Source: Verrucomicrobiaceae bacterium (lineage in GTDB: Bacteria > Verrucomicrobiota > Verrucomicrobiia > Verrucomicrobiales > Verrucomicrobiaceae). From it: a DNA stretch of 64,000 nt. This document shows positions 1 through 64,000 of this stretch, piece by piece; the stretch's first letter is position 1; every line of letters begins with the position of its first letter. The notes beneath the pieces were generated by a model, which was not told the origin of the DNA, made no database searches, and saw nothing but the letters and a program-made list of their open reading frames with translations. Both the position numbers and the translations under genes were made by a program. Location of the stretch: positions 1 to 64,000 of the forward strand of contig CANGYJ010000016.1 of the NCBI GenBank assembly GCA_947458455.1, in the 5' to 3' direction.

Positions 1-38
1 GAGCTAAAGGCGGCCAGCTCCTCAACACGCCTCACCCC

Positions 39-233
39 ATGCACAAAACTACGCTTCTACTCTCCCTCGTTCTGGCCTTCGCCAGCCTGAACAGCTGCAC
101 CACCGCCCAGAACGAAAACGAAGCCGCTCTTGATGCGTCGATGAACGAGTAGGCTCAATTGGAAAACGATCTCGCGCTTGATGAGGCCATGGATGAGCAG
201 GCTGCCCTCGAGCGCTCGCTCAGCCGTCGCTAA
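39..233 (+). pseudogene. Small lipoprotein gene with in-frame TAG
   Basis: An ATG opens a 37-codon frame with a signal peptide and lipobox (SLNSC) that ends at a TAG (150-152). The same frame then stays open for 26 more codons to a TAA at 231-233. The two halves contain an imperfect repeat: ALDASMNE-stop-AQLEND against ALDEAMDE-Q-AALERS. The stop falls exactly where the second copy has Gln, so a single CAG to TAG change would explain it. The original product would be a 64-residue acidic lipoprotein of unknown role. It could now be a 37-residue lipopeptide, a pseudogene, a sequencing error or a suppressed amber. A TAA at 5-7 may end the preceding gene. Confidence 0.5.
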
Positions 234-248
234 GCTTCCCCCTTCCCC

Positions 249-989
249 ATGACTCTGCGCGAACCTGAAATCGTCGAACTGCCCACACCCACTGGCCCGA
301 TGCGCACGATGGTGCTGCGTCCGGCGGCAGCGGGGCGATATCCGGGGCTGCTGTTTCACTCGGAGATTTTTCAGATCACCGGCCCCATCCATCGCACCGC
401 GGCGTTTCTCGCAGGGCACGGCTTTGTCGTGGCCCTGCCGGAGATCTACCATGAGTATCTGCCCGCAGGCACGGTGCTCGCTTATGATCAAGCCGGTTCC
501 GATGTCGGCAATCGGTTGAAGACCGAGAAGCCCGTGGCGGCCTACGACGCGGACAATCGCGCGTTGCTGGACTTCTTGAAGCAGCACGAGGCCTGCACCG
601 GTCGCCTCGGGTCATTCGGACCGTGCATCGGCGGTCATCTCACCTACCGCGCGGCCTTGCAGCCGGATGTCGGTGCTGCGGCCTGCTTTTATCCGACGGA
701 TCTGCACAAGCGCAGCCTCGGCGCAGGCATGAACGACGACTCGCTCGCCCGCGCGGCGGAGATTCGGGGCGAGTTGATGCTCGTGTTTGGTCGCCAAGAC
801 CCGCACGTGCCCGTCGAAGGTCGCGAGCTGATCTACAAGACGCTCACCGCCGCCGGTGTGAACTTCAGCTGGCACGAGGTGAATGCCGCCCACGCCTTCC
901 TCCGCGATGAAGGCCTCCGCTACGACGCCGAACTCGCCCGCCAGATGCTTGGGATGACCGTGGACTTCTTTCGACGGGTGCTTTCTTGA
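249..989 (+). CDS. Dienelactone hydrolase family protein
   Basis: 246-residue alpha/beta hydrolase without a signal peptide, so cytoplasmic. The family hydrolyses dienelactones and other esters with a Cys-His-Asp triad. The likely nucleophile is Cys126 in GPCIGGH (the usual motif is GxCxGG), the acid is Asp184 in GRQDPHVP, and the histidine is His215 in AAHAF. Length is normal for the family. The start lies 15 bases after the lipoprotein frame, so the two may be cotranscribed. The true substrate cannot be read from the sequence; no other aromatic-degradation genes are nearby. Confidence 0.88.
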   Translation: MTLREPEIVELPTPTGPMRTMVLRPAAAGRYPGLLFHSEIFQITGPIHRTAAFLAGHGFVVALPEIYHEYLPAGTVLAYDQAGSDVGNRLKTEKPVAAYDADNRALLDFLKQHEACTGRLGSFGPCIGGHLTYRAALQPDVGAAACFYPTDLHKRSLGAGMNDDSLARAAEIRGELMLVFGRQDPHVPVEGRELIYKTLTAAGVNFSWHEVNAAHAFLRDEGLRYDAELARQMLGMTVDFFRRVLS

Positions 990-1016
990 ACCTGCTGACA
1001 GCTCAAAGGTTCACCC

Positions 1017-1586
1017 TCATTTTGCGTCGGGCAGATGCACTTTGAATTCGTCTTCTAGGCGACCGCTGAACTTCCAGACGCCATCGATCTTCACCAGATC
1101 GTCCACCCCGAGCGTGATCTTTGTCGCGTCGGTCGTGGTGAGATGGATTTCGACATCGCCAAAAACGGGCTGATCCGCCGGAGCATCGTCATCCACATCG
1201 AGTTCGATTTGATCCAGCTTCAGCCCATCCAGCGGGCCAAAGTGCTTGGGCAGCAGCGTGCGCAGTTGCGCGGCACGTTTCAGAGTCGTTTCCAAGTCCC
1301 GGGTCTGGCGCTTGAGCTCGCGTTCCTGTTCCTTCTCCGCATTGAAAGGCTCGGACGAGGTGGCAGCCTCACGCTGCTTTTCCGCCACGCGTGCCTTTGC
1401 CAAGGTCTCCGGCGTATGCCAGCAGGCGCTGAGCGCGGCGTCATCATTCGTCTTCAGCGCAGCGACCATTTTTTCCACCAAGGCCTGCACCTCCGTCGGC
1501 ACGGGCACGTCTTCGGCAGGCAGCAGCGGCGTGATCGCCAAGGAGGCCAGAACAAGAAAGGAGCGGAGGAAAAGCGCGATTTTCAT
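1017..1586 (-). CDS. Hypothetical exported protein
   Basis: 189 residues from the ATG at 1586, chosen because it begins a clean signal peptide (MKIALFLRS, then a hydrophobic run, likely cleaved near LLPA/ED). An upstream in-frame start would add 12 residues before the signal. The mature part has a charged helical segment rich in Lys, Arg and Glu around residues 75-105, then a beta-rich C-terminal half ending in DLVKIDGVWKFSGRLED. That ending resembles NTF2-like or SnoaL-like exported proteins, but I cannot assign a family. Convergent with the dienelactone hydrolase gene. Confidence 0.7.
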   Translation of the reverse strand: MKIALFLRSFLVLASLAITPLLPAEDVPVPTEVQALVEKMVAALKTNDDAALSACWHTPETLAKARVAEKQREAATSSEPFNAEKEQERELKRQTRDLETTLKRAAQLRTLLPKHFGPLDGLKLDQIELDVDDDAPADQPVFGDVEIHLTTTDATKITLGVDDLVKIDGVWKFSGRLEDEFKVHLPDAK

Positions 1587-1843
1587 CGGCCCCATGCAGA
1601 GCTTGCAGCCCTTCGAAGTCAAGCCGCAGGCCTGTGACAGTCATGGCACCGTGAGAAGCGATTCTGTGGCTAAACGAGGTTTCCCTATGGTGACCGAGCT
1701 TCACCTGAGTTTCGACTAACGAACGCTCATCAGACTCTGAACCCAAACCTGATTCATCAAAGGCCTATCTGCGTCGTATCATCGGTTAAAGCTTCATTCT
1801 GCCCCGAGTTTCAAAACCACAGTCTAATTGCCAGAGGCCTCCT

Positions 1844-2308
1844 TCAATCCCACACATACCGCTCGTCCCATTCGATGTGGTGGGCTTGGAGGAAGCGGCG
1901 GTCTTCATCTTGGAAGGTGTGTTTGGCGTGGTGCTCCTCCTGGTTGGCGATGTAGGCGCGGACGTCGTCGGTTTTGGATTCGCTGACGGAGAAGACGCCG
2001 TAGCCGGACTGCCAGTGGAATTTGGCGAGCATGGGATCGCGCTGGGCCTGGTCGATGAGCCAGACGGTGGAGGCGCGTTTCATTTCCTTCACCCAATCCG
2101 CCACGGTGATCGTGCGGGCGAGGCGCATGAGGATGTGAACGTGATCCGCCACACCGCCGACGATCAGCGTCGGGCAATCGAGTCGCGCCGAGATGCCGCC
2201 GAGGTAGCGATGGAGTTCGTCGCGCAGGAGTTTGTCGGTGAGGAAGGCAAAACGATCCTTCGTGGACCACACCGCGTGAATGAGGACGTTCGCGAGGGAT
2301 TGGGGCAT
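1844..2308 (-). CDS. REP-associated tyrosine transposase (RAYT, Y1 family)
   Basis: 154-residue single-strand transposase of the IS200/Y1 superfamily. The HUH motif is His56-Val-His58 in GVADHVHIL and the likely catalytic tyrosine is Tyr119 in VRAYIANQEEHH. These enzymes cut and join at REP hairpins and are thought to spread REP elements around a genome. The gene is single-copy in the window and has no IS ends. An array of REP hairpins starts about 150 bases upstream of its start codon, which is the usual arrangement for a RAYT and its cognate REPs. Length is normal and the frame is intact, so it is probably functional. Confidence 0.9.
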   Translation of the reverse strand: MPQSLANVLIHAVWSTKDRFAFLTDKLLRDELHRYLGGISARLDCPTLIVGGVADHVHILMRLARTITVADWVKEMKRASTVWLIDQAQRDPMLAKFHWQSGYGVFSVSESKTDDVRAYIANQEEHHAKHTFQDEDRRFLQAHHIEWDERYVWD

Positions 2309-2459
2309 GGCGTGAAGCGTAGGGGAAAGGGAGGAAAGCCGTCAACGGTCAAGTGGGTCAAGAAAGGTCAAAAAGACCCCGATGACGTTGATGCACGATG
2401 ACCGGTGATTGGAACGCCACGCAGTCCCGCCTTGTAGGTTTTCGCCCCCATCGGCCATC

Positions 2460-2912
2460 GAACCGCGAAGCGGTTCCATCATGCAGCCCAGGTGTGGACG
2501 CGAAGCGGCCTCTCCTGGGACATGCGGGCCGCACGCCCCGATTCGACATTTGGACCACAACGTGGTCCCGTCATGCAGCCCATGGGTGCCGAGCCTTGGC
2601 GAGGCTCCCTTGGGTTTCGCAAGCCCGCGATTCCCGTCGCATTGAACCGCAACGCGGTTCCGTCATGCAGCCCAAGGGTGCCGAGCCTTGGCGAGGCTCC
2701 CTTGGGGTTCGCGGGCCACACCACCCCCATCCTGTTCCCGGACCGCAACGCGGTCCCGTCAGGTGGCGAGGCGTGGGCGTAGCGACGTTCGCGTGACGGA
2801 ACCTCGATGAGGTTCGTGATCCGGCGGGAGTCGTGGGTGGCGCGGTTCCCAGGAGAGCGCTCGCTGGCGCTCGGCACTCCTGGGCTGCATGATGAAAGCC
2901 CGTTGGGCTTAA
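2460..2912. repeat. REP/BIME-like array next to the RAYT gene
   Basis: Five 17-base hairpins with a 7-bp stem and 3-base loop lie at 2460-2476, 2552-2568, 2644-2660, 2740-2756 and 2799-2815. The stems vary in compensating pairs (GAACCGC/GCGGTTC, GGACCAC/GTGGTCC, GGACCGC/GCGGTCC, GAACCTC/GAGGTTC). The first three are followed by TCATGCAGCCCA. Two units (2579-2614 and 2671-2706) carry an almost identical second nested hairpin with GAGCC/GGCTC inside CCC-GGG arms. At 2849-2895 an inverted copy reads CCCAGGAGAG...CTCCTGGGCTGCATGATG. The stretch between the RAYT and the GIY-YIG-like gene holds no credible protein gene. Confidence 0.88.
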
Positions 2913-3611
2913 TCAAACCTCGCCGATGATCCAACGAACGATTTCCTCGACCTCGGCAGGGTTAGTTATGAACCATTCAGTTCCGGGCGAAGCAGCACCT
3001 TTCCCCCGCAAGACGAGGATATAATGCAATGCCTTCTCCAAAGGATATGCCTGATCTGTCTTGATGATCAAAGCCACCTTTGGCGCTTCCGGCATTGCAG
3101 TGGCACCTTGGGACAATATCCGAACTATAGGGTCGCGTTCGCTCATTCCAACCTTGCAGGGCCAAACCTTTTCACCCTTTGTTTCCGCAGAAGATCGGTA
3201 AGTCGGATAATAGTAAACATAAACACTGTCTTTGCCGACTCCCATCACCTTGTCAGCGGCGGATTGAGGTGCTGATTCTTGCAATTCTTCATCCTCATCT
3301 ACCACTGATTCAGAAATCGAATCTGCGGCAGATGCCACAGCATCCAATTCGCCAGGTTCGCCAGTTAAGCTCCAATACCCGAATTGAGGATTCGATGCTG
3401 AGCCTGCTTCTTTGAGGCGTGACAAAGCCTTTTTGATCGTCGCAGTCGGATTGCTCGAAGCATCGGCATCTCCGCCACGGCTGCGATGCAATTGAACGAC
3501 CTGATCGACAATATCTTGTCGATGAGCCGTCTTTCCGCTGAACAGTTCCAAGATCAAACGTATGGCAGTTGCCGGTGTAAGCGGCAGACCTTGGTATCCA
3601 GGATCGTTCAT
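2913..3611 (-). CDS. GIY-YIG-like (T5orf172/MUG113-type) protein with N-terminal helical domain
   Basis: 232 residues in two parts joined by an acidic linker (about 90-120). The N-terminal part (10-82) looks like a winged-helix fold (TPATAIRLILELF ... SRLKEAG ... FGYWSL). The C-terminal part (129-228) matches the T5orf172 style of GIY-YIG domain: VYVYYYP for GIY, CKVGMS for YIG, then Arg164, Glu192 in LEKALH, and GTEWF. Such domains occur in phage proteins and restriction-like nucleases; the target here is unknown. The DNA is visibly less GC-rich than its neighbours and the gene sits directly against the REP array, both hinting at acquisition. Confidence 0.65.
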   Translation of the reverse strand: MNDPGYQGLPLTPATAIRLILELFSGKTAHRQDIVDQVVQLHRSRGGDADASSNPTATIKKALSRLKEAGSASNPQFGYWSLTGEPGELDAVASAADSISESVVDEDEELQESAPQSAADKVMGVGKDSVYVYYYPTYRSSAETKGEKVWPCKVGMSERDPIVRILSQGATAMPEAPKVALIIKTDQAYPLEKALHYILVLRGKGAASPGTEWFITNPAEVEEIVRWIIGEV

Positions 3612-3633
3612 AAAAATGCCAAGCTCCTTTCGA

Positions 3634-6600
3634 TCACTTCGCCAGCCTCACCAGCAGATCCTTGCTCTCGACGCTTTCGCCGATTTTGATGCAGATCTCG
3701 CTGACGGTGCCGGCACCGGGTGAGGCGACGGCGGCGAACATCTTCATGGCCTCCAGAGTGAGCAGGGTTTCGCCTTCCTTCACTTTTTGACCGACGCTGA
3801 CGGCGATGCTGGCGACCATGCCGGGCATGGGGGCACCGACTTGAGTGGCGTCGGCGGGATCGGCCTTGGTTTTGGTGACGGCGTTTTTGGCGAGCAGCTT
3901 GTTGGTGACCGTCGTATGGCGTGGGTAGCCGTTGAGCTCGAAGATGGCGGTCTGCTGACCGTTGGCGTCGGCCTCGGTCATGTTGAGGAGGCGGACGAAG
4001 AGGGTTTTGCCTTCTTCGAGGCTGATGTGGATCTCTTCTTTGTCCTGGAGGCCGTAGTAATACGCGGGCGTGGGCAGGGCGGCGACGTCGCCGTAGGTCT
4101 TGCGGAAGTCGGCGAACTTCAGGAAGACATCGGGATACATGAGGTAGCTCCACACATCGTCTTCGGTGGGCTTCTTCTTGAGCTTCTGCTCCAGCTCGGC
4201 GCGGACGTCGGCGAGGTTGATCTTGGCGGCGTGGGTGCCGGGGCGGCCTTTGATGCGCTTGCCACCTTTGCCGACGATGGCATCGGCGAGCTTGTTCCAC
4301 TTTTTGCGGCTGTCGGCGGCCTTGTTGGCCTCCATGCCGTAGAAGGGCTCGCCGAGCCAGCCTTCGAACATGCTGGTGACGTCCTTGCTCCACTTCGTGC
4401 CGGTGAGGTTGAAGATGTCGGTGGGCTTCACGCCACGGGCGACGCACTCGATGGCGAGATCACCGACGACTTTGCTCGATGGCGTGACCTTGACGATGTC
4501 GCCGCAGAGCTGGTTCACCTCGGCGTAAGCGTGGGCGATCTCCGGCCAGCGTGGGCCGAGGCCCATGCCGATGGCTTGCTCTTTGAGATTGGTGTATTGG
4601 CCGCCGGGCATCTCGTGGAGATAGACCTCGGCGGTGCCGTAGGGTTCGGCGGTGTCGAAAGGCTTGTAGAAAGCGCGGACGGCAGCCCAGTAGTCGCTGA
4701 ATTCCTGCAGCGCCTCGCTGTCGAGGCCGGTATCGCGCGGCGTGTTTTGCAAAGCGGCGACGATGGAGTTCAGGTTTGGCTGCGAAGTGCCGCCGGACAT
4801 GGAGCCGATGGCGGCATCGACCGCATCGACGCCAGCGATGGCGGCTTCGAGATAGCTGGAGGCGTTCACGCCGCTGGTGTCATGCGTGTGGAAGTGAATC
4901 GGGATGCCGACTTCATCTTTGAGTGCCTTCACGAGCTTCTTCGCCGCAAACGGCCGCACAAGTCCGGCCATGTCTTTGATGCAAAGCATGTGCGCCCCCA
5001 TCTTCTCCAACTCCTTGGCGAGGCGGACGTAGTATTGGAGATCATACTTGTCGCGTTTCGGATCCAGGATGTCGCCCGTGTAGCAGAGGGTGCCTTCGCA
5101 GATGCTGGTGGTGTCTTCACGCACGGCCTGCATGGCGGCGGTGAGGTTTGGCAGGTAATTGAGCGAGTCAAAGATGCGGAAGATGTCCATGCCGTTCTCG
5201 GAGGCATGTTTGATGAAGCCCTTCACCACATTGTCCGGGTAGTTCGTGTAGCCGACGGCGTTCGAACCACGGAAGAGCATCTGGAGCAGGATGTTTGGCA
5301 CCTTGGCGCGGATCTGGCGCAGACGCTCCCACGGATCTTCGCGGAGGAAGCGCATGCTCACGTCAAAGGTGGCACCGCCCCACATTTCGAGGGAGAAAAG
5401 GTTCGGCGTGCGACGTGCCACGGCATCGGCCACGGCCAGCATGTCAAAGGTGCGCATGCGAGTGGCGAGCAGCGACTGATGCGCATCACGCATGGTCGTG
5501 TCGGTGATGAGTAGGCGCTTCTGCTTGGCGACCCAGTCTTTGCAGAACTTCTCTGGCCCCATCTCCGTGAGCAGTTGCTTGGTGCCTTTGGCAGGCTCGG
5601 CGCGATGATCGCTCTTCGGAATGGGCGGTGCAGTGAAGGCCTTGTCGATTTTGTGGCCTTTCGCATGCGGATTGCCGTTCACGATGGTGTCGGCAAGGTA
5701 GCTGAGCAGCTTCGACGCACGGTCTTTGCGAGCGACGAACTTGAGCAAATCCGGGTTGTTATCGATGAAGCGCGTCGTGGCCTGACCCGCCATGAACTCG
5801 GGGTGATGCACCACGTTCATGAGGAACGGGATGTTCGTCTTCACGCCACGGATACGGAACTCACGCAGGCCGCGATCCATGCGGTCGAGCGCCTGCTGAT
5901 AGGTGCGGGCAAAGACGGTCATCTTCACCAGCATCGAGTCGTAATACGGCGTGATGACCGCGTTCGTGGCACCGAGAGCGCCATCGAGTCGGATGCCGAA
6001 GCCACCGGCGCTGCGGTAGGTCAAAATTTTGCCAAAGTCAGGCGTGAAGCCGTTTTCCGGGTCTTCCGTGGTAATGCGGCACTGAATCGCGAAACCACTC
6101 TTCTCGATCTTGTCCTGCGCAGGCAGCGCCAGAGGCTCCGCGTGCATCGCATGGCCCTGAGCGATCAAAATCTGGCTGCGCACGATGTCGATGCCGGTGA
6201 TCTCTTCGGTCACGGTGTGCTCCACCTGAATACGTGGATTCATTTCAATGAAATACCATTCACCCGATTCGTGATCGACAAGGAACTCGACGGTGCCTGC
6301 GTGCGTGTAGTTCACTTCACGCGCTAGTTTGACCGCCGCATCGCAAAGACCATCAATGATCTCCTGCTTCACGCCATAGCTCGGCGCCTGCTCGATGACC
6401 TTCTGGTGACGACGCTGCACCGAGCAGTCGCGTTCATGCAAATGCAGGACCGTGCCGTGTTTATCAGCCAAAATCTGCACTTCGATGTGCTTGGCCTTCC
6501 CGACGAATTTTTCGAGGAAGACGGCTCCATTGCCAAAAGCACGCTCCGCCTCGGTTTGCGCCTCATCGAGCAGTTTTTCGAGGTCTTTGGCCTCACGCAC

Positions 6601-7167
6601 GATGCGCATGCCGCGACCACCACCCCCGAAGGCTGCCTTGATGATCAGCGGGAAGCCGATCTTCTTCGCCGCCGCGATGGCTTCCTTGCGATCACTCACC
6701 GGCTCATCCGTGCCTTCGAGGATCGGCACCTTGATTCGGCGTGCGACTTCGCGTGCCGCCGTTTTATCGCCCATCATGTCGAGGATCTTCGCCTCAGGAC
6801 CGACAAAGATGATCCCCGCATCCGCACAAGCCTGCGCAAACTTGGGATTCTCGCTCAGGAAGCCGTAACCGGGATGGATGGCGTCCACGCCCTTCTCCTT
6901 CGCCAGCGTGACGATGCCTTCGATGTCGAGATAGGCACCGAGCGGCCCCTTGTCCTTGTTCAGCTCATACGCCTCATCCGCCTTGAAGCGATGCGGGCAA
7001 AAGCGGTCCTCCTGCGCATAAATGCCGACGGTTTTCAGTCCGAGTTCCGTCGCCGCCCGCATCACGCGAATGGCGATTTCAGAGCGGTTCGCGACCATCA
7101 ATTTTCGGATCGGGCGAATGGCGGAGCCGGAAATGCGAAAGGCGGTGTCAGCAGGAGTCTTGGGCAT
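3634..7167 (-). CDS. pyc: Pyruvate carboxylase
   Basis: 1177 residues from the ATG at 7167 (MPKTPADTAF); an upstream in-frame start would add 23 residues of low-complexity sequence. Makes oxaloacetate from pyruvate, bicarbonate and ATP in the cytoplasm. Domain order is that of one-chain enzymes: biotin carboxylase (about 20-470, with the Gly-rich loop AAFGGGGRGMR and EMNPRIQVEH), carboxyltransferase (about 555-830, with TTMRDAHQSLLATRMR and HFHTHDTSG), the linker domain, and a biotinyl domain ending the protein with EAMKM, biotin on about Lys1142. Length is normal for the family. Monocistronic as far as I can see. Confidence 0.96.
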   Translation of the reverse strand: MPKTPADTAFRISGSAIRPIRKLMVANRSEIAIRVMRAATELGLKTVGIYAQEDRFCPHRFKADEAYELNKDKGPLGAYLDIEGIVTLAKEKGVDAIHPGYGFLSENPKFAQACADAGIIFVGPEAKILDMMGDKTAAREVARRIKVPILEGTDEPVSDRKEAIAAAKKIGFPLIIKAAFGGGGRGMRIVREAKDLEKLLDEAQTEAERAFGNGAVFLEKFVGKAKHIEVQILADKHGTVLHLHERDCSVQRRHQKVIEQAPSYGVKQEIIDGLCDAAVKLAREVNYTHAGTVEFLVDHESGEWYFIEMNPRIQVEHTVTEEITGIDIVRSQILIAQGHAMHAEPLALPAQDKIEKSGFAIQCRITTEDPENGFTPDFGKILTYRSAGGFGIRLDGALGATNAVITPYYDSMLVKMTVFARTYQQALDRMDRGLREFRIRGVKTNIPFLMNVVHHPEFMAGQATTRFIDNNPDLLKFVARKDRASKLLSYLADTIVNGNPHAKGHKIDKAFTAPPIPKSDHRAEPAKGTKQLLTEMGPEKFCKDWVAKQKRLLITDTTMRDAHQSLLATRMRTFDMLAVADAVARRTPNLFSLEMWGGATFDVSMRFLREDPWERLRQIRAKVPNILLQMLFRGSNAVGYTNYPDNVVKGFIKHASENGMDIFRIFDSLNYLPNLTAAMQAVREDTTSICEGTLCYTGDILDPKRDKYDLQYYVRLAKELEKMGAHMLCIKDMAGLVRPFAAKKLVKALKDEVGIPIHFHTHDTSGVNASSYLEAAIAGVDAVDAAIGSMSGGTSQPNLNSIVAALQNTPRDTGLDSEALQEFSDYWAAVRAFYKPFDTAEPYGTAEVYLHEMPGGQYTNLKEQAIGMGLGPRWPEIAHAYAEVNQLCGDIVKVTPSSKVVGDLAIECVARGVKPTDIFNLTGTKWSKDVTSMFEGWLGEPFYGMEANKAADSRKKWNKLADAIVGKGGKRIKGRPGTHAAKINLADVRAELEQKLKKKPTEDDVWSYLMYPDVFLKFADFRKTYGDVAALPTPAYYYGLQDKEEIHISLEEGKTLFVRLLNMTEADANGQQTAIFELNGYPRHTTVTNKLLAKNAVTKTKADPADATQVGAPMPGMVASIAVSVGQKVKEGETLLTLEAMKMFAAVASPGAGTVSEICIKIGESVESKDLLVRLAK

Positions 7168-7296
7168 GGTAGTAGGTTGGGGAAAAAGCGGCGCACACTC
7201 CCGTGAAAAGCCCCGGAGGCAAGGTGGAGAATGCAAATTGGCGGGAGCAATGCCCCATTTGTCTTCGCCTCACCTCTTCGGGAGAGATTGGATGCC

Positions 7297-7992
7297 TCAG
7301 ACCTCGCTCAAAAGCAGTTTCACCGTCGCAGGCACATCGGCAAAGGACTCGATGGTGCGCCAGGGATTGAGCTCGGCGAGCTGCCCAGCGGAGTAGTCGC
7401 CGGTGGCGACGGCGAGGCATCTGGCACCACAGGCAGCTGCGCAGCGAATGTCCTTTGGGGTATCACCGATGATGATGATTTCGGCCGGGGCATAGGTCGT
7501 GCCCGTGGCCGCCTGCATGCGCTGGGTGGCGATGGGGCCGAGTTGGTTGCGGTCGTGGTGATCGCAGCCGAATCCGCCATCGAGGAAGCGGTCAAAAATG
7601 CCGTGATGGCCGAGCTTGATGGCGGCACCACGGCGAACATTGCCGGTGAGCAGGCCGAGATGCGCGTCTTTCTCCTGACGCAGGCCATTGAGGAGGTCCA
7701 CCACGCCGGGAAGCATGAAACCGCTGAAGTCCGCTGCCTGTAGCCGCCGAGTCAGGTGAGTGAGATACAGATCGAGAAAGCCAAAAACGGCCTCGCGATC
7801 AGGCTCGCGACCTAAATGACCAAAGACATCCATGGCGATGGCGGGATCGGTGGAGCCAGCTAGCTGGAGCGAGGGCAATTGCGTCCGCGAAACGCCAAAA
7901 TACTCCTCCGCCGCATCGAGAATGGCCGAGCCGCCCGCGCCATGGCTATCGATGAGCGTGCCGTCGATGTCGAAGAGGAGGAGTTTAGGCAT
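7297..7992 (-). CDS. HAD-family hydrolase, phosphoglycolate phosphatase-like
   Basis: 231 residues. HAD motif I is FDIDGTLID near the N terminus, motif II is LLTGNVRRG, and motif IV is IIIGDTPKDIRCA, with a four-helix cap between I and II. This pattern fits phosphoglycolate phosphatase (Gph) and beta-phosphoglucomutase-like enzymes; HHDRNQLGP and the TGN in motif II lean towards the Gph branch. Substrate is not certain. Starts about 20 bases downstream of the membrane-protein gene on the same strand, so the two are probably cotranscribed. Confidence 0.85.
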   Translation of the reverse strand: MPKLLLFDIDGTLIDSHGAGGSAILDAAEEYFGVSRTQLPSLQLAGSTDPAIAMDVFGHLGREPDREAVFGFLDLYLTHLTRRLQAADFSGFMLPGVVDLLNGLRQEKDAHLGLLTGNVRRGAAIKLGHHGIFDRFLDGGFGCDHHDRNQLGPIATQRMQAATGTTYAPAEIIIIGDTPKDIRCAAACGARCLAVATGDYSAGQLAELNPWRTIESFADVPATVKLLLSEV

Positions 7993-8013
7993 GTGGCCGA
8001 GTGCGGAGGGAGA

Positions 8014-8589
8014 TCAATGCGGCTTGGCGGCACCAGCGGCAGGTGCATGCGTGGCGGTGCCGGTGTTCGACGGGGCAAATTTGGCCACGAGGAAGGCTCC
8101 ACAGGCGGCCATGACACAGCCGAGGATGAATGGCAGCGGGAGTTTGGACCAGCCGCCTTCCGGTGGATGAACGATCATAGCCGTGATGGTGTTGATAACC
8201 GGGGCACCGGCGAAAACGATGGGCATCACCGCGGCCGCAGCGGCCACACCGAAGCCTCCGCCACCTTTGATAATGGGTGAAGCGGCGGCACCGAGGGCGA
8301 GGACGAGCGTGAGAGCACCGAGAGCTCCGGCGATGCCCGCGATGAGGCTGAGCGGGATGCCGCTGCCGGTATCTCCCGTGAAGCTCATGCTGGAGCCACG
8401 CAATTTCAATACGAGGGCGGCGACGACGCCGATGATGGCGTAGGCGATGCAGACGAAAAGGAAAGCTTTCAGGCCCGCATGCGGGGTCTCAGGCCCCATG
8501 GGCATTTTGGAGCGGGCAGCATGCAGGATGACGCCATAGACGCCCCAGGACAAAACGGTGAGAAGGGCATAGACAAGCCAGGTGGACAT
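8014..8589 (-). CDS. Hypothetical membrane protein, EamA/DMT-like
   Basis: 191 residues from the ATG at 8589, chosen because the first transmembrane helix (WLVYALLTVLSWGVYGVIL) begins right after it. About five helices are visible, with Gly/Ala-rich packing (PLSLIAGIAGALGALTLVLALG), and an Ala/Thr/His-rich tail. The pattern of short helices and the SWGVYGVILH start resemble half of a drug/metabolite transporter of the EamA type, but no diagnostic motif is present. Upstream of and co-oriented with the HAD phosphatase gene. Confidence 0.6.
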   Translation of the reverse strand: MSTWLVYALLTVLSWGVYGVILHAARSKMPMGPETPHAGLKAFLFVCIAYAIIGVVAALVLKLRGSSMSFTGDTGSGIPLSLIAGIAGALGALTLVLALGAAASPIIKGGGGFGVAAAAAVMPIVFAGAPVINTITAMIVHPPEGGWSKLPLPFILGCVMAACGAFLVAKFAPSNTGTATHAPAAGAAKPH

Positions 8590-8769
8590 GATCTTGGATT
8601 TGGGTTGGGAGTTCACGAGAGAGGAGGTGGAGCGGATCTCTTTGGCGAGGAAGGCAGCAGGGTCAAGGCGGGCGGGCACAGGCTTCCAAGAAGACCAGGG
8701 CTTACGCACCAAAATGATCAGGATGAGAGGTTATCGGAGGTCAAAAACGTGCGTTGGATCTTCGTTTTC

Positions 8770-8892
8770 AACGCGAATGAAAAACGAATAACGATCCGAA
8801 TGACCACGAATGACGCGATTCGGTGCATTTGTGGCTATTCGGCTCGTCATTCGGCTCGTCATTCGGCTCGTCATTCGGCTCGGATTCGCGTT
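8770..8892. repeat. CGAATG-type imperfect palindrome with 12-base tandem core
   Basis: The element begins AACGCGAATGAAAA and ends GGATTCGCGTT, so the ends are inverted repeats. The left arm is built from CGAAT words (ACGAATAACG, CCGAATGACCACGAATGA). The right arm has 3.8 head-to-tail copies of ATTCGGCTCGTC (8837-8882), which is the complementary theme. A related element lies at 31585-31678. The rest of the 353-base gap around it holds no gene I can support. Confidence 0.75.
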
Positions 8893-8942
8893 CGAAACCA
8901 ACACAACTTCATTTCACACGATCACCCTTCACCCCTCCAGCC

Positions 8943-9269
8943 TCAAGGCTCCCGCCAGGAGACGATGTTATGCGCCGTGCGTGGCTGGCCATCTTTGCCA
9001 CAACTGTAGATGGCGATGTCCAGCGCCAAAAACTCCGGCGCGCGCTTTCCCGCCGGTTGAGCGATGTTTGGATCGCTGTTCTGGGCATCGGGGTTCTTCA
9101 CTTGGTGATTGCCATCCACATCGAGCAGGACGCGGAAGGGATTTCCCCACCTATCCCCGAATCGTGAAGGACGCGGATGGCTGATGAGGCCGTGGCGGTC
9201 ATTCTTCGCGGTGGGAAATTCGGCGAAGCGAATGCCCTTCGCGTTCAGATTCACCGCGCCTCCTTCCAC
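8943..9269 (-). pseudogene. C-terminal remnant of a type II secretion/prepilin-like protein
   Basis: The frame encodes about 108 residues resembling the end of verrucomicrobial prepilin-like proteins: GDRWGNPFRVLLDVDGN, then VKNPDA, then YSCGKDGQ...HNIVSW. The usual N-terminal part with the prepilin cleavage site and hydrophobic helix is missing. The frame opens only with a GTG at 9269, four bases past the menA stop, and is closed by a TGA (9282-9284) inside menA. I read it as a 5'-truncated relic; a new short protein is possible but less likely. Family match is from recognisable motifs only. Confidence 0.45.
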
Positions 9270-9273
9270 CGGT

Positions 9274-10170
9274 TTAGCGCATCACATCCGCTGAGCGGAG
9301 GATGCCCCAGCACATCATGCCGGCAAAAGCGAGCAACTGCACGCCGCTGATGGCCAGCAGGCGGTTGTGCCCCGGCCCCGGTGTCTCCACCAGCACTCGC
9401 CAGCTCACGAAGAGACCGATGGGCAGCGTCGCCAGCGGCATGGTGAAGGCCTGCTCCCAGCCTTCTTTAAACCAGTAAAAGCCGCAGGCATGGGCCAGGA
9501 CGATGAGCAGCACGATCTCCGCTCTCGCGAAGCTGGTGCCGAAACGCACGGCGAGCGTGTTTTTGCCCGTTCGCCGATCTTCCGCGGCATCGCGAAGGTT
9601 GTTGATGGCAATGAGCACGGTGCTGAGGCAGCCGATTTGAAAACCCGCCACCAGGCTATGCACCAGCCACTCGCCCATGAGCACAAAGACCGTGCCCGTC
9701 ACTGCCACCAAGCCGAAAAAGAGGATCACAAACAGCTCACCTAGCCCATGATAGGCCAGCGGCATCGGCCCACCGGTGTAGCCAAAGCAAAAATACAGCG
9801 ACGGCAGGCCGATGGCGAGGATCGGCAGGCCGCGCAATTCAAACAACGGCATCGCCAACAGTGTGGCGAGGCTGAGCATCACCCACGCGGCGAATTTCAC
9901 CGTGCTCGGTGAGGCACGACCACTCGCCGTGATGCGCAACGGGCCGATGCGAGCTTTGGTGTCCGCACCTTTGAGTGAATCGAGTGCATCATTGAAGAAG
10001 TTCGTGGCTACCTGCAGCGCCATGCAGCTTCCCAGCGTGTAAAGCGCCAGCTTCGTATCCACCTTCGCGGCCACCTTAGCCGCCAGCGCCCAGCCCACCG
10101 TCACGGGTGCCACAGCCGCCCCGAGCGTTTTAGGTCGGGCGGCGGCGATCCAGTCAAAAAGGGAAGCCAT
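9274..10170 (-). CDS. menA: 1,4-dihydroxy-2-naphthoate polyprenyltransferase
   Basis: 298 residues from the ATG at 10170 (MASLFDW). Integral membrane UbiA-family prenyltransferase that attaches the polyprenyl tail during menaquinone synthesis. The first Asp-rich motif is NFFNDALDSLKGAD, as in MenA (NDxxD and a GxD), and the second is NNLRDAAEDRRTGKNTLAVR. About eight hydrophobic segments follow. The start RPKTLGAAVAPV is typical of MenA rather than UbiA. No other men genes are in the window. UbiA-like enzymes of other pathways are the main alternative. Confidence 0.88.
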   Translation of the reverse strand: MASLFDWIAAARPKTLGAAVAPVTVGWALAAKVAAKVDTKLALYTLGSCMALQVATNFFNDALDSLKGADTKARIGPLRITASGRASPSTVKFAAWVMLSLATLLAMPLFELRGLPILAIGLPSLYFCFGYTGGPMPLAYHGLGELFVILFFGLVAVTGTVFVLMGEWLVHSLVAGFQIGCLSTVLIAINNLRDAAEDRRTGKNTLAVRFGTSFARAEIVLLIVLAHACGFYWFKEGWEQAFTMPLATLPIGLFVSWRVLVETPGPGHNRLLAISGVQLLAFAGMMCWGILRSADVMR

Positions 10171-10260
10171 GCAGAAAAGAGGTTCCACGTATTACCAAGG
10201 ACCGCTGCGGATCGCAACCTCCCCGTTGCACATCATGCGAGCGCATGTTCACATAGGCAG

Positions 10261-11004
10261 ATGAAAGGCTGTCTCGAAGTGATCGTGGTGCTCCTGCTCG
10301 GCGCAGGCGTGGCCGCATGGCTCGCCTGGGATGCCCTCCAGATGACCGAACTGCCAAAAATCACCGCCATCGCGGCTTCCGCTGATCCGGCGGCGGTCAA
10401 AGCAGAGCTCGCCATGCTCAAGCGGCAGTTTCAGACGCCTGCGGACTTTCAACAGCGCCTTGCCGCTCAAAGCTTAACTAATTCTGCGTTACAAAATCGT
10501 ATCGCCACAGCCCTCGTGCGCCAGCACGAGATCGTAAAACCTAACCAAAAAAGCGTTACAGAAAAAGAGGTTTGCAAATGGTTTGATGCTCATCGTGAGT
10601 CCCTCCGCATCCCGGAGACCTTCCACGCCGCCCACGTTTTCCTGACCCGGCATGAAAGGAGCAAGCCCGACCGCGAGCCTGAGATCCGCCGTATCCAGCG
10701 CCAGCACCTTGATGGCACCCTCACCTTCCGCGAAGCCGCTGCGAAGTTCTCTGAAGACGACCGCACCAAGTCACTCGCTGGCGACCTCGGCTGGTTCTCC
10801 GCCGACCGCATGCCCGCCGATTTCATCACCGCCGCGCAAAAGCTCCAGCCCGGCGAAACCAGCCCGCCCGTGCTCACCCGCCTCGGCTGGCACCTCATCC
10901 ACCTCATCGAGCGCCGCCCTTCCCACCTCCCCACCCTCGAAGAAGCCCGCGCCGAGATCCAAGCCGCCCTCGAATCGATGGCCCTAAATCAGACGATAGA
11001 GTGA
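10261..11004 (+). CDS. Membrane-anchored parvulin-type peptidyl-prolyl isomerase
   Basis: 247 residues. One N-terminal transmembrane helix (about 7-25, VIVVLLLGAGVAAWLAW) anchors the protein, probably facing the periplasm. A SurA/PrsA-like helical part follows, then a PpiC rotamase domain from about 120 to 220: HAAHVFLTRHE, FREAAAKFSED, GDLGWFSADRMPADF, LQPGETSPPVLTRLGWHLIHL. Likely a chaperone for exported proteins. Divergent from menA with about 90 bases between the starts, so the two share a promoter region. Confidence 0.88.
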   Translation: MKGCLEVIVVLLLGAGVAAWLAWDALQMTELPKITAIAASADPAAVKAELAMLKRQFQTPADFQQRLAAQSLTNSALQNRIATALVRQHEIVKPNQKSVTEKEVCKWFDAHRESLRIPETFHAAHVFLTRHERSKPDREPEIRRIQRQHLDGTLTFREAAAKFSEDDRTKSLAGDLGWFSADRMPADFITAAQKLQPGETSPPVLTRLGWHLIHLIERRPSHLPTLEEARAEIQAALESMALNQTIE

Positions 11005-11055
11005 ACTCGCAGGCGAAAAAAAATCCGCTCTCGCCTCCAGAGTCCGCACGTCGAC

Positions 11056-11205
11056 TGCCGCACCGAGTTCGTCATCATCGGCTGCGACATGGATAAAGCC
11101 ACGCTCACCCACGAATAATTCGCCGCCGGTCCCGAAGCCAGGCGCACGCTGCACGATCTCTTCCCGCAGTGGCTGCCGAATGAGCCTCAGGCACACGCCA
11201 CATGA
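11056..11205 (+). pseudogene. Remnant of a CobW-type C-terminal domain
   Basis: In one frame the DNA reads CRTEFVIIGCDMDKATLTHE, a TAA, then an in-frame FAAGPEARRTLHDLFPQW and a TGA at 11203-11205. The first part resembles the end of CobW/COG0523 GTPases (RQELVFIGxxLD), proteins that supply metal cofactors. No N-terminal GTPase part is present and the frame is interrupted, so it is a fragment. Apart from this relic and the paired hairpins that follow, I see nothing in the 393-base gap. Confidence 0.35.
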
Positions 11206-11337
11206 GCGCAGCGATCAAGGCCTCGCTTCCCAGAACAGCCGGGCTGCTGCGGAGCCGCGAAGCGAACCCCGAACTACGTGCACCTCCACTCCGATGCGAG
11301 AATGCCATCCCGCCTCTCCGAGGGTGGTGGGCGGGAC

Positions 11338-11391
11338 GTAGCACGAGTTTTCCAACTCGTGGGGAGGCACGGACTGGAAAGTCCGTGCTAC
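11338..11391. repeat. REP-like inverted hairpin pair, family GTAGnACG
   Basis: Two hairpins face each other. The first is CACGAG-TTTTCCAA-CTCGTG (11342-11361), preceded by GTAG. The second is GCACGGAC-TGGAAA-GTCCGTGC (11367-11388), followed by TAC. Read on the other strand, the second has the same plan as the first (GTAG, stem, TTTCCA loop, stem) with different but matched stem bases. The same family recurs at 57730-57800. It lies just past the end of the methyltransferase gene. Confidence 0.8.
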
Positions 11392-11397
11392 GCGGGC

Positions 11398-12240
11398 TCA
11401 AACCTTCCGCCAGAGCAGCGCGAGGAACAGGGGGAACTCTTTGCGGGCGCGGTTTTCAGCGCGGGCGCGGGGGCCGGGCTGGCTTTCTTTGTGGCTGTGC
11501 CATTCCTCAATGCCACCGAGGACAAGGCCGTGGCCGAAACCGGACTTCGTGAGGCCGGCAAGGCTGCGGTGGAAGGAGACGGTGCTTTCGCTGTCGTGCT
11601 TCCCGGGATGCATGACGATGGGGATGCTCAGTTCACTGCTGTAGGCATCGAGGCGGCGATATTGGAGCTTTCGCTCATCTTCAAAGCCCCAGGAACTTTG
11701 CCGCGGGATGCGGAAGGCGGGATGGTTCATCACCCAGAGCATGCGCCCACCGGGCTTTAAAGCTCTCGCGGCGGCGGCGGCCACTTCGTCGAGCTTTTCC
11801 ATGTTTTGCACGCAGAGGATGGCGGAGAGGGCATCGAAATCGCCAAGGTCGCCAATGTGTGCGGCATCGCGGGCGAGGTAGCGGATGGGCGGGCGCACCG
11901 GATAGGTTTTGGCCTTTTGAATGAGCGTGGGGGAGGCATCGACGCCAGTGACGTCCGCGCCTTTTTGCGCCATGGCCCGGCAGAAGACGCCCTGGCCGCA
12001 GCCGAGATCGAGGACGCGGTCGCCGCGCTGCACATCGAGCAGCTTGAGCGCTCCTGGGATGACGACGGCCTGGTAAAGCTCGGAGCCGCGTTCGCCGATA
12101 ATGCGGTCATACCAATCGGCGGATTTTTCCCAGGAGGTGCGGTGCTCGCGGAGTTCGCCAGGGGCGGACTGCGGAGGTCTGGGTGGACGTGGAGGACCTC
12201 CGGGAGGCTTTGGTGAAAAGGGGCGGCGTTTGGGGAACAT
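11398..12240 (-). CDS. Class I SAM-dependent methyltransferase
   Basis: 280 residues. A Pro-rich basic N terminus (about 1-30) precedes a Rossmann methyltransferase domain: motif I VLDLGCGQGVFCR, the acidic end of strand 2 in GVDASPTLI, motif II DFDALSAILCVQNM, and LKPGGRMLWVMNHP. The motif-I region resembles UbiE/BioC-type small-molecule methyltransferases; the substrate is unknown. It starts 3 bases after the stop of the rhodanese-like gene, so the two form an operon. Confidence 0.85.
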   Translation of the reverse strand: MFPKRRPFSPKPPGGPPRPPRPPQSAPGELREHRTSWEKSADWYDRIIGERGSELYQAVVIPGALKLLDVQRGDRVLDLGCGQGVFCRAMAQKGADVTGVDASPTLIQKAKTYPVRPPIRYLARDAAHIGDLGDFDALSAILCVQNMEKLDEVAAAAARALKPGGRMLWVMNHPAFRIPRQSSWGFEDERKLQYRRLDAYSSELSIPIVMHPGKHDSESTVSFHRSLAGLTKSGFGHGLVLGGIEEWHSHKESQPGPRARAENRARKEFPLFLALLWRKV

Positions 12241-12243
12241 GGA

Positions 12244-12804
12244 TCAATCCTCGATTTCGAGGCGGTAACGCGGGAGGCTGGCATCGACCTGGGTGCTATA
12301 GGCATCAATGCCGCCATCGAGGCACTTCGTTTCGCCAAAACCATGGCCGATGAAGTAGGCGGCGGCATCGAGTGAGCGGCTGCCAGTATGGTCGTAGAGC
12401 ACGACGGGCTTGGTTTTGTCCCCGCTATTGAAAATCTCCTGCACGAGTTCCTGCGTGAGCAGGCGGGCATTGGGCAGTTTCACGGCTTCGTGCTCCTCGC
12501 GCGTGCGGACATCGAGGATGAGCAGATCCGGCTGGGCACGGCGGAGGGCTTCGAAATCCGGCGGGGAGATGCGCAGGCTGGAATCGGCCTGATGGCTGCT
12601 CTGGATGTGCGCGATGGCCTCACCGACGGGGATGTTTTCATTGCGCTGGCAAACCTGGGCGAGGGTTTCGGCAGGCTGAAAGCCGCAACTGCGGCAGCCG
12701 CCGATGTGATACTGCGCGAACAGGGTCCGCTGCGCCCCCGGATAGGCGGCGAGCACCTGGGACATGGTCATGTCACCGGAGAGAGGTGGAAGGGTGGAAG
12801 GCAT
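12244..12804 (-). CDS. DUF1858-like plus rhodanese-like domain protein, catalytic Cys missing
   Basis: 186 residues from the ATG at 12804; an upstream ATG would add 13. The N-terminal domain (about 10-68) resembles DUF1858/ScdA-N, with a redox-type Cys37-Arg-Ser-Cys40 pair in HIGGCRSCGF. The C-terminal domain (about 78-180) is rhodanese-like (LLILDVRTREEHE, GSRSLDAAAYF, CLDGGIDAYS). The active-site loop reads LYDHTGSRS, with Asp138 where a working rhodanese has Cys, so sulfur transfer at this site is unlikely. A sensory, binding or redox role is possible. First gene of an operon with the methyltransferase. Confidence 0.82.
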   Translation of the reverse strand: MPSTLPPLSGDMTMSQVLAAYPGAQRTLFAQYHIGGCRSCGFQPAETLAQVCQRNENIPVGEAIAHIQSSHQADSSLRISPPDFEALRRAQPDLLILDVRTREEHEAVKLPNARLLTQELVQEIFNSGDKTKPVVLYDHTGSRSLDAAAYFIGHGFGETKCLDGGIDAYSTQVDASLPRYRLEIED

Positions 12805-12973
12805 GCGAGGGTTTAGCGGGGAATGGGAGGGCGTGCAAGCCATCGCGAAGGAATGACAGCCGAGTGAAGCGAGACAGACGACCGCAGGGAGCCCGGAGGG
12901 TGAGTGGAACGAATCAATTGCAGAATGACGAATGAGGAAGGTGGGGCATACTCGCGGCCACTTTTCTTTTCTT

Positions 12974-14152
12974 ATGACTCCCCTTCATCATCTCCGCGCT
13001 GGCATCATCGGCACTGGCTTCATCGGGCCGGTTCACATCGAGGCTCTGAAACGCCTCGGCATTCCGGTGAATGGCATCTGTGGCTCCAGCAAGAGTGCCC
13101 GGCAGGTGGGTGAGCTATGGGGCATCCCGGAGGTGTATGGCGATTACGACCACGAGGCGATGTATGCGAGTCCCAATATCGACGTGGTGCATATCACCTC
13201 GCCAAACAAGGTGCATGTGGAGCAGTGCCTGAGTGCGCTAGAGATGGGAAAGCATGTGATTTGCGAAAAACCGCTCGGGATGACGGCGAAGGAGACGGCG
13301 CTCGTGGTCGAGGCGGTGCGCAAGGGAGGCAAAAAAGGCCCCGTCTTTGCGGTGAACTACATGTGCCGATTCTTCCCAGCCATCCTGCAAATGCGGGCGA
13401 TGGTGGCGCGGGGCGATCTAGGCCAAATCATCCATGTGCAGGGCCATTTTTTCCAAGACTGGCTGCTGCATGAGACGGACTACAACTGGCGCATCCAGGC
13501 GAGCGAGGGTGGAAAACTCCGCGCCGTGGGAGACATCGGCACGCACTGGATCGATGCGGTGAGCTTTGTGCTAGGTGCCAAGGCCAAGAGCGTCTTCGCG
13601 CATGTGGAAACCTTTCACAAGACCCGCAAGCGCCCGAAAGGCGAGGTGCAGACCTTTGCGAAGGTGGACCCGAAAAACATGATCGATTACAAAGTGGATA
13701 CCGAGGACTTCGGCAGCGTGCTTTTGAAGTTTGGCAAAGCGGCTCACGGCCATGCCAGCGGCGTGCATGCGAACGCCAGCATCTCCCAGGTGGCGGCGGG
13801 TTGGAAGTGCAGCCTGAGCTTTGGCATCTATGGCACGAAGGGTAGCGTGCGCTGGGACCTCCAGCAGCCGAATGAAATCCTTGTGGGCCGTCGCGATGAA
13901 CCGAACCAGATTCTGCAACGCGGCACACCCGGCTTTCACGAGGACGTGCTGAACTTCACCGACTACCCCGGCGGCCATCCCGAAGGCTTCAATGATGCGC
14001 ACAAGATGCACTACCGCGCCGTCTATGAGCACATCGCCAGCGGGAAGAAAACCGAGCCGCTCTTTGCCACCGCAGCGGATGGCCACCACGAGGTGAAGCT
14101 GTGCGAGGCGATCCTGCAAAGCAGCCAGGCGAAGACCTGGGTGACGGTGTGA
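12974..14152 (+). CDS. Gfo/Idh/MocA family oxidoreductase
   Basis: 392 residues from the ATG at 12974 (MTPLHHLRAG). NAD(P)-dependent oxidoreductase of the sugar/inositol dehydrogenase family. The N-terminal Rossmann fold has GIIGTGFIGPVHIEAL, and CEKPLGM carries the conserved EKP lysine. The C-terminal alpha/beta domain includes DIGTHWIDA. No export signal, so cytoplasmic, unlike the second family member at 14838. Substrate unknown; these enzymes are amplified in Verrucomicrobia and Planctomycetes. Confidence 0.9.
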   Translation: MTPLHHLRAGIIGTGFIGPVHIEALKRLGIPVNGICGSSKSARQVGELWGIPEVYGDYDHEAMYASPNIDVVHITSPNKVHVEQCLSALEMGKHVICEKPLGMTAKETALVVEAVRKGGKKGPVFAVNYMCRFFPAILQMRAMVARGDLGQIIHVQGHFFQDWLLHETDYNWRIQASEGGKLRAVGDIGTHWIDAVSFVLGAKAKSVFAHVETFHKTRKRPKGEVQTFAKVDPKNMIDYKVDTEDFGSVLLKFGKAAHGHASGVHANASISQVAAGWKCSLSFGIYGTKGSVRWDLQQPNEILVGRRDEPNQILQRGTPGFHEDVLNFTDYPGGHPEGFNDAHKMHYRAVYEHIASGKKTEPLFATAADGHHEVKLCEAILQSSQAKTWVTV

Positions 14153-14156
14153 GGCC

Positions 14157-14744
14157 TCACAGATTCCAAAGGCGTCCGCCATTCGCGGGCGGAGCATTCA
14201 TGGAGGAACGTGAGTTGTAGCCTTCGTAGTAGCCACGGTCGAAGCTGGAGCGTTTCCGCGGATCGTAGCGGCCCACATGGGCGGCTGGATCAGCCACACG
14301 CCCTCCCACACGGTCACGCAGGCCGTAGTCGTAGCCTTGTTGATAGGCGGCGTCGTTTTCCGCCGGGGCGGCAGGAGGCTGCTGGAAGCCACCGCCTTGC
14401 TGCGGGTAGGCGGGAGGCGGTTGATTGAGATTGTTCAGGCTGCTGCTAATGCTGGCAAAGCCCTGACCATAGCCATCGCGGTAGGCCATCTCCGTGTTCG
14501 GGTCAAAGCGAGCGCCGCGATGACGGTTGTAGTTCTGACTTTGGCGGCGCTGGGCATCCATCTGGCCGTCCTGCCAGCCGCGTTCAAAGGCCATCTGGTT
14601 CATCTCGCGGCCCTGATCCAGCATGTCGGCACGGTGTTGCTGGCCGTAGGGATCGGCATACGGATCACGGCCCATGTTGTTCATGTAGGGATCGATGCAA
14701 CTGGACAGCAGAGCGGCGGCGGCGAGCACGGGAAGGTATTTCAT
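14157..14744 (-). CDS. Hypothetical lipoprotein, Gly/Gln/Tyr-rich
   Basis: 195 residues from the ATG at 14744 (MKYLPVLAAAALLSSC); an ATG three codons upstream is also possible. Signal peptide with lipobox LLSSC. The mature part is low-complexity and polar, with recurring DPY, YRDGYGQG, YQQGYDYG and FDRGYYEGYN segments. Such regular Tyr-Gly spacing suggests a repetitive surface or envelope structural protein. I recognise no family. Convergent with the oxidoreductase gene, whose stop is only 4 bases away. Confidence 0.72.
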   Translation of the reverse strand: MKYLPVLAAAALLSSCIDPYMNNMGRDPYADPYGQQHRADMLDQGREMNQMAFERGWQDGQMDAQRRQSQNYNRHRGARFDPNTEMAYRDGYGQGFASISSSLNNLNQPPPAYPQQGGGFQQPPAAPAENDAAYQQGYDYGLRDRVGGRVADPAAHVGRYDPRKRSSFDRGYYEGYNSRSSMNAPPANGGRLWNL

Positions 14745-14837
14745 GCGTCTCATCGTATCGGCGCGGCGATTCCCGCGCAAGGAAGCCTTTGCCAGCCCCG
14801 TAAATGCCCGCCACTCTGGCACCCCCATCCTTAAAAC

Positions 14838-16169
14838 ATGAACAACCGTCGTCACTTCATCCAATCCGCTGCCGCCTCCGTGGCTGCGCCTTTCATTCTC
14901 CCGTCCCGTGCCTGGTCGCAGTCCCCCAATGGCAAGATCCGCATGGGCTTCATCGGTCTCGGCAAGCAGATGGGCGGCCTCATCGGCAAATTCCTCCAGT
15001 ATCCTGAGGTCGAAGTCGTCGCCGTCTGCGATGTCTACAGCGTGCGCCGCGATCTTTACAAGAAGCGTGTGGACGACCATTACGCCAAAAACGGCGGCAA
15101 CGGCAAGCCCTGCGAAACCACCGGCGACTTCCGCCAGATCACCGAGCGTTCGGACATCGACGCCGTGTGCATCGCCACGCCGGATCATTGGCACGCCATC
15201 ATTACGAATAGCGCCCTCAGCCACGGCAAGGACGTGTATTGCGAGAAGCCGCTCACGCACAACATCCACGAAGCCGTCTCCGTGGTCGAAACCGTCAAGA
15301 AGCACCACCGCGTGCTTCAGACCGGCTCCATGCAGCGCTCCAGCAAGGAATTCCGCATCGCCTGCGAGCTGGTGCGCAATGGCGTCATTGGCAAGGTGGA
15401 GCGCATCACCATTTCCATCGGCGACCCCGCCAAGCCAAACGCCTACCCCGAAGAACCGAAGCCCGAAGGCCTCGATTGGGACATGTGGTGCGGCCCTGCC
15501 CCGCTTGTGCCCTTCAACCACGAGCTCTGCCCCATCGGCGAGAGCAAAACCTTCCCGAACTGGCGCAAGACTCGCGAATTCGGCGGCGGCATGATCACCG
15601 ATTGGGGTGCTCACCACATCGACATCGCCCAGTGGGGCCTTGGCGAAGATGGAAACGGCCCGGTGGAGGTCAAAGCACCTGCCGATTACACCAACGCCAA
15701 ACGCGGCTGCCAGCTCATCTACGCCAGCGGTGCCGTGCTCACGCATGCGGAAGGCAGCCACGGCTGCACCTTCCACGGCACCGAAGGTGAAGTGAATGTG
15801 GGACGTGGTAAATTCGCCCTCAGCATGGGCGGCAGGGAAATCCACGCCTTCCACGGCAAGGACCAAAGCACCGGCACCTCCGTCGATCGTGAGGTGGCCC
15901 TTTCCGAGCGTGAGTTCCTCAAGGACAAGAAGGTCTCGCTCTATGAGAGCAAGGACCAGATCGCCGATTTCATTGCCTGCATGAAGAGTCGCAAAGAACC
16001 CATCTGCGCCGCTAGCACCGGAGCCAGCAGCGCCATCGCCTGCCACCTCATGAACTTTGGCTACTGGTATGGAGCCAACCTCAAGTGGAACCCTGCCGAG
16101 CACACCTTCATGAGCGGCGGTGATCCGAAATGGCTCACCCGCGAGTATCGCGGCGAGTGGAAAGTCTAG
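14838..16169 (+). CDS. Tat-exported Gfo/Idh/MocA family oxidoreductase
   Basis: 443 residues. The N terminus has a twin-arginine signal (NRRHFIQSAAASVAAPF), so the folded enzyme is probably exported with its nicotinamide cofactor. The Rossmann motif is MGFIGLGKQMGGL and the catalytic-region lysine sits in YCEKPLTHN. DWGAHHIDIAQWGLG is typical of the planctomycete/verrucomicrobial subgroup. Probably acts on sugars or sugar-like compounds in the periplasm; the substrate cannot be assigned. tatC in the same window (55937) supplies the export route. A clear terminator follows. Confidence 0.92.
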   Translation: MNNRRHFIQSAAASVAAPFILPSRAWSQSPNGKIRMGFIGLGKQMGGLIGKFLQYPEVEVVAVCDVYSVRRDLYKKRVDDHYAKNGGNGKPCETTGDFRQITERSDIDAVCIATPDHWHAIITNSALSHGKDVYCEKPLTHNIHEAVSVVETVKKHHRVLQTGSMQRSSKEFRIACELVRNGVIGKVERITISIGDPAKPNAYPEEPKPEGLDWDMWCGPAPLVPFNHELCPIGESKTFPNWRKTREFGGGMITDWGAHHIDIAQWGLGEDGNGPVEVKAPADYTNAKRGCQLIYASGAVLTHAEGSHGCTFHGTEGEVNVGRGKFALSMGGREIHAFHGKDQSTGTSVDREVALSEREFLKDKKVSLYESKDQIADFIACMKSRKEPICAASTGASSAIACHLMNFGYWYGANLKWNPAEHTFMSGGDPKWLTREYRGEWKV

Positions 16170-16189
16170 TCGGACCTCCAAATCATCCA

Positions 16190-16221
16190 GCGGGAGCCTC
16201 GAAAGGGGCTCCCGCTTTTTT
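16190..16221 (+). terminator. Rho-independent terminator
   Basis: A 9-bp stem GCGGGAGCC/GGCTCCCGC with an 8-base loop is followed by six T, 20 bases after the oxidoreductase stop codon. Confidence 0.88.
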
Positions 16222-16351
16222 CTTTTCAAAAGCGACACGAATTGCCGCTTGGCAAATCAGGAACTTTCGCCAGCATGCCCGTCCAACGCTGCGAAACTCA
16301 TGCCCGTGCATGTTTTCTCCGCGCCGAAATTCCAACCCTGGAGCAAAGCGC

Positions 16352-16954
16352 ATGAATGAAGTGTTGACGAAAACCAACGTGCTGGTTTTGAACCGGCATT
16401 GGCAGGCCATCGACGTGAAGACCCCTATCGAGGCCTTCAGCATGATCGCCGCCGGAAATGCCACCGCCCTCGATATCGATCCCGGAGGAGACATGCGGCC
16501 TGTCACATGGGAAGAATGGATCAAGCTCCCCGTCCGCGAGCAGGACTCTTCCATCGGCACCGTCAGCCGAGCCGTGCGAGTACCCTCCGTGCTCGTTTTG
16601 GCCCGTTATGACAAGGTGCCCAAGCGGCGTCCCAAATTCTGTGCCAAGGCCATTTGGGAGCGTGACGGTGGCGTGTGCCAATACACCGGTCGCAAACTCC
16701 GCCCGCACGAAGGAAACATCGATCACATCGTGCCCATCTCCCGTGGTGGCGGCACAAACTGGGAAAACTGCGTGCTGGCGGATCGCCGTGTGAACAGCCG
16801 CAAAGGCAACAAGCTACCGGAGGAAGCGGGGCTCAAGCTCATGCGCCGCCCCACCGTTCCCCCGGAACTGCCGATGACCCATCTTATCCGCAACACGCAC
16901 AAAATCCGCGATTGGGAGCCGTTTTTAGCTCATGTGAATGCGGCAGCATCGTGA
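16352..16954 (+). CDS. HNH endonuclease family protein
   Basis: 200 residues from the ATG at 16352 (MNEVLTKTN); longer frames upstream overlap the terminator and are unlikely. The N-terminal part (TNVLVLNRHWQAIDVKTPIEA) is the usual lead-in of stand-alone bacterial HNH proteins. The HNH core is CQYTGRKL, IDHIVPISRGG, NWENCVLADRRVN and KGN. The first Cys pair of a zinc knuckle is incomplete (CQYTG rather than CxxC). Such single genes are common in chromosomes and their role is not established. No restriction-modification partner is adjacent. Confidence 0.88.
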   Translation: MNEVLTKTNVLVLNRHWQAIDVKTPIEAFSMIAAGNATALDIDPGGDMRPVTWEEWIKLPVREQDSSIGTVSRAVRVPSVLVLARYDKVPKRRPKFCAKAIWERDGGVCQYTGRKLRPHEGNIDHIVPISRGGGTNWENCVLADRRVNSRKGNKLPEEAGLKLMRRPTVPPELPMTHLIRNTHKIRDWEPFLAHVNAAAS

Positions 16955-17088
16955 GCAGCGGTCCATTTTGCATCACGCGTGATGCCACTCGGAGGATGAG
17001 GCTTCCATTGCGGGATGACCGCGAAGAGTAGCTCTATCTCAGCGACGCACCTTGCCGGATGCACGGTCTCGCGTAACCTCCGCGCCGC

Positions 17089-19248
17089 ATGCCTGACCTC
17101 GACATTCGTGAAATCCACATCCTCCGCGGCCCCAACATCTGGGCAAACTATCCGGTGATGGAGGCGTGGGTGGATCTCGGCAGTCTGAAGGACACCGGAT
17201 CGGACGAGGTACATGGATTCAACGAGCGGCTCAAGGCGTGGCTGCCAGGCATGATCGAGCACCGATGCAGCGTGGGTGAGCGGGGTGGCTTTTTTCAGCG
17301 TCTCGATCGTGGAACCTATCCAGCGCACATCCTGGAGCATGTGACGCTGGAGCTTCAGAGCATGGCCGGGCATCCACTGGGCTTTGGCAAAGCCCGGGAG
17401 ACCTGCGTGGAAGGTCTCTACAAGGTGATCGTGCGCTTTGATGACGAGGTGGTCGTGCAGGAGTGCCTGCGCACGGCCCGTGAGCTGCTGCTCGCGGCTT
17501 ACACAGGTGGCACCTTCGATGTCGCGGCGGAGGTAAAGCGCCTTCAAGACGTGGTGGATCGCAATGCCCTCGGCCCGAGCACGAAGGCCATCGTCGATGC
17601 GGCCAAGAAGCGCGGCATTCCGTGGCGCCGGCTTCAGGAAGGACGCAGTCTCATCCAACTCGGCCAGGGAGCCAAGCAACGCCGCATCTGGACGGCCGAG
17701 ACGGATCGCACCGGAGCCATCGCGGAATACATCGCTCAGGACAAAGACCTCACTCGCACGTTTTTGAAGCAGGCAGGCGTGCCCGTGCCGGAAGGCCAGA
17801 CGGTGGGCCATGCGGACGAGGCCTGGGAAGCGGCGCAGGACATCGGCCTGCCCATCGTGGTGAAGCCGACGGATGCGAACCACGGACGCGGCGTTTTCAT
17901 TGATCTCACCACCCAGGAGCAGGTGGCGGAGGCCTACGAGCAGGCGTTGAACGAAGGCAGCGGTGTCATGGTGGAGAAATTCATCCCCGGTGTCGATCAT
18001 CGGCTGCTCGTCGTGGGCAATGACATGATCGCCGCGAGCCGTGGTGATCCCGCGGTCGTCGTCGGCGATGGGAAAAGCACCGTCGTGCAGCTCATCGACG
18101 ATCAGTTGAACTCCGATCCACGACGCGGTGAACTCGAAACCTGCCCCTGGGACAAGATCGACACCGTGAAGTGGGACCCGGTCATCCTTGCCGACCTGCA
18201 AAACCAGGGTCATCCGCCCGAATCCGTGCCGCACGATGGCGAACGCGTGATGGTGGCTCGCTTTGCCAACTGGGCCATCGACATCACCGACGAGGTGCAC
18301 CCCAGCGTGCGAGACCACGTCATCACTGCGGCGAAAGTGGCCGGCCTCGACATCTGCGGCGTGGATGTGGTTTGCGAGGATATATCCAAGCCGCTCGAAG
18401 CACAGGGCGGTGCCATCGTGGAGATCAATGCCAGCCCCGGCCTGCTCATGCACCTGAAGCCTGCCATCGGCAAAGTGCGCCCCGTAGGTGAAGCCATTGT
18501 GAACATGCTTTTCCCCGAAGGCGATGGTCGCATTCCCGTCATCGGCGTGACCGGCACACATGGCAAAACGACCACGGTGAAGCTTCTGGCCCATCTGCTG
18601 GCCTCCACGGGTAAATTTCTCGGTGCCTGCCACAGCGATGGTTTGCAGTTCGGTGAACGAAAAGCCGCTTCAAAGCAAGGTGATCGCCTTTTCGGCACAC
18701 AGGGCGTTCTGCTGCATCCGTGGACGGAAATCGCCATCTGTGAGACGAGTGCCGAATCCATCATCCTCGAAGGTGTGGGCTATGACCGCTGCCAGACAGG
18801 CGTGGTTTTGAATGTCAGCTCCGATCATCTCGGCCTCGGCTACATCGACACGCTGGTGCAGATGACGAAGGTGAAACGCTGCGTGGTGGATGTGGTGCTG
18901 CCAGGCGGCACGGCGGTCTTGAATGCCGATGATCCGCTCGTGGCGGGCATGGCGGAGTATTGCAAAGGCAGCGTGCTGTTTTTCAGCCGCGACGCCGATA
19001 ATTCGATCCTCGTCGAGCATCGTCAGAAAGGCGGACGGGCGGCTTTCGTGTCCGCAGAAAAGATCATGCTGGCTGAGGGAAGCACTGAACGTGCTCTTTG
19101 CCGCTTCGACGAGGTTTCATTGCCCCTCGAAAGTCATTTCGCCTTCCACCTGCATGACGTGCTCGCCGCCTGTGCCACGGCCTGGGATCAAGGATTGAGC
19201 GATGAGGCCATCACCGCAGGTTTACGCAGTTTCCAAATGCACTCCTGA
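17089..19248 (+). CDS. Short cyanophycin synthetase-like protein (CphA'-type)
   Basis: 719 residues against about 850-900 for CphA. Order: N-terminal domain (1-160, opening IHILRGPNIW), ATP-grasp half (about 200-470, DANHGRGV and VEINASPGLLMH), and a Mur-ligase-like half with P-loop GVTGTHGKTTT (Lys493). It stops at GLRSFQMHS, exactly where the C-terminal Mur lobe would begin, and the NLSTGGTA motif seen in the long copy is replaced by NWAIDITD. The convergent cyanophycinase gene ends 11 bases later, so there is no room for a lost 3' part: the short form looks native. Betaproteobacteria, as I recall, also carry a shorter cphA' beside cphA. A partner subunit or dipeptide-using enzyme is possible. 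Confidence 0.88.
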   Translation: MPDLDIREIHILRGPNIWANYPVMEAWVDLGSLKDTGSDEVHGFNERLKAWLPGMIEHRCSVGERGGFFQRLDRGTYPAHILEHVTLELQSMAGHPLGFGKARETCVEGLYKVIVRFDDEVVVQECLRTARELLLAAYTGGTFDVAAEVKRLQDVVDRNALGPSTKAIVDAAKKRGIPWRRLQEGRSLIQLGQGAKQRRIWTAETDRTGAIAEYIAQDKDLTRTFLKQAGVPVPEGQTVGHADEAWEAAQDIGLPIVVKPTDANHGRGVFIDLTTQEQVAEAYEQALNEGSGVMVEKFIPGVDHRLLVVGNDMIAASRGDPAVVVGDGKSTVVQLIDDQLNSDPRRGELETCPWDKIDTVKWDPVILADLQNQGHPPESVPHDGERVMVARFANWAIDITDEVHPSVRDHVITAAKVAGLDICGVDVVCEDISKPLEAQGGAIVEINASPGLLMHLKPAIGKVRPVGEAIVNMLFPEGDGRIPVIGVTGTHGKTTTVKLLAHLLASTGKFLGACHSDGLQFGERKAASKQGDRLFGTQGVLLHPWTEIAICETSAESIILEGVGYDRCQTGVVLNVSSDHLGLGYIDTLVQMTKVKRCVVDVVLPGGTAVLNADDPLVAGMAEYCKGSVLFFSRDADNSILVEHRQKGGRAAFVSAEKIMLAEGSTERALCRFDEVSLPLESHFAFHLHDVLAACATAWDQGLSDEAITAGLRSFQMHS

Positions 19249-19259
19249 GCTTCGGCGAG

Positions 19260-20363
19260 CTACTCGGGTGACACTTCAAAGCTCACCCACTTCCCTTTGT
19301 CCGGCCAGGCTTGCAGCTTCCAGCCTTCCTCGAAGTTCATTTCCCACACGCCCCTGTTCGGGTGATGGGCGTTCATGAAAAGACGCCACAGCGCAAGCTG
19401 TCGATTCTGCCCTGGCGAGGTGATGGGAAGGACGCTCGGCACGTGCGGCGGCTTCCCGGCTGGAGGTGGCGGCTTGTTGTCGAGCAATCGACGCAGCGAC
19501 ACCCTTTCTCCCTGCCTGATCAAACGTGCCCGGAGTCCACGACGCATCTGCCCTTCCGTCTCCAAATGCGTGGCATCGATGAGGAGGGAATCCGAAGGCG
19601 TCAGCCCTGTGAGCATCCCCGTGGCTAGATCGACATGCACAGCCGCATCCTCGCCCACACCGATGCCGAGCCGGTTACCCGCCGTCTCCATCATCACCAC
19701 CAGCCGTGCGAGCCTGTCCCGCTCGAAGAAATGAGATTCACTGATCGCCCAGGGCAGTAGAGCCATGCCGCTGCTCATTTTGAAATCGATCACTGTGCTG
19801 TTCTTCGGCTTGGCCGGGGCGGCGAGTGCCCCCGTATTGTCACCATGCAGTACCATGAACTCGCCCATCATCGCGTCGCCCGCGCTGCATCCGGCGATCA
19901 CGCCGCCACGGGCGAGAAGACGTTTCATCGCATGCCACTCCGGCGTCTCGCGGCCTTCGGGGCGGTAGCGTTGGGTGATCCGCGCCTGGCTGCCGCCGGT
20001 GAAAAGGATGCCCGTGGCCTCGTCGATGGCTTTCACGGTGTCCTCGGTCGAAGTCTCACGGGTGATCACACCTACCTGAACATCTGGCGACCATGCCTGG
20101 AGAGCGCTCGTCTTGCCCACGATCTCGGAATGAACCTCCTCGCCCTGCTCGGTGGCAGCGGTGGCGATGAGCACGCGCGGCTTTCCTTGGGCGGAGGCCA
20201 GCTTCAACAAGCATTCATACACGCCGCGAAGGTCATCATCGAGTCCGCCGCCGACAATCATGAGATGCCCGGCCTTCTCGCGCCGCACATTGGGTGACTG
20301 GCAGCCTGCGAGCACGAGCGCCGCGAGGAGACTGACACGAAGGAGAAAACGAAAACGGTTCAT
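19260..20363 (-). CDS. cphB: Cyanophycinase-like S51 peptidase, lipoprotein
   Basis: 367 residues. Peptidase family S51 hydrolyses cyanophycin to beta-Asp-Arg dipeptides. Visible motifs: GHLMIVGGG (32-40), LFTGGSQARI, and the nucleophile elbow IAGCSAGDAMM with Ser160. The N terminus is a lipoprotein signal ending LVLAGC (Cys21), so the enzyme should sit in the periplasm or on the outer membrane, whereas classical CphB is cytoplasmic. A C-terminal extension (about 285-367) of unknown role follows the catalytic domain. The start codon overlaps the DUF1854 stop (TGATG), so translation is coupled. A related S51 dipeptidase with another substrate is the alternative. Confidence 0.85.
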   Translation of the reverse strand: MNRFRFLLRVSLLAALVLAGCQSPNVRREKAGHLMIVGGGLDDDLRGVYECLLKLASAQGKPRVLIATAATEQGEEVHSEIVGKTSALQAWSPDVQVGVITRETSTEDTVKAIDEATGILFTGGSQARITQRYRPEGRETPEWHAMKRLLARGGVIAGCSAGDAMMGEFMVLHGDNTGALAAPAKPKNSTVIDFKMSSGMALLPWAISESHFFERDRLARLVVMMETAGNRLGIGVGEDAAVHVDLATGMLTGLTPSDSLLIDATHLETEGQMRRGLRARLIRQGERVSLRRLLDNKPPPPAGKPPHVPSVLPITSPGQNRQLALWRLFMNAHHPNRGVWEMNFEEGWKLQAWPDKGKWVSFEVSPE

Positions 20364-20815
20364 CAGTAGTATCGCTCCAGTTTGCGGCGGCTGTCACGGT
20401 CCAGCGCGGCCACATCGGCGATCAGATAGCGGGTGCCCGCTTTGTCGAAGATGACGAGCCGCGAGCCGCCGAGACTCTGGATGCTCTCATCGGTTTCGAG
20501 GCGGAAGACGGTGCTGCCACGATCTGTCTCAACGTGCCAGTCATGTCCGTCCGTAGCGCGGGTGATGTTCACGATGCGGTTGATGACGGGCACAAACTCA
20601 CGCTGCGCCAGTGCCCCCGCCAGGATCTGCCGTGGCTCATCTTCGAGTGTGTTCAAATCTTCCACACAGGCCAGTTCCCGACCGTTTTCACCCACGAGGG
20701 CGATCCAATGCTGCGGATCGGTGAGCGGGAAAAGACGCACCGGACGCACGTTTTCATGACGCACACCTTCGGCGTCGATCAGGGCAAGGCTGGAGCCGGT
20801 GGTGAGGATTTTCAT
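20363..20815 (-). CDS. DUF1854 family protein, cyanophycin-associated
   Basis: 150 residues, no signal peptide. A beta-rich small protein with RPVRLFPLTDPQHWIALVGENG and INRIVNITRATDGHDWHVETDRG, as in DUF1854 proteins. I recall this family being found next to cyanophycin synthetases together with an ABC transporter; its biochemical role is not known. Its ATG overlaps the ABC gene stop by 4 bases (ATGA) and its own stop overlaps the cyanophycinase start. A regulatory or adaptor role for the exporter is an inference from the coupling. Confidence 0.85.
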   Translation of the reverse strand: MKILTTGSSLALIDAEGVRHENVRPVRLFPLTDPQHWIALVGENGRELACVEDLNTLEDEPRQILAGALAQREFVPVINRIVNITRATDGHDWHVETDRGSTVFRLETDESIQSLGGSRLVIFDKAGTRYLIADVAALDRDSRRKLERYY

Positions 20816-22992
20816 GCGTGGTTCACCTCCTCCATGGCGGCATGCAGGCGGGCATAGGTGCCGCCATGTTTCATGAGTGCGTCGTGCGTGCCGGTTTCGC
20901 TGATGACACCGTTTTCGAGCACCACGAGGCGGTTGGCCTTCCGCAGCGTGCCGAGACGATGAGCGATGGCGATGGTGGTGCGGCCTTTGACGAGATGATC
21001 GAGCGCAGCCTGAATCTCCCGCTCGGTTTCGGTATCCACGGAAGAAGTCGCTTCATCGAGGATGAGGATCGCCGGATCGACCAGCAAGGCTCGAGCAATG
21101 CTGATGCGCTGTCTTTCACCACCGCTGAGCTGCTGGCCACGCTCACCGACCATGGAGTCGTAGCCATCGGCGAGCTTCAGGATGAAGTCGTGCGCCCGTG
21201 CCGCCCGTGCTGCGGCGATGATCTCCGCCCGCGTGGCACCGGGGCGGCCATACGCGATGTTTTCCGCGATGGTGCCAAAGAACAAATACGGCTCTTGAAG
21301 CACGAGACCGAGGTTCCGGCGGTAGTCCATCACGTCGATCTCCCGCAGGTCGTTGCCGTCGACGAGGATCGCTCCTTCGCTGACATCGAAGAAGCGGCAC
21401 ACGAGGTTGATGAGCGTGGTCTTGCCCGCGCCGCTTGGCCCCACGAGACCGATCATCTCGCCGGGGGCGATCTTCAGGCTGAAACCACGAATGATCTGGC
21501 GGATACCATGACGGAATTTGATGTCGCGAAACTCGATCTCTCCAGTCAGTCGGCCGATTTGGCGTGTATCCTTGTTCACCGGCATGTCCGGCTTCACATC
21601 GAGAATCTCAAACACGCGGTGGGCACTGGACGCCGCCCGCTGCGCCGAAGCCACGAAACGGCTCATCGAATCCAGACGACCGTAAAATTTGCCCACATAG
21701 AGCACAAAGCCAGTCAGCACGCCCACCGTCGTATGCTCCTGCGCCACACACCAGGCTCCCACCGACCACACCACGAGCAGGCCGATGTCCGTGAGGAAGT
21801 AGATCGTGGGTTCAAAGAACGACCACGTGCGGTTGACGCGGTCGTTCGTGTCAAAGATGTGCTGGTCCTGCTGGCGGAAGCGCTCAATCTCCCGCTGCTC
21901 CTGGGCGAACGCCTTGACCACTCGCACACCGGGAATCGTATCCGTGAGCACACTGTTCATGGCACTCCAGGCACGGCTGGCCGCAGCAAAACCTCCGCGC
22001 AACCTCACTCGCACCCATTGCACCAGCCAGGCGACTACAGGCAAGGGACCAAGCGCCGCGAGGGCGAGCACTGGATTGATCGAAAACATCACCACGGCCG
22101 TGAAAACGATCGTCAGCACATCGCAGGCGAAGTCGATGAAATTGATCGAGATGAAGAGGGAGATGTTGTCCGTATCCGAGCCGATGCGGGAGATCAGATC
22201 CCCCGTGCGCTTCTTGTTGAAGTAGCCAAGAGAGAGCTTCTGAAGATGCTCAAAGGTGGCGCGGCGCATCTGGCTGGTCACCCGCTCCGCCAGCCGGGCG
22301 ACGACGTAGGTTGTGGCCCACTTTAGTATCCAGGTGAGCACCGCCGCGCCCAGCAGGCCGCCTGCGAAGCGATAGACCCGAGCCGTGTCGATCTCATGCG
22401 TGGCGCTTTGCAGCGGAATGAGCACGTCATCGACCAGCGACATCGTGAGCCAGGGGCCGATCAAACCCGCGCCGGTGCTCGCCACGGTCAATCCTAGGCC
22501 GCAAAGCATCAAACCGATCCAGGGGCGGGAAAAGCCCAGCAGGCGCAGAAGTGGCTTTGAAGCGAGCTTGGGCACTGAGGCAGGTTCCGCAGCAAAAAGA
22601 TCCTCTTCTTCATCGTCACCCGCTTCGTCGTCGTTTCCGTTCGATCCTCGCAATTCGTGAAAGCGCACAATGAATGCCTCGATGTCCCTCAGAAATCTGG
22701 ATGTCAGCCGCCAATGCCACGCCGTCGAATCCCCCGTTTGGAGATGCAGCGCCACGGTCGGCCCCATCTCCTCCAAAACCAGCTCATGGATGTCCCCGAG
22801 CTTCCATTCATGAAAAACGGCCTCTTCGAGATGCAGCAGCCGCAGGTTTGTCAGCACGATCAGCCCGGCGTGAAAGCGCAGCGTGCGGTTCAGGTCCGTT
22901 TGCAGGCTGGCGACCATGCGCTCACCCAGAGCCAGCCGCGATTCGGCATGCTGGAACAGGGTTGGAGAAGCGTCTCGAGGGTCGTGAGGCAA
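20812..22992 (-). CDS. ABC exporter (fused permease-ATPase), cyanophycin-associated
   Basis: 726 residues. An N-terminal domain (about 1-115, LTNLRLLHLEEAVFHEW) looks like a GRAM/PH-type beta fold and is unusual for an exporter. It is followed by an acidic linker, a six-helix type-1 exporter domain (about 160-450) and an ATPase: Walker A GPSGAGKTT, Q-loop VLQEPYLFF, signature LSGGERQR, Walker B ILILDEATSSVD, H-loop IAHR. Half-transporter, so it should dimerise. The start shown is a TTG; the next ATG (22917) would cut into the N-terminal domain. First gene of the coupled three-gene unit. Substrate unknown; dipeptide or lipid are both possible. Confidence 0.9.
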   Translation of the reverse strand: MPHDPRDASPTLFQHAESRLALGERMVASLQTDLNRTLRFHAGLIVLTNLRLLHLEEAVFHEWKLGDIHELVLEEMGPTVALHLQTGDSTAWHWRLTSRFLRDIEAFIVRFHELRGSNGNDDEAGDDEEEDLFAAEPASVPKLASKPLLRLLGFSRPWIGLMLCGLGLTVASTGAGLIGPWLTMSLVDDVLIPLQSATHEIDTARVYRFAGGLLGAAVLTWILKWATTYVVARLAERVTSQMRRATFEHLQKLSLGYFNKKRTGDLISRIGSDTDNISLFISINFIDFACDVLTIVFTAVVMFSINPVLALAALGPLPVVAWLVQWVRVRLRGGFAAASRAWSAMNSVLTDTIPGVRVVKAFAQEQREIERFRQQDQHIFDTNDRVNRTWSFFEPTIYFLTDIGLLVVWSVGAWCVAQEHTTVGVLTGFVLYVGKFYGRLDSMSRFVASAQRAASSAHRVFEILDVKPDMPVNKDTRQIGRLTGEIEFRDIKFRHGIRQIIRGFSLKIAPGEMIGLVGPSGAGKTTLINLVCRFFDVSEGAILVDGNDLREIDVMDYRRNLGLVLQEPYLFFGTIAENIAYGRPGATRAEIIAAARAARAHDFILKLADGYDSMVGERGQQLSGGERQRISIARALLVDPAILILDEATSSVDTETEREIQAALDHLVKGRTTIAIAHRLGTLRKANRLVVLENGVISETGTHDALMKHGGTYARLHAAMEEVNHA

Positions 22993-23168
22993 GGGTGGCG
23001 TATGGAGCGATGAAACATGGGGAAGTCAAACATGCTGAAAGAAATCTGGCCCGATCCCGTTTGGCGGCGCGAATCCACCTTGACGCTGCGTCAGGACAAG
23101 GATTCTTCCGCGCCCCCCTTCCCCGCTTGTCCTCCGAATCCTCATCCGCCGAGCCACGCACGACCCTC

Positions 23169-25730
23169 GTGCGAAAAATCAACGCCCTTCGCGGGCCGAA
23201 CATCTGGGCACGAGACACCGTGCTGGAATGCCGCGTCGAGTTCCCCGAGATCACCGCTTTCGTCCCCAACTGGACGGATTGGCTCGTCTCCTGGCTACCC
23301 ACCTTGGAAAGCGTCTTCAAGGAAGCCGCACAACCGGATGCGGACACGCTCGCCATGCTGCTCCAGCACATCACGCTGCATTTGCAGAGCCGGACGGACC
23401 TCCAGGTGAGCTTTGGCAAGGTCGTGGAAGGCAGCGAGCCCAAGGTGCGCCGCATCATCACGCAGTTTGACGAGGAAGCCGTGGCCCGTGCGGCCTTTGA
23501 CCTCGCTCGCCGTCTCATCGAAGCAGCGCTCATTGGCCAGACGTTCGATGTCAACGCCGCCATCGAAGGCCTGCGTGATCTCGCCCACGACATCTGCCTC
23601 GGCCCCAGCACGCGGGCGATGGTGGATGCGGCCAAGGTGCGCGGCATTCCAGTGCGTCGTTTGACGGAAGGAAGCCTCGTGCAGCTCGGCTGGGGCTCGA
23701 AGCAGAAGAAGATCCTCGCCGCAGCCACCAGCCAGACCAGCGCCATCGCGGAAGACATCGTGCAGGATAAAGATCTCACGCGCCGCCTTCTGAACGAAGT
23801 GGGTCTGCCCGTGCCGCAAGGCCGCCCTGTGCGCTCCGCCGAAGATGCGTGGAATGCCGCGAATGAGATCGGCCTGCCCGTGGTGGTAAAACCGCGAGAC
23901 GGCAATCAAGGCCGTGGCGTGGCTTTGAACCTCTATACCCGCGAGCAGGTCATCAAAGCCTACGAAGCCGCGAAAGTGGAGAGTGATTCCGTGCTCGTGG
24001 AGCAGTTCGCCGAAGGGGAAGACTACCGCGTTCTCGTCATTGGCAGGCAGCTCATTGCCGCCTCACGCCGCCAACCGGCGCATGTCATCGGCGATGGTGT
24101 GCAGACCATCCATGAACTCATCGCCGAGAAAAATCGTGATCCGCTCCGTGCTTCCGATCACGCCGCCGCTTTGAGCAAGATCCGCATTGATGCCGTGGCC
24201 TTGCAGGTGCTAGCCGAGCAGGATGTGACGCCAGACTCCGTGCCTGAAAAAGGCCGCATGATCCTCATCCGCCGCAATGCCAACCTCAGCACCGGCGGCA
24301 CGGCGGCAGATTGCACACCCGAAGTGCATCCCACCATCTGCGCCGCCGCCGTCGAAGCCGCACAAACGGTGGGCCTCGACATCTGCGGCATCGATATGAT
24401 CGCGCCAGACATCTCCGCGCCTCTCAGCCCGCAAAACGGTGTCATCATTGAGCTCAATGCTCGCCCCGGCCTGCGCATGCATTTGTATCCCTCGGAGGGC
24501 CAACCACGCCCCGTGGGCAAGGCGGTGATCGACACCATGTTCGCAGAGAATTGCAGCGGCCGCATTCCCATCGTCGCCGTGACGGGCGTGAATGGCAAAA
24601 CGACGACCACGCGCTTCGTCGCCCATCTGATGCGCACGAATGGCTGGCGAACCGGCCTCACGAGCACGGACGGCGTCTTCGTGGATGATCGGAAGATCGA
24701 CAGCGGAGATTGCAGCGGCCCGAAAAGCGCCCGCAGTATCCTCGCTTTTCCGCTTTGTGATGCTGCCGCCCTCGAAACCGCTCGTGGAGGCATCCTGCGT
24801 GAAGGTCTGGCCTTTGATCATTGTGACGTGGCCATCGTCACAAACATCGGCTGCGGTGATCACCTCGGCATCAACGAGATCGACACGCCGGAGCAGCTCG
24901 CCGAGGTGAAGCAATGCATCGTGGCCGCCGTGCCCGCCCACGGCACCGCTGTTTTAAATGCCGCCGATCCGCTCGTCGTGAAAATGGCCGAGACGTATCC
25001 TCGAAGGACCATCTTCTTTGCCCTCGATGGCGGTAACGCCGTCCTCGTCCGCCATCGTTTTCAAGGCGAGCGCGTCATTTTCTCACGCGAAGGCCAGATC
25101 ATCCGAGCGGAAGGTCCTCGCGAGGAGGTCTTCATTCCTTTGGCGGAGGTTCCGCTCACTCGCGGTGGCAAAATCGGCTTCCAAGTCGAAAACACCCTCG
25201 CCGCCATCGCGGCCATGTGGGCGCTCGGGGTGGATGATGAGGTCATCCGCCAAGGCTGCCGCACCTTCATCCCAAGTCTTGATCAGAACGCCGGACGCTT
25301 CAACGTGCTCGAATTAAAGGGCGTGACCGTCATCGTTGATTACGGCCACAATGTCGATGCGCTCAAAGCGCTGCTCGAAGGCCTGCGCCAGTTCGAAAAC
25401 CAGCGCCGTCTCGTCGTTTACACCTCCGCTGGCGACCGCCGTGATACCGACATCATCGAGCAAGGTCGCCTCCTCGCCGTCGAATTCGATGAAGCATGGC
25501 TTTATGAAGGCGATTACGTCCGAGGTCGCGAACCCGGCGAAATCATGCGCCTGCTCGCCACCGGCCTCCAAGCCTCTCCGCGCCTCAAACGCATCGAAAG
25601 CATCTTCGGCCACCTCAAAGCCGTCGATCTCGCCCTCGAATCCGCCAAGCCCGGCGACCTCGTCATGATCCAGGCGGATACCGCCGAGGAAACGGTAGAG
25701 CATTTGAGGTCCGCACATGGAGCCCGGTGA
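23169..25730 (+). CDS. cphA: Cyanophycin synthetase
   Basis: 853 residues from a GTG at 23169, placed to match the N terminus of the short paralogue (KINALRGPNIW). An in-frame ATG at 23010 would add 53 residues of no recognisable fold, so the start is uncertain. Polymerises Asp and Arg into cyanophycin, using ATP. ATP-grasp half: DGNQGRGV, RNANLSTGGTA, IIELNARPGLRMH. Mur-ligase half: P-loop VTGVNGKTTTTR (Lys477), and a complete C-terminal lobe from about 706 (AGRFNVLELKGVTVIVDYGHN). Divergent from the ABC exporter, with a shared gap of about 180 bases that must hold both promoters. Confidence 0.93.
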   Translation: MRKINALRGPNIWARDTVLECRVEFPEITAFVPNWTDWLVSWLPTLESVFKEAAQPDADTLAMLLQHITLHLQSRTDLQVSFGKVVEGSEPKVRRIITQFDEEAVARAAFDLARRLIEAALIGQTFDVNAAIEGLRDLAHDICLGPSTRAMVDAAKVRGIPVRRLTEGSLVQLGWGSKQKKILAAATSQTSAIAEDIVQDKDLTRRLLNEVGLPVPQGRPVRSAEDAWNAANEIGLPVVVKPRDGNQGRGVALNLYTREQVIKAYEAAKVESDSVLVEQFAEGEDYRVLVIGRQLIAASRRQPAHVIGDGVQTIHELIAEKNRDPLRASDHAAALSKIRIDAVALQVLAEQDVTPDSVPEKGRMILIRRNANLSTGGTAADCTPEVHPTICAAAVEAAQTVGLDICGIDMIAPDISAPLSPQNGVIIELNARPGLRMHLYPSEGQPRPVGKAVIDTMFAENCSGRIPIVAVTGVNGKTTTTRFVAHLMRTNGWRTGLTSTDGVFVDDRKIDSGDCSGPKSARSILAFPLCDAAALETARGGILREGLAFDHCDVAIVTNIGCGDHLGINEIDTPEQLAEVKQCIVAAVPAHGTAVLNAADPLVVKMAETYPRRTIFFALDGGNAVLVRHRFQGERVIFSREGQIIRAEGPREEVFIPLAEVPLTRGGKIGFQVENTLAAIAAMWALGVDDEVIRQGCRTFIPSLDQNAGRFNVLELKGVTVIVDYGHNVDALKALLEGLRQFENQRRLVVYTSAGDRRDTDIIEQGRLLAVEFDEAWLYEGDYVRGREPGEIMRLLATGLQASPRLKRIESIFGHLKAVDLALESAKPGDLVMIQADTAEETVEHLRSAHGAR

Positions 25731-25792
25731 GTGCTGCGGAGAAAAATCTCGCGCAAAAACCGCCATCTGGCCTATCCTCCGGCATCCCCACC

Positions 25793-26299
25793 ATGCTTGA
25801 AAACCTCTTTTCCCCTCTGAATACCTTTCTCTACGGCCTCGGCCTCGGCGGCGTGTTTCTCGTGCTCGCCCTTTGGAGTCACTGGAAGACCAAGCGTGAG
25901 TTCAAACGCTTCAAATCCCATCTCAGCGATAAGCTCGACCTCGACTCAAAACAAATTCAGGACATCAACAAAGAGCGCACCCGCCTCTCTCAAGAAGCCG
26001 AAAACCTCCGCATGCAGGTGGCCCGTCTCAATGAGCGCCCTGACAACAAGATGCAGCGTGAACTCGAAATCCTCGCCCGTGCCGAAAAGCACATGATGAT
26101 CAATGCCCCAGGCTTTGCCCCCGCCTGGGAGATGGCGAAGTCACAGGCTCTTTCCCAACTCGAAACCGAAGAACGTGGCATGTCCTTCCCTCAGAAAATT
26201 TTCCGTAAGCTACTCGGTCCCAGTACCAATGGCCAAAACGTGGCCCTGCCTGAATCTGCCGCTGTCGCTGCGAAGAACGGCGAAGCTGCAGCCGCCTGA
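25793..26299 (+). CDS. Hypothetical membrane-anchored coiled-coil protein
   Basis: 168 residues from the ATG at 25793 (MLENLFSPLN). One N-terminal transmembrane helix (about 14-30, GLGLGGVFLVLALWSHW), then a charged coiled coil (about 35-85, DSKQIQDINKERTRLSQEAE), then a segment AEKHMMINAPGFAPAWEMAK and an Ala-rich tail. I recognise no family. It starts 62 bases after cphA and ends 26 bases before dprA, so it may be cotranscribed with either. Confidence 0.75.
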   Translation: MLENLFSPLNTFLYGLGLGGVFLVLALWSHWKTKREFKRFKSHLSDKLDLDSKQIQDINKERTRLSQEAENLRMQVARLNERPDNKMQRELEILARAEKHMMINAPGFAPAWEMAKSQALSQLETEERGMSFPQKIFRKLLGPSTNGQNVALPESAAVAAKNGEAAAA

Positions 26300-26325
26300 A
26301 AATCAGACCTCATTTGAATGCCAGC

Positions 26326-27426
26326 ATGACCCGCACCGAGGCTTATCTGGCACTCAACCTCATCCCACAGATCGGCCCTGTGCGGGTGAAGAAGCTCCTG
26401 CGGCATTTTGGCAGTCCCGAAGCCATTTTGATGGCGAAAAGTCGCGAGCTCATCGCCGTGGATGGCATCAGTCAGGCTCAGGCAGAGGTCGTTTCCCAAT
26501 GGGAATCGCAGATCGACCTCTCCGGCGAGTTGCAAAAGATCGAACAGCGTGGCCTCAAGCTACTCACGCAGGAGGACCCGCTCTATCCACGGCTACTGCG
26601 AGAAATTCATGATCCACCTGTGCTGCTTTATGTATGGGGCGAACTGCTTCCTCGTGATCACCATGCCATTGGCATCGTGGGCAGCCGCCACGCCACGCAT
26701 TACGGCCTCAGCGCTACGAAAAAACTCTCGTTTCAGATCGCCTACGCTGGCTACACCGTCATCAGCGGACTCGCCCGAGGAATCGATACCGCCGCGCATG
26801 AAGCCGCCCTCGCCGCCAAAGGCCGCACCATTGCTGTTATCGGCTCAGGCATGGGAAAACTCTATCCGCCCGAAAACATGGCCCTTGCTGAGCGCATCGC
26901 CCAAAATGGTGCCGTGCTGAGCGAATACCCCGTGGACCGCATCGCAGATAAACAGACCTTTCCTTACCGAAACCGCATCGTCGCCGGTTGGAGTCATGGC
27001 CTTGTCGTCGTCGAGGCACCCGTTCGCAGCGGCTCGCTCATCACCGCCCAGCAGGCAGCCGATCAAGGCCGAACCGTCTATGCCGTTCCAGGCCCCATTG
27101 ATAAACCCACCTCGGCGGGCTGTAACCGCCTCATTCAGCAAGGTGCCAAGCTCATCATGGACGGTGCAGATGTGCTCGATGACCTGACGAGTCTCTTCCC
27201 CACCGCTCCAAACCCTCCTAAAGTTCAGGAGAGCCTCCCTGCGGCCGAATTGAGCATCGATGAACGCATCCTTTACGACGCCATCGGCGCGGATGAAGCC
27301 CACATCAACGACATCACCACCAAGTCCGGCCTCACTTCCGCCACGGTCAACGCCACACTCATGCGCCTCGAGATGAAGCGCCTCCTTCGTGCCCTCCCAG
27401 GAAGACGCTATGTGCGGCTCGTATAA
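26326..27426 (+). CDS. dprA: DNA-processing protein DprA
   Basis: 366 residues from the ATG at 26326 (MTRTEAYLAL). Loads RecA on incoming single-stranded DNA during natural transformation. N-terminal helical part with IPQIGPVRVKKLLRHFGS; Rossmann-like DprA core with GIVGSRHATHYG, VISGLARGIDTAAH, IAVIGSGMGKLYPPEN and SGSLITAQQAADQGR; C-terminal winged helix (about 305-366). Length and order are normal, so the organism may be transformable, although no com genes are in the window. Confidence 0.95.
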   Translation: MTRTEAYLALNLIPQIGPVRVKKLLRHFGSPEAILMAKSRELIAVDGISQAQAEVVSQWESQIDLSGELQKIEQRGLKLLTQEDPLYPRLLREIHDPPVLLYVWGELLPRDHHAIGIVGSRHATHYGLSATKKLSFQIAYAGYTVISGLARGIDTAAHEAALAAKGRTIAVIGSGMGKLYPPENMALAERIAQNGAVLSEYPVDRIADKQTFPYRNRIVAGWSHGLVVVEAPVRSGSLITAQQAADQGRTVYAVPGPIDKPTSAGCNRLIQQGAKLIMDGADVLDDLTSLFPTAPNPPKVQESLPAAELSIDERILYDAIGADEAHINDITTKSGLTSATVNATLMRLEMKRLLRALPGRRYVRLV

Positions 27427-27454
27427 TCGAGGAAGTAACTTCGAGCGAAGAAAG

Positions 27455-27510
27455 GCTCACACGAAGGCACCAAGCCACGAAACAACTCAATCTTTGTGCC
27501 TTAGTATGAG
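27455..27510. repeat. CACGAAGGCAC-type imperfect inverted repeat
   Basis: Left arm GCTCACACGAAGGCACCAAG and right arm CTTTGTGCCTTAGTATGAG are imperfect reverse complements around CCACGAAACAACTCAAT. It lies between the dprA and feoB stop codons, where there is otherwise nothing I can support. Confidence 0.6.
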
Positions 27511-27630
27511 AATGAATTCACCCAATTTACTTTCCTTTCCACCATCAGGCAGCCTTGAGATCAGGTGCTCTGCGGTGTGAATTCGTGCTGCCGACAGGGA
27601 GTGGTGATGAGGCATCCGCACTCCATCCGA

Positions 27631-29715
27631 TCAATACCCCATCGCGGTGCCGATTTGGAAGACGAGGAGGCTCAAAAGGTACGCGGTGCCGGTCATGTAG
27701 CCAAGTTGGAGCATGGCCCATTTCCAGGAGCCGGTTTCGCGTTTCACGATGGCGATGGTGCTGACGCACTGCATGGCGAAGACGTAGAAGATGAGCAAGC
27801 TGATGCAGACGAGCGGGGAATAGACAGGCTTGCCATCGGGGCGGCGTTCGGCGGCGAGCTTGTCTCGCAGCGGATCGAGATTTTCGTCGTCCTCGCTCTC
27901 GACGGCATAGACGACGCTCATGGTGGAATTGAACACCTCGCGGGCGGCGAAGCTGCCGATCAAGCCAATGCCGATTTTCCAGTCGTAGCCAAGGGGTTTG
28001 ATGGCGGGTTCGATGAAGTGACCGGCCTGGCCAGCGAAGCTGTTGGCAAGTTGCAGCGATTTATCCTCGGTGTCGGTCTTCGGGTAGGTGGAGGCAGCCC
28101 AGATGAGGATGGAGATGCCGAGGATGATGGTGCCGGCACGGACGAGGAAGGCCTTGGCACGCTGCCACACGAGCAGGAGGATGGATTTGAGCGCGGGGCA
28201 CTTATACGGCGGCATTTCGAGGATCATCGGGCTGGCCTCGCCCTTCATGACGCACCTGCTGAAGATCCACGCGAAGATGAAGGCGCTGCCAGTGCCGAGC
28301 GCATAAAGCGCGAGCATGATGCCCGCCTGCGTCCACGCTCCCACCTGCCCCACGGGAAACAAGACGGCGATGAGCAGCGAATACACCGGCAACCGTGCCG
28401 AGCAGGAGGCAAGCGGAGCGATGAGGATGGTGATGAGGCGGTCCTTCGGATTGTCGATGGTCCTCGCGGCCATGACGCCGGGCACGGCGCAGGCGTAAGA
28501 ACTCAGGAACGGCAAGAAGGACTTCCCGTTGAGGCCCACCTTGCTCATCAGCCAGTCCATGATGAAGGCGAGGCGGGACATGTAACCGGTATCCTCCAGG
28601 ATGCCGATGAAGAAGAAGAGGATCAAAATCTGCGGCAGGAAGATGACCACGCCGCTCACACCGGGCACCACGCCATTGACGATGAGATCACGCAGGTCGC
28701 CAGGCCCCATGAGCGTCTCCACCCAGGCACCGAGATCGCCGAAGATGCCCTCGATCCAACCCATCGGTCCTTCGGCGACGCGAAAGATGAGGTAGAAGAG
28801 GATGCCGAGCACGAGCAGCAGATTCACAAAGCCGAGCACGGGATGGAGGAAGATGCGGTCGAGCTTGTCGGTGATCGTTTCCTTCTCCTGATCGGGGCGC
28901 TTCAGCACCTCAGCGCAGAGTTTTTCGATGCTGCGGTAGCGTTCGGCCACGAGATCGTCCTCCCAGCCGGGGAAGGCGGCATCAATGCTCTGCCGCAGCT
29001 CGTGGATGCGGCTCATCTGCGCATCGGCGAGGCCGGAGTGCGTGGGATCGTGACCAGAAAGAAGGTAGAGCGGCTCCAGCAGCGAGGCCTTGGCATGAAT
29101 GGCCCCCGTTTGGCAGAGCGGGCCACGGCTACTCTCCAAAGCCGCACGCACCCCGGCGGGGATGTCGGCGCTCCGCCATTTCGTGGCGGGCACATCCTCG
29201 CGACTCAGCGCGACTTTCAGCTCGATGAGGCCCTGGCCGTTGACGGCCTGTGTTTTAACCACGGGAATGCCGAGGAGGTCGCTGAGCTTCGCGGCGTCGA
29301 TACGCCACTCGCGCTGCTCGGCCACGTCGGCCATGTTGAGCACCAAAATGGTCGGCAGGCCGAGTTCGAGCACCTGGCTGACCATGTAGAGGTTTCGCTC
29401 GATGTTCGCGGAATCGACCACGCACACGACGCGGTCCGGCCGCGGCGTCTCGGAGCGTCGGCCGAGCAAAACATCCCGCAAAACGGCCTCGTCAGGCGAG
29501 CGAGCATTCAGGCTGTAAGCGCCCGGCAGGTCGATCAGCCGCAGCTTTTTACCGTGCTGGCTGTAGCACTCGCCGATCTTCTTTTCGACGGTGACGCCGG
29601 GGTAGTTGGCGACCTTCTGCTTGAGGCCGGTGAGCAGGTTGAAGAGCGTGGTTTTACCCGAATTCGGGTTCCCCACGATGGCGATCAGCGGCGTCTCGGC
29701 AGCGGCGGTGCTCAT
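27631..29715 (-). CDS. feoB: Ferrous iron transport protein B
   Basis: 694 residues. Inner-membrane Fe(II) transporter with an N-terminal G domain: G1 GNPNSGKTT, G2 around YPGVTVEKK, G3 DLPGAYSLNA, G4 LNMAD. The C-terminal two thirds hold the Gate and core helices (VSGVVIFLPQILILFFFIG, ILEDTGYMSR, SYACAVPGVMAART). Its start overlaps the feoA stop by 4 bases, so the two are cotranslated. I do not see a convincing Fur box upstream of the pair. Confidence 0.96.
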   Translation of the reverse strand: MSTAAAETPLIAIVGNPNSGKTTLFNLLTGLKQKVANYPGVTVEKKIGECYSQHGKKLRLIDLPGAYSLNARSPDEAVLRDVLLGRRSETPRPDRVVCVVDSANIERNLYMVSQVLELGLPTILVLNMADVAEQREWRIDAAKLSDLLGIPVVKTQAVNGQGLIELKVALSREDVPATKWRSADIPAGVRAALESSRGPLCQTGAIHAKASLLEPLYLLSGHDPTHSGLADAQMSRIHELRQSIDAAFPGWEDDLVAERYRSIEKLCAEVLKRPDQEKETITDKLDRIFLHPVLGFVNLLLVLGILFYLIFRVAEGPMGWIEGIFGDLGAWVETLMGPGDLRDLIVNGVVPGVSGVVIFLPQILILFFFIGILEDTGYMSRLAFIMDWLMSKVGLNGKSFLPFLSSYACAVPGVMAARTIDNPKDRLITILIAPLASCSARLPVYSLLIAVLFPVGQVGAWTQAGIMLALYALGTGSAFIFAWIFSRCVMKGEASPMILEMPPYKCPALKSILLLVWQRAKAFLVRAGTIILGISILIWAASTYPKTDTEDKSLQLANSFAGQAGHFIEPAIKPLGYDWKIGIGLIGSFAAREVFNSTMSVVYAVESEDDENLDPLRDKLAAERRPDGKPVYSPLVCISLLIFYVFAMQCVSTIAIVKRETGSWKWAMLQLGYMTGTAYLLSLLVFQIGTAMGY

Positions 29716-29945
29716 GCGGCGACGGGAGCGATGGCAATGAAAGCCGCCTCGTGGTTGCGCATGGAAAGCTGGGAGCCACGCACGCTGATCTCAATCGGCT
29801 CGCCCAGTGGGGCGCGGCGCGTCACACGGATGCGGGTGCCGGGAACGATGCCCATTTCCCGCAAGCGGGTGAGGCAGGAGCGGCCGGTGGGCATGGCCTG
29901 CACGATGGCATCGGTGCCAATGGGGAGTTCAGCTAGGGTGGACAT
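29712..29945 (-). CDS. feoA: Ferrous iron transport protein A
   Basis: 77 residues from the ATG at 29945 (MSTLAELPIG); longer frames upstream run into repeat DNA. Small SH3-like FeoA domain: CLTRLREMGIVPGTRIRVTRRAPLG is the typical core, ending EAAFIAIAP. Helps FeoB function at the inner face of the membrane. First gene of feoAB. Confidence 0.93.
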   Translation of the reverse strand: MSTLAELPIGTDAIVQAMPTGRSCLTRLREMGIVPGTRIRVTRRAPLGEPIEISVRGSQLSMRNHEAAFIAIAPVAA

Positions 29946-30158
29946 GGCTGGGATGACGAAATCAGAAGGACGAATGACAAAACGTAGATGCAATTGAGAC
30001 TCTGTCGCAAAGTTTGACCCGAAAGTAACGAAAGGCGCATGGGGTGCAATGGCCGAATTGGGACGAATTTTGTCGCTCCGCAGCCATTCGGACCGCGAGG
30101 ACAGGACGACCGCCTCTTTGGAAGGAAATTTCAAGCCGGCTGACAGCCGATGGGGGCA

Positions 30159-30246
30159 GCAAATACCTCTCTGTGCTCCTCTGTGTGCTCTGTGGTGAAC
30201 CCATCCGACCTACCACCGAGGGCACGGAGGAGCACAGAGGATTTGC
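30159..30246. repeat. CTCTGTG-type long inverted repeat
   Basis: Left arm GCAAATACCTCTCTGTGCTC continuing CTCTGTGTGCTCTGTGG, right arm CCACCGAGGGCACGG continuing AGGAGCACAGAGGATTTGC. The arms are near-perfect reverse complements of about 35 bases. It occupies the middle of the 385-base gap between feoA and the sialidase gene. Nothing else there can be supported. Confidence 0.75.
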
Positions 30247-30330
30247 AAGAGGCTCAATGAGGTTTGGATTTTTCTGCCCCATTTGCTGTCAGCATCAGGT
30301 ATCTATTTATGCACTGTGGCATGATTCCCT

Positions 30331-31491
30331 TTACTCCAGTTTCCAAGTCGCCTGTCGCAGCACGGCGTGGGTAAGCGCCTTCATCTTTTCATACCAGACG
30401 GTCAGCAGCGTGCCATCGCCAAGCTCCACGGTGCTCGGATACCCGAGATCGCCGCCTGCACCGTCGCCGGAGAGAATGATGGGTTCGCTCCAGGTTTGGC
30501 CGTTGTCGGTGCTGAGGCGGGCTTGATTGCCAAAGGGCGGGCGGCGGTGGCCGTAGGTCATGACGAGGCGGCCATCACGCCGTTTTAGCAGGTGGCTGGG
30601 CAGGCCCCAGACACCGATGGAATGCGGCAGGGTCCAGGTCTTGCCGCCGTCTTTGGATTCGCTCTGGAGAGTCTCGCCTTTGTTGGCGGTGTTGTGATTG
30701 CGGATCTGGGCGATGATCGTGCCATCCGCTGCCTCAACGGCATGCAGTTCGTGCAGGCCTTTCGGCACTTCATCGCCGGGGCGGGTCGGAATCTCCGAAA
30801 GCCACTGCCAGGTGAGGCCATCGTCCTTGGATTCAGCGGCTCCGATCTTCTTGTCACCGGTCCAGAGCTGTTTGCCGAGGTATAGAAGGCGACCGTCCTT
30901 GAGCTGGATGGGGCCGTGGGGACTGTTCACGACCGTGGGAATGCGGGGCGACCAGGTTTTGCCGCCGTCGGTGCTTCGGATGAGCCACTCGCCGAGTTCC
31001 GCCTTTCGTTCTTCGTCATTGAGACGCTCGTGAGCGGCCTTCCAGCGGGCGAAACGCTCTGCTGGCATGGCTTTGGATACCCAGCCCTTGTCGGTGTGCT
31101 CGGCCATCATGGTGGCCTTTTTGAAACTATCCTCGTAAGCCAGCGAGGTGAAGGTGGTGACCAACAGCGTGCCCTTGGCCGTTTCGAGCACGCCGGAGTC
31201 GCGGTCATCCGTGGCGCTATCGTGCAGCACGCGGGGGAAGGTCCATGTTTTGCCTTCATCACGAGAGGTCATCGAGCAAACCTGCCCGAAGGGGCACACA
31301 TGCGATTCGCGTCCGCCGGACCACGACACCCAAAGCTCGCCATTCGCCCGCCGTGCCACGGTGGGCCAGCCGTTATAGAGATCGAGCTGCGGTGAGATGA
31401 TCTTCGTTTCGAGAATCGTGGCCTTGGGAGGCTCGGCCTGGGCCAGAAACGGGAAAGCAATGGCGGCGGCGAAGAGGAGTCGAGGAGTCAT
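30331..31491 (-). CDS. Exported sialidase-like BNR-repeat protein
   Basis: 386 residues from the ATG at 31491, chosen for its signal peptide (MTPRLLFAAAIAFPFLAQA). The mature part is a six-bladed propeller with five clear Asp boxes: SRDEGKTW, STDGGKTW, SKDDGLTW, SKDGGKTW and STDNGQTW. Related to exo-alpha-sialidases and to BNR proteins of unknown function that are common in Verrucomicrobia and Planctomycetes. I cannot confirm the arginine triad of a true sialidase, so glycoside hydrolysis is likely but not proven. Probably periplasmic or secreted. Confidence 0.87.
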   Translation of the reverse strand: MTPRLLFAAAIAFPFLAQAEPPKATILETKIISPQLDLYNGWPTVARRANGELWVSWSGGRESHVCPFGQVCSMTSRDEGKTWTFPRVLHDSATDDRDSGVLETAKGTLLVTTFTSLAYEDSFKKATMMAEHTDKGWVSKAMPAERFARWKAAHERLNDEERKAELGEWLIRSTDGGKTWSPRIPTVVNSPHGPIQLKDGRLLYLGKQLWTGDKKIGAAESKDDGLTWQWLSEIPTRPGDEVPKGLHELHAVEAADGTIIAQIRNHNTANKGETLQSESKDGGKTWTLPHSIGVWGLPSHLLKRRDGRLVMTYGHRRPPFGNQARLSTDNGQTWSEPIILSGDGAGGDLGYPSTVELGDGTLLTVWYEKMKALTHAVLRQATWKLE

Positions 31492-31584
31492 GGTGCTGGA
31501 GAATACGGCCGCATCCGTGGCGGGCTTCAGAGTGGGCGCTGGTTTCATGACGAGGCCACCTTCCTTACAGGAGGCTTTGTATTC

Positions 31585-31678
31585 TAACGCGAATGAAAAC
31601 AGGAACCGAATGGCCACAAATCTGGCGTCACGTCGCTATTCGAGGTCATTCGATGTTCATTCGGATGGGTTCGCGTTA
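31585..31678. repeat. CGAATG-type palindromic element, second copy
   Basis: Begins TAACGCGAATGAAAAC and ends GGGTTCGCGTTA, giving perfect 9-base inverted ends TAACGCGAA/TTCGCGTTA. The inside is made of CCGAATGGCCAC and GCTATTCGAGGTCATTCG words. Same plan as the element at 8770-8892 but without the tandem expansion. It fills the gap between the sialidase and potB-like genes, which are divergent. Confidence 0.75.
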
Positions 31679-31743
31679 AAAGCCAGAGGCCACGACCCGG
31701 CTTGATTTTGAGGCAATCACGCACTCTTTGGCCCGCCCTGCTC

Positions 31744-32592
31744 ATGAACTGCCGTCGCGAATGCCTCCTCACCCTGCCCTCTCTGGCATGGATGCTGGCG
31801 TTTTTTGCCGTTCCGGCCGGTTTGGTGGTCTCGATGGCCTTTCGACCTTCCGACCTTCGCGGTGGCATAGGCGAAGGCTGGAGCCTTGATACGCTGAAAG
31901 CCGTGGTGGAGGCCGGTTACCTGCCGGTGGTGTGGCAAACGGTTTGGCTCAGCGCCGTGACCGCCGTAATCTGCCTCGCCCTGGCCTTGCCAATGGCCTT
32001 TCACATCGCCCGCGTCAGCGAGGGATGGAGGCGGCTGCTCCTGCTGCTCGTGGTGGTGCCGTTTCTCACGAATTTCATCATTCGCATCTTTGCCTGGAAA
32101 TCCCTGCTGCATCCCGAAGGGGCTCTCACGCAGCTTTTGATCTGCTGCGGCCTCGTCTCCGAGGATGCCATGCTGCTGAACAACGCGGGGGCCGTGCTGC
32201 TGGTGCTCGTTTACACCCAACTGCCCTTTGCCATCCTGCCGCTCTACGCGGCGGCGGAGAAGTTTGATTTTCAACTGCTCGATGCCGCCCGCGACCTCGG
32301 TGCCAGCCCGTGGAAGGCGTTTTGGCGCGTGTTTGTGCCCGGCGTGCGTCGCGGCCTGATGTCGGCGGCGCTGATGGTCTTTGTCTGCGCCCTCGGCCAG
32401 TATGTCATCCCGCAGTTCATCGGCGGTCCGAGCGATGAGATGCTCGGCAACAAGATCACCCAGCGTGCCTTTGGCGACCGCAACCTGCCGCACGCCAGCG
32501 CCCTCGCGGCCTGCCTGATGCTGGCCATGCTCGTGCCGATGCTGCTCGCGGCGCTTTGGCGGCGACTGTTTGGAAAGGAGGCCGCGTCGTGA
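31744..32592 (+). CDS. potB: PotB-type ABC transporter permease
   Basis: 282 residues from the ATG at 31744; a TTG at 31702 would add 14. Inner-membrane permease of the spermidine/putrescine type with six helices and the EAA loop DAARDLGASPWKAFWRVFVP, followed by GQYVIPQFIGGPSDEMLGN, a segment typical of PotB. The potC-like gene overlaps by 4 bases. Neither the ATPase (PotA) nor the binding protein (PotD) is in the window, so the partners must be elsewhere; another small cationic or amino-acid substrate is possible. Confidence 0.87.
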   Translation: MNCRRECLLTLPSLAWMLAFFAVPAGLVVSMAFRPSDLRGGIGEGWSLDTLKAVVEAGYLPVVWQTVWLSAVTAVICLALALPMAFHIARVSEGWRRLLLLLVVVPFLTNFIIRIFAWKSLLHPEGALTQLLICCGLVSEDAMLLNNAGAVLLVLVYTQLPFAILPLYAAAEKFDFQLLDAARDLGASPWKAFWRVFVPGVRRGLMSAALMVFVCALGQYVIPQFIGGPSDEMLGNKITQRAFGDRNLPHASALAACLMLAMLVPMLLAALWRRLFGKEAAS

Positions 32593-33356
32593 AGAGATCG
32601 TGGTTCCCTGCCCTCGTCACGCTGGCCGTGCTGGCGTTCTTTTTCGCGCCGCTGGCCATGCTGGTGCTGAATTCCTTCAATGCCTCCCGCTTCGGCGGCG
32701 AGTGGGAGGGCTTCACCTGGCAATGGTATGAGAAGCTTCGCGAGGCCGACGAGGTCTGGGACGCCCTTTTCATCACGCTGAAGATCGCCGCCGTGTCCTC
32801 CATCACCGCGATGCTGCTCGGCACGCTGGCCGCACTGGCGCTGCATCGCTTCAAATCCTGGCTGCAAAGCCTGCACTCCATGCTGGTGACGCTGCCACTA
32901 GTGATGCCGGACATCCTGATGGGTATGTCGCTGCTCGCCTTCTTCGTCGCTCTCGGCGTGGAACTGGGCATGACGACCATCTGGATCGCCCATGTGACCT
33001 TCAGCGTGAGTTTTGTGACCATGGTGGTGCTCGGCCGCTTGCAGGACTTCGATTTCACCCTGCTCGATGCCGCCCGCGATCTCGGGGCCACGCCCTGGAC
33101 GGCCACGCGGAAGGTTCTCGTGCCGCTGCTGCTGCCCGGCATTCTCGCCGGAGGTCTGCTGGCCTTCACGCTGTCCATCGACGACTACGTCATCACCTTC
33201 TTCGTCAGCGGTCCCGGCACCACCACGCTGCCGCTACGCGTCGCCAGCATGATGAAAGGCCGCAACCTGCCCATGATCAACGCCCTGAGCACCCTCATGA
33301 TCGCCAGCACCTTCCTCCTGGCGGCTTTGGCCTTCCGGTTGGAGAGGAGGAGGTAG
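32589..33356 (+). CDS. potC: PotC-type ABC transporter permease
   Basis: 255 residues from a GTG at 32589 that overlaps the potB stop (GTGA). Six helices; the EAA loop is DAARDLGATPWTATRKVLVP, followed by AFTLSIDDYVITFFVSGPGTT, characteristic of PotC. Forms the second half of the membrane channel with the upstream product. The next gene, ppk, starts only 31 bases downstream and could be cotranscribed. Confidence 0.9.
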   Translation: MKRSWFPALVTLAVLAFFFAPLAMLVLNSFNASRFGGEWEGFTWQWYEKLREADEVWDALFITLKIAAVSSITAMLLGTLAALALHRFKSWLQSLHSMLVTLPLVMPDILMGMSLLAFFVALGVELGMTTIWIAHVTFSVSFVTMVVLGRLQDFDFTLLDAARDLGATPWTATRKVLVPLLLPGILAGGLLAFTLSIDDYVITFFVSGPGTTTLPLRVASMMKGRNLPMINALSTLMIASTFLLAALAFRLERRR

Positions 33357-33386
33357 TCGTCACTTGCCACAGCCTCACCCCGCCCC

Positions 33387-35537
33387 ATGATGACGGGACA
33401 GATGCCCCCGACAGAGACCCCGAAATTCGTCTTCACTGAAGAACACTTTATCAACCGCGAGCTGAGCTGGCTGGCCTTCAATTCCCGCGTGCTGGATGAG
33501 GCCGCCCGTGCCGATCTGCCGGTGCTGGAACGCGTCAAATTCATCGCCATCACCGCATCGAACCTCGACGAGTTTTTCATGGTCCGCGTGGGCGGCCTCC
33601 AGGCGATGCGGGAGCAGGGCAAACGCGTCAAAGACAACGCCGGGCTCTCGCCCACGCAGCTTTGGGAGCAGATTCAGCAGCAGGCTGGAGCCTTCGTGGC
33701 CCGCCAGTATGAGATCCTCAATGGCCAGCTTTTGCCGATGCTGCGCGAGAAAGGCATCCGCCGCCTCACCGCCTCGGAACTCACCACTGGCCAGCGCACG
33801 CATCTGCACGATTATTTTGTCGAGCACATCGCCCCGGTGCTCTCACCGGTGGCTCTGGATGCCGAGCAGCCCCGCGCTAATATCCCGGCGCTGCACATCG
33901 TGATCATCTGCACGGTGCAGAACGGCGAAAACGGCCAAACGGAAAAGCGAAATGCCATCCTCGTGCTGCCACAGGCTCCCACGCTGCCGCGCCACATCGT
34001 GGTGCCCGATCCAGATGGCGGCGAGCACCTTTACATGAACGTCGAAGACGTCGTGAGCCTCTTCATCGGCGATTTCTTCCCCTCCGAAAAGGTCACCGCC
34101 ACCGCCCGCTTCCGCGTGAGCCGAAACACCGACATCACCCTCGATGACGAAGGTGCCTTTGACCTCGCCAGCGAAATGGAAGCCATCCTGGAGAAACGCC
34201 AAAGTGGCGCTGCCATCCGCATCGAAATCGAGGCCGGTGCCCCAAGAAACCTGGTGAAGGTCATCCGCGAGCTTTGCGGCTCCAAAGGCCCGCAAATCTA
34301 CGAAGTGAATGGCGAGCTCGATCTTCGCGGTTACTACGCCATTTCGAGCCTGGCTGGCTTTGAGGAGCTGAAAGTGGTGCCATGGGAAAGCCAGCCCTGC
34401 ACCGCCATCCAGCCCGGTGAGAGCATCTTCGACGCCATCAAGCGTGGCGATATCCTGATGCAGCATCCGTATGAGAGCTTTGATCCCATCCTCTCGCTCG
34501 TCGAGGAGGCTGCGGAAGATCCCGATGTCATCGCCATCAAGCAGATCCTTTACCGCACCGCGAAGAACAGCCGCATCATCTCCGCCCTTATCCGCGCCGC
34601 CCAGGCCGGAAAGCACGTCACCGTGCTCGTCGAGCTGAAGGCCCGCTTTGACGAGGCCCGCAATCTCGAACGTGCTGGCGATCTCATCAACGCGGGTGCC
34701 CAGATCATCTACGGCGTCGCCGGACTCAAAACCCACGCCAAGGTCTGCCTCGTCATGCGACGCGAATCCGGCCGCCTGATGCGCTACATGCACTTCGGCA
34801 CCGGAAACTACAACGAATCCACCGCCAAGCTCTACACCGACATCAGCGTGCTCACTTGCCGCGCCGAATTCGGCAGCGATGCCTCCGCGTTCTTCAATAC
34901 CGTCACCGGCCGCTCCCGCTTCGTGCATTTCGAGAAGATCTCGATGGCACCCTTCGGCCTGCGTGAACGTCTCGTCTCCCTCATCCGCAGCGAGGGCGAG
35001 CGTGCCCGCCAGGGCGAGACCGCTGAGATCATGCTCAAGATGAACGCCCTCGAAGACCGCGAGATGATCGAGGCGCTCTACGAGGCATCCCACGCGGGCG
35101 TGAAGATTCGCCTCAACATCCGCGGCATCTGCTGCCTCCGCCCTGGTGTGAAGGGCCTGAGCGAAAACATCAGCGTCGTCAGCATCATCGACCGCTACCT
35201 GGAGCACGCCCGCGTCTTCTGGTTCCGCCAGGGTGGCAAAAACGCCGTCTTCATCGCCAGCGCCGATTTCATGAATCGCAACCTGAGCAAGCGAGTCGAG
35301 CTGCTCGTGCCCGTGGAGGACAAAGAAGCCCGCAAACGACTCACGCACATCTTGGAGACCCACTTCAAAGACACCTCCCGCGGCCGCATCCTCCGCCCCG
35401 ATGGCACCTGGATCATCCCCGCGACTCCCAGCGCCAAGGTCATTCGCTCACAAGATGTCTTTGCCAAAGAAGCCGCCAAGCGTGCCAAGCAAAACACCGC
35501 CGCCGACGTGCTCGTGCCGCACACGCCGAAGAGCTAA
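33387..35537 (+). CDS. ppk1: Polyphosphate kinase 1
   Basis: 716 residues. Makes long-chain polyphosphate from ATP. N-terminal domain NRELSWLAFNSRVLDEA, KFIAITASNLDEFFMVR; head domain in the middle; then the two phospholipase-D-like catalytic domains with the autophosphorylated histidine in GLKTHAKVCLV (His450) and MHFGTGNYNE. The late KRVELLVPVED segment is present. Length is normal. Polyphosphate storage alongside cyanophycin storage fits a reserve-building cell, but the two loci are 8 kb apart. Confidence 0.95.
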   Translation: MMTGQMPPTETPKFVFTEEHFINRELSWLAFNSRVLDEAARADLPVLERVKFIAITASNLDEFFMVRVGGLQAMREQGKRVKDNAGLSPTQLWEQIQQQAGAFVARQYEILNGQLLPMLREKGIRRLTASELTTGQRTHLHDYFVEHIAPVLSPVALDAEQPRANIPALHIVIICTVQNGENGQTEKRNAILVLPQAPTLPRHIVVPDPDGGEHLYMNVEDVVSLFIGDFFPSEKVTATARFRVSRNTDITLDDEGAFDLASEMEAILEKRQSGAAIRIEIEAGAPRNLVKVIRELCGSKGPQIYEVNGELDLRGYYAISSLAGFEELKVVPWESQPCTAIQPGESIFDAIKRGDILMQHPYESFDPILSLVEEAAEDPDVIAIKQILYRTAKNSRIISALIRAAQAGKHVTVLVELKARFDEARNLERAGDLINAGAQIIYGVAGLKTHAKVCLVMRRESGRLMRYMHFGTGNYNESTAKLYTDISVLTCRAEFGSDASAFFNTVTGRSRFVHFEKISMAPFGLRERLVSLIRSEGERARQGETAEIMLKMNALEDREMIEALYEASHAGVKIRLNIRGICCLRPGVKGLSENISVVSIIDRYLEHARVFWFRQGGKNAVFIASADFMNRNLSKRVELLVPVEDKEARKRLTHILETHFKDTSRGRILRPDGTWIIPATPSAKVIRSQDVFAKEAAKRAKQNTAADVLVPHTPKS

Positions 35538-35586
35538 TTTGATCGTGACAAGCGAGAGTCGGCTGCCCTACGATCTAGGCACCGCC

Positions 35587-36705
35587 ATGAAAACCATGTT
35601 CCTCGCCGCTCTCGCGGTCACCACGCTCGCTGCGGCTCCCGTCGCCGTTTCACCCTCGCTCATCGAATCGCCGCAGACGGGCGGTTTGGAGTTCAAGACG
35701 CTCTCGTCGATCAGTTTTGGCCCCAATGGCCTCCTGCTCGTGGCCGAACCGGGCACCGCCAGCGTCGTCGCCATTCAAACGGGCGATGTCGGTCCCGACG
35801 TGAAGGTGCTGGAGAAACCTGTGGCGGACATCGGTAGTGTCATTGCCGGTGGACTCGGCGCGAAGAAGGAAGACATCACCATCAAAGACCTCGCCGCCAA
35901 TCCGGCCAGCGGTCGCATCTATCTCGCCGTACAGCGCCGACCAGACAACGCCGTGCTCATCGTGACCGTTGATGCCGCAGGCAAGGTGGCTCCCTTTGAT
36001 ACGGCGAACCTCCCGTGGGCACGCATCACCTTGCCCGGCGGCACCGCCAGCAAAGTCACTAACATCACCGATGTGGCCTTCGATGGCACTCGCGTCTTCG
36101 CCACTGGCACCTGCAACGAAGAATTCGCCTCCCGCATCTTCACCATCCCCGTGCCCATCAAGCACGGCAGCACCGCGAACGTCTTCAGCGCCGAGACTTA
36201 CCACGTCGCCCATCGCAAGTGGGAGACGAAGGCACCGATCCAGAGCTTCATCCCCTATTCCGACAAGGGCGAGACCTTTGTCATCGGTGCCTTCGCCTGC
36301 ACGCCCGTGGCCAAATTCAAAGTCGATGACCTGCAAAGCGGCGCCCAAGTCAAAGGCGTGAGCATGGTCGAACTCGGCAGCGGCAATCGCCCGCTCGATC
36401 TCTTCAGCTACACCGACAAAAGCGGCAAAGACTGGCTCGTCGTCCATACCCAGCGCTTCAAGCAGAACGCCTTCGGCCCCAGCAAGATGTGGGGAGCCCG
36501 CATCAGCATGGACTACCTCGACACCCCGCAGACCAACGAAAACGCCGCCCGCCGCGATGAGAAACAGCACGAAGGCCCGCAAGGCATCGAGATCGTCGAT
36601 AGCCTCTTCGGCGCTGTTCAAGCCGACAAACTCGACAACACCCGTGCGATCATCCTGAAGGACACCGAAGGCACACTGAGCCTGGAAGTGGCCGCGCTTC
36701 CGTAA
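35587..36705 (+). CDS. Hypothetical exported protein, propeller-like
   Basis: 372 residues from the ATG at 35587 (MKTMFLAALAVTTLAAAPVAV), which begins a signal peptide. The mature part has repeated strand motifs of a beta propeller: ISFGPNGLLLVAEPGTASVVAI, ANPASGRIYLAVQRR, DVAFDGTRVFATG, and YHVAHRKWETKAPIQSFIPY. No named family recognised. Its start is 49 bases after the ppk stop. Likely periplasmic. Confidence 0.75.
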   Translation: MKTMFLAALAVTTLAAAPVAVSPSLIESPQTGGLEFKTLSSISFGPNGLLLVAEPGTASVVAIQTGDVGPDVKVLEKPVADIGSVIAGGLGAKKEDITIKDLAANPASGRIYLAVQRRPDNAVLIVTVDAAGKVAPFDTANLPWARITLPGGTASKVTNITDVAFDGTRVFATGTCNEEFASRIFTIPVPIKHGSTANVFSAETYHVAHRKWETKAPIQSFIPYSDKGETFVIGAFACTPVAKFKVDDLQSGAQVKGVSMVELGSGNRPLDLFSYTDKSGKDWLVVHTQRFKQNAFGPSKMWGARISMDYLDTPQTNENAARRDEKQHEGPQGIEIVDSLFGAVQADKLDNTRAIILKDTEGTLSLEVAALP

Positions 36706-36712
36706 AGAACGG

Positions 36713-36888
36713 GGGGACTGAAAACTGAAAAATGAGAACGGAAAATGGTAAACTGGCGACTGCCGCATTCGCGTGTGCTTCGCGCCAATTTGACGTTTTG
36801 ATTTCGCTTCGCTTCACCCTTCGGGCTGCCTTTGGCAGTCTGTCTCGCTTTGCTCGGCTCAGTTTCCAATTCTCAGTTTTCAGTCCGC
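36713..36888. repeat. ACTGAAAACTGA-type inverted repeat
   Basis: Left arm GGGGACTGAAAACTGAAAAA (36713-36732) continuing TGAGAACGGAAAATGG, right arm CAGTTTCCAATTCTC (36860-36874) continuing AGTTTTCAGTCCGC. The arms are imperfect reverse complements about 110 bases apart. It overlaps the 5' end of the next gene and contains its only ATG start. Confidence 0.6.
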
Positions 36889-37880
36889 TGATCCTTCTCC
36901 TCCTCATCACGTTCCCTCACCTCCAAGGGGCTTCGATCAACGAGGCAAATTCTCTCACCATCACGCAGCCCTTCAGCGGCATCGAAAGCCTCCGGGTCTT
37001 CGCCAAGGGCTCGTCACAGCCGCTGTTCGGCACGTTTCGCCCCCCAGTATTTGTTCCCGCTATTCCCTTCGTGCGCGGCCAGATCTACGAGGTCGAACTC
37101 AAACTCGCCAACGGCTCGGAATCGAAGTTCGAGGTGACCTTCGATCAAGCCGCCCATGTAGTTCCCACCGTTCGTCTCTCCCCCACATCAATCGCCATTC
37201 CGGCGAACACCCTGAAGCTCTACCTCGATTTCTCGAAGCCGATGGAGGAGGGAGTATTCTTGAAGCACATCACCTTGCAGCGACAAAACACAGGCGAGGA
37301 GGTGGCGGGTGCTTTTCGAGAGACGGAACTGTGGTCACCGGATGGCAAACGGCTCACGATCATGTTTCATCCTGGCCGCCAAAAGACCGGCGTGAACCTG
37401 AACCTCGATGAAGGCCCTGTTTTGATCGCTGGCGAAGGTTACGACCTCGTCGTTTCGGGACAATGGCGCTCCACGGCGGGGATTGCGCTCGGACGCGAGA
37501 GCGCCTTCCACCTCAAACCCATCGCCGCCGATCACGAGCAGCCCGATCCCGCCCGCTGGCAGATTCATCCGCCGAAGGCCGGCACACTCGCCCCCATCGT
37601 GGTGATCACGAATGAACTCTTTGATCCTCAAATCTTCGCCCGCGCCCTCCAAGTGCCCCAAACACCCGGCAAAGCCGAAGCGAAGGTCATCGACCTCCAA
37701 CGCGTCGAATGGCGTTTCACACCCGAGCAGCCTTGGAAGCCCGGCGAACATCGCATCACCATCGATCCAGAACTCGAAGACCTCGCCGGAAACAACCTGC
37801 GCAAGCCCTTCGAAGTCGATCTCACCGTCGCCCCGCCCCAGCCGCGCTCCAACGTGCTGAAGGTTCAGATTCAGCCGTGA
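36732..37880 (+). CDS. Exported Ig-like (SbsA/Big_5-type) domain protein
   Basis: 382 residues from the ATG at 36732, but the first 50 or so residues are translated repeat DNA. A hydrophobic signal-like stretch (SPLILLLLITFPHLQG) starts only after the repeat ends, so the original start may have been displaced; no better ATG is visible. The mature part has two beta-sandwich units, the second ending KPGEHRITIDPELEDLAGN, the hallmark of bacterial Ig-like domains that follow LDFSKPM. Probably secreted or surface-bound, function unknown. Starts 26 bases after the preceding exported-protein gene. Confidence 0.65.
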   Translation: MRTENGKLATAAFACASRQFDVLISLRFTLRAAFGSLSRFARLSFQFSVFSPLILLLLITFPHLQGASINEANSLTITQPFSGIESLRVFAKGSSQPLFGTFRPPVFVPAIPFVRGQIYEVELKLANGSESKFEVTFDQAAHVVPTVRLSPTSIAIPANTLKLYLDFSKPMEEGVFLKHITLQRQNTGEEVAGAFRETELWSPDGKRLTIMFHPGRQKTGVNLNLDEGPVLIAGEGYDLVVSGQWRSTAGIALGRESAFHLKPIAADHEQPDPARWQIHPPKAGTLAPIVVITNELFDPQIFARALQVPQTPGKAEAKVIDLQRVEWRFTPEQPWKPGEHRITIDPELEDLAGNNLRKPFEVDLTVAPPQPRSNVLKVQIQP

Positions 37881-38066
37881 TGTAGCTCCAAGCCCCTCGA
37901 CCTAGTCATCACGCGGTCGAGTAACGCCTGCGCTTCCGCCTCGCAAGATCACTTCCGGCGTTTCGTTGCGTTGAAGCAACATGCGTTCTGAAAGTGCGGC
38001 GAGCGGGGAGTTGACCCCTGCTTTTCCCGCAGAACTGTGCGCTCGTCTTCCCCACCAACCGCCGCC

Positions 38067-39953
38067 ATGTCCCTCCGATCTCCCGCTGAAGCCTTTGAGA
38101 AAGTCCCGACGATCATCTTCGCCGATTCCGCTGCCGCCGCGAAGGCACTGGCACAGGAGGTGAAGGAGATCATCACCACGAAGAACAAAGCCGGCCAGCC
38201 TGCTGTGCTCGGCATGGCCACGGGTTCCACGCCAGTGCCGTTTTACCGCGAGCTGATCCGCCTGCACAAGGAAGAGGGCCTCAGCTTCAAAAACCTCATC
38301 ACCTTCAACCTCGACGAATACTTCGGCCTCGCCCCCGATCACCCGGAAAGCTACGCGCGATTCATGGCGGAGCAGATCTTTGACCACATCGACATCCCGA
38401 AGGCGAACATCAACATCCCCAGCGGCACGATTTCGAGCGATCAGGTCTTCAACCACTGCCGCGACTACGAGCAGAAGATCGACAGCGTGGGCGGGATCGA
38501 CCTGCAAATCCTCGGCATCGGCCGCACAGGCCACATCGGCTTCAACGAACCCGGTTCGAGCCGTGATTCGCTCACGCGCCGCATCACGCTGGATCGCGTG
38601 ACGCGTCAGGATGCCGCCAGCGACTTCCGTGGAGAGCAAAATGTGCCACACTTTGCCATCACGATGGGCGTGGGCACCATTTTGAGGGCGAAGAAACTCG
38701 TGCTCATGGCCTGGGGCGAAAACAAAGGCGGCGTGGTCGCCAAGGCCGTCGAAGGCCCGATGACGGAAGCCGTCTCCGCCTCCTTCCTGCAAGATCACCC
38801 CGATGCCCGTTTCTTCATCGACCAAGGGGCCTCGCGTGAATTGACCCGGATCAAACTCCCGTGGCTCGTCGGCCCCGTTTCCTGGACGCCGCGTGAGACA
38901 CGCCGCGCCATGGTGTGGCAGGCGTTCAAGACGAAGCGGCCTGTGCTGAAGCTCATCGACGAGCATTACAACGAGCACGGCCTCAGCGATCTGCTCTCCG
39001 AGCAAGGTCCGGCCTACCAGCTCAACATCCGCATCTTCAATCAACTCCAGCACACCATCACCGGCTGGCCCGGCGGCAAGCCCGATGAGGACGACACCTA
39101 CCGCCCCGAACGTGCGCGGCCCTTTCCAAAGCGCTGCCTCGTGCTCTCGCCGGAGCCTCAGGATGCCATCGTCGGCATGGGCGGCACCATTGATCGTCTC
39201 ATTGAGCAAGGCCACGACGTTCACCTCATCTCCCTCACCTCCGGCAGCCTCCGCGTGCCGGATAGCGAAGCGGATAAATTCGCCGGCACACTTCTCGAAC
39301 TCTCCTCGAATGCCGCCAAGCCCGATGAATGGAAGGCGCAGGTCGTTTACGGCAAAGAGGCACTTTCCCAGCTCGATGCGAAAGGCGAATTCGGCGAGGA
39401 TACCCCCGTCCTCCGCCAGCTCAAAGGCCTCATCCTGCGCGGTGAACTGCGTGATGCCGCCCAGGCACTCGGCTTGGATCACAACCATGTCACCTTCCTC
39501 GATCTGCCCTTCTACGAGCAGGGCCGCTATCGCCGCTTCAAGAGCACGCAGGCGGATGTCGAGGCACTCAAAAAGCTCCTCCTGGAGCACAAGCCGCATC
39601 AAATCTTCCTCACCGGCGATGCGGCGGACCCGAGCAGCGTGTCCGGCATCACCTTCCGCCTGCTCATCAGCGCCTTGCAGGCCTGCACCGGCGAGGAATT
39701 CGCCAACTCATGCAGCCTGTGGCTTTATCGCGGCAAAGAACGTGCCCTCGAAGCCCACGAGATTGACATGGCTGTGCCGATGAGCCCGCTGCAAATCGAG
39801 CGCAAAGAAAACGCCCTCAATCGCTACAGCGCCCTCAGCAGCCTCGAAAAAGAAGCGCCGGAGACGAACCGCGAAAACGCACGGAACTACGATTCCCTCG
39901 GCCTCGCCGAATACGAAGCCATCGAAGTCTTCCAGCGCTGCCGGCGGAATTAA
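38067..39953 (+). CDS. nagB: Glucosamine-6-phosphate deaminase fused to PIG-L-like domain
   Basis: 628 residues from the ATG at 38067. The N-terminal NagB domain (about 30-290) has FNLDEYFGL, with the catalytic Asp, and GIGRTGHIGFNEPGS, with the His-Glu pair; it converts glucosamine-6-phosphate to fructose-6-phosphate and ammonia. The C-terminal part (about 355-590) is PIG-L/LmbE-like, as in NagB fusions of Bacteroidetes and relatives. Its metal motif is degenerate: SPEPQDAIVGMGG where active deacetylases have HPDDD. The deacetylase is therefore probably inactive. A hairpin (37896-37921) without a T tract lies upstream. Confidence 0.9.
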   Translation: MSLRSPAEAFEKVPTIIFADSAAAAKALAQEVKEIITTKNKAGQPAVLGMATGSTPVPFYRELIRLHKEEGLSFKNLITFNLDEYFGLAPDHPESYARFMAEQIFDHIDIPKANINIPSGTISSDQVFNHCRDYEQKIDSVGGIDLQILGIGRTGHIGFNEPGSSRDSLTRRITLDRVTRQDAASDFRGEQNVPHFAITMGVGTILRAKKLVLMAWGENKGGVVAKAVEGPMTEAVSASFLQDHPDARFFIDQGASRELTRIKLPWLVGPVSWTPRETRRAMVWQAFKTKRPVLKLIDEHYNEHGLSDLLSEQGPAYQLNIRIFNQLQHTITGWPGGKPDEDDTYRPERARPFPKRCLVLSPEPQDAIVGMGGTIDRLIEQGHDVHLISLTSGSLRVPDSEADKFAGTLLELSSNAAKPDEWKAQVVYGKEALSQLDAKGEFGEDTPVLRQLKGLILRGELRDAAQALGLDHNHVTFLDLPFYEQGRYRRFKSTQADVEALKKLLLEHKPHQIFLTGDAADPSSVSGITFRLLISALQACTGEEFANSCSLWLYRGKERALEAHEIDMAVPMSPLQIERKENALNRYSALSSLEKEAPETNRENARNYDSLGLAEYEAIEVFQRCRRN

Positions 39954-39954
39954 C

Positions 39955-40596
39955 TTACCCCACCGGCGGCTGGAAGTTCAGCAGCTCGATCTCGATGGCG
40001 TGCTTCTTCTCAGGCTGCACTTCCACGACGGAGATGCAGCCGTACTCGATATTGAAGTGTGCCATCCGCATGAGCGGCATCTCCAGCAGCAGCGCCAACA
40101 TCACGCGGATGATGCCGCCATGGCAAAACACGGCCACGCGCTGATGGGGATGCGCCTCCAGGATGCGCTGGGTGCATTCGCCGACGCGTTGTTTGATCTG
40201 CGAAACGGGCTCGCCATTCGGGATGCCGTCGTTTTCGATGATTTCGAGCCAGTCGAAGGCGCTCACGCCAAAGAGGCTCTGCACCTCGTCCCAGCGGTTG
40301 CCGGTCCAGTCGCCAAAATCGACCTCGCGCAGTCCATCGAGAAACACGGGCTCCATCTCGCGGGAGGTTGCGGTGGGGGCGAGCGTCTGCCGCACTCGCT
40401 GCATAGGGCTGGCGTAGATCGTATCCAGCGGCGTATCGCGCAACCACTTGGCCACCGCCTCCGCCTGGCGCAGACCGAGCGGTGAGAGGGCCATGTCGAT
40501 GCGGGAACCGCCAAAGACCTTGTGATAACGCTCCTCCACCTCGCCGTGACGGATGAGATAAAGCTGCGTGGGATGATTGGGGAGATGCAGTTTCAC
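39955..40596 (-). CDS. Histidine phosphatase (phosphoglycerate mutase-like)
   Basis: 213 residues. Catalytic RHG in LYLIRHGEVEERY, with LSPLGLRQAEAVAKWL, YASPMQRVRQT, and the second histidine in AVFCHGGIIRVMLA. Cytoplasmic phosphatase of the family that includes alpha-ribazole phosphatase (CobC) and phosphoglycerate mutases; the substrate cannot be told. Its start overlaps the gltX stop by 4 bases, so it is translated from the gltX transcript. Confidence 0.87.
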   Translation of the reverse strand: MKLHLPNHPTQLYLIRHGEVEERYHKVFGGSRIDMALSPLGLRQAEAVAKWLRDTPLDTIYASPMQRVRQTLAPTATSREMEPVFLDGLREVDFGDWTGNRWDEVQSLFGVSAFDWLEIIENDGIPNGEPVSQIKQRVGECTQRILEAHPHQRVAVFCHGGIIRVMLALLLEMPLMRMAHFNIEYGCISVVEVQPEKKHAIEIELLNFQPPVG

Positions 40597-41912
40597 GACA
40601 AAACCTCGGTCAAAGTCCTCACGATGCGCTTCTGCGTGGCCTCACGACCAATCAGATGAGCGATGGTCGTCACGCCAGGGCCGCGAGACTGCCCGCTGAG
40701 CGCAAAACGCAGCAGCGGCATCATCGCGCCGGGTTTCACGCTGAGTTCTTTGGCGGCGGCCTCGACGGCCTCCTGCACGCTCTGCTCGCTCCATTCGGAG
40801 GAGGCAGCCAGCTTGTCAGCGGCAGCTTGAAGCAACGAGGCGTTCTCCGGCTTCGCTTTCAGCTTCGTCACCACATCGGCTTCAAAAGCATAGTCTTCGA
40901 CGAAAAAGTAATGCACCCACTCCGGCAGTTCGGCGAGCAGGCTCACCTTCTCACGCACGCTGTGAACGGCCGCCGAGGCCATCGCGTCGTCGGACCACGC
41001 CAGATTCTTCGCGGCCAAAAACGGCCTTGCGTGCTTGAGCAGCTCTTCGGGGCTCAGTTCACGCAGATACTGCGCATTGAACCACAGGCTCTTCTTGAGA
41101 TCGAACTTCGCGTTGCTGCTGTGAATGGCTTCGGGGTCGAAAAGAGCCACCAGCTCGTTGCGCGAGAGTTTTTCGCTCTCGGCCTTTGGCGTCCAGCCCA
41201 GCAGGCAGAGATAGTTGAAGACCGCATCGGGCAGGTAACCGGCGTTCATGTAGCTGTGCTCGATGGCGCTGCCTTCGTCCCGCTTGCTCATCTTGGAGCC
41301 ATCGGGGTTCAGGATGAGCGGAATGTGCGCATACGTCGGCGGCGTGGCACCGAAGGCATTGAAGAGATCCACATGCTTCCAGGTGTTCGAGAGATGGTCC
41401 TCGCCGCGAATGACGTGCGTCATGCGCATCTCGATGTCGTCCACCACATTCACAAAGTGGAAGATGTAGCTGCCATCGGGGCGGCGGATGGTCATGTCCG
41501 GCTCCTCAGTGGGGGCAAAGCTCACATCCCCGCAGACGAGGTCATGCACGGTGATGGCCGTGCGGCTGAATTTGAAACGCACCGCGCCGTTGTCCTCGGT
41601 GTACACGCGGCCTGCGGCTTCCAGCTTGGCAAAGTAGGCGTCGTAGATGGCCTTGCGCTGGCTTTGGTAATAGGGACCGCAGTCGCCGCCTGCTTCAGGG
41701 CCTTCATCCCAGTCGAGACCGAGCCAGCGCAGGCCTTTGAGGATGCCGGCAGAGGCTTCCGCCGTGTTGCGGGCACCATCGGTGTCCTCCACCCGCAGGA
41801 TGAAGGTGCCGCCGAGCTTGCGGGCCATCAGCCAGTTAAACAAAGCCGTGCGGGCACCTCCGACATGGAGGTCACCGGTGGGAGAGGGAGCAAATCGAAC
41901 GCGTACAGACAT
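40593..41912 (-). CDS. gltX: Glutamate--tRNA ligase
   Basis: 439 residues. Class I aminoacyl-tRNA synthetase charging tRNA-Glu. HIGH-type signature is SPTGDLHVGGARTALFNW, KMSKS-type is GSKMSKRDEG, and the anticodon-binding domain follows (about 300-439). Somewhat shorter than the usual 460-500 residues, with the C-terminal part compact. First gene of a two-gene unit with the histidine phosphatase. Confidence 0.95.
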   Translation of the reverse strand: MSVRVRFAPSPTGDLHVGGARTALFNWLMARKLGGTFILRVEDTDGARNTAEASAGILKGLRWLGLDWDEGPEAGGDCGPYYQSQRKAIYDAYFAKLEAAGRVYTEDNGAVRFKFSRTAITVHDLVCGDVSFAPTEEPDMTIRRPDGSYIFHFVNVVDDIEMRMTHVIRGEDHLSNTWKHVDLFNAFGATPPTYAHIPLILNPDGSKMSKRDEGSAIEHSYMNAGYLPDAVFNYLCLLGWTPKAESEKLSRNELVALFDPEAIHSSNAKFDLKKSLWFNAQYLRELSPEELLKHARPFLAAKNLAWSDDAMASAAVHSVREKVSLLAELPEWVHYFFVEDYAFEADVVTKLKAKPENASLLQAAADKLAASSEWSEQSVQEAVEAAAKELSVKPGAMMPLLRFALSGQSRGPGVTTIAHLIGREATQKRIVRTLTEVLS

Positions 41913-41986
41913 GGGACGGGGCGTTTACCGAAGCGCGGGCTTGTTGTCCAGCGATAGCTTCCCTCCCCAGCCGGCGTTCTAGCGCC

Positions 41987-43375
41987 ATGCTTTTCCCCTC
42001 CCGACGCCAGTTCCTCCAGACCACCGCCTGTGGTTTCGGCAGTCTCGCCCTTTCCGCGATGGCCAACAACCCGCTCGCGGGCAAAAAGCCGCATCATCAG
42101 CCGAGGGCGAAACGCGTCATCTTTCTCTTCATGCAGGGCGGCGTGAGCCACGTCGATTCCTACGACTACAAACCGCGTCTCTTCAAAGAGGACGGCAAGG
42201 TCATCGAGGTGCAGGACGCCCGTGCCATCGCCAAAACGGGCAAAGGCGCACCGCAACGTGTGATGAAGCCGCTGTGGGACTTTGCGCAGCATGGCGAGAG
42301 CGGTCGCTGGGCCTCGAATCTCTTCCCGAACGTCAACCGCCACCTCGACGACCTTTGCTTCCTGCACGGCATGCATACCGAGGGCGTGGCGCATGGCCCC
42401 GCCACGCTGTTTTTGCACACCGGCACCACCAGCTTCATCCGCCCCAGCATGGGTGCCTGGGTGATGTATGGCCTGGGCACGGAAAACGAGAACCTGCCCG
42501 GCTTTGTCACCATCAGCCCCAGCCTCGGCAACGGCGGCCCGCGCAACTACGGCAATGCCTTCATCCCCGCCGTGTACCAGGGCACACCCGTCGGCCGCAG
42601 CGGACAGCCCGCCAAGGAGTCCTCGATCAAAAACATCACGAACACGATCTGGACGCCCGAGCAGCAGCGGAAGCAATTCGGCCTCCTGCAATCCCTCAAC
42701 GCCCATCAGGCCATGCCCGGCGATTCAGAGATCGACGCCGTCATCCGCAGTTACGAGCTCGCCTGGCGCATGCAAGCCAAGGCGCCCGATGTGATGGACC
42801 TCTCCGATGAGTCTGAAGCCACCAAGAAACTCTACGGCATCGACGAAAAACCCACGGACAACTTTGGCCGCCAGTGCCTCATGGCTCGCCGCCTCGCCGA
42901 GCGTGGCGTGCGTTACATTCAGGTGAACTACGGCGACAACTCCAACAACCCCGCCTGGGACCAGCACAGCAATCTTCCCAAGCACGGCGACCACGCCGCC
43001 GCCGTGGATAAACCCATCGCGGGCCTGCTCGATGATCTCAAACAACGCGGCCTCCTCGAGGACACCATCGTCTGGTGGGGCGGCGAGTTTGGACGCACGC
43101 CTTACGCCGAGAAAAACGGCACCGGCCGCGATCACAACCCCAATGGCTTCACCGTCTGGATGGCCGGTGGCGGCTTCAAGCCCGGCTTCAGCTTCGGCGA
43201 GACCGACGACCTCGGCCACTTCGCCGTCGATGGCAAAGTCCACATGCACGATCTGCATGCCACCATCCTTCACCAGCTCGGCCTCGACCATGAAAAGCTC
43301 ACCTTCCGCCATGCAGGCCGAGATTTTCGCCTCACGGATGTCCACGGCCATGTGGTGAAGGAAATGCTCGCATGA
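41987..43375 (+). CDS. Tat-exported DUF1501 family protein
   Basis: 462 residues. Twin-arginine signal SRRQFLQTTACGFGSLAL, then the DUF1501 start KRVIFLFMQGGVSHVDSYDYKP. The fold belongs to the alkaline phosphatase/sulfatase superfamily: conserved DxF/DxY near the start, WWGGEFGRTPYAEKNGTGRDHNP late, and a final DLHATILHQLGLDH. Function is unproven. In Planctomycetes and Verrucomicrobia these genes usually sit beside DUF1549/DUF1553 genes; here the nearest such gene is 3.7 kb away (47080). Confidence 0.92.
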   Translation: MLFPSRRQFLQTTACGFGSLALSAMANNPLAGKKPHHQPRAKRVIFLFMQGGVSHVDSYDYKPRLFKEDGKVIEVQDARAIAKTGKGAPQRVMKPLWDFAQHGESGRWASNLFPNVNRHLDDLCFLHGMHTEGVAHGPATLFLHTGTTSFIRPSMGAWVMYGLGTENENLPGFVTISPSLGNGGPRNYGNAFIPAVYQGTPVGRSGQPAKESSIKNITNTIWTPEQQRKQFGLLQSLNAHQAMPGDSEIDAVIRSYELAWRMQAKAPDVMDLSDESEATKKLYGIDEKPTDNFGRQCLMARRLAERGVRYIQVNYGDNSNNPAWDQHSNLPKHGDHAAAVDKPIAGLLDDLKQRGLLEDTIVWWGGEFGRTPYAEKNGTGRDHNPNGFTVWMAGGGFKPGFSFGETDDLGHFAVDGKVHMHDLHATILHQLGLDHEKLTFRHAGRDFRLTDVHGHVVKEMLA

Positions 43376-43395
43376 AGCTGGCGAGCCAAAGGAAA

Positions 43396-43776
43396 CTACA
43401 GGCCCAAGGCAGCTCTAGCCTCCGCTCGAATGGCTTTGGCATCTTGATGGGAAGTTTTCATCTCCGCCGCCGTGGCTTCGTTACCTGGGTAGCGAAAACG
43501 CACACCGAACTTAGTCAGCCTCTTGCCGGCTGATGAGAGGGCACTCCACAAGGGTTCGATGCCCAGACAGAGCCGCACTAGCTCCTCCAGGTCGTGTGTC
43601 TTGGGAAAATGGAGGTTGGCCTCTTCAAGGCGGGCTTTGAGGTATTTCTCGGCGGATTGCTGGAAATGAAAACACGCATGGTCATGGACCGGAATTTTCC
43701 GCCTCCTGGTCAAAGACACGGCCACCAGCCAGTCAGATTCCGCTTTTTTGATCCATTCACGCGTGGAGGCCTTCAT
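43396..43776 (-). CDS. HEPN domain protein
   Basis: 126 residues, all helical. HEPN family core: WIKKAESDWLVA, HDHACFHFQQSAEKYLKARL, PKTHDLEELVRLC, then FGVRFRYPGNEA. Paired with the nucleotidyltransferase gene, whose end it overlaps by 20 bases. Such pairs act as toxin-antitoxin modules in well-studied cases, where HEPN is the RNase. The canonical Rx4-6H motif of active HEPN toxins is not clear here, so it may be an inactive binding partner instead. Confidence 0.85.
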   Translation of the reverse strand: MKASTREWIKKAESDWLVAVSLTRRRKIPVHDHACFHFQQSAEKYLKARLEEANLHFPKTHDLEELVRLCLGIEPLWSALSSAGKRLTKFGVRFRYPGNEATAAEMKTSHQDAKAIRAEARAALGL

Positions 43777-44077
43777 ACATCACCTTCCCACGGTTCATGA
43801 TTTCGAGGATGAAGCACTCCTTGTCATCAATGCGTGCCTGCAAGCGATGATCGGGTTCGACAAGCACATCCACAGGAAAACCAGCCGGCACCTTGGATCG
43901 AATTCGGTAGTCCAGATCACGCCGGTAGCGGCCTTTGGGCATCACCACCATCACATCCACGTCCGAGTCGTCCGTGGGCTTGCCGTAGGCATAGGAGCCG
44001 AACAGAATGATCTTCCGCGGCTTGAAAGCGGCGGCAATGGCATCGCAGTATTGCTGAATGGCCTTGCGTGAGATCAT
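43757..44077 (-). CDS. MNT-type nucleotidyltransferase
   Basis: 106 residues from the ATG at 44077 (MISRKAIQQYC). Minimal nucleotidyltransferase: GSYAYGKPTDDSDVDVMVV holds the GS motif and the metal-binding Asp pair, and a third acidic residue is in VDVLVEP. In known MNT/HEPN pairs this enzyme AMPylates the HEPN toxin. Overlaps the HEPN gene by 20 bases, so the two are coexpressed. Upstream lies the divergent ceramidase-like gene. Confidence 0.85.
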   Translation of the reverse strand: MISRKAIQQYCDAIAAAFKPRKIILFGSYAYGKPTDDSDVDVMVVMPKGRYRRDLDYRIRSKVPAGFPVDVLVEPDHRLQARIDDKECFILEIMNRGKVMYEGLHA

Positions 44078-44168
44078 GATGACGATCCTAGCGGGTGGCG
44101 TTCGCGTGTCAATCAGGGCCATGGAAGCCTCGATTGACAGCATGGAATCAGACCGACATCCTCGCCCC

Positions 44169-45521
44169 ATGCCGATCACATGGTTCACCATTCTGTTCAC
44201 TGCTTGGGCTTGCCTCGGCGGCAGTCTTTTCGCCGCCTGGCAGGCCGGTGCTGCGAAGGCGGACATCACGCCCACCGAGCCAGTGCCACTCGCAGGCTAC
44301 GGCGGCAAGACGCGGATGTCCCAGCGCATCGAGCATCCCATCTGGCTGAAAGCTCTCGCCTTTCGCGATGACACCGGCAGCACCTCCGTTATCGTCACCG
44401 CTGATCTTGTGGGCCTAAGCGACAAAATGATCGCCATCATCGCCAGGAACGCGCAAAAGAAGCATCACCTCCCTCGCGAGCGACTCATCCTCAACACCTC
44501 GCACAACCACTCCTGCCCCGTCACCGAGGACGTGCTCTGGCTTTACTATGTATTCACGCCCGAAGAGGCCGCCGCGCGGGACCGCTACACCGCCAGCGTC
44601 TATGCGAAGTATGACGAGGTCATCGGAGCCGCCATCGCCGCGCTTCAGCCAGCGGAGCTTTCCTTTGAGCAAGGCCTCGCCGGAGTCGCCGTGAACCGCA
44701 GGCGCTCGCGAGGTCCCGAGAGCCGTTCGCTCGGCGGCCAGGTCGATCAGGACGTGCCCGTCATCGCCGTCAAAAGCGGCTCAAACCTTCGCGCCATCCT
44801 CTTTGGCTACTCCTGCCACACCACCGCCCTCGGCGGCCTCAGCATCAATGGCGACTGCGCGGGCTTTGCGCAGCTCGAACTCGAAAAAGCCCATCCCGAC
44901 TGCATCGCCCTGTTTGTGCAGAACTGCGGCGGCGATGCCAATCCCCTGCCCCGCATCCGCGGACGCGATGCCGAGGCCACCACGCTCGCCGCCATGTATG
45001 GTCACATCCTCGCCGAAAGCGTCCAGCAGGTGCTCGCCACACCGATGAAGCCTCTCAGCGGCCCGTTGCGAGTCGCCATGGGCAGCACCGAGCTGCCCCT
45101 CCAACCCGGCCTGACCTTGGAAGAACTCAAACAACGCCTCCCGGCCCTCACCGGCATGCCGCGACGCGAATTCGAGCACTTCATCCGCCAATACGAAACC
45201 CTCGGCTCGCCGCCGGACCGCGTGCGCTATCCCATTCAGGTATGGAGCTTCGGCCCCGAGCTCACTTACATCGCCCTCACCGGCGAGACGGTGGTGGATT
45301 ACTCGCTCAACTTCAAAGCCGCCCACGGTTGGAACACCACCTGGGTCTCCGGTTACAACAACGACCTCCTCAGCTATGTGCCCAGCCTCCGAGTGCTGAA
45401 GGAAGGCGGCTACGAAGGCACCAGCGGCATGTATGAATACGGCCACCGCGCCCCCTACACCGAAAGCATCGAAGAGCGGATCACCACCTTGGTCGAGAAA
45501 CTTGTGAAGCAAACTCGCTGA
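44169..45521 (+). CDS. Neutral/alkaline ceramidase-like exported protein
   Basis: 450 residues from the ATG at 44169, which begins a signal peptide (MPITWFTILFTAWACLGGSL). The N-terminal domain follows the neutral ceramidase pattern: AKADITPTEPVPLAGYGGK, VIVTADLVGLS, LILNTSHNHSCP with candidate zinc histidines, FGYSCHTTALGG. It is shorter than animal and Pseudomonas ceramidases (about 640+) and lacks the C-terminal domain. Many bacterial homologues have unknown substrates, so amide hydrolysis of a ceramide-like lipid is inference. Convergent with the P1-nuclease-fold gene, 4 bases apart. Confidence 0.87.
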   Translation: MPITWFTILFTAWACLGGSLFAAWQAGAAKADITPTEPVPLAGYGGKTRMSQRIEHPIWLKALAFRDDTGSTSVIVTADLVGLSDKMIAIIARNAQKKHHLPRERLILNTSHNHSCPVTEDVLWLYYVFTPEEAAARDRYTASVYAKYDEVIGAAIAALQPAELSFEQGLAGVAVNRRRSRGPESRSLGGQVDQDVPVIAVKSGSNLRAILFGYSCHTTALGGLSINGDCAGFAQLELEKAHPDCIALFVQNCGGDANPLPRIRGRDAEATTLAAMYGHILAESVQQVLATPMKPLSGPLRVAMGSTELPLQPGLTLEELKQRLPALTGMPRREFEHFIRQYETLGSPPDRVRYPIQVWSFGPELTYIALTGETVVDYSLNFKAAHGWNTTWVSGYNNDLLSYVPSLRVLKEGGYEGTSGMYEYGHRAPYTESIEERITTLVEKLVKQTR

Positions 45522-45525
45522 TGTC

Positions 45526-46779
45526 TCATCGGATCAAACTCGGCTCCGCCCAGATCGCGTAGTTGCTCTTCGAGTCGAGCCCGCGTCCGGTGAGCAGCAG
45601 TTGGAGCTGCGAAACGCCGCTCACCTCGCATTCGAGCTTCTGTGCGGCATCGCTGCCATTCAGCGTGATCGTTTTGAGCACCTTGCCATCGCCGCTGATC
45701 GTGAATTCGACGCGGCCTTTCGATCCCTGCTCGGGATGCAGGCCCGCGAGCACGCTGAATCGCGTGAAGACACCCTTTGGTAGCACAAAGGTCAGCGGCT
45801 TGCCCATCCCGGCGCTGATGCCATGGGCGAATGCCTTCTCTCCCGCATCGAGCTTGAGCTTCAGCGGCACCGCTTTCGTGCCTCCGGCCAGGATCGAACC
45901 GACTCGCGGATGCCCCCAATACGGCGAGCTGAAAAACTGCGTCTGCGGGTAGTGCAGCTTCTCCGCCTCCAGCGGCCAAAACGTGTCGATGGGCACCTCC
46001 GCAGGCATTTCAGGCACTTTTTGCGCCCCGAGGCAAAGGATCGTGTGCATCGCATCCGCCACGATTTGCGCATCGACGATTGCCGCACGCATCTGGTGCT
46101 TCGTCACGGCTTCCGCATCCTCCGCGTAAAGCGCCTGCATGATCGGGATCGTCGTCGAGCGGGCATTCACGATGCCTTCATGCACGCGATGCATCAGCCG
46201 CCACGCCGCTTCATTCACGTTGGTGCCGAGCAGGCGCGGCTGATAGCCCGCGATGCTCACCGTGAAGTCGCCATTTTCGATGGGGCCGTGCATGAGCTTG
46301 TCCTTCATCGCATCGCTCGGCGGCAGGAATTGCTGCAGCAGCGTGAATTGATTGTCCCCTGGCATCGTGTGCGACGGGCTGCCGTAGTCCTCGATCTGGT
46401 GGCACATCGTCCCCATGAACCGCGCCGCATCGGCCGTGCGTCCCTCGCGCAGCGCCGTCACCGCCCGCTCCATGAAGTAGGTCATCACCTCCAGGTATTC
46501 CGTCTGCACCGTCGGCAGATGCAGCACCTGCAAATACACCTCCCCCGGCCGCGACTCCATCGCCGCATACTTCGCGTTCGCCTTGTCGGAGTAAACGTTG
46601 TCCGGGATCATGCAATGCGCATCCCCCAGCGCCTTCAGTTCATCACCCAACAACTCCTTCTGCCACCCCGGCAACGTCTCCAGCCCCGCCTGCGTGATCG
46701 CCTGATGTGGATGCCCCCAGCCGAGAAGAAGGTTCGGAAGGCAAAGCGCGAGCAGCAGAGCGAGAAGAGGTGATTTCAT
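45526..46779 (-). CDS. P1-nuclease/phospholipase-C-fold protein with NPCBM-like domain
   Basis: 417 residues from the ATG at 46779. After the signal peptide the mature chain would begin with WGHPHQAITQAG, matching zinc enzymes of the S1/P1 nuclease and phospholipase C fold, where the N-terminal Trp binds zinc. Further ligands are suggested by FMGTMCHQIEDYGSPSHTM. The C-terminal 130 residues (from about 290, VGSILAGGTKAVPLKLKLD to YAIWAEP) look like an NPCBM carbohydrate-binding module. The substrate may be a phospholipid or nucleic acid. The family match rests on spacing of motifs and is moderate. Confidence 0.68.
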   Translation of the reverse strand: MKSPLLALLLALCLPNLLLGWGHPHQAITQAGLETLPGWQKELLGDELKALGDAHCMIPDNVYSDKANAKYAAMESRPGEVYLQVLHLPTVQTEYLEVMTYFMERAVTALREGRTADAARFMGTMCHQIEDYGSPSHTMPGDNQFTLLQQFLPPSDAMKDKLMHGPIENGDFTVSIAGYQPRLLGTNVNEAAWRLMHRVHEGIVNARSTTIPIMQALYAEDAEAVTKHQMRAAIVDAQIVADAMHTILCLGAQKVPEMPAEVPIDTFWPLEAEKLHYPQTQFFSSPYWGHPRVGSILAGGTKAVPLKLKLDAGEKAFAHGISAGMGKPLTFVLPKGVFTRFSVLAGLHPEQGSKGRVEFTISGDGKVLKTITLNGSDAAQKLECEVSGVSQLQLLLTGRGLDSKSNYAIWAEPSLIR

Positions 46780-46796
46780 GAGAAGGCAAAGACGAT

Positions 46797-47026
46797 GAAT
46801 GACCGCCAAAGAACGCAGAGAAACGCAAAAAATGGTCATCCATGAAGCTCACCTCCTTCAATCCATTGGCGTCTTATCAGCGGTTCAAAAATGGGCTACC
46901 GTCGGCACTTCGACCCGTTTCTCACCCAGAGACCTGCCTCCGATCCTTTCCGTGTATTCCGTGTATTCCGTGCCTTCCGTGGTTTCCCCCTCTTTTGCGT
47001 TCCTTGCGTTCTTTGGCGGCCATTCC
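46797..47026. repeat. GAACGC-type long inverted repeat
   Basis: Left arm GAATGACCGCCAAAGAACGC continuing AGAGAAACGCAAAA (46797-46830), right arm TTTTGCGTTCCTTGCGTTCT continuing TTGGCGGCCATTCC (46993-47026). The arms are close reverse complements of about 34 bases. The 160-base middle holds three head-to-tail GTGTATTCC/GTGCCTTCC units. It fills the 300-base gap between the two flanking genes; no gene is seen in it. Confidence 0.8.
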
Positions 47027-47079
47027 ATTCCCCGCATTCCCCTGCCAAAAACGGCGCTCTGGACGCGTAGGTTTGCATC

Positions 47080-49269
47080 ATGCTTCGGAACGCCCTTCTC
47101 TTTATCTGCATCGCCACGGCTGGTCTCGCCGCGGAGCCTTTGAGCTTCGTGCGGGACATTCAGCCTATTTTGACGAAGGCCGGCTGCAATGCGGGTGCTT
47201 GCCATGCGAAGGCGATCACCGGTCAGCGCGGCTTTCGCCTCAGCGTGCTCGGTTTCGAGCCGGAGGAGGACTACGAGGCCATCGTGAAGCAGGGCAAGGG
47301 CCGTCGCGTGTTCCCGCCCGCGCCGGAGGAAAGCCTGCTCATCACCAAAGGCGCCGCCATCGTGCCGCACACGGGTGGGAAGCACCTGGAGCCCGGCTCG
47401 GAGATGTATCAGACGCTCGTGCGCTGGATCGCCGAGGGCATGCCTTACACGCAGCCGAACGAGCCCGTGCTCAACACGATCGCCGTGGAGCCCTCACGCA
47501 TCTCGTTGAAGCCGAAAACGGCGCAGCAGCTCAAAGTCACCGCCCGCTACTCCGACGGCAGCAGCCGCGATGTGACGAAGCTCGCACTCTTTGAAGCCAA
47601 CGACACCGCCATGGCCACCGCGACCGATAGCGGCCTCGTCAACACGCTCGACCTGCCGGGCAATGTGGCCGTCATGGTGCGCTTCGGCGGCAAAGTCAGC
47701 GTGTGCAGCGTGCTCATCCCGCTCGGCGCACCGGTCGATTCGCTACCGCCCGTGAAGAACTTCATCGATCAGCACATTCTCGCGAACTTGAAGCAGATCG
47801 GCATCCCGCCCTCGCCCATCTGCGACGACAGCACCTTCCTCCGCCGCGTCTCGCTCGACATCGGCGGCCGACTTCCCTCCATGGAGGAAACGAAGGCCTT
47901 CATCGCCGACAAAGCGCCCGACAAACGCGACCGCGCTATCGAGTCGCTGCTCAACTCACCCGACTACGCCGACTACTTCGCGAACAAATGGACCGCGCTG
48001 CTCAAAAACCAACGCACCGAGGCCGCCGACATCACCGCGAACTTCGCCTTTCACGCGTGGATGCGTGACAACCTGCTCGCGAACACGCCTTACGATCAGC
48101 TCGTCCGCCAGATCCTCGCCAGCACCGGCACCATCGTTTCCAATCCGCCCGTGGCCTGGTATAAACGCGTCAAAGAACCCACCACGCAGGTCGAGGACGT
48201 GGCGCAGCTCTTCCTCGGCGTGCGCATGCAGTGTGCGCAGTGCCACCACCATCCCTTCGAGCGCTGGACGCAGTCCGAGTACTATCACATGGCCGCCTTC
48301 TTCAGCCAGATCGGCCGCAAACCCACCGCCATCGCCGGTGAAGACCTCATCTTCCACAAGCGCGGCACCGCGCAGACCGAGCATCGCAAAACCCGCGTCA
48401 TGCTCAAACCCGCCGGCCTCGGCGAGCCGCCGCTCGACATCGCGCCCGATGACGATCCGCGTCTCGCGCTCGCCGATTGGATGGCGCAGAAGAAAAATCC
48501 CTTCTTCGCCAAAGCGCTCGTGAACCGCTACTGGAAGCACTTTTTCAAACGCGGCCTCATCGAACCCGAGGACGACCTCCGCGACACCAACCCGCCGACG
48601 AATCCCGAGCTCATCGAAGCCCTCGCGAAGCACTTCACCGACAGCAACTTCGACCTCAAATCCCTCGTCCGCGTCATCGCGCAGAGCCACACCTACCAGC
48701 TCAGCGCCATGCCGAACGAGCACAACGCCATCGACCGCCAGGCCTTCTCCCACTTCTATCCGAAGCGCATGACCGCCGAGGTCCTGCTCGATAGCATCGA
48801 CATGGTCACCGCGTCAAAAACCGACTTCGCCGACCTCCCTGCTGGCACCCGCGCCATCTCGCTGCCTGACAACAGTTACACCAAAGCCTCGCCCTTCCTC
48901 AAAGTCTTCGGCCGCCCCGACAACACCAGCGTCTGCGAATGCGAACGCGTCTCCTCCGCCAGTCTCGCGCAGAGCCTTCATCTGATGAACGCCCCCGACG
49001 TCAAAGCCAAGCTCACCGCCGCCGGAGGCCGCGCCGAGCAACTCACCAAAGCCGAGATGCCCGAGCCCAAACGCATCCGCGAACTCTACCTCGTCACCTT
49101 CTCCCGCGAACCCACCGCCGACGAAGTCCAGATCGCCGAAACCCACCTCCTCAAGCCGCGCATCGACGCCACCGGCAAGCCCCTCGATTCACAGCGTGCC
49201 AAGCGCAACGGCTACGAGGACCTGCTCTGGGCACTGCTGAACACGAAGGAGTTTTTCTTTAATCATTGA
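47080..49269 (+). CDS. Exported DUF1549/DUF1553 domain protein
   Basis: 729 residues with a signal peptide (MLRNALLFICIATAGLAAEP). A short cytochrome-like start has CNAGACHAKA, a heme-type CxxxCH variant, then a bacterial Ig-like part (about 130-215). DUF1549 follows (FIDQHILANLKQIGIPP, FLRRVSLDIGGRLP) with MQCAQCHHHPFERW, a second candidate heme site. DUF1553 closes the protein (LADWMAQKKNPFFAKALVNR, MTAEVLLDSID). Typical of Planctomycetes/Verrucomicrobia; thought to be periplasmic redox or polysaccharide-related proteins, with function unproven. Confidence 0.9.
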   Translation: MLRNALLFICIATAGLAAEPLSFVRDIQPILTKAGCNAGACHAKAITGQRGFRLSVLGFEPEEDYEAIVKQGKGRRVFPPAPEESLLITKGAAIVPHTGGKHLEPGSEMYQTLVRWIAEGMPYTQPNEPVLNTIAVEPSRISLKPKTAQQLKVTARYSDGSSRDVTKLALFEANDTAMATATDSGLVNTLDLPGNVAVMVRFGGKVSVCSVLIPLGAPVDSLPPVKNFIDQHILANLKQIGIPPSPICDDSTFLRRVSLDIGGRLPSMEETKAFIADKAPDKRDRAIESLLNSPDYADYFANKWTALLKNQRTEAADITANFAFHAWMRDNLLANTPYDQLVRQILASTGTIVSNPPVAWYKRVKEPTTQVEDVAQLFLGVRMQCAQCHHHPFERWTQSEYYHMAAFFSQIGRKPTAIAGEDLIFHKRGTAQTEHRKTRVMLKPAGLGEPPLDIAPDDDPRLALADWMAQKKNPFFAKALVNRYWKHFFKRGLIEPEDDLRDTNPPTNPELIEALAKHFTDSNFDLKSLVRVIAQSHTYQLSAMPNEHNAIDRQAFSHFYPKRMTAEVLLDSIDMVTASKTDFADLPAGTRAISLPDNSYTKASPFLKVFGRPDNTSVCECERVSSASLAQSLHLMNAPDVKAKLTAAGGRAEQLTKAEMPEPKRIRELYLVTFSREPTADEVQIAETHLLKPRIDATGKPLDSQRAKRNGYEDLLWALLNTKEFFFNH

Positions 49270-49284
49270 GAAAAGCACGTTGTT

Positions 49285-49333
49285 CACGCTTCAGCGTGCT
49301 CTGGCGACCCTTCCCCTGACACGCTAAAGCGTG
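49285..49333. repeat. REP-like inverted hairpin pair, family GTTCACGCTT
   Basis: Two hairpins CACGCT-TC-AGCGTG (49285-49298) and CACGCT-AA-AGCGTG (49320-49333) lie in opposite orientation: GTTCACGCTTCAGCGTG on one strand and GTTCACGCTTTAGCGTG on the other. They sit between the DUF1553 stop and a decayed RAYT gene. Confidence 0.75.
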
Positions 49334-49369
49334 AACCGAAGCAGGAGTCCAGACGCATGCGTGGGGCCG

Positions 49370-49947
49370 CCTGCCCCATCACTACCACCTGCTTATCCGG
49401 GTGCCAGATCTGAAAGCGGTGGTCTTCGCGCATGGCAGATTGTATGGACGCAACTCCCACGCTTGGAACGGCGAAGACGGTCAGCGTGCGCGCAAAGTTT
49501 GGTGCGCACCCGCAAACCGAGCCATCCGCAACGAGGCAGTGAGAGCGTGGAAAGACTTCCCTGTTCGGCTGGGAGAGCGCGGGAGGAGCCTAGGCATATC
49601 GGAAGCTGCTCTACAGCCACGCGGTGGAGATCAAAAGCGCGGACAAATCGAAGGTGGTCCGGCGTGGCGTGAGCGCGGAGGAGTCCAAAGCGGTGCTGGA
49701 GGTAAGGGACACCGCAGCCGAACTGGTGCAGCTGCGGGTGCGCTACTTCAGCGACGGGTTGGTGATTGGCGGCTGGGGGTTTGTGGAGAGCATCTTCAGG
49801 CAGCACCGAGAGAAGTTTGGACCGAAGCGAAAAGATGGAGCACGCAAGATCACGGAGAGCGCAGGCGGTTTGTTTGCGCTGCGGCGATTGAGAAAGAAGG
49901 GAATTGGGCTGGGGCAACTGGCTGAAAATTCAAGGAGTCTAAGATGA
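49370..49947 (+). pseudogene. Decayed REP-associated tyrosine transposase
   Basis: Two pieces of RAYT-like protein are visible in different frames. The first (about 49370-49530) reads HYHLLIRVPDLKA, GRLYGRNSHAWNGED and RKVWCAPANRAIRNE, resembling the middle of long RAYTs, but the catalytic part is absent. The second (49624-49947) reads RRGVSAEESKAVLE, LRVRYFSDGLVIG, FRQHREKFGPKRKDGARK, matching their C-terminal tail. The N-terminal HUH region and the catalytic Tyr are gone. It may derive from one gene with an internal deletion or from two. The open frame at 49624-49947 could still make a 107-residue product. Confidence 0.6.
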
Positions 49948-49973
49948 AAGAGCGAATCCACCAAGGCAGCCTC

Positions 49974-50450
49974 TCAGCGCAGGACATTCAGCAGTTCGAC
50001 TCGGAAGATCAGATCGGCGAAGGGGGGGATCTTCGGGGGTGAGCCTCGGCTGCCGTAGGCGAGGTTAAAGGGAACCTGAATGAGCCATTGATCACCCGGT
50101 TTCATCATCTGCAGTGCCTGTGTCCAGCCGGGTATCACTTGGCTGACGCCAAAGCTAGCTGGTTGGCCGCGATCATAGGAGCTATCAAACACGGTTCCAT
50201 CGACCAGCGTGCCGCGATAATGCACCACGACGGTGTCATTGATCGTGGGCCGCTGCCCGCCCGCAGGACCGGAGGCTAGCACTTTGTAGCTCAGGCCACT
50301 GGCGGTGCTCACAAAGCCGGAGGCATCCGCTGAAGCCGCAGCTGGCGGCGAAGCTTTTTGAGGTGCGGCGGCGGCAGGTTCTTTCTTCGGAGAGTTCTGG
50401 CAGCTCGTGATGAGCAGCAGCGTGGAGGCGGCGAGGGCGGTGTAGTTCAT
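49974..50450 (-). CDS. FKBP-type peptidyl-prolyl isomerase lipoprotein
   Basis: 158 residues from the ATG at 50450. Lipoprotein signal with LLLITSC, a Pro/Ala-rich linker, then an FKBP domain (about 50-158): DTVVVHYRGTLVDGTVFDSS, VIPGWTQALQMMKPGDQW, FNLAYGSRGSPPKIPPFADL. Active-site residues of the FKBP fold are present. A periplasmic folding helper anchored in the membrane. Last gene of a probable operon with the WD40 and SHD1 genes (gaps of 41 and 44 bases). Confidence 0.92.
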   Translation of the reverse strand: MNYTALAASTLLLITSCQNSPKKEPAAAAPQKASPPAAASADASGFVSTASGLSYKVLASGPAGGQRPTINDTVVVHYRGTLVDGTVFDSSYDRGQPASFGVSQVIPGWTQALQMMKPGDQWLIQVPFNLAYGSRGSPPKIPPFADLIFRVELLNVLR

Positions 50451-50491
50451 GGAAGATGGGCGCGTGCCTAAACCGCAATCCGGACGCGGAT

Positions 50492-52750
50492 TCAATGACC
50501 AAACGCGGCCAGCTCCTTACCGTTCTTGCCATCCCACACGCGGAGAAAGCTGTCCTCGCCACCGCCGATGAGCATGGCTCCGTTCGGCGTGCTGGCGGCG
50601 GCTTGCATGTAATCGGGCAGGCTGGCGATGCTGCGCACCTCGGTGCCTTCATCCGTGACGATGCGCACCTTGTTATCCCCGGAGGCGGTGATGAGCTGCT
50701 TGGTGGCACCGATGAATTGCAGGGAGGTGACCTCCTTCGTCCAGCCTTCGATCTTCTTTTTCCGCTCGCCGATAATCATGTCCCAGGTGGAGACGGTGCC
50801 CTCCGCACCGGCGGTGGCCAGCACGCGACCATCGGAACGAAAAGCCACGCTCATGACATGATGCGTATGGCCTTCAAAGAGGTTCACCTGCTTGCCGGAG
50901 GCGATGTCTGTCACCCGCGTGATTTTATCCGCCGCTCCAGAGGCGAGGCGTTTGCCATCGGGTGAAAAATCGAGGCACAGGACGGTGTCGCTATGTTTTT
51001 CCTTCCAGGTGCGGACGACCTTGCCGGAAGCCACCTCGAAGAAGGTGATGTCGCCCGTGCGGGAAAGCTCACCGCCGCCGGTGGCAAGGGTTTTGCCATC
51101 GGGACTGAATCGCACGGCGTTCACGCGATCCGCGAAGAGGCCTTTTTCATTCAGCGTGCGCTCCAGTGCCCATGCCGGAGCACCGCTGGTGGTCAGCGTG
51201 AGCGCTTTCACCGCCGTGAAGGAACCGTCGGGCCCGGCGGTGATCGTGGTGGTGCCTGCGGTGCTGCCGCTGCTCTCCTCGATGACCAGTCCGGTGGCTG
51301 CGGCCCACACGCGAAGCACGCCATCCTCAAACAACGCGGCCACGCGGCCTGCATCCGCCGAAAAACCAACCGCGAGGGGCTTCGTGGTGGCTTTGGCGAG
51401 CGTTTGCTTCAATGCGGCCAGCTCACCAGTGGCCTTGTCCTGAGCTGTTTTGGCCGTGGTGATGGCGGTGTTCGCTGCCGCGATGCTTTTGGCGTTCTTT
51501 GCCTTCGAATCGGTGATGCGCTTCACGTCATCTTCGGCGTCCTTCACATTGCTCTCAGCGGCGGAGACGGCGGCGAGGGCGGAAACCTCGCTCATCTTGG
51601 CGGTGATGAGCTTGTCCTGCGCTGTTTTCAGCTCGCGGTCCAGCGTGGCATCCGGCTTGCCTCCGGGCACGGCTTTGATTTTGGCGGTCACCGCATCCAC
51701 CGCCTTCTGCGCCTCACTTTTCGCGGTGGTGGTGGGAGGCACGGCTTTTTGCTTTTCCGGCAGCACCTTCTTCATCGAGGTGATGGCCTCGTTGGCCTTT
51801 TTGAGCAATTCGTCGAGGGCTTTATCCTGCGCCTGCATGCGGGTGATCTCGGCTTGCTGAAAGGCCTGCTCAAGTTGGCTGGCCGCGAGGGTCCAATCGA
51901 GCTCCGCCGACTTCTTCGCGGCCGCCAGCGTGCCGCGAAGCTCGATCACGGGCTTCGCGGAGGCTGCATCCCAAAGCCGCACGGAGCCATCGGCACAGGC
52001 CGTGGCAATGGTTTTGCCATCGGCGGAGGCGGCGCTGCTCAAAACGGTCAGTTTGGAGGTTTCGGCGATCTTTTTTACGAGCGCCGCATCCGCCGGTTTC
52101 GAGGCCACCGGAGCCGCCGCAGCCTTCGCCGGCTGAACCTGCCAGATTTTCACCTCGCGGAAGCTGCCGCTGGCCAGCCGGGTGCCATCCGGGCTGAAGG
52201 CGAGCGATTGCACGAGGGCACGGTGCGCATCGGGGATCTGCGCCGCGATCTGGCGAGTGGCGAGATCATAGATGAAAATGTCATTCGAGCGACCGCAAGC
52301 GGCGTAGCGACCATCCTTCGTCATCGCCACGGCATAAATCGGATCAATGCTGGCGGCGAAGGCCTTCAAGGCCACGCTGCGCTCGATCTGGGTGGAGCTT
52401 TTCGCCCCGAGGTCGATCCACTGCTTCAGCAGAGCGATCTCCGCAGGCGTGAGGTTCACCGCACCGGATTTGTTGTTGGGCGGTGGCATCTCCATGTCCT
52501 CTTGGTGGAGAGACGCGGTCACGATGAGGCTCTCGGCACTTTTGCCCGGGATGATCGAGGGGCCGGAATCGCCGCCGTTGATCATCAGCTCGGGCGTTTC
52601 CATGTTCAGCCCGGCCTTCGTGGTCGTCTTGTTGTGGCAGGAAACGCAGTTCGTCTTCAGAAAGGGAAACACATCCCGGTAGAAGTCCGGCTCCGCGAGG
52701 GCGGCACCGGGCAGGGCGAGAAGGCAGAGAGGCTTCAGGAGCGATTTCAT
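50492..52750 (-). CDS. PSCyt1-type cytochrome plus WD40-repeat exported protein
   Basis: 752 residues with a signal peptide (MKSLLKPLCLLALPGAALAE). An N-terminal planctomycete cytochrome domain has FLKTNCVSCHNKTTTKAGL, one CxxCH heme site, and MPPPNNKSGAVNLTPAEIALLKQWI. WD40 repeats follow, with AFSPDGTRLASGSF and later RFSPDGKTLATGGG and DFSPDGKRLASGAAD. Between two groups of repeats is a long Lys/Ala/Glu-rich coiled coil (about 265-445). Likely a periplasmic electron-transfer or scaffold protein. Middle gene of a probable three-gene operon. Confidence 0.9.
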   Translation of the reverse strand: MKSLLKPLCLLALPGAALAEPDFYRDVFPFLKTNCVSCHNKTTTKAGLNMETPELMINGGDSGPSIIPGKSAESLIVTASLHQEDMEMPPPNNKSGAVNLTPAEIALLKQWIDLGAKSSTQIERSVALKAFAASIDPIYAVAMTKDGRYAACGRSNDIFIYDLATRQIAAQIPDAHRALVQSLAFSPDGTRLASGSFREVKIWQVQPAKAAAAPVASKPADAALVKKIAETSKLTVLSSAASADGKTIATACADGSVRLWDAASAKPVIELRGTLAAAKKSAELDWTLAASQLEQAFQQAEITRMQAQDKALDELLKKANEAITSMKKVLPEKQKAVPPTTTAKSEAQKAVDAVTAKIKAVPGGKPDATLDRELKTAQDKLITAKMSEVSALAAVSAAESNVKDAEDDVKRITDSKAKNAKSIAAANTAITTAKTAQDKATGELAALKQTLAKATTKPLAVGFSADAGRVAALFEDGVLRVWAAATGLVIEESSGSTAGTTTITAGPDGSFTAVKALTLTTSGAPAWALERTLNEKGLFADRVNAVRFSPDGKTLATGGGELSRTGDITFFEVASGKVVRTWKEKHSDTVLCLDFSPDGKRLASGAADKITRVTDIASGKQVNLFEGHTHHVMSVAFRSDGRVLATAGAEGTVSTWDMIIGERKKKIEGWTKEVTSLQFIGATKQLITASGDNKVRIVTDEGTEVRSIASLPDYMQAAASTPNGAMLIGGGEDSFLRVWDGKNGKELAAFGH

Positions 52751-52794
52751 GCGGTGAAACCTACGCTCCCAAACACCTCCAGCATGCAGCCCGC

Positions 52795-55158
52795 TTACTT
52801 CTTCTTCACCCAGGCCGCGATAGGCGTGTGGGTATGGGCTGGAGCTGCCTCAGCCGTGGTGAAGGTGATGCAAAGGCTCACGTCGCCCTTGGCATCCGGG
52901 ACGGTGGCCTGGAGGATTTTCACGCCTTCACCTTTGCCGTCCTTGTCTTTGCCGACGGTGCGCATCTGCTCACTCGTTGGCTCAGGAGGATCCCCCACGC
53001 TGAAAGTGGCTCCCTTGGGCGAGACGATCGTGGCGAGAAGTTTTTTGCCACCGAGGGTGAGTACGGCACTGGCACCATCCGGAGCGATTTCCGCCTTCGT
53101 CATCATGCTCCAGACGAGGTTTTTGGAGTTCTTCACGCTGAGGTCGTCTTGGATGACGAGGTAAGGTGCGGTGCCGCGCATCACCATGACACCGCGATGC
53201 ACGTCCTTGGCCACCTTGTCGTAAGCCTTGGTCATATCGACAACGGCCAGGCCCTGCGCCGGTGTGGACTGGCCGAGCAGCACGCCAGCACGGGCATCCA
53301 TCTCCTGGTTCTCGCCCAAGCTGAGCGTGTTCTGACCGGCCGTGCCTTCCACGAAGAGTTCGTAGCGCTTGGAGCGATCCGCGCCGGGTTTCACTTCAAA
53401 GCCCGGCGCACGATCACTCTCCGCACCCAGTTCGAGGCCCCAGCGCACACCGCCTGCTTCGAGAACGAAACTGCCGATGTCGAGCTGGGCGTGGAGATCG
53501 CGGTTATCGCCTCCTTTGACGGCCACATACAGGTCATCTTTCGCCCAGCCGCTGCGCACGGTAGCAGCAATGCCGCCTGGCATCGCGAATTCCAGGCCGT
53601 CTGGCGTGCCGTCCCCGGCCGCATGCGGATTGTAATACATGAAGAGACCGGTCTGGCCGAAGTAAGACGAAGCCACAGGCATCTTGGCTCCTGCCGCCAC
53701 AGCAGGGATGCCGGGATTGCCATGCAGACCACAGAGCCAAGTGGCCACCCACGGACGTGAACCCGCATTTTCAGCGCTATCGCCATAATTGAAGGGCTTG
53801 CCGGTCGGGCCGTAAAGATGCAGGCGGGCCACACCGAACTGAGGAATGCCTTCCAGCATGCTCAGACCAAGATCCTTGCCAGAGGCGCTGCGAAGCGATT
53901 GGATCACCATCGAGGCGTAATCCATCACCGCATCTCCTGCGGCCATGCCTTCCGGCCAAACGCCGCCGGGGGCGAAACGCTGGATGCCCTCACCAAAGAA
54001 CTTAGCCCCTTCATTGGCGCACTTCTTGGCCATGTCCGGTGCTTCATCGGCAAAACCAATCGCGGTGATGAGCAAGGCGGAGGCGATGGCCATTTGCTCG
54101 GAGTTCACGGGAGCTTCCTCGGCCTTGTCCGGCTTGCCCTTGGCCTTTTTAGGATCGGCCTTCTTTTTGGCGGTCTCAGTGGCTCCGGGCGCGGTGCCAA
54201 AAGCGGTGGCCGGAGGCGGCTCCTCGTTCAGGTGAGCGATGAGGGCATCGACACCCTTCTGCTCCAAGAAAGTGCGGACCTCCGTGGCCTGCGGAGCCGT
54301 CAATCCATCGCGAAACCAGTCATAGCCCAGAGTCACCGCGATGACCATGTCCGCCACGGCCTGCGCCTCCACGGGATGCCAGTCACGGAAGTTTGTCTTG
54401 TCACACAGCAGGAGCAGTTCACGCACCGCGCGGTCCTTCCACTTCAAATCCCCATCGCCATAATGCAGCGCAGCCAGCAGGCCCATGCGATAGATGGCAC
54501 GCGACCCCTCACTCACAGTGCCGCGGATTTCGCCGTTGATGCGGTTCAATTCAGGATCTTGCAGCAAGTCCTCACCGGAGGTCTTCAAGACACCGAGAAG
54601 CTTCGTGAGCGCGGGATCGGCGGCGAGCTGACCTTTGATCGCAGCCCAGCCAGCAGCATTTTGGATCAGGCGCGGACGCACTTTTTGGATGCCGCCGAGG
54701 TAATCATTCGCCGCCGGTGCTTTGAACTTGGTGATGGGATTGATCGCGAAGGCTGGACGCGGCGGCGCAGGCTTCTTCGGAGCGGCTTTACCCTTCGGCG
54801 TAGCAGGGGCGGGAGTCGGAATGGCCGCCGTGGCTGGAGCAGCAGGAGTTGCCGGAGCGGCAGCGGGCATCGCCACGGGAGCGGCGGCTGGTGGCGCAGC
54901 CTTCATCGCGGCGTAGCGGGTCTTGGCGTATTCAAAATCCGCTGCGCTGAGCGTGCTGATGCCCACATCAAATTCCCGGCCGTCCTTTGTCTTAATTTTG
55001 AGCGTCTTCGCCACCGCATCCACCGAAATCAAAGTCGCCTCGACCGTCCTGCCGGAGGTATTGGTCCAGGTGTGATACTCCTCCTCGAGCTGGCCTTTCA
55101 AGGACGAAAAGGCGAGGAAGAAAGCGAGGGGACAGGCGAGACGTGCGGTCGGCTTCAT
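52795..55158 (-). CDS. SHD1 domain protein with heparinase-like toroid
   Basis: 787 residues from the ATG at 55158, with a signal peptide. The N-terminal SHD1 domain (about 28-85) reads YHTWTNTSGRTVEATLISVD, then KIKTKDGREFDVGISTLSAADF. A Pro/Ala-rich linker (about 85-145) follows. The helical region (about 150-450, DWHPVEAQAVADMVIAVTLG, YDWFRDGL) resembles the alpha-toroid of heparinase II/III and alginate lyases, and the C-terminal half (about 480-787) is beta-rich. Suggests a polysaccharide-binding or polysaccharide-degrading exported protein; catalytic residues are not certain. Confidence 0.78.
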   Translation of the reverse strand: MKPTARLACPLAFFLAFSSLKGQLEEEYHTWTNTSGRTVEATLISVDAVAKTLKIKTKDGREFDVGISTLSAADFEYAKTRYAAMKAAPPAAAPVAMPAAAPATPAAPATAAIPTPAPATPKGKAAPKKPAPPRPAFAINPITKFKAPAANDYLGGIQKVRPRLIQNAAGWAAIKGQLAADPALTKLLGVLKTSGEDLLQDPELNRINGEIRGTVSEGSRAIYRMGLLAALHYGDGDLKWKDRAVRELLLLCDKTNFRDWHPVEAQAVADMVIAVTLGYDWFRDGLTAPQATEVRTFLEQKGVDALIAHLNEEPPPATAFGTAPGATETAKKKADPKKAKGKPDKAEEAPVNSEQMAIASALLITAIGFADEAPDMAKKCANEGAKFFGEGIQRFAPGGVWPEGMAAGDAVMDYASMVIQSLRSASGKDLGLSMLEGIPQFGVARLHLYGPTGKPFNYGDSAENAGSRPWVATWLCGLHGNPGIPAVAAGAKMPVASSYFGQTGLFMYYNPHAAGDGTPDGLEFAMPGGIAATVRSGWAKDDLYVAVKGGDNRDLHAQLDIGSFVLEAGGVRWGLELGAESDRAPGFEVKPGADRSKRYELFVEGTAGQNTLSLGENQEMDARAGVLLGQSTPAQGLAVVDMTKAYDKVAKDVHRGVMVMRGTAPYLVIQDDLSVKNSKNLVWSMMTKAEIAPDGASAVLTLGGKKLLATIVSPKGATFSVGDPPEPTSEQMRTVGKDKDGKGEGVKILQATVPDAKGDVSLCITFTTAEAAPAHTHTPIAAWVKKK

Positions 55159-55281
55159 GGAAAAAAGTGGTTGGCTCAAAACGAACGATCAAAGCAGCCC
55201 TTTCCAAGCGATGGGTCAAGCTCGAAGTGCCTCCAGAGACATCACCTTGCCGATCTTCCCAGCACCGCTATCGAGAGAGCC

Positions 55282-55896
55282 ATGCCCGCCTCCGCCTGCT
55301 GCCCCTTCCCTCTCTACCAACCCGGCTCCGAATCCGGCTGGGAGGTCGTGAGCAGCGAGCGGAAGTTCGATAATCCGCACGTCAACGTCGATCTGAACCA
55401 CTACCTCACGCCGGGGTGCCGCGAAAAGCCGCAGCCGTGGATGGTGGTGGGGCGAAAAGCCGCCGTCGCCATCGCTCCGAGGCTGGCGGATGGGCGTTTC
55501 GTGCTCATTTCGCAGGAGCGGCTGCCGGTGCGGCAGACGATGTGGGAATTCCCCGCCGGCCAGATTGATACCGAAACGACCTGCGAAAGCATCGCGGCGA
55601 CCGCTTTGAGAGAAATGCGCGAAGAGGCCGGGCTGGCTTTCGATCCTGAAAACAGCCAACTCACCCCGATGGGCTGGTTTTTTCCCTCGCAAGGTTTCAC
55701 CGATGAGTGCGTTTACCTGTTCCACGCGGAACCCGTGTGCGTCGTGGGCCAGCCGGAACCGGAAGGCAGCGAGCACATCAGCGCCGTGCGTTTCGCCAGT
55801 GCAGGAGAGCTGCGGGGGATGATCGCGGAAAACGAGATCACCAACGCCCTATCATTGGCGCTTTTTGCGCGGATGGCGGCCAAGGGTTTGCTTTGA
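55282..55896 (+). CDS. NUDIX hydrolase
   Basis: 204 residues from the ATG at 55282; the in-frame region before it is antisense to the SHD1 gene and not coding. Nudix fold with WEFPAGQIDTET and the box core ALREMREEAGL. The preceding KPQPWMVVGRKAAVAIAP and RFVLISQERLPVRQTMWEFP fit the ADP-ribose pyrophosphatase branch (ADP-sugar hydrolysis). Cytoplasmic. Ends about 40 bases before tatC, so cotranscription is possible. Confidence 0.87.
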   Translation: MPASACCPFPLYQPGSESGWEVVSSERKFDNPHVNVDLNHYLTPGCREKPQPWMVVGRKAAVAIAPRLADGRFVLISQERLPVRQTMWEFPAGQIDTETTCESIAATALREMREEAGLAFDPENSQLTPMGWFFPSQGFTDECVYLFHAEPVCVVGQPEPEGSEHISAVRFASAGELRGMIAENEITNALSLALFARMAAKGLL

Positions 55897-55936
55897 TTCG
55901 ATTCATCGCTAGCTCTCCGTCCCCAATTTCTCCCCC

Positions 55937-57082
55937 ATGTGGCAAGGTATCCTCAAAAAAGTCTTTTCCGTTCGTGACAAGGTCGCGCTGAACCTCAGCG
56001 GCGAAGGCGATGCCGAGAAGCCCTTCATCGAGCATCTCGAAGACCTGCGCACCATGCTCGTGCGAATGGCTCTGACCCTCCTCATCGCGACCTTCGGCAC
56101 CTTCTTCTTTTACCAGGAGCTGTTTCGAGCCATTCAGATGCCGATCATTTTTGCCGGTCTTGCCAAGGATGAGGCGGGAGCCAGCCAGCTTTTGCAAAAC
56201 ATCGACGTCGCTGGCCCCTTCATGATGGCGATCAATGTCTCACTGATTGCCGCCGTCATTATCTCCTTTCCACTGCTGCTTGTTTTCCTGCTCCAGTTCA
56301 TCCTCCCCGGCCTGAAAGACACGGAGAAGAAGCTTCTGTGGCCTGCCATCGGCATCGGCACGGGGCTTTTCCTCACCGGAGCAGCTTTTGCCTACTGGAG
56401 TGTGCTCCCCCGTGCCCTCGCCTTCTTTGACGATTTTGCCAAATCCGTCGGCTCACGGCAGGATTGGACACTTTCAAATTACGTCACCTTCTCCACCCGC
56501 TTCGTGCTCGTGTTTGGCATCGCCTTCGAGCTGCCTGTGATCGTCATGGCCCTCGTGAAGCTCGATATTTTGAACTTCACCATCATGAAGAACACCTGGC
56601 GGCATGCTTTGGTGGCCATCACGCTCTTCGCCGCCATCATCACCCCCACGCCGGATGTGCTCACGCTCATGCTCATGAGTGGCCCGCTCTACGTTCTTTA
56701 TGGCATCTGCGTTATCCTAGCTTGGCGCATGGAGAAGAAGGACAAGGCTGAATACCCAGAATACTACGCCCAGATCGAAAAGGACGAACAAGAGCTCGAA
56801 AAGGCCAATAGCGACGATTGGGACAACGACAGCTACAACCCCTGGTCCACCGCCGGAGACGAGGACGAAGACTTGAAGGACGAGTATCAAAAACCCGCCG
56901 CCACGCCTTCCGCACCGCCGCCCGAGGTCGAAAAGCCTGCCGCCGTCGATTACGATAACCTCGACGCCGGTGAGGACCAAAGCTCCGTCATGCCCAACGA
57001 CGAGCCTCCGGCCACGGATCGCGAAAAAACCACCGAAGACCTCGCCCGCGAGGATGAGGAACGTTCACGCGGCGAGAAGTGA
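55937..57082 (+). CDS. tatC: Sec-independent translocase TatC with long acidic tail
   Basis: 381 residues. The TatC core (about 25-265) has six helices: FIEHLEDLRTMLVRMALTLL, the N-terminal recognition motif, then FMMAINVSLIAAVIISFPLL and LFAAIITPTPDVLTLMLM. After the core comes a tail of about 110 residues that is strongly acidic (NSDDWDNDSYN, GDEDEDLKDEY) and Pro-rich. Most TatC proteins are about 250 residues, so the tail is unusual. The gene supports Tat export of the RR-signal proteins in this window. tatA/B are not here. Confidence 0.94.
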   Translation: MWQGILKKVFSVRDKVALNLSGEGDAEKPFIEHLEDLRTMLVRMALTLLIATFGTFFFYQELFRAIQMPIIFAGLAKDEAGASQLLQNIDVAGPFMMAINVSLIAAVIISFPLLLVFLLQFILPGLKDTEKKLLWPAIGIGTGLFLTGAAFAYWSVLPRALAFFDDFAKSVGSRQDWTLSNYVTFSTRFVLVFGIAFELPVIVMALVKLDILNFTIMKNTWRHALVAITLFAAIITPTPDVLTLMLMSGPLYVLYGICVILAWRMEKKDKAEYPEYYAQIEKDEQELEKANSDDWDNDSYNPWSTAGDEDEDLKDEYQKPAATPSAPPPEVEKPAAVDYDNLDAGEDQSSVMPNDEPPATDREKTTEDLAREDEERSRGEK

Positions 57083-57134
57083 TGCGTGCGGGAGCTTGTC
57101 ACCGCTCCCCGCCGTGCCAAATTTCCGCCCGCGC

Positions 57135-57725
57135 ATGAATTTCCCCCTCACTCTCTCCTTCAAGTTTTTCGCCCTCAGCCCACAGATCTTCGTCAACGAC
57201 GCTGCCGGAGGTCCGGTGTGCTATGTGAAGCAGAAGCTCTTCCGCCTCCGCGAGAAAATCGAGCTGTTCCGTGACTCCACCCAGTCCCAGCAGGTCGCCA
57301 CCATTGAGGCGGACCGCATCATCGACTGGTCGGCGAAGTACACCTTCAAAGATGCCCAGGGCAACGTGCTCGGCGCCGTGGGACGTCGTGGCATGAAATC
57401 CATCTGGCGGGCGCATTACGAGGTCTTCCCGCCCACCGGCGGCGCAGCCGCCTTCACCCTTCGCGAAGAGAACCCGATGGCGAAGATCCTCGATTCATTC
57501 CTCGGAGAGATTCCCGTCGTCGGCATGTTCACCGGCTACTTCATTCATCCCAAATACCTCGCCACCCGTGCCGATGGCACCCCGGTCATGCGCCTGACGA
57601 AGCAAGCCTCCTTCCTCGAACGCTGCTTCACCGTCGAACTCCTCGGCCCCGCCGAAGAAGGCGAGCAAGCCGCCCTCGTGATGTCCTACCTCATGATGAT
57701 CCTGCTGGAGCGGGCGAGGGGGTGA
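57135..57725 (+). CDS. LURP-one-related/scramblase-like protein
   Basis: 196 residues from the ATG at 57135. Beta-barrel type sequence: MNFPLTLSFKFFALSPQIFV, GGPVCYVKQKLFRLREKI, LFRDSTQSQQVATIEADRII, FKDAQGNVLGAVGRRGMKS, EENPMAKILDSFLGEIP. This is the pattern of bacterial LOR/tubby-C-like proteins. A C-terminal hydrophobic stretch (AALVMSYLMMILLERARG) may touch the membrane. Role unknown. Starts 52 bases after tatC, so it is probably in the same transcript. Confidence 0.68.
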   Translation: MNFPLTLSFKFFALSPQIFVNDAAGGPVCYVKQKLFRLREKIELFRDSTQSQQVATIEADRIIDWSAKYTFKDAQGNVLGAVGRRGMKSIWRAHYEVFPPTGGAAAFTLREENPMAKILDSFLGEIPVVGMFTGYFIHPKYLATRADGTPVMRLTKQASFLERCFTVELLGPAEEGEQAALVMSYLMMILLERARG

Positions 57726-57729
57726 GGTC

Positions 57730-57800
57730 GTAGAACGGCTTTTCCAAGCCGTTCATCATCCGTTTCGCCTTAGAAGAACGAGTTGGAAAACTCGTTTTAC
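57730..57800. repeat. REP-like inverted hairpin pair, family GTAGnACG, second locus
   Basis: Hairpin 1 is GAACGGC-TTTTCCAA-GCCGTTC (57733-57754), preceded by GTA. Hairpin 2 is AACGAGTT-GGAA-AACTCGTT (57777-57796), followed by TTAC, the same element on the other strand. The stems differ at matched positions (GGC/GCC against GAG/CTC). It lies between two convergent genes and shares its plan with 11338-11391. Confidence 0.82.
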
Positions 57801-57802
57801 GT

Positions 57803-59686
57803 TTACTTCGCCGCTGGCTCGAAGCGTTTCCGCAGCTCGTTGAAGTAGCGACGCACTTGCTCGCGGCGGGCGGGAGGTAGGGCGGCTTCATCGAGAGCGG
57901 CTTCTTCGGCTTGAATGGCTTCCAACGTGGTCGGCGTGGCGGAACGGGTGGGATCCTCTTTGCGGGCACCGCCTTCCACGCTGCGCATGGTGGCCTGCCC
58001 TTCGGCGTTTTGCTGGGCCTGCACGACATCGCTGTTGGCGGTTTCCTGCTTGGTGGTGGGGGCGTTGTTGAGGTCGGCCTTGCCAGCGCCGGGCTGTTGG
58101 CCGCTGGAAGGTGCTTGCGTCATGAAACCAGGCTGCTTGGGATCATCGGGACCATCGCCTTGCACGATGATCGGCTTATCCTTCGAGCTATCCGGCGGAG
58201 CCTGACCTGGCACGGGGGCGATGAGCATCGGCTGGCCGGGCTGCTGGCCCTGCCCTGGTTGACCTTGCTGCTGCCCCGGCTGGCCCATCATCATCTGCTG
58301 TTGTTGCTGCTGCTGGCCCTGTCCCTGCCCGCCCTGCGGAGGCTGCTGCATCTGATTCTGCTGTTGCTGCTGACCGATGCCAGGAGGTGAGAGCATCTGC
58401 TGCTGTGGCTGCCCGCCTTGCTGCTGACCTACCTGCGGGGCGTTTTGCTGGCTGGGATCGCTTTGCCCCTGCTGACCGTTTTGCCCGAGCTGCTGCATGG
58501 CTCCGGTTTGGTTCTCGCCAGTGATGCTGCTGCCCGCTTGACGGAGTTGCTCGGCGAGCTGTTGAAGCTGTTTTTGGGCTTCCTCACGCAAAGCCATGTC
58601 CCGCATCTTTTCGGCGAGCTTTTCAAATTCAGCCCCAGCGGCCTTCGCGTCCCCTTGTTGCATCTGATCCCCTGCCCCGAGCACATGCTGGCCCACCATG
58701 CGTTTGCGATCCGCCGCTTCGGCTTTCTCCTCCACCTCTTTGAGTGTGCTGCCCAGGCGTTGTTTCGTCTCGGCGGGAAGCTGCGGGCTTTTGAGTTCCT
58801 GGCCCAGCTTTTCCGCTGCTTTCGCCGCCGCAGGAGAATTCTTCGCGGCCACGGCATCGCCGAGGTCTGCCGTATCAGCATGCTGGCGGAGCTCTTCGAC
58901 GAGTTTATCGCTGGCCCAATCGTCTTTTCCCTTCGCCAGATCCTCGGCCAGCTTTTCGGCATCACGAGCGCGGCGCTCCAGCTCGGCTAGCACCTGCTTC
59001 GCATCCTTGCCAGCGGCATCCGCCAGCTCGGCGGCGGTCTGATCGAGCTTCGCTTTCAAATCCTCGATCTGCTTCTGCTCGTCCGCGTTGAGGCCTTTGA
59101 GCTTCTTTTTCTCCACATCGAGCTTCGCCAAGTCTTTCGCGGCTTCCGCCGCCTTTGCGGCCATGGCCTCATCGAGAATCAAGACGTCCTCCTTCGGCGT
59201 GCGCCCCGCGCTGATAAGGCTGCCGAGCATTACCAGCACCAGCGGCACCATCAAAGCCCGCGCCGGGCGCAGCGGCAGATCCTGCTTCAAGCGCCCCATC
59301 GCCCGTGCCAAGGCGACTTTTTGCGCCTCGACATGCCTCCTGGCGGCTTCCGAAGCCTCGTTTCGATCTTCAAACCACCACGCACTCGCAAACGCCTCGC
59401 GCCGTCCTGCCGCCGAATCCCACAAGGCCAGCGCACTGAAGGCTCCCGGACGCAGCAGCCAAGAAAACACCAGCCCGCCGAGCATCCACAGCGCCCAGGT
59501 GATCCAAAGCGCCGCCACGATGCTCATGCCACCGCGAATGGCCCCAAGCAGCATCAGCCCGAGCACGATGCTCACCGGCCAGACGGTGTGCTCAAGCCAT
59601 GACAGCCACCGCCGCATCATCACACGTCCCTGCACCTTCCGCGCCACCGGCGCGAAGACACAAGCTGGATGGGCTGGCTCACTCAT
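57803..59686 (-). CDS. Gln-rich coiled-coil membrane protein
   Basis: 627 residues from the ATG at 59686; an in-frame start further upstream would overlap the cyclase gene end. Three hydrophobic segments in the first 200 residues (VWPVSIVLGLMLLGAI, IVAALWITWALWMLGGLVF, RALMVPLVLVMLGSLI). A long Ala/Lys/Glu coiled coil (about 190-420) follows, then a Gln/Gly/Pro-rich low-complexity stretch (about 420-530). A final helical segment holds RREQVRRYFNELRKRFEPA. Resembles the large Gln-rich membrane proteins of MoxR/Bat-type clusters (DUF4175-like), but none of those partners is here. Function unknown. Confidence 0.72.
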   Translation of the reverse strand: MSEPAHPACVFAPVARKVQGRVMMRRWLSWLEHTVWPVSIVLGLMLLGAIRGGMSIVAALWITWALWMLGGLVFSWLLRPGAFSALALWDSAAGRREAFASAWWFEDRNEASEAARRHVEAQKVALARAMGRLKQDLPLRPARALMVPLVLVMLGSLISAGRTPKEDVLILDEAMAAKAAEAAKDLAKLDVEKKKLKGLNADEQKQIEDLKAKLDQTAAELADAAGKDAKQVLAELERRARDAEKLAEDLAKGKDDWASDKLVEELRQHADTADLGDAVAAKNSPAAAKAAEKLGQELKSPQLPAETKQRLGSTLKEVEEKAEAADRKRMVGQHVLGAGDQMQQGDAKAAGAEFEKLAEKMRDMALREEAQKQLQQLAEQLRQAGSSITGENQTGAMQQLGQNGQQGQSDPSQQNAPQVGQQQGGQPQQQMLSPPGIGQQQQQNQMQQPPQGGQGQGQQQQQQQMMMGQPGQQQGQPGQGQQPGQPMLIAPVPGQAPPDSSKDKPIIVQGDGPDDPKQPGFMTQAPSSGQQPGAGKADLNNAPTTKQETANSDVVQAQQNAEGQATMRSVEGGARKEDPTRSATPTTLEAIQAEEAALDEAALPPARREQVRRYFNELRKRFEPAAK

Positions 59687-59739
59687 GCCGCGCATTTCAG
59701 CGCAATTCACCGCGAAGGCCAAGCATTTCTCCGTTTCAC

Positions 59740-61683
59740 TCACGCCTGCGAAACCACCCGCCAAGGGCACACAGGCTCAGAGATGCCTTTGAGCTGCATC
59801 GGTGGCATCGGCTCGGCCTGCACGATGGTGCGCCCCTCGGCGTAGGTTTCCTCATCCATCACGATCTCACCGGCCTGGGCCACACTGCACAGGCGGGAGG
59901 CGAGATTCACGCGATGACCGATGACGGTGTAGCTCAGGCGTTGATCGCTGCCCATGCAACCGGCCACGACGCTGCCGGTGGCAATGCCGATGCCCATTTC
60001 GAGCGAGTGCCGCGAGGTCAGATTCAGCTCTCGACGCCTCTGAAGCATGGCCTGGGCGCATTGCACGGCCTGAAGACCATCGGAGCCGGTGCTACGGGGC
60101 GCCCCAAAAAGAACCATAATGAGATCTCCCACGAATTTATCCACAATGCCGCCGTGCTCATAGGCCAGCTCGGTGAGCGCGGTCATGTGCTCATTGAGCA
60201 TGTCGATCACTTCGCCCGGTGGCATGCCCTCGGTGATGGAGGTGAAGCCCCGGATGTCGCAAAAGAGCATGCTCACATGCCGCAGTTCGCCGCCGAGACG
60301 GCCCGTCTGCTCGATGAGCTGCTGCGCCACCGTGCGATCCGCGACCGCATTGAGCACGCTTCGATACTTTTCCTGAAGCGCGAGGCCTGCGGCCATCTGA
60401 TTGAATGAGGCGGCCAACGCCCCAAGCTCGTCTCTCTGCCGCACGGGCACCCGCACGGTGAAATTTCCCTGCTCGATCTGCTTCGTGGCGGCGGAGAGAT
60501 CCCTCACGGGGCCGGAAAGCGTGCGGGAGACGAGCAGCACCACAAAGAGAGCCACCGCGAGGGCGAGGATGCCAAGGCCGACGACATTCCGCCGCAGCTC
60601 GCCGATCTCCGCATCGAGCGCGGCGAGCGAGTAAAGGTTCACCTGCGCCGCCAGGGGGAAGGGCGAACCGGGATTCAGCACGCGATAAAAGACCTGATGG
60701 CGCGCGCCTTCGATCATCACCATGAGTTCACGCTGGGTTTTGTGACCGTCTTTGAAGACGTCCTGCATGAGCGTGGTCACCTCCTCACGCTTCACCTGCG
60801 GAATGGTGGAGGTGACGAGCTGGTCCTCCACCCAGATGCCACTCATGATTTCGCCAAGTTCGCTGCGCTTCGTCTGCTCGTAGAGTGCTCGCTCGGTGAC
60901 GGAGGTGAGCGGAAGGCCAAAGACAAAGGCCCCGACGAATTTCTGATCCTTCGGATCTCGCAGCGGGGTGATGAAAACCTCCCGCACCTGCTCGGTGGGC
61001 CGTCCGTCATGGCGGTCCTCCAGCTCGACATGGAGGTAACCCACTTCCTGCTCCTTGAGCACCTCCTCCAGCTTGCGATCACCGAGCCAGGGGAGCTTGC
61101 CGCCTTTTCGCCGCACCTCGCCATTCTCTTTGAACTCGGGGGCGGTCGCCATCGGGAGGCCAAGACCCGCCGAGGTGCGTTGTTGAGGGGCGCCCATGAA
61201 ATTCCCTTTGGCATCAATGAAGTCCACATAAGGCCGCTGCCCGGACGGAAAGCGCAGCTCGCGACCTTTGAAACCGCCGCCGCGATCATTCGGAGGGGAG
61301 AGCTTCCCGGAGCCGCCCAGCATCCCTCGTCCGCCTTCTCCTTGCCGAAGGACGGGAAACTCCATCTGCAGCCGCTCCTCGGCCAGCGACTCCAACTGAG
61401 GCCGCAAGAGCTGGGCGAGTTCTTTGAAGTCCTTACCCTGGATCGCCTCCATCACCTTGGGTTGGGCGGCCATGGTTTGCAGGATGGTGGAGAGCGCCTC
61501 GAAACGCTTTTTCTTCGCGGCGGTGAGCAGTCCCACCTGCTCCTCAAACTGCTCATCGAAAAGCCGACGGTAGGTGGCGCTGAATTTCCGCTCCGCCATC
61601 AGCAGCGTCACCACCGTCACCACGGCCACCACTGGGAAAAGGGTGAGGATGAGTTTGGCGCGGAAGGTGGTGATCCAGTGCAT
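59740..61683 (-). CDS. Class III adenylate/guanylate cyclase with HAMP and sensor domain
   Basis: 647 residues from the ATG at 61683. One N-terminal transmembrane helix (LILTLFPVVAVVTVVTLLM), a large extracytoplasmic sensor part (about 30-355), a second helix (VGLGILALAVALFVVLLV), then HAMP (about 385-435, SGPVRDLSAATKQIEQGNF). The cyclase domain (about 470-640) has MLFCDIRGFTSITEG, with the metal Asp, GGIVDKFVGDLIMVLFGAP, with the second Asp and the substrate Lys, and GHRVNLASRL near the end. Probably makes cAMP in response to an outside signal. 53 bases upstream of the Gln-rich gene, likely the same operon. Confidence 0.9.
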   Translation of the reverse strand: MHWITTFRAKLILTLFPVVAVVTVVTLLMAERKFSATYRRLFDEQFEEQVGLLTAAKKKRFEALSTILQTMAAQPKVMEAIQGKDFKELAQLLRPQLESLAEERLQMEFPVLRQGEGGRGMLGGSGKLSPPNDRGGGFKGRELRFPSGQRPYVDFIDAKGNFMGAPQQRTSAGLGLPMATAPEFKENGEVRRKGGKLPWLGDRKLEEVLKEQEVGYLHVELEDRHDGRPTEQVREVFITPLRDPKDQKFVGAFVFGLPLTSVTERALYEQTKRSELGEIMSGIWVEDQLVTSTIPQVKREEVTTLMQDVFKDGHKTQRELMVMIEGARHQVFYRVLNPGSPFPLAAQVNLYSLAALDAEIGELRRNVVGLGILALAVALFVVLLVSRTLSGPVRDLSAATKQIEQGNFTVRVPVRQRDELGALAASFNQMAAGLALQEKYRSVLNAVADRTVAQQLIEQTGRLGGELRHVSMLFCDIRGFTSITEGMPPGEVIDMLNEHMTALTELAYEHGGIVDKFVGDLIMVLFGAPRSTGSDGLQAVQCAQAMLQRRRELNLTSRHSLEMGIGIATGSVVAGCMGSDQRLSYTVIGHRVNLASRLCSVAQAGEIVMDEETYAEGRTIVQAEPMPPMQLKGISEPVCPWRVVSQA

Positions 61684-61822
61684 GCGGGAGTTATTTTTGA
61701 ACGGACAGGCTGAGAAGTCAGCCGGGGAGTTCAACTCTGGCCCGGAATGACGGTTTCGCCGCCCATGGGCGCATATTTTTCGCCTCTCCGAATCCATCTC
61801 CTGCAAAAAAACATTTCTCTTC

Positions 61823-61838
61823 TGGCATGGCACATGCT
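61823..61838 (+). promoter_or_regulatory. Candidate sigma-54 promoter of the glutamine synthetase gene
   Basis: TGGCATGGCACATGCT has GG and GC exactly 12 bases apart, matching the -24/-12 pattern (TGGCAC-N5-TTGC) with two mismatches. The -12 box is about 76 bases before the ATG. Sigma-54 control of nitrogen genes is well known in other phyla; here it is only a motif match. Confidence 0.4.
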
Positions 61839-61913
61839 TTTTTCAGGACATGCTTAAAGGAACGGGGTCGTTTCCCTACCCGAAAAGCACCCACACACGC
61901 TACCACCTCAACC

Positions 61914-62930
61914 ATGGCCAAATACAAACTCGAATACATCTGGTTGGACGGCTACGAGCCCGTCCGCAATCTCCGCAGCAAGACCCAGCTCAAGGACTTC
62001 GACAGCTTTCCGAAGCTCGAGCAATTGCCCGACTGGGGCTTTGACGGCTCCTCCACCCAGCAGGCCCCCGGCGGCTCCTCCGACTGCGTGCTGAAGCCTG
62101 TGGCCGTGTTCCCGGACAGCACCCGCATCAATGGCGCTCTCGTCATGTGCGAAGTGTACAGCGCCGACGGCACCCCTCACGCCTCCAACGACCGCGCCAC
62201 CATCCTCGACGATGCTGACGCCTGGTTCGGCTTTGAGCAGGAATACTTCCTCTATCAGGACGGCCGCCCTCTTGGCTTCCCCGAGAACGGCTATCCCGCC
62301 CCACAAGGCCCCTACTACACCGGCGTGGGCTACAAAAACGTGGGCGACATCGCCCGCCAGATCGTCGAGGAGCATCTCGACATCTGCCTTGCCGCTGGCA
62401 TCAACCACGAAGGCATCAACGCCGAAGTGGCCAAAGGTCAGTGGGAATTCCAGATCTTCGGCAAAGGCTCCAAGACCTGCGCTGACCAGGTCTGGGTGGC
62501 TCGCTACATCCTGAACCGCCTCTGCGAAAAATATGCCGTGGACGTCGAATACCACTGCAAGCCCCTCGGTGCCACCGATTGGAACGGCTCTGGCATGCAC
62601 GCCAACTTCTCCACCAAGTTCATGCGTGAAACCGGTGGTGAGTCCTACTTCCTCGCCCTCATGGCTGCCTTCGATAAATACAAAGAAGAGCATATCGCCG
62701 TCTATGGTCCGGACAATCACATGCGCCTCACCGGCCTGCATGAGACCCAGAGCATCGACAAGTTCTCCTGGGGCATCGCCGACCGTGGAGCCTCCATCCG
62801 CGTCCCGCACAGCTTCAAGAACAACAGCTGGAAAGGCTACCTCGAAGACCGTCGTCCGAACAGCCAAGGCAATCCTTACCAGATCGCCAGCCGCATTCTC
62901 AAGACGATCGCCACCGTGCCGACGAAGTAA
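61914..62930 (+). CDS. glnII: Glutamine synthetase, type II (eukaryotic-like)
   Basis: 338 residues, the compact GSII length rather than the roughly 470 of GSI. Beta-grasp start KYKLEYIWLDGYEPVRNLRS, then LPDWGFDGSSTQQAPGGSSD, the typical GSII segment. Catalytic residues appear in WFGFEQEYFLYQ, HEGINAEVAKGQWEFQ, and GSGMHANFSTKFMRE. Assimilates ammonia into glutamine with ATP. A terminator follows directly. GSII in bacteria is known from some actinobacteria, rhizobia and others, where it often accompanies GSI. Confidence 0.95.
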   Translation: MAKYKLEYIWLDGYEPVRNLRSKTQLKDFDSFPKLEQLPDWGFDGSSTQQAPGGSSDCVLKPVAVFPDSTRINGALVMCEVYSADGTPHASNDRATILDDADAWFGFEQEYFLYQDGRPLGFPENGYPAPQGPYYTGVGYKNVGDIARQIVEEHLDICLAAGINHEGINAEVAKGQWEFQIFGKGSKTCADQVWVARYILNRLCEKYAVDVEYHCKPLGATDWNGSGMHANFSTKFMRETGGESYFLALMAAFDKYKEEHIAVYGPDNHMRLTGLHETQSIDKFSWGIADRGASIRVPHSFKNNSWKGYLEDRRPNSQGNPYQIASRILKTIATVPTK

Positions 62931-62952
62931 TTCGATCGCCAAATCACTCACG

Positions 62953-62984
62953 AAACGCCGCCTGGAAACAGGCGGCGTTTTTTT
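62953..62984 (+). terminator. Rho-independent terminator after glutamine synthetase
   Basis: A 12-bp stem AAACGCCGCCTG/CAGGCGGCGTTT with a GAAA tetraloop runs into a tract of seven T, 22 bases after the glnII stop. Confidence 0.93.
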
Positions 62985-63063
62985 GTTATGGTGAGTCAAG
63001 CAAATCGGCTCTTGCACCGCCCTCCGCTCCGTTCCATCTCCCGCGAACTTTTCTCCTATCGCC

Positions 63064-63813
63064 GTGGCCTCCACCGACACCTCTCGCACCCTCGTCGCCA
63101 TCCCCGCCCGCTGGGGTTCCACCCGCTTTCCCGGCAAGCCGCTTCACCTCATCGCCGGAAAACCACTCGTCCAGCACGTCTGGGAGCGCTGCCAGGAGTG
63201 CACACAGATCGACGACGTGATCATTGCCACCGATGATGCCCGCATCGCTGAGGCCGCCGCTTCTTTCGGAGCCAAAACCGTCCTTACTGATCCCGATCAC
63301 CCCAGCGGCACGGATCGCATCGCCGAGGCCGCCAAGTCCTTCCCCGATCACCGCGTCGTCATCAACGTGCAGGGCGATGAACCGCTCATCTCCCCTGCCC
63401 TCATCGACGAACTCGCCCGCACTCTGCGCGATGATCCCGCCGTGAAGATGATCACCGCCGCCGCCCCCATCCAGGACCCCGCGCAGATCAGCGATCCAAA
63501 CATCGTCAAAGTCATCTTCGACACGCATGGCGACGCGCTTTACTTCAGCCGCAGCCCCCTGCCCTACCAGCGCAATCCCGAGGCCTGGCCCCGCAGCTAC
63601 CGCCACCTCGGCATCTACGGCTTCCAGCGCAGCTTCCTCTTCCAATTCGTCTCCTGGCCGCCCAGCCGCCTCGAACAAACCGAAAGCCTCGAACAACTCC
63701 GCGCCCTCGAAAACGGCACCCGCATCCGCGTCGTCCTCACCGATGAACTCAGCCCCGGCGTGGACACCCCCGAGCAAGCTGCGGCGATTGAGATGCATTT
63801 GACCGGGAAGTGA
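63064..63813 (+). CDS. kdsB: 3-deoxy-manno-octulosonate cytidylyltransferase
   Basis: 249 residues from a GTG at 63064 (VASTDTSRTLVAIPARWGST). Activates Kdo as CMP-Kdo for lipopolysaccharide. Signature motifs: IPARWGSTRFPGKPL, VIIATDDARIAEAA, PSGTDRIAEA, VINVQGDEPLI, and YFSRSPLPYQ. Shows that the organism makes a Kdo-type LPS. It has its own promoter region after the terminator. Confidence 0.95.
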   Translation: MASTDTSRTLVAIPARWGSTRFPGKPLHLIAGKPLVQHVWERCQECTQIDDVIIATDDARIAEAAASFGAKTVLTDPDHPSGTDRIAEAAKSFPDHRVVINVQGDEPLISPALIDELARTLRDDPAVKMITAAAPIQDPAQISDPNIVKVIFDTHGDALYFSRSPLPYQRNPEAWPRSYRHLGIYGFQRSFLFQFVSWPPSRLEQTESLEQLRALENGTRIRVVLTDELSPGVDTPEQAAAIEMHLTGK

Positions 63814-63852
63814 GGCGTTGCCAGTTCGGTTCTGCTGCATTGATGCAGAGAC

Positions 63853-64000
63853 TCAATCCTTAGCTTTAGGATCTGCCACCAAACTGAGCATCTGTATCAC
63901 ACAGACGATAAGCACGCCGATGGCTACGAAACCGATTTTCACGGAGTGATCACTGAAGGGATGCAATCTCTGATAGGCGTTATCCAAGATGGTTTCCTCG
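63853..64000 (-). CDS. C-terminal end of an unknown membrane protein (partial)
   Basis: The last 48 codons of a minus-strand gene that continues past the window edge. It encodes a single hydrophobic helix (VKIGFVAIGVLIVCVIQMLS) followed by LVADPKAKD and a TGA at 63853-63855. Family cannot be told. The base composition is less GC-rich than that of kdsB. Confidence 0.5.
   Translation of the reverse strand, partial: EETILDNAYQRLHPFSDHSVKIGFVAIGVLIVCVIQMLSLVADPKAKD

Follow-up and report, generated by a model that had tools for sequence, protein, structure and literature searches.

A cyanophycin synthetase gene pair with reciprocally lost active sites in Verrucomicrobiaceae: a candidate naturally split enzyme

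Described synthetases, primers and paired genes

In the cyanophycin synthetase SuCphA1, the N domain cleaves segments of cyanophycin to give mostly (beta-Asp-Arg)4, and SuCphA1 with dead G and M sites, or the N domain alone, frees TmCphA1 from its primer need in trans (PMC9262961). In the same study, N-dead TmCphA1 was active when given primer. An engineered N-G+M+/N+G-M- heterodimer was active too, although in the absence of primer its activity fell somewhat short of that of one carrying every site on a single chain; for the in vivo primer source of N-dead CphA1, the authors could only suggest residual chains or other molecules of the cell. According to the accessible text of PMC9427784, the substrate Asp is bound by R323, N394 and R458, mutation of these residues to Ala impairs the enzyme, and activity drops substantially when the lid is deleted. 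The H267 Ala mutant is inactive or weak in both SuCphA1 and TeCphA1. The related enzyme CphA2 lacks the N-site motif (PMC9262961) and, in the available portion of PMC9427784, is described without the lid and the P-loop.

Genomes with more than one cphA gene have been reported. The available text of PMC10687191 describes, for Accumulibacter and further sludge bacteria, clusters that combine two cphA copies with an ABC transporter, and that of PMC5178258 describes adjacent CphA1 and CphA2 genes in Sideroxydans. Genes from Ralstonia eutropha H16 gave no cyanophycin in either host tried, as summarized in the accessible text of PMC8560796 (citing Adames 2013). In the accessible parts of the open-access cyanophycin literature, we found no description of the two-protein division of labour proposed below.

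Layout of the locus and active-site residues of the two copies

The window, a 64,000-nucleotide stretch of contig CANGYJ010000016.1, belongs to a 5.35-Mb genome of a Verrucomicrobiaceae bacterium. It encodes a short cyanophycin synthetase-like protein of 719 amino acids (copy A; 17089..19248, plus strand) with N, G and M-core domains and without the M lid. After an 11-base gap (19249-19259) come three genes on the minus strand, of which the first is convergent with the short copy and encodes a cyanophycinase-like S51 peptidase (19260..20363; PF03575) with a lipoprotein-like leader (GCSAG, identified by eye) and a TIGR02069 score of 109.7 bits, below the cut-off of 126.6. The others encode a CphA-associated DUF1854 protein (20363..20815; NF052234 157.7, above the cut-off of 150) and an ABC transporter with membrane and ATPase domains on one chain (20812..22992; PF00664 and PF00005). 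The long CphA (copy B) follows on the plus strand, about 4 kb from the short copy; its CphA-homologous part, delimited by the open reading frame and profile matches, spans 23169..25730; the reading frame is open from 22674 onward, and it is uncertain where the protein really starts. Among the 80 loci compared, the DUF1854 protein and the ABC transporter are frequent cphA neighbours, and a cyanophycinase-like gene lies near cphA in only two (L093 and L106).

Both proteins were mapped to TeCphA1 (7wac, Trichodesmium) through HMMER alignments, with functional residues taken from PMC9262961 and PMC9427784; residues are given in TeCphA1 (Te) numbering unless stated. The N domain of the short copy (about residues 1-160; 17089..17568; PF18921) retains all eight mapped N-site residues (H57, C59, F67, R70, H79, E82, H83 and E87). 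Four of these form its Cx19HxxEH site at 17266..17340 (C60, H80, E83 and H84 of the short protein; Te C59, H79, E82 and H83). In the corresponding region of the long copy (23310..23381), H83 is the sole survivor of the eight: C59 is replaced by F in the HMMER alignment or K in the MAFFT alignment, H79 by M and E82 by Q.

The G (ATP-grasp) domain of the short copy (17569..18522) keeps the residues for ATP, Mg and the chain end, including K220, K261, H267 (H265 of the short protein; 17881..17883), R309, D431 and E450, and has lost the Asp-acceptor site. R323, which binds the Asp beta-carboxylate, is a glycine (G319; 18043..18045), and R458, which binds the alpha-carboxylate, is a leucine (L453; 18445..18447). 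The Asp-binding loop reads N-W-A-I-D-I (18268..18285) after deletion of five residues (S396-I400), and N394 alone remains of the Asp-binding set. In the M-core domain (18523..19233, from Pfam search and residue mapping), the P-loop GTHGKTTT is kept (G489-T495; 18553-18573), the arginine of ETARGG (R561) is an alanine (A555; 18751-18753), and the stop codon (19246..19248) falls directly ahead of the lobe present in the long copy. The presence of the P-loop is no evidence of a working M domain, because R561 is replaced, there is no lid, and in one orthologue (G138) the P-loop itself is gone.

In the long copy, the Asp site, M site and lid are complete, with an intact NLSTGG loop at 24282..24299 and the lid (Mur_ligase_C, PF02875) at 25281..25727 with R731 and H748 kept. 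Each copy therefore lacks what the other has, as can be read directly from the two sequences. The long copy carries glutamine at H267 (Q412; 23907..23909), as do 53/53 N-dead copy-B rows. We considered and rejected this substitution as a sign of dependence on the histidine of the short copy: 11 of 25 full copies with the N-site (N+) also have Q, and six genomes with Q (G091, G093, G096, G097, G098 and G100) have no second CphA at E 1e-30. From these Q-bearing sole-copy CphAs we infer that the long-copy G domain works.

A preliminary description of the short gene, made from the DNA alone, had given its coordinates, start, stop and the 11-base gap as we find them in the open reading frame, and had noted an intact M-domain P-loop, which the mapping confirms. 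Its observation that the protein ends at GLRSFQMHS, where the long copy goes on into the DYGHN lobe, is borne out, with Pfam calling Mur_ligase_C in the long copy only. The description also held that NLSTGGTA is replaced by NWAIDITD; the loss of the loop stands, and the substitution does not, since N394 stays and five residues are deleted.

By profile, the short protein falls in the broad cyanophycin synthetase subfamily (NF010623, 948 bits against a cut-off of 877) and below the curated cut-off of the CphA equivalog TIGR02068 (765.2 against 850). It scores 523-548 bits against cyanobacterial CphA1 (five CphA1 sequences span 376-548), and 171.8 and 163.5 bits against CphA2 (7ta5 and 8fxh). An AlphaFold2 model built on a 54-sequence alignment (mean pLDDT 91.7, pTM 0.87) has CphA1 structures as its best PDB matches (7wae_C, Z 48.4, rmsd 3.0, 710 aligned residues; 7txv, Z 44.2), and the match to CphA2 is lower (7ta5, Z 28.3, rmsd 3.9, 570 aligned). 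The whole-chain CphA1 matches span model residues 4-718, so the predicted fold of the N domain is that of SuCphA1 and TeCphA1.

Conservation of the pair and of its domains

The pair is conserved in the genus, where 14 of 24 genomes have both copies and 10 have neither (Fisher p 5e-7, a value that ignores phylogeny and includes some incomplete genomes). All 11 complete shorts and 14 longs have the reciprocal site pattern, and the Cx19HxxEH site is present in 11/11 of those shorts. In the order sample, 37 of 239 genomes had a match (the best four or fewer candidates per genome scored); the short copy occurs in 33, and the long copy accompanies it in 32, with a long-copy start at the contig edge in the other (G207). 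In two further genomes (G202 and G282), the long copy, an N-dead and otherwise complete copy B, lies beside a partner of another kind, here called G-deleted. This partner has a complete N-site, a G domain of about 195 residues (320 elsewhere) without K220, K261 and E450, a P-loop reading GSSGTSE or GSSGTTE, and no lid; the N-site is the only known active site that it can still offer. An N-domain tree gave no resolved origin for these two partners. The remaining two genomes (G169 and G299) have only a distant N-dead CphA, and no N+ partner was found in them. In a class-level sample of the window's class, one of 57 genomes had a match, the window's own.

The truncation is old, judging from the sequences. 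All 30 orthologues with a visible stop end in about the same place, at 708-727 aligned residues (within about a dozen); three genes cut by contig ends (L077, L081 and L082) were left out of this count, and two that the script classed as short (L088 and L089) were left out of the shorts, as lid sequence lies in their downstream DNA. We detected no same-strand lid remnant 3' of the stop in the window or in 19 other verrucomicrobial loci; four weak lid matches lie downstream (E 0.002 to 0.85), all on the opposite strand. The shared end in 30/30 orthologues, without a same-strand remnant, leads us to reject a recent nonsense mutation or an assembly error. It agrees with the earlier suggestion of a stable architecture rather than a recent nonsense mutation, and the short copy proved to be conserved in relatives, whose lack of it had been named as a result that would refute the earlier description.

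To look beyond the order, the species-genome collection was scanned with two N-terminal peptide patterns from the short-copy alignment, which yielded 145 relatives; the 80 best loci among them were retained. The relatives come from verrucomicrobial and planctomycete genomes and from MAGs titled Myxococcales, Deltaproteobacteria and Bryobacterales. In planctomycete/myxococcal tandems, copy A comes first and is a full-length gene whose M domain and lid are complete; as in the window's short protein, its N-site is intact and its Asp site lost. The second gene (copy B) is N-dead and otherwise complete. Verrucomicrobial copy A additionally lacks the lid and M-site residues. In a G-domain tree from which the acceptor columns were left out, the verrucomicrobial clade has support 0.999, and the copy-A clade, Pirellula-type forms included, is monophyletic (0.92). 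These latter forms emerged from a whole-genome search of 34 genomes: of 14 Pirellula-type genomes that seemed to have a single, complete CphA, 13 encode a second protein of 625-673 amino acids elsewhere, with a remodelled G domain like that of copy A and without N-site, P-loop or lid. Family searches of the neighbours of these forms gave no hint of function. A plasmid search for betaproteobacterial cphA pairs returned matches of 28.9-40.2% identity, at one place per record.

At the residue level, position R323 is glycine in 74/74 copy-A rows and arginine in 78/78 other full CphAs, and none of 72 copy-A rows has arginine at R458; these contrasts hold partly by definition, as the classes were script-assigned from R323, R458 and loop length. 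With an 85% threshold, R323 is the sole G-domain position to distinguish copy A from the other CphAs. K220, K261, H267, R309, D431 and E450 are invariant in 72/72 copy-A rows, a count not tied to the class definition. Fifteen near-identical rows were dropped from the residue table. The finer split of classes (A_short, A_full, A_650; B_N-, full_N+) uses the N motif, so the presence of Cx19HxxEH in 35/35 A_short rows is definitional, and the test lies in the combination within a genome. A single short of the A clade (L193) lacks the motif, reading HCFCHERE.

That combination is uniform: in 72/72 readable pairs exactly one member is N+, never both or neither. In 57 pairs, copy A (or, twice, the G-deleted partner) has the N-site and copy B does not; in the other 15, it is in the other copy instead. 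The pairs were assembled as 50 plus 15, then five (two with a G-deleted partner), then two. The pattern scan was seeded with copy A, and the order and planctomycete samples are less biased. Among 294 genomes sampled from Planctomycetota, 33 had a match (three candidates scored per genome): 30/30 sole CphAs, sole among those candidates, are N+ at four motif residues, two genomes have A+B pairs that are both N+/N-, and one (G090) combines an N+ copy with an N- one of a different type. As we read the tree, the pattern reflects perhaps four to six independent losses, not 72 events.

Loci with one readable member stand outside the pair count (six A_short, two A_full, three B_N- and nine full_N+), as does a genome with two distant copies (G029); G169 and G299 are exceptions, N-dead with no partner found. 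The locus L060 was kept, its long copy having been found as L198, and G118, with two shorts of which the second is L193 with its degenerate N-site, was counted once. Second copies of other types were not treated as pair members (L178-L180, L181, L182, L183, two in L104 and one in L114); the genomes with such copies (G090, G094, G095, G099, G115, G116 and G118) each hold an N+ copy. At L114, copy-A features are divided between two proteins, one N+ with a deleted G domain and one with a remodelled G domain and no N-site. The former is additional to the pair of that locus and groups with the locus's own complete CphA in the N-domain tree.

The order of constraint among domains is swapped between the verrucomicrobial copies (N > G > M in A, N < M < G in B). 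Mean pairwise identity of copy A in 29 genomes with both copies is 0.77 in N, where the short copy is most conserved, 0.73 in G and 0.62 in M; for copy B it is 0.59 in N, 0.82 in G, 0.77 in M and 0.76 in the lid. The corresponding values for N, G, M and lid are 0.73, 0.69, 0.64 and 0.48 for planctomycete/myxococcal copy A and 0.42, 0.75, 0.70 and 0.64 for its copy B. The 650-amino-acid Pirellula-type form has 0.46 in N, 0.78 in G and 0.36 in M, and its partner 0.86, 0.88, 0.83 and, in the lid, 0.80. Across eight genome pairs of the genus, omega for the G domain spans 0.023-0.053 (A) and 0.022-0.051 (B); the matching ranges are 0.071-0.160 and 0.035-0.078 for the M core, and 0.024-0.088 and 0.039-0.120 for the N domain (one value undefined), all rough figures as several dS values exceed 1. 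In L040/L042, the N domain of A has an omega not below that of B, and in L037/L036 the two are nearly equal. By these measures, the N and G domains of the short protein are both maintained and the M domain less so. The G domain is not a relic, because its ATP-grasp catalytic set is invariant in the 72 copy-A rows.

Candidate functions of the short protein

We consider it likely that the two genes form a naturally split cyanophycin synthetase in which the short protein makes primers for the long polymerase. The long copy would polymerise, adding Asp in its G domain and Arg in its M domain with the lid, and its N domain lacks the metal site at which cyanophycin is cut into primers. The short copy, with its endo-cyanophycinase site kept, would act as a metallopeptidase, would add neither free Asp nor free Arg, and would provide the long copy in trans with (beta-Asp-Arg)n primers, the two proteins perhaps associating in a mixed oligomer. 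The published trans and heterodimer results, together with the Asp-binding and lid mutants, make primer making the best reading of the short protein. The preliminary description had already argued that by itself it could not serve as an ordinary Asp-Arg polymerase, which its conservation and its missing Asp-binding residues and lid support. The proposal, made there too, of a primer-making or complementing subunit is now well supported, by way of an N domain that it had not mentioned. Such genes match the cyanophycin synthetase subfamily model yet probably make no cyanophycin alone. A partner is not strictly required, because G169 and G299 have no N+ partner that we could find and TmCphA1 is active given primer. 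A defined partner gene with the missing site makes the question of primer source directly testable.

Primer making is not the sole function of the family, because 13 of the 14 Pirellula-type genomes and G092 have a copy-A relative with no N-site and only the remodelled G domain. The G domain of the short protein probably remains a ligase that uses ATP, acting on a changed acceptor, and a second function besides primer making is likely, given the invariant ATP-grasp residues, strong purifying selection and remodelled acceptor pocket. This remodelling, in which catalysis is invariant and acceptor recognition is not, points to a further ligase activity that may be useful for modified cyanophycin.

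One possible, rather doubtful form of such an activity is CphA2-like and compatible with the primer role: the remodelled G domain would add beta-Asp-Arg dipeptides, supplied by cyanophycinase, to chain ends, and an Arg-adding M domain would be dispensable, hence the loss of the lid. The lid is also absent from CphA2 (PMC9427784, accessible text), M is decayed in both the verrucomicrobial shorts and the 625-673-residue Pirellula-type forms, with G conserved in the latter (0.78), and the G domain evolves as slowly in A as in B. The six catalytic residues are likewise invariant (72/72) while the Asp-recognition features have changed; however, these changes include R458, the holder of the acceptor alpha-carboxylate, which a dipeptide would still have. 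Full-length planctomycete/myxococcal copy A, moreover, keeps a complete M domain and lid, and the reciprocal loss of the N-site is left unexplained. The preliminary description had offered a CphA2-like dipeptide polymerase among its candidate roles; simple membership in CphA2 is rejected: the short protein retains the N-site and P-loop and is far closer in sequence to CphA1 (523-548 bits, against 172 and 164 to CphA2), and alignment spans suggest that CphA2 retains the Asp-binding loop.

Unlikely, in our judgement, is an undescribed, acceptor-switched ligase clade of single origin, which would activate the cyanophycin C-terminus with ATP and join it to a non-Asp acceptor, possibly chain segments. 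Because the residues holding both Asp carboxylates are gone, the acceptor may have both capped, as in the N-terminus of another cyanophycin chain. If true, a segment-joining ligase with its own cutting site would adjust how many chains there are and how long they become, alongside a separate polymerase.

A role of the short protein as an inactive subunit, regulatory or structural, that shapes the long-CphA oligomer is in our view improbable. The damaged Asp-adding and Arg-adding sites and the retained CphA1 fold of the model would suit such a role, as would the dimer interface carried by the G domain in TeCphA1 (PMC9427784, accessible text), but a scaffold needs neither the metal-site residues nor H267, K261, R309, D431 and E450, all of which are conserved, and the partners in G202 and G282 lack the ATP-binding part of G and keep the N-site. 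That the short copy is a decaying duplicate without function is hardly credible, despite an M domain evolving about twice as fast as in the long copy, in view of N and G omega values of 0.02-0.09, 30/30 visible stops at one place and an occurrence within the genus that strictly follows that of the long copy.

Among known systems, the sludge and Sideroxydans clusters share with this locus two cphA copies and, in the sludge clusters only, a nearby ABC transporter; the likeness is one of gene content, as the accessible texts do not give active-site states. Like CphA2 (7ta5 and 8fxh), the short protein has an N-G-M arrangement without the lid, in which G is the only ligase site likely to work. Unlike CphA2, which is described from cyanobacteria, it has the N-site and P-loop, and its Asp loop is deleted. 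With CphA1 (SuCphA1, 7lg5; TeCphA1, 7wae), it shares the three-domain fold over 710 residues, the complete N-site motif, the ATP-grasp catalytic residues and the M P-loop; it differs in lacking the M lid, R561, the Asp-binding loop, R323 and R458 and in scoring below the TIGR02068 cut-off. Further parallels are the engineered SuCphA1 heterodimer and the SuCphA1 N domain acting with TmCphA1 (PMC9262961), in both of which one chain cuts primers and the other polymerises. The heterodimer is a laboratory construct, whereas the pair reported here is a natural pair of genes. We know of no such heterodimer other than as an engineered construct, and the short and long proteins look like its natural form.

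Genes flanking cphA

Directly downstream of the short cphA (17089-19248, plus strand), and converging on it, the window encodes a cyanophycinase-like protein of the S51 peptidase family (19260-20363, minus strand), which carries a lipoprotein-type leader and scores below the TIGR02069 cut-off. Among the verrucomicrobial loci compared, none showed a similar protein next to its short cphA (BLASTP, E value of 1e-8). At a locus of a close relative (L052), the place of the cyanophycinase-like gene after the short cphA is taken by an open frame (12214-13338) with a match to PF20085, the family of Tgl transglutaminases. Among planctomycetes, 16 loci contain a second Mur-ligase-like core in an open frame shortly 3' of their sole cphA (L213, 4250-5500; L212, 4099-5001; and 14 others among L210 to L234), with M-site residues NKSTER or NKTTER; these frames are incomplete, running off the end of the sequence examined.

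The H267 position

H267 (TeCphA1 numbering) of the ATP-grasp (G) domain is an important residue in SuCphA1 and TeCphA1. Glutamine occupies this position in all 53 long-type (B) copies that have lost the primer-making N-domain site (N-site), as it does in the window's long copy (Q412, codon 23907-23909), and in 11 of 25 full copies that retain the site. Lysine is found there in two distant CphAs lacking the N-site (L202 and L203; genomes G169 and G299), the former of which ends before the Mur-ligase C-terminal lid. An order-sample search, scoring at most four candidates per genome, found no partner for either.

Additional CphA-like proteins

One Bryobacterales locus (L114; 4436-6634 and 12616-14463) has three cphA genes, of which one is complete, one retains the N-site with its G domain deleted, and one has a remodelled G domain without N-site or P-loop. 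An Isosphaeraceae locus (L104) encodes two additional CphA-like proteins of approximately 650 amino acids (2168-4111 and 4027-5976), both without a P-loop, with H267 replaced by tryptophan or tyrosine and the aspartate-binding R323 retained. Three verrucomicrobial genomes (L178 to L180) each encode a third CphA-like protein of 585 to 600 amino acids, in which H267 is tyrosine, R323 and the loop length are retained, and N-site, P-loop, and lid are all absent. The L179 protein matches CphA2 (7ta5) from residue 33 onward, and all three could possibly be relatives of CphA2 outside the cyanobacteria.
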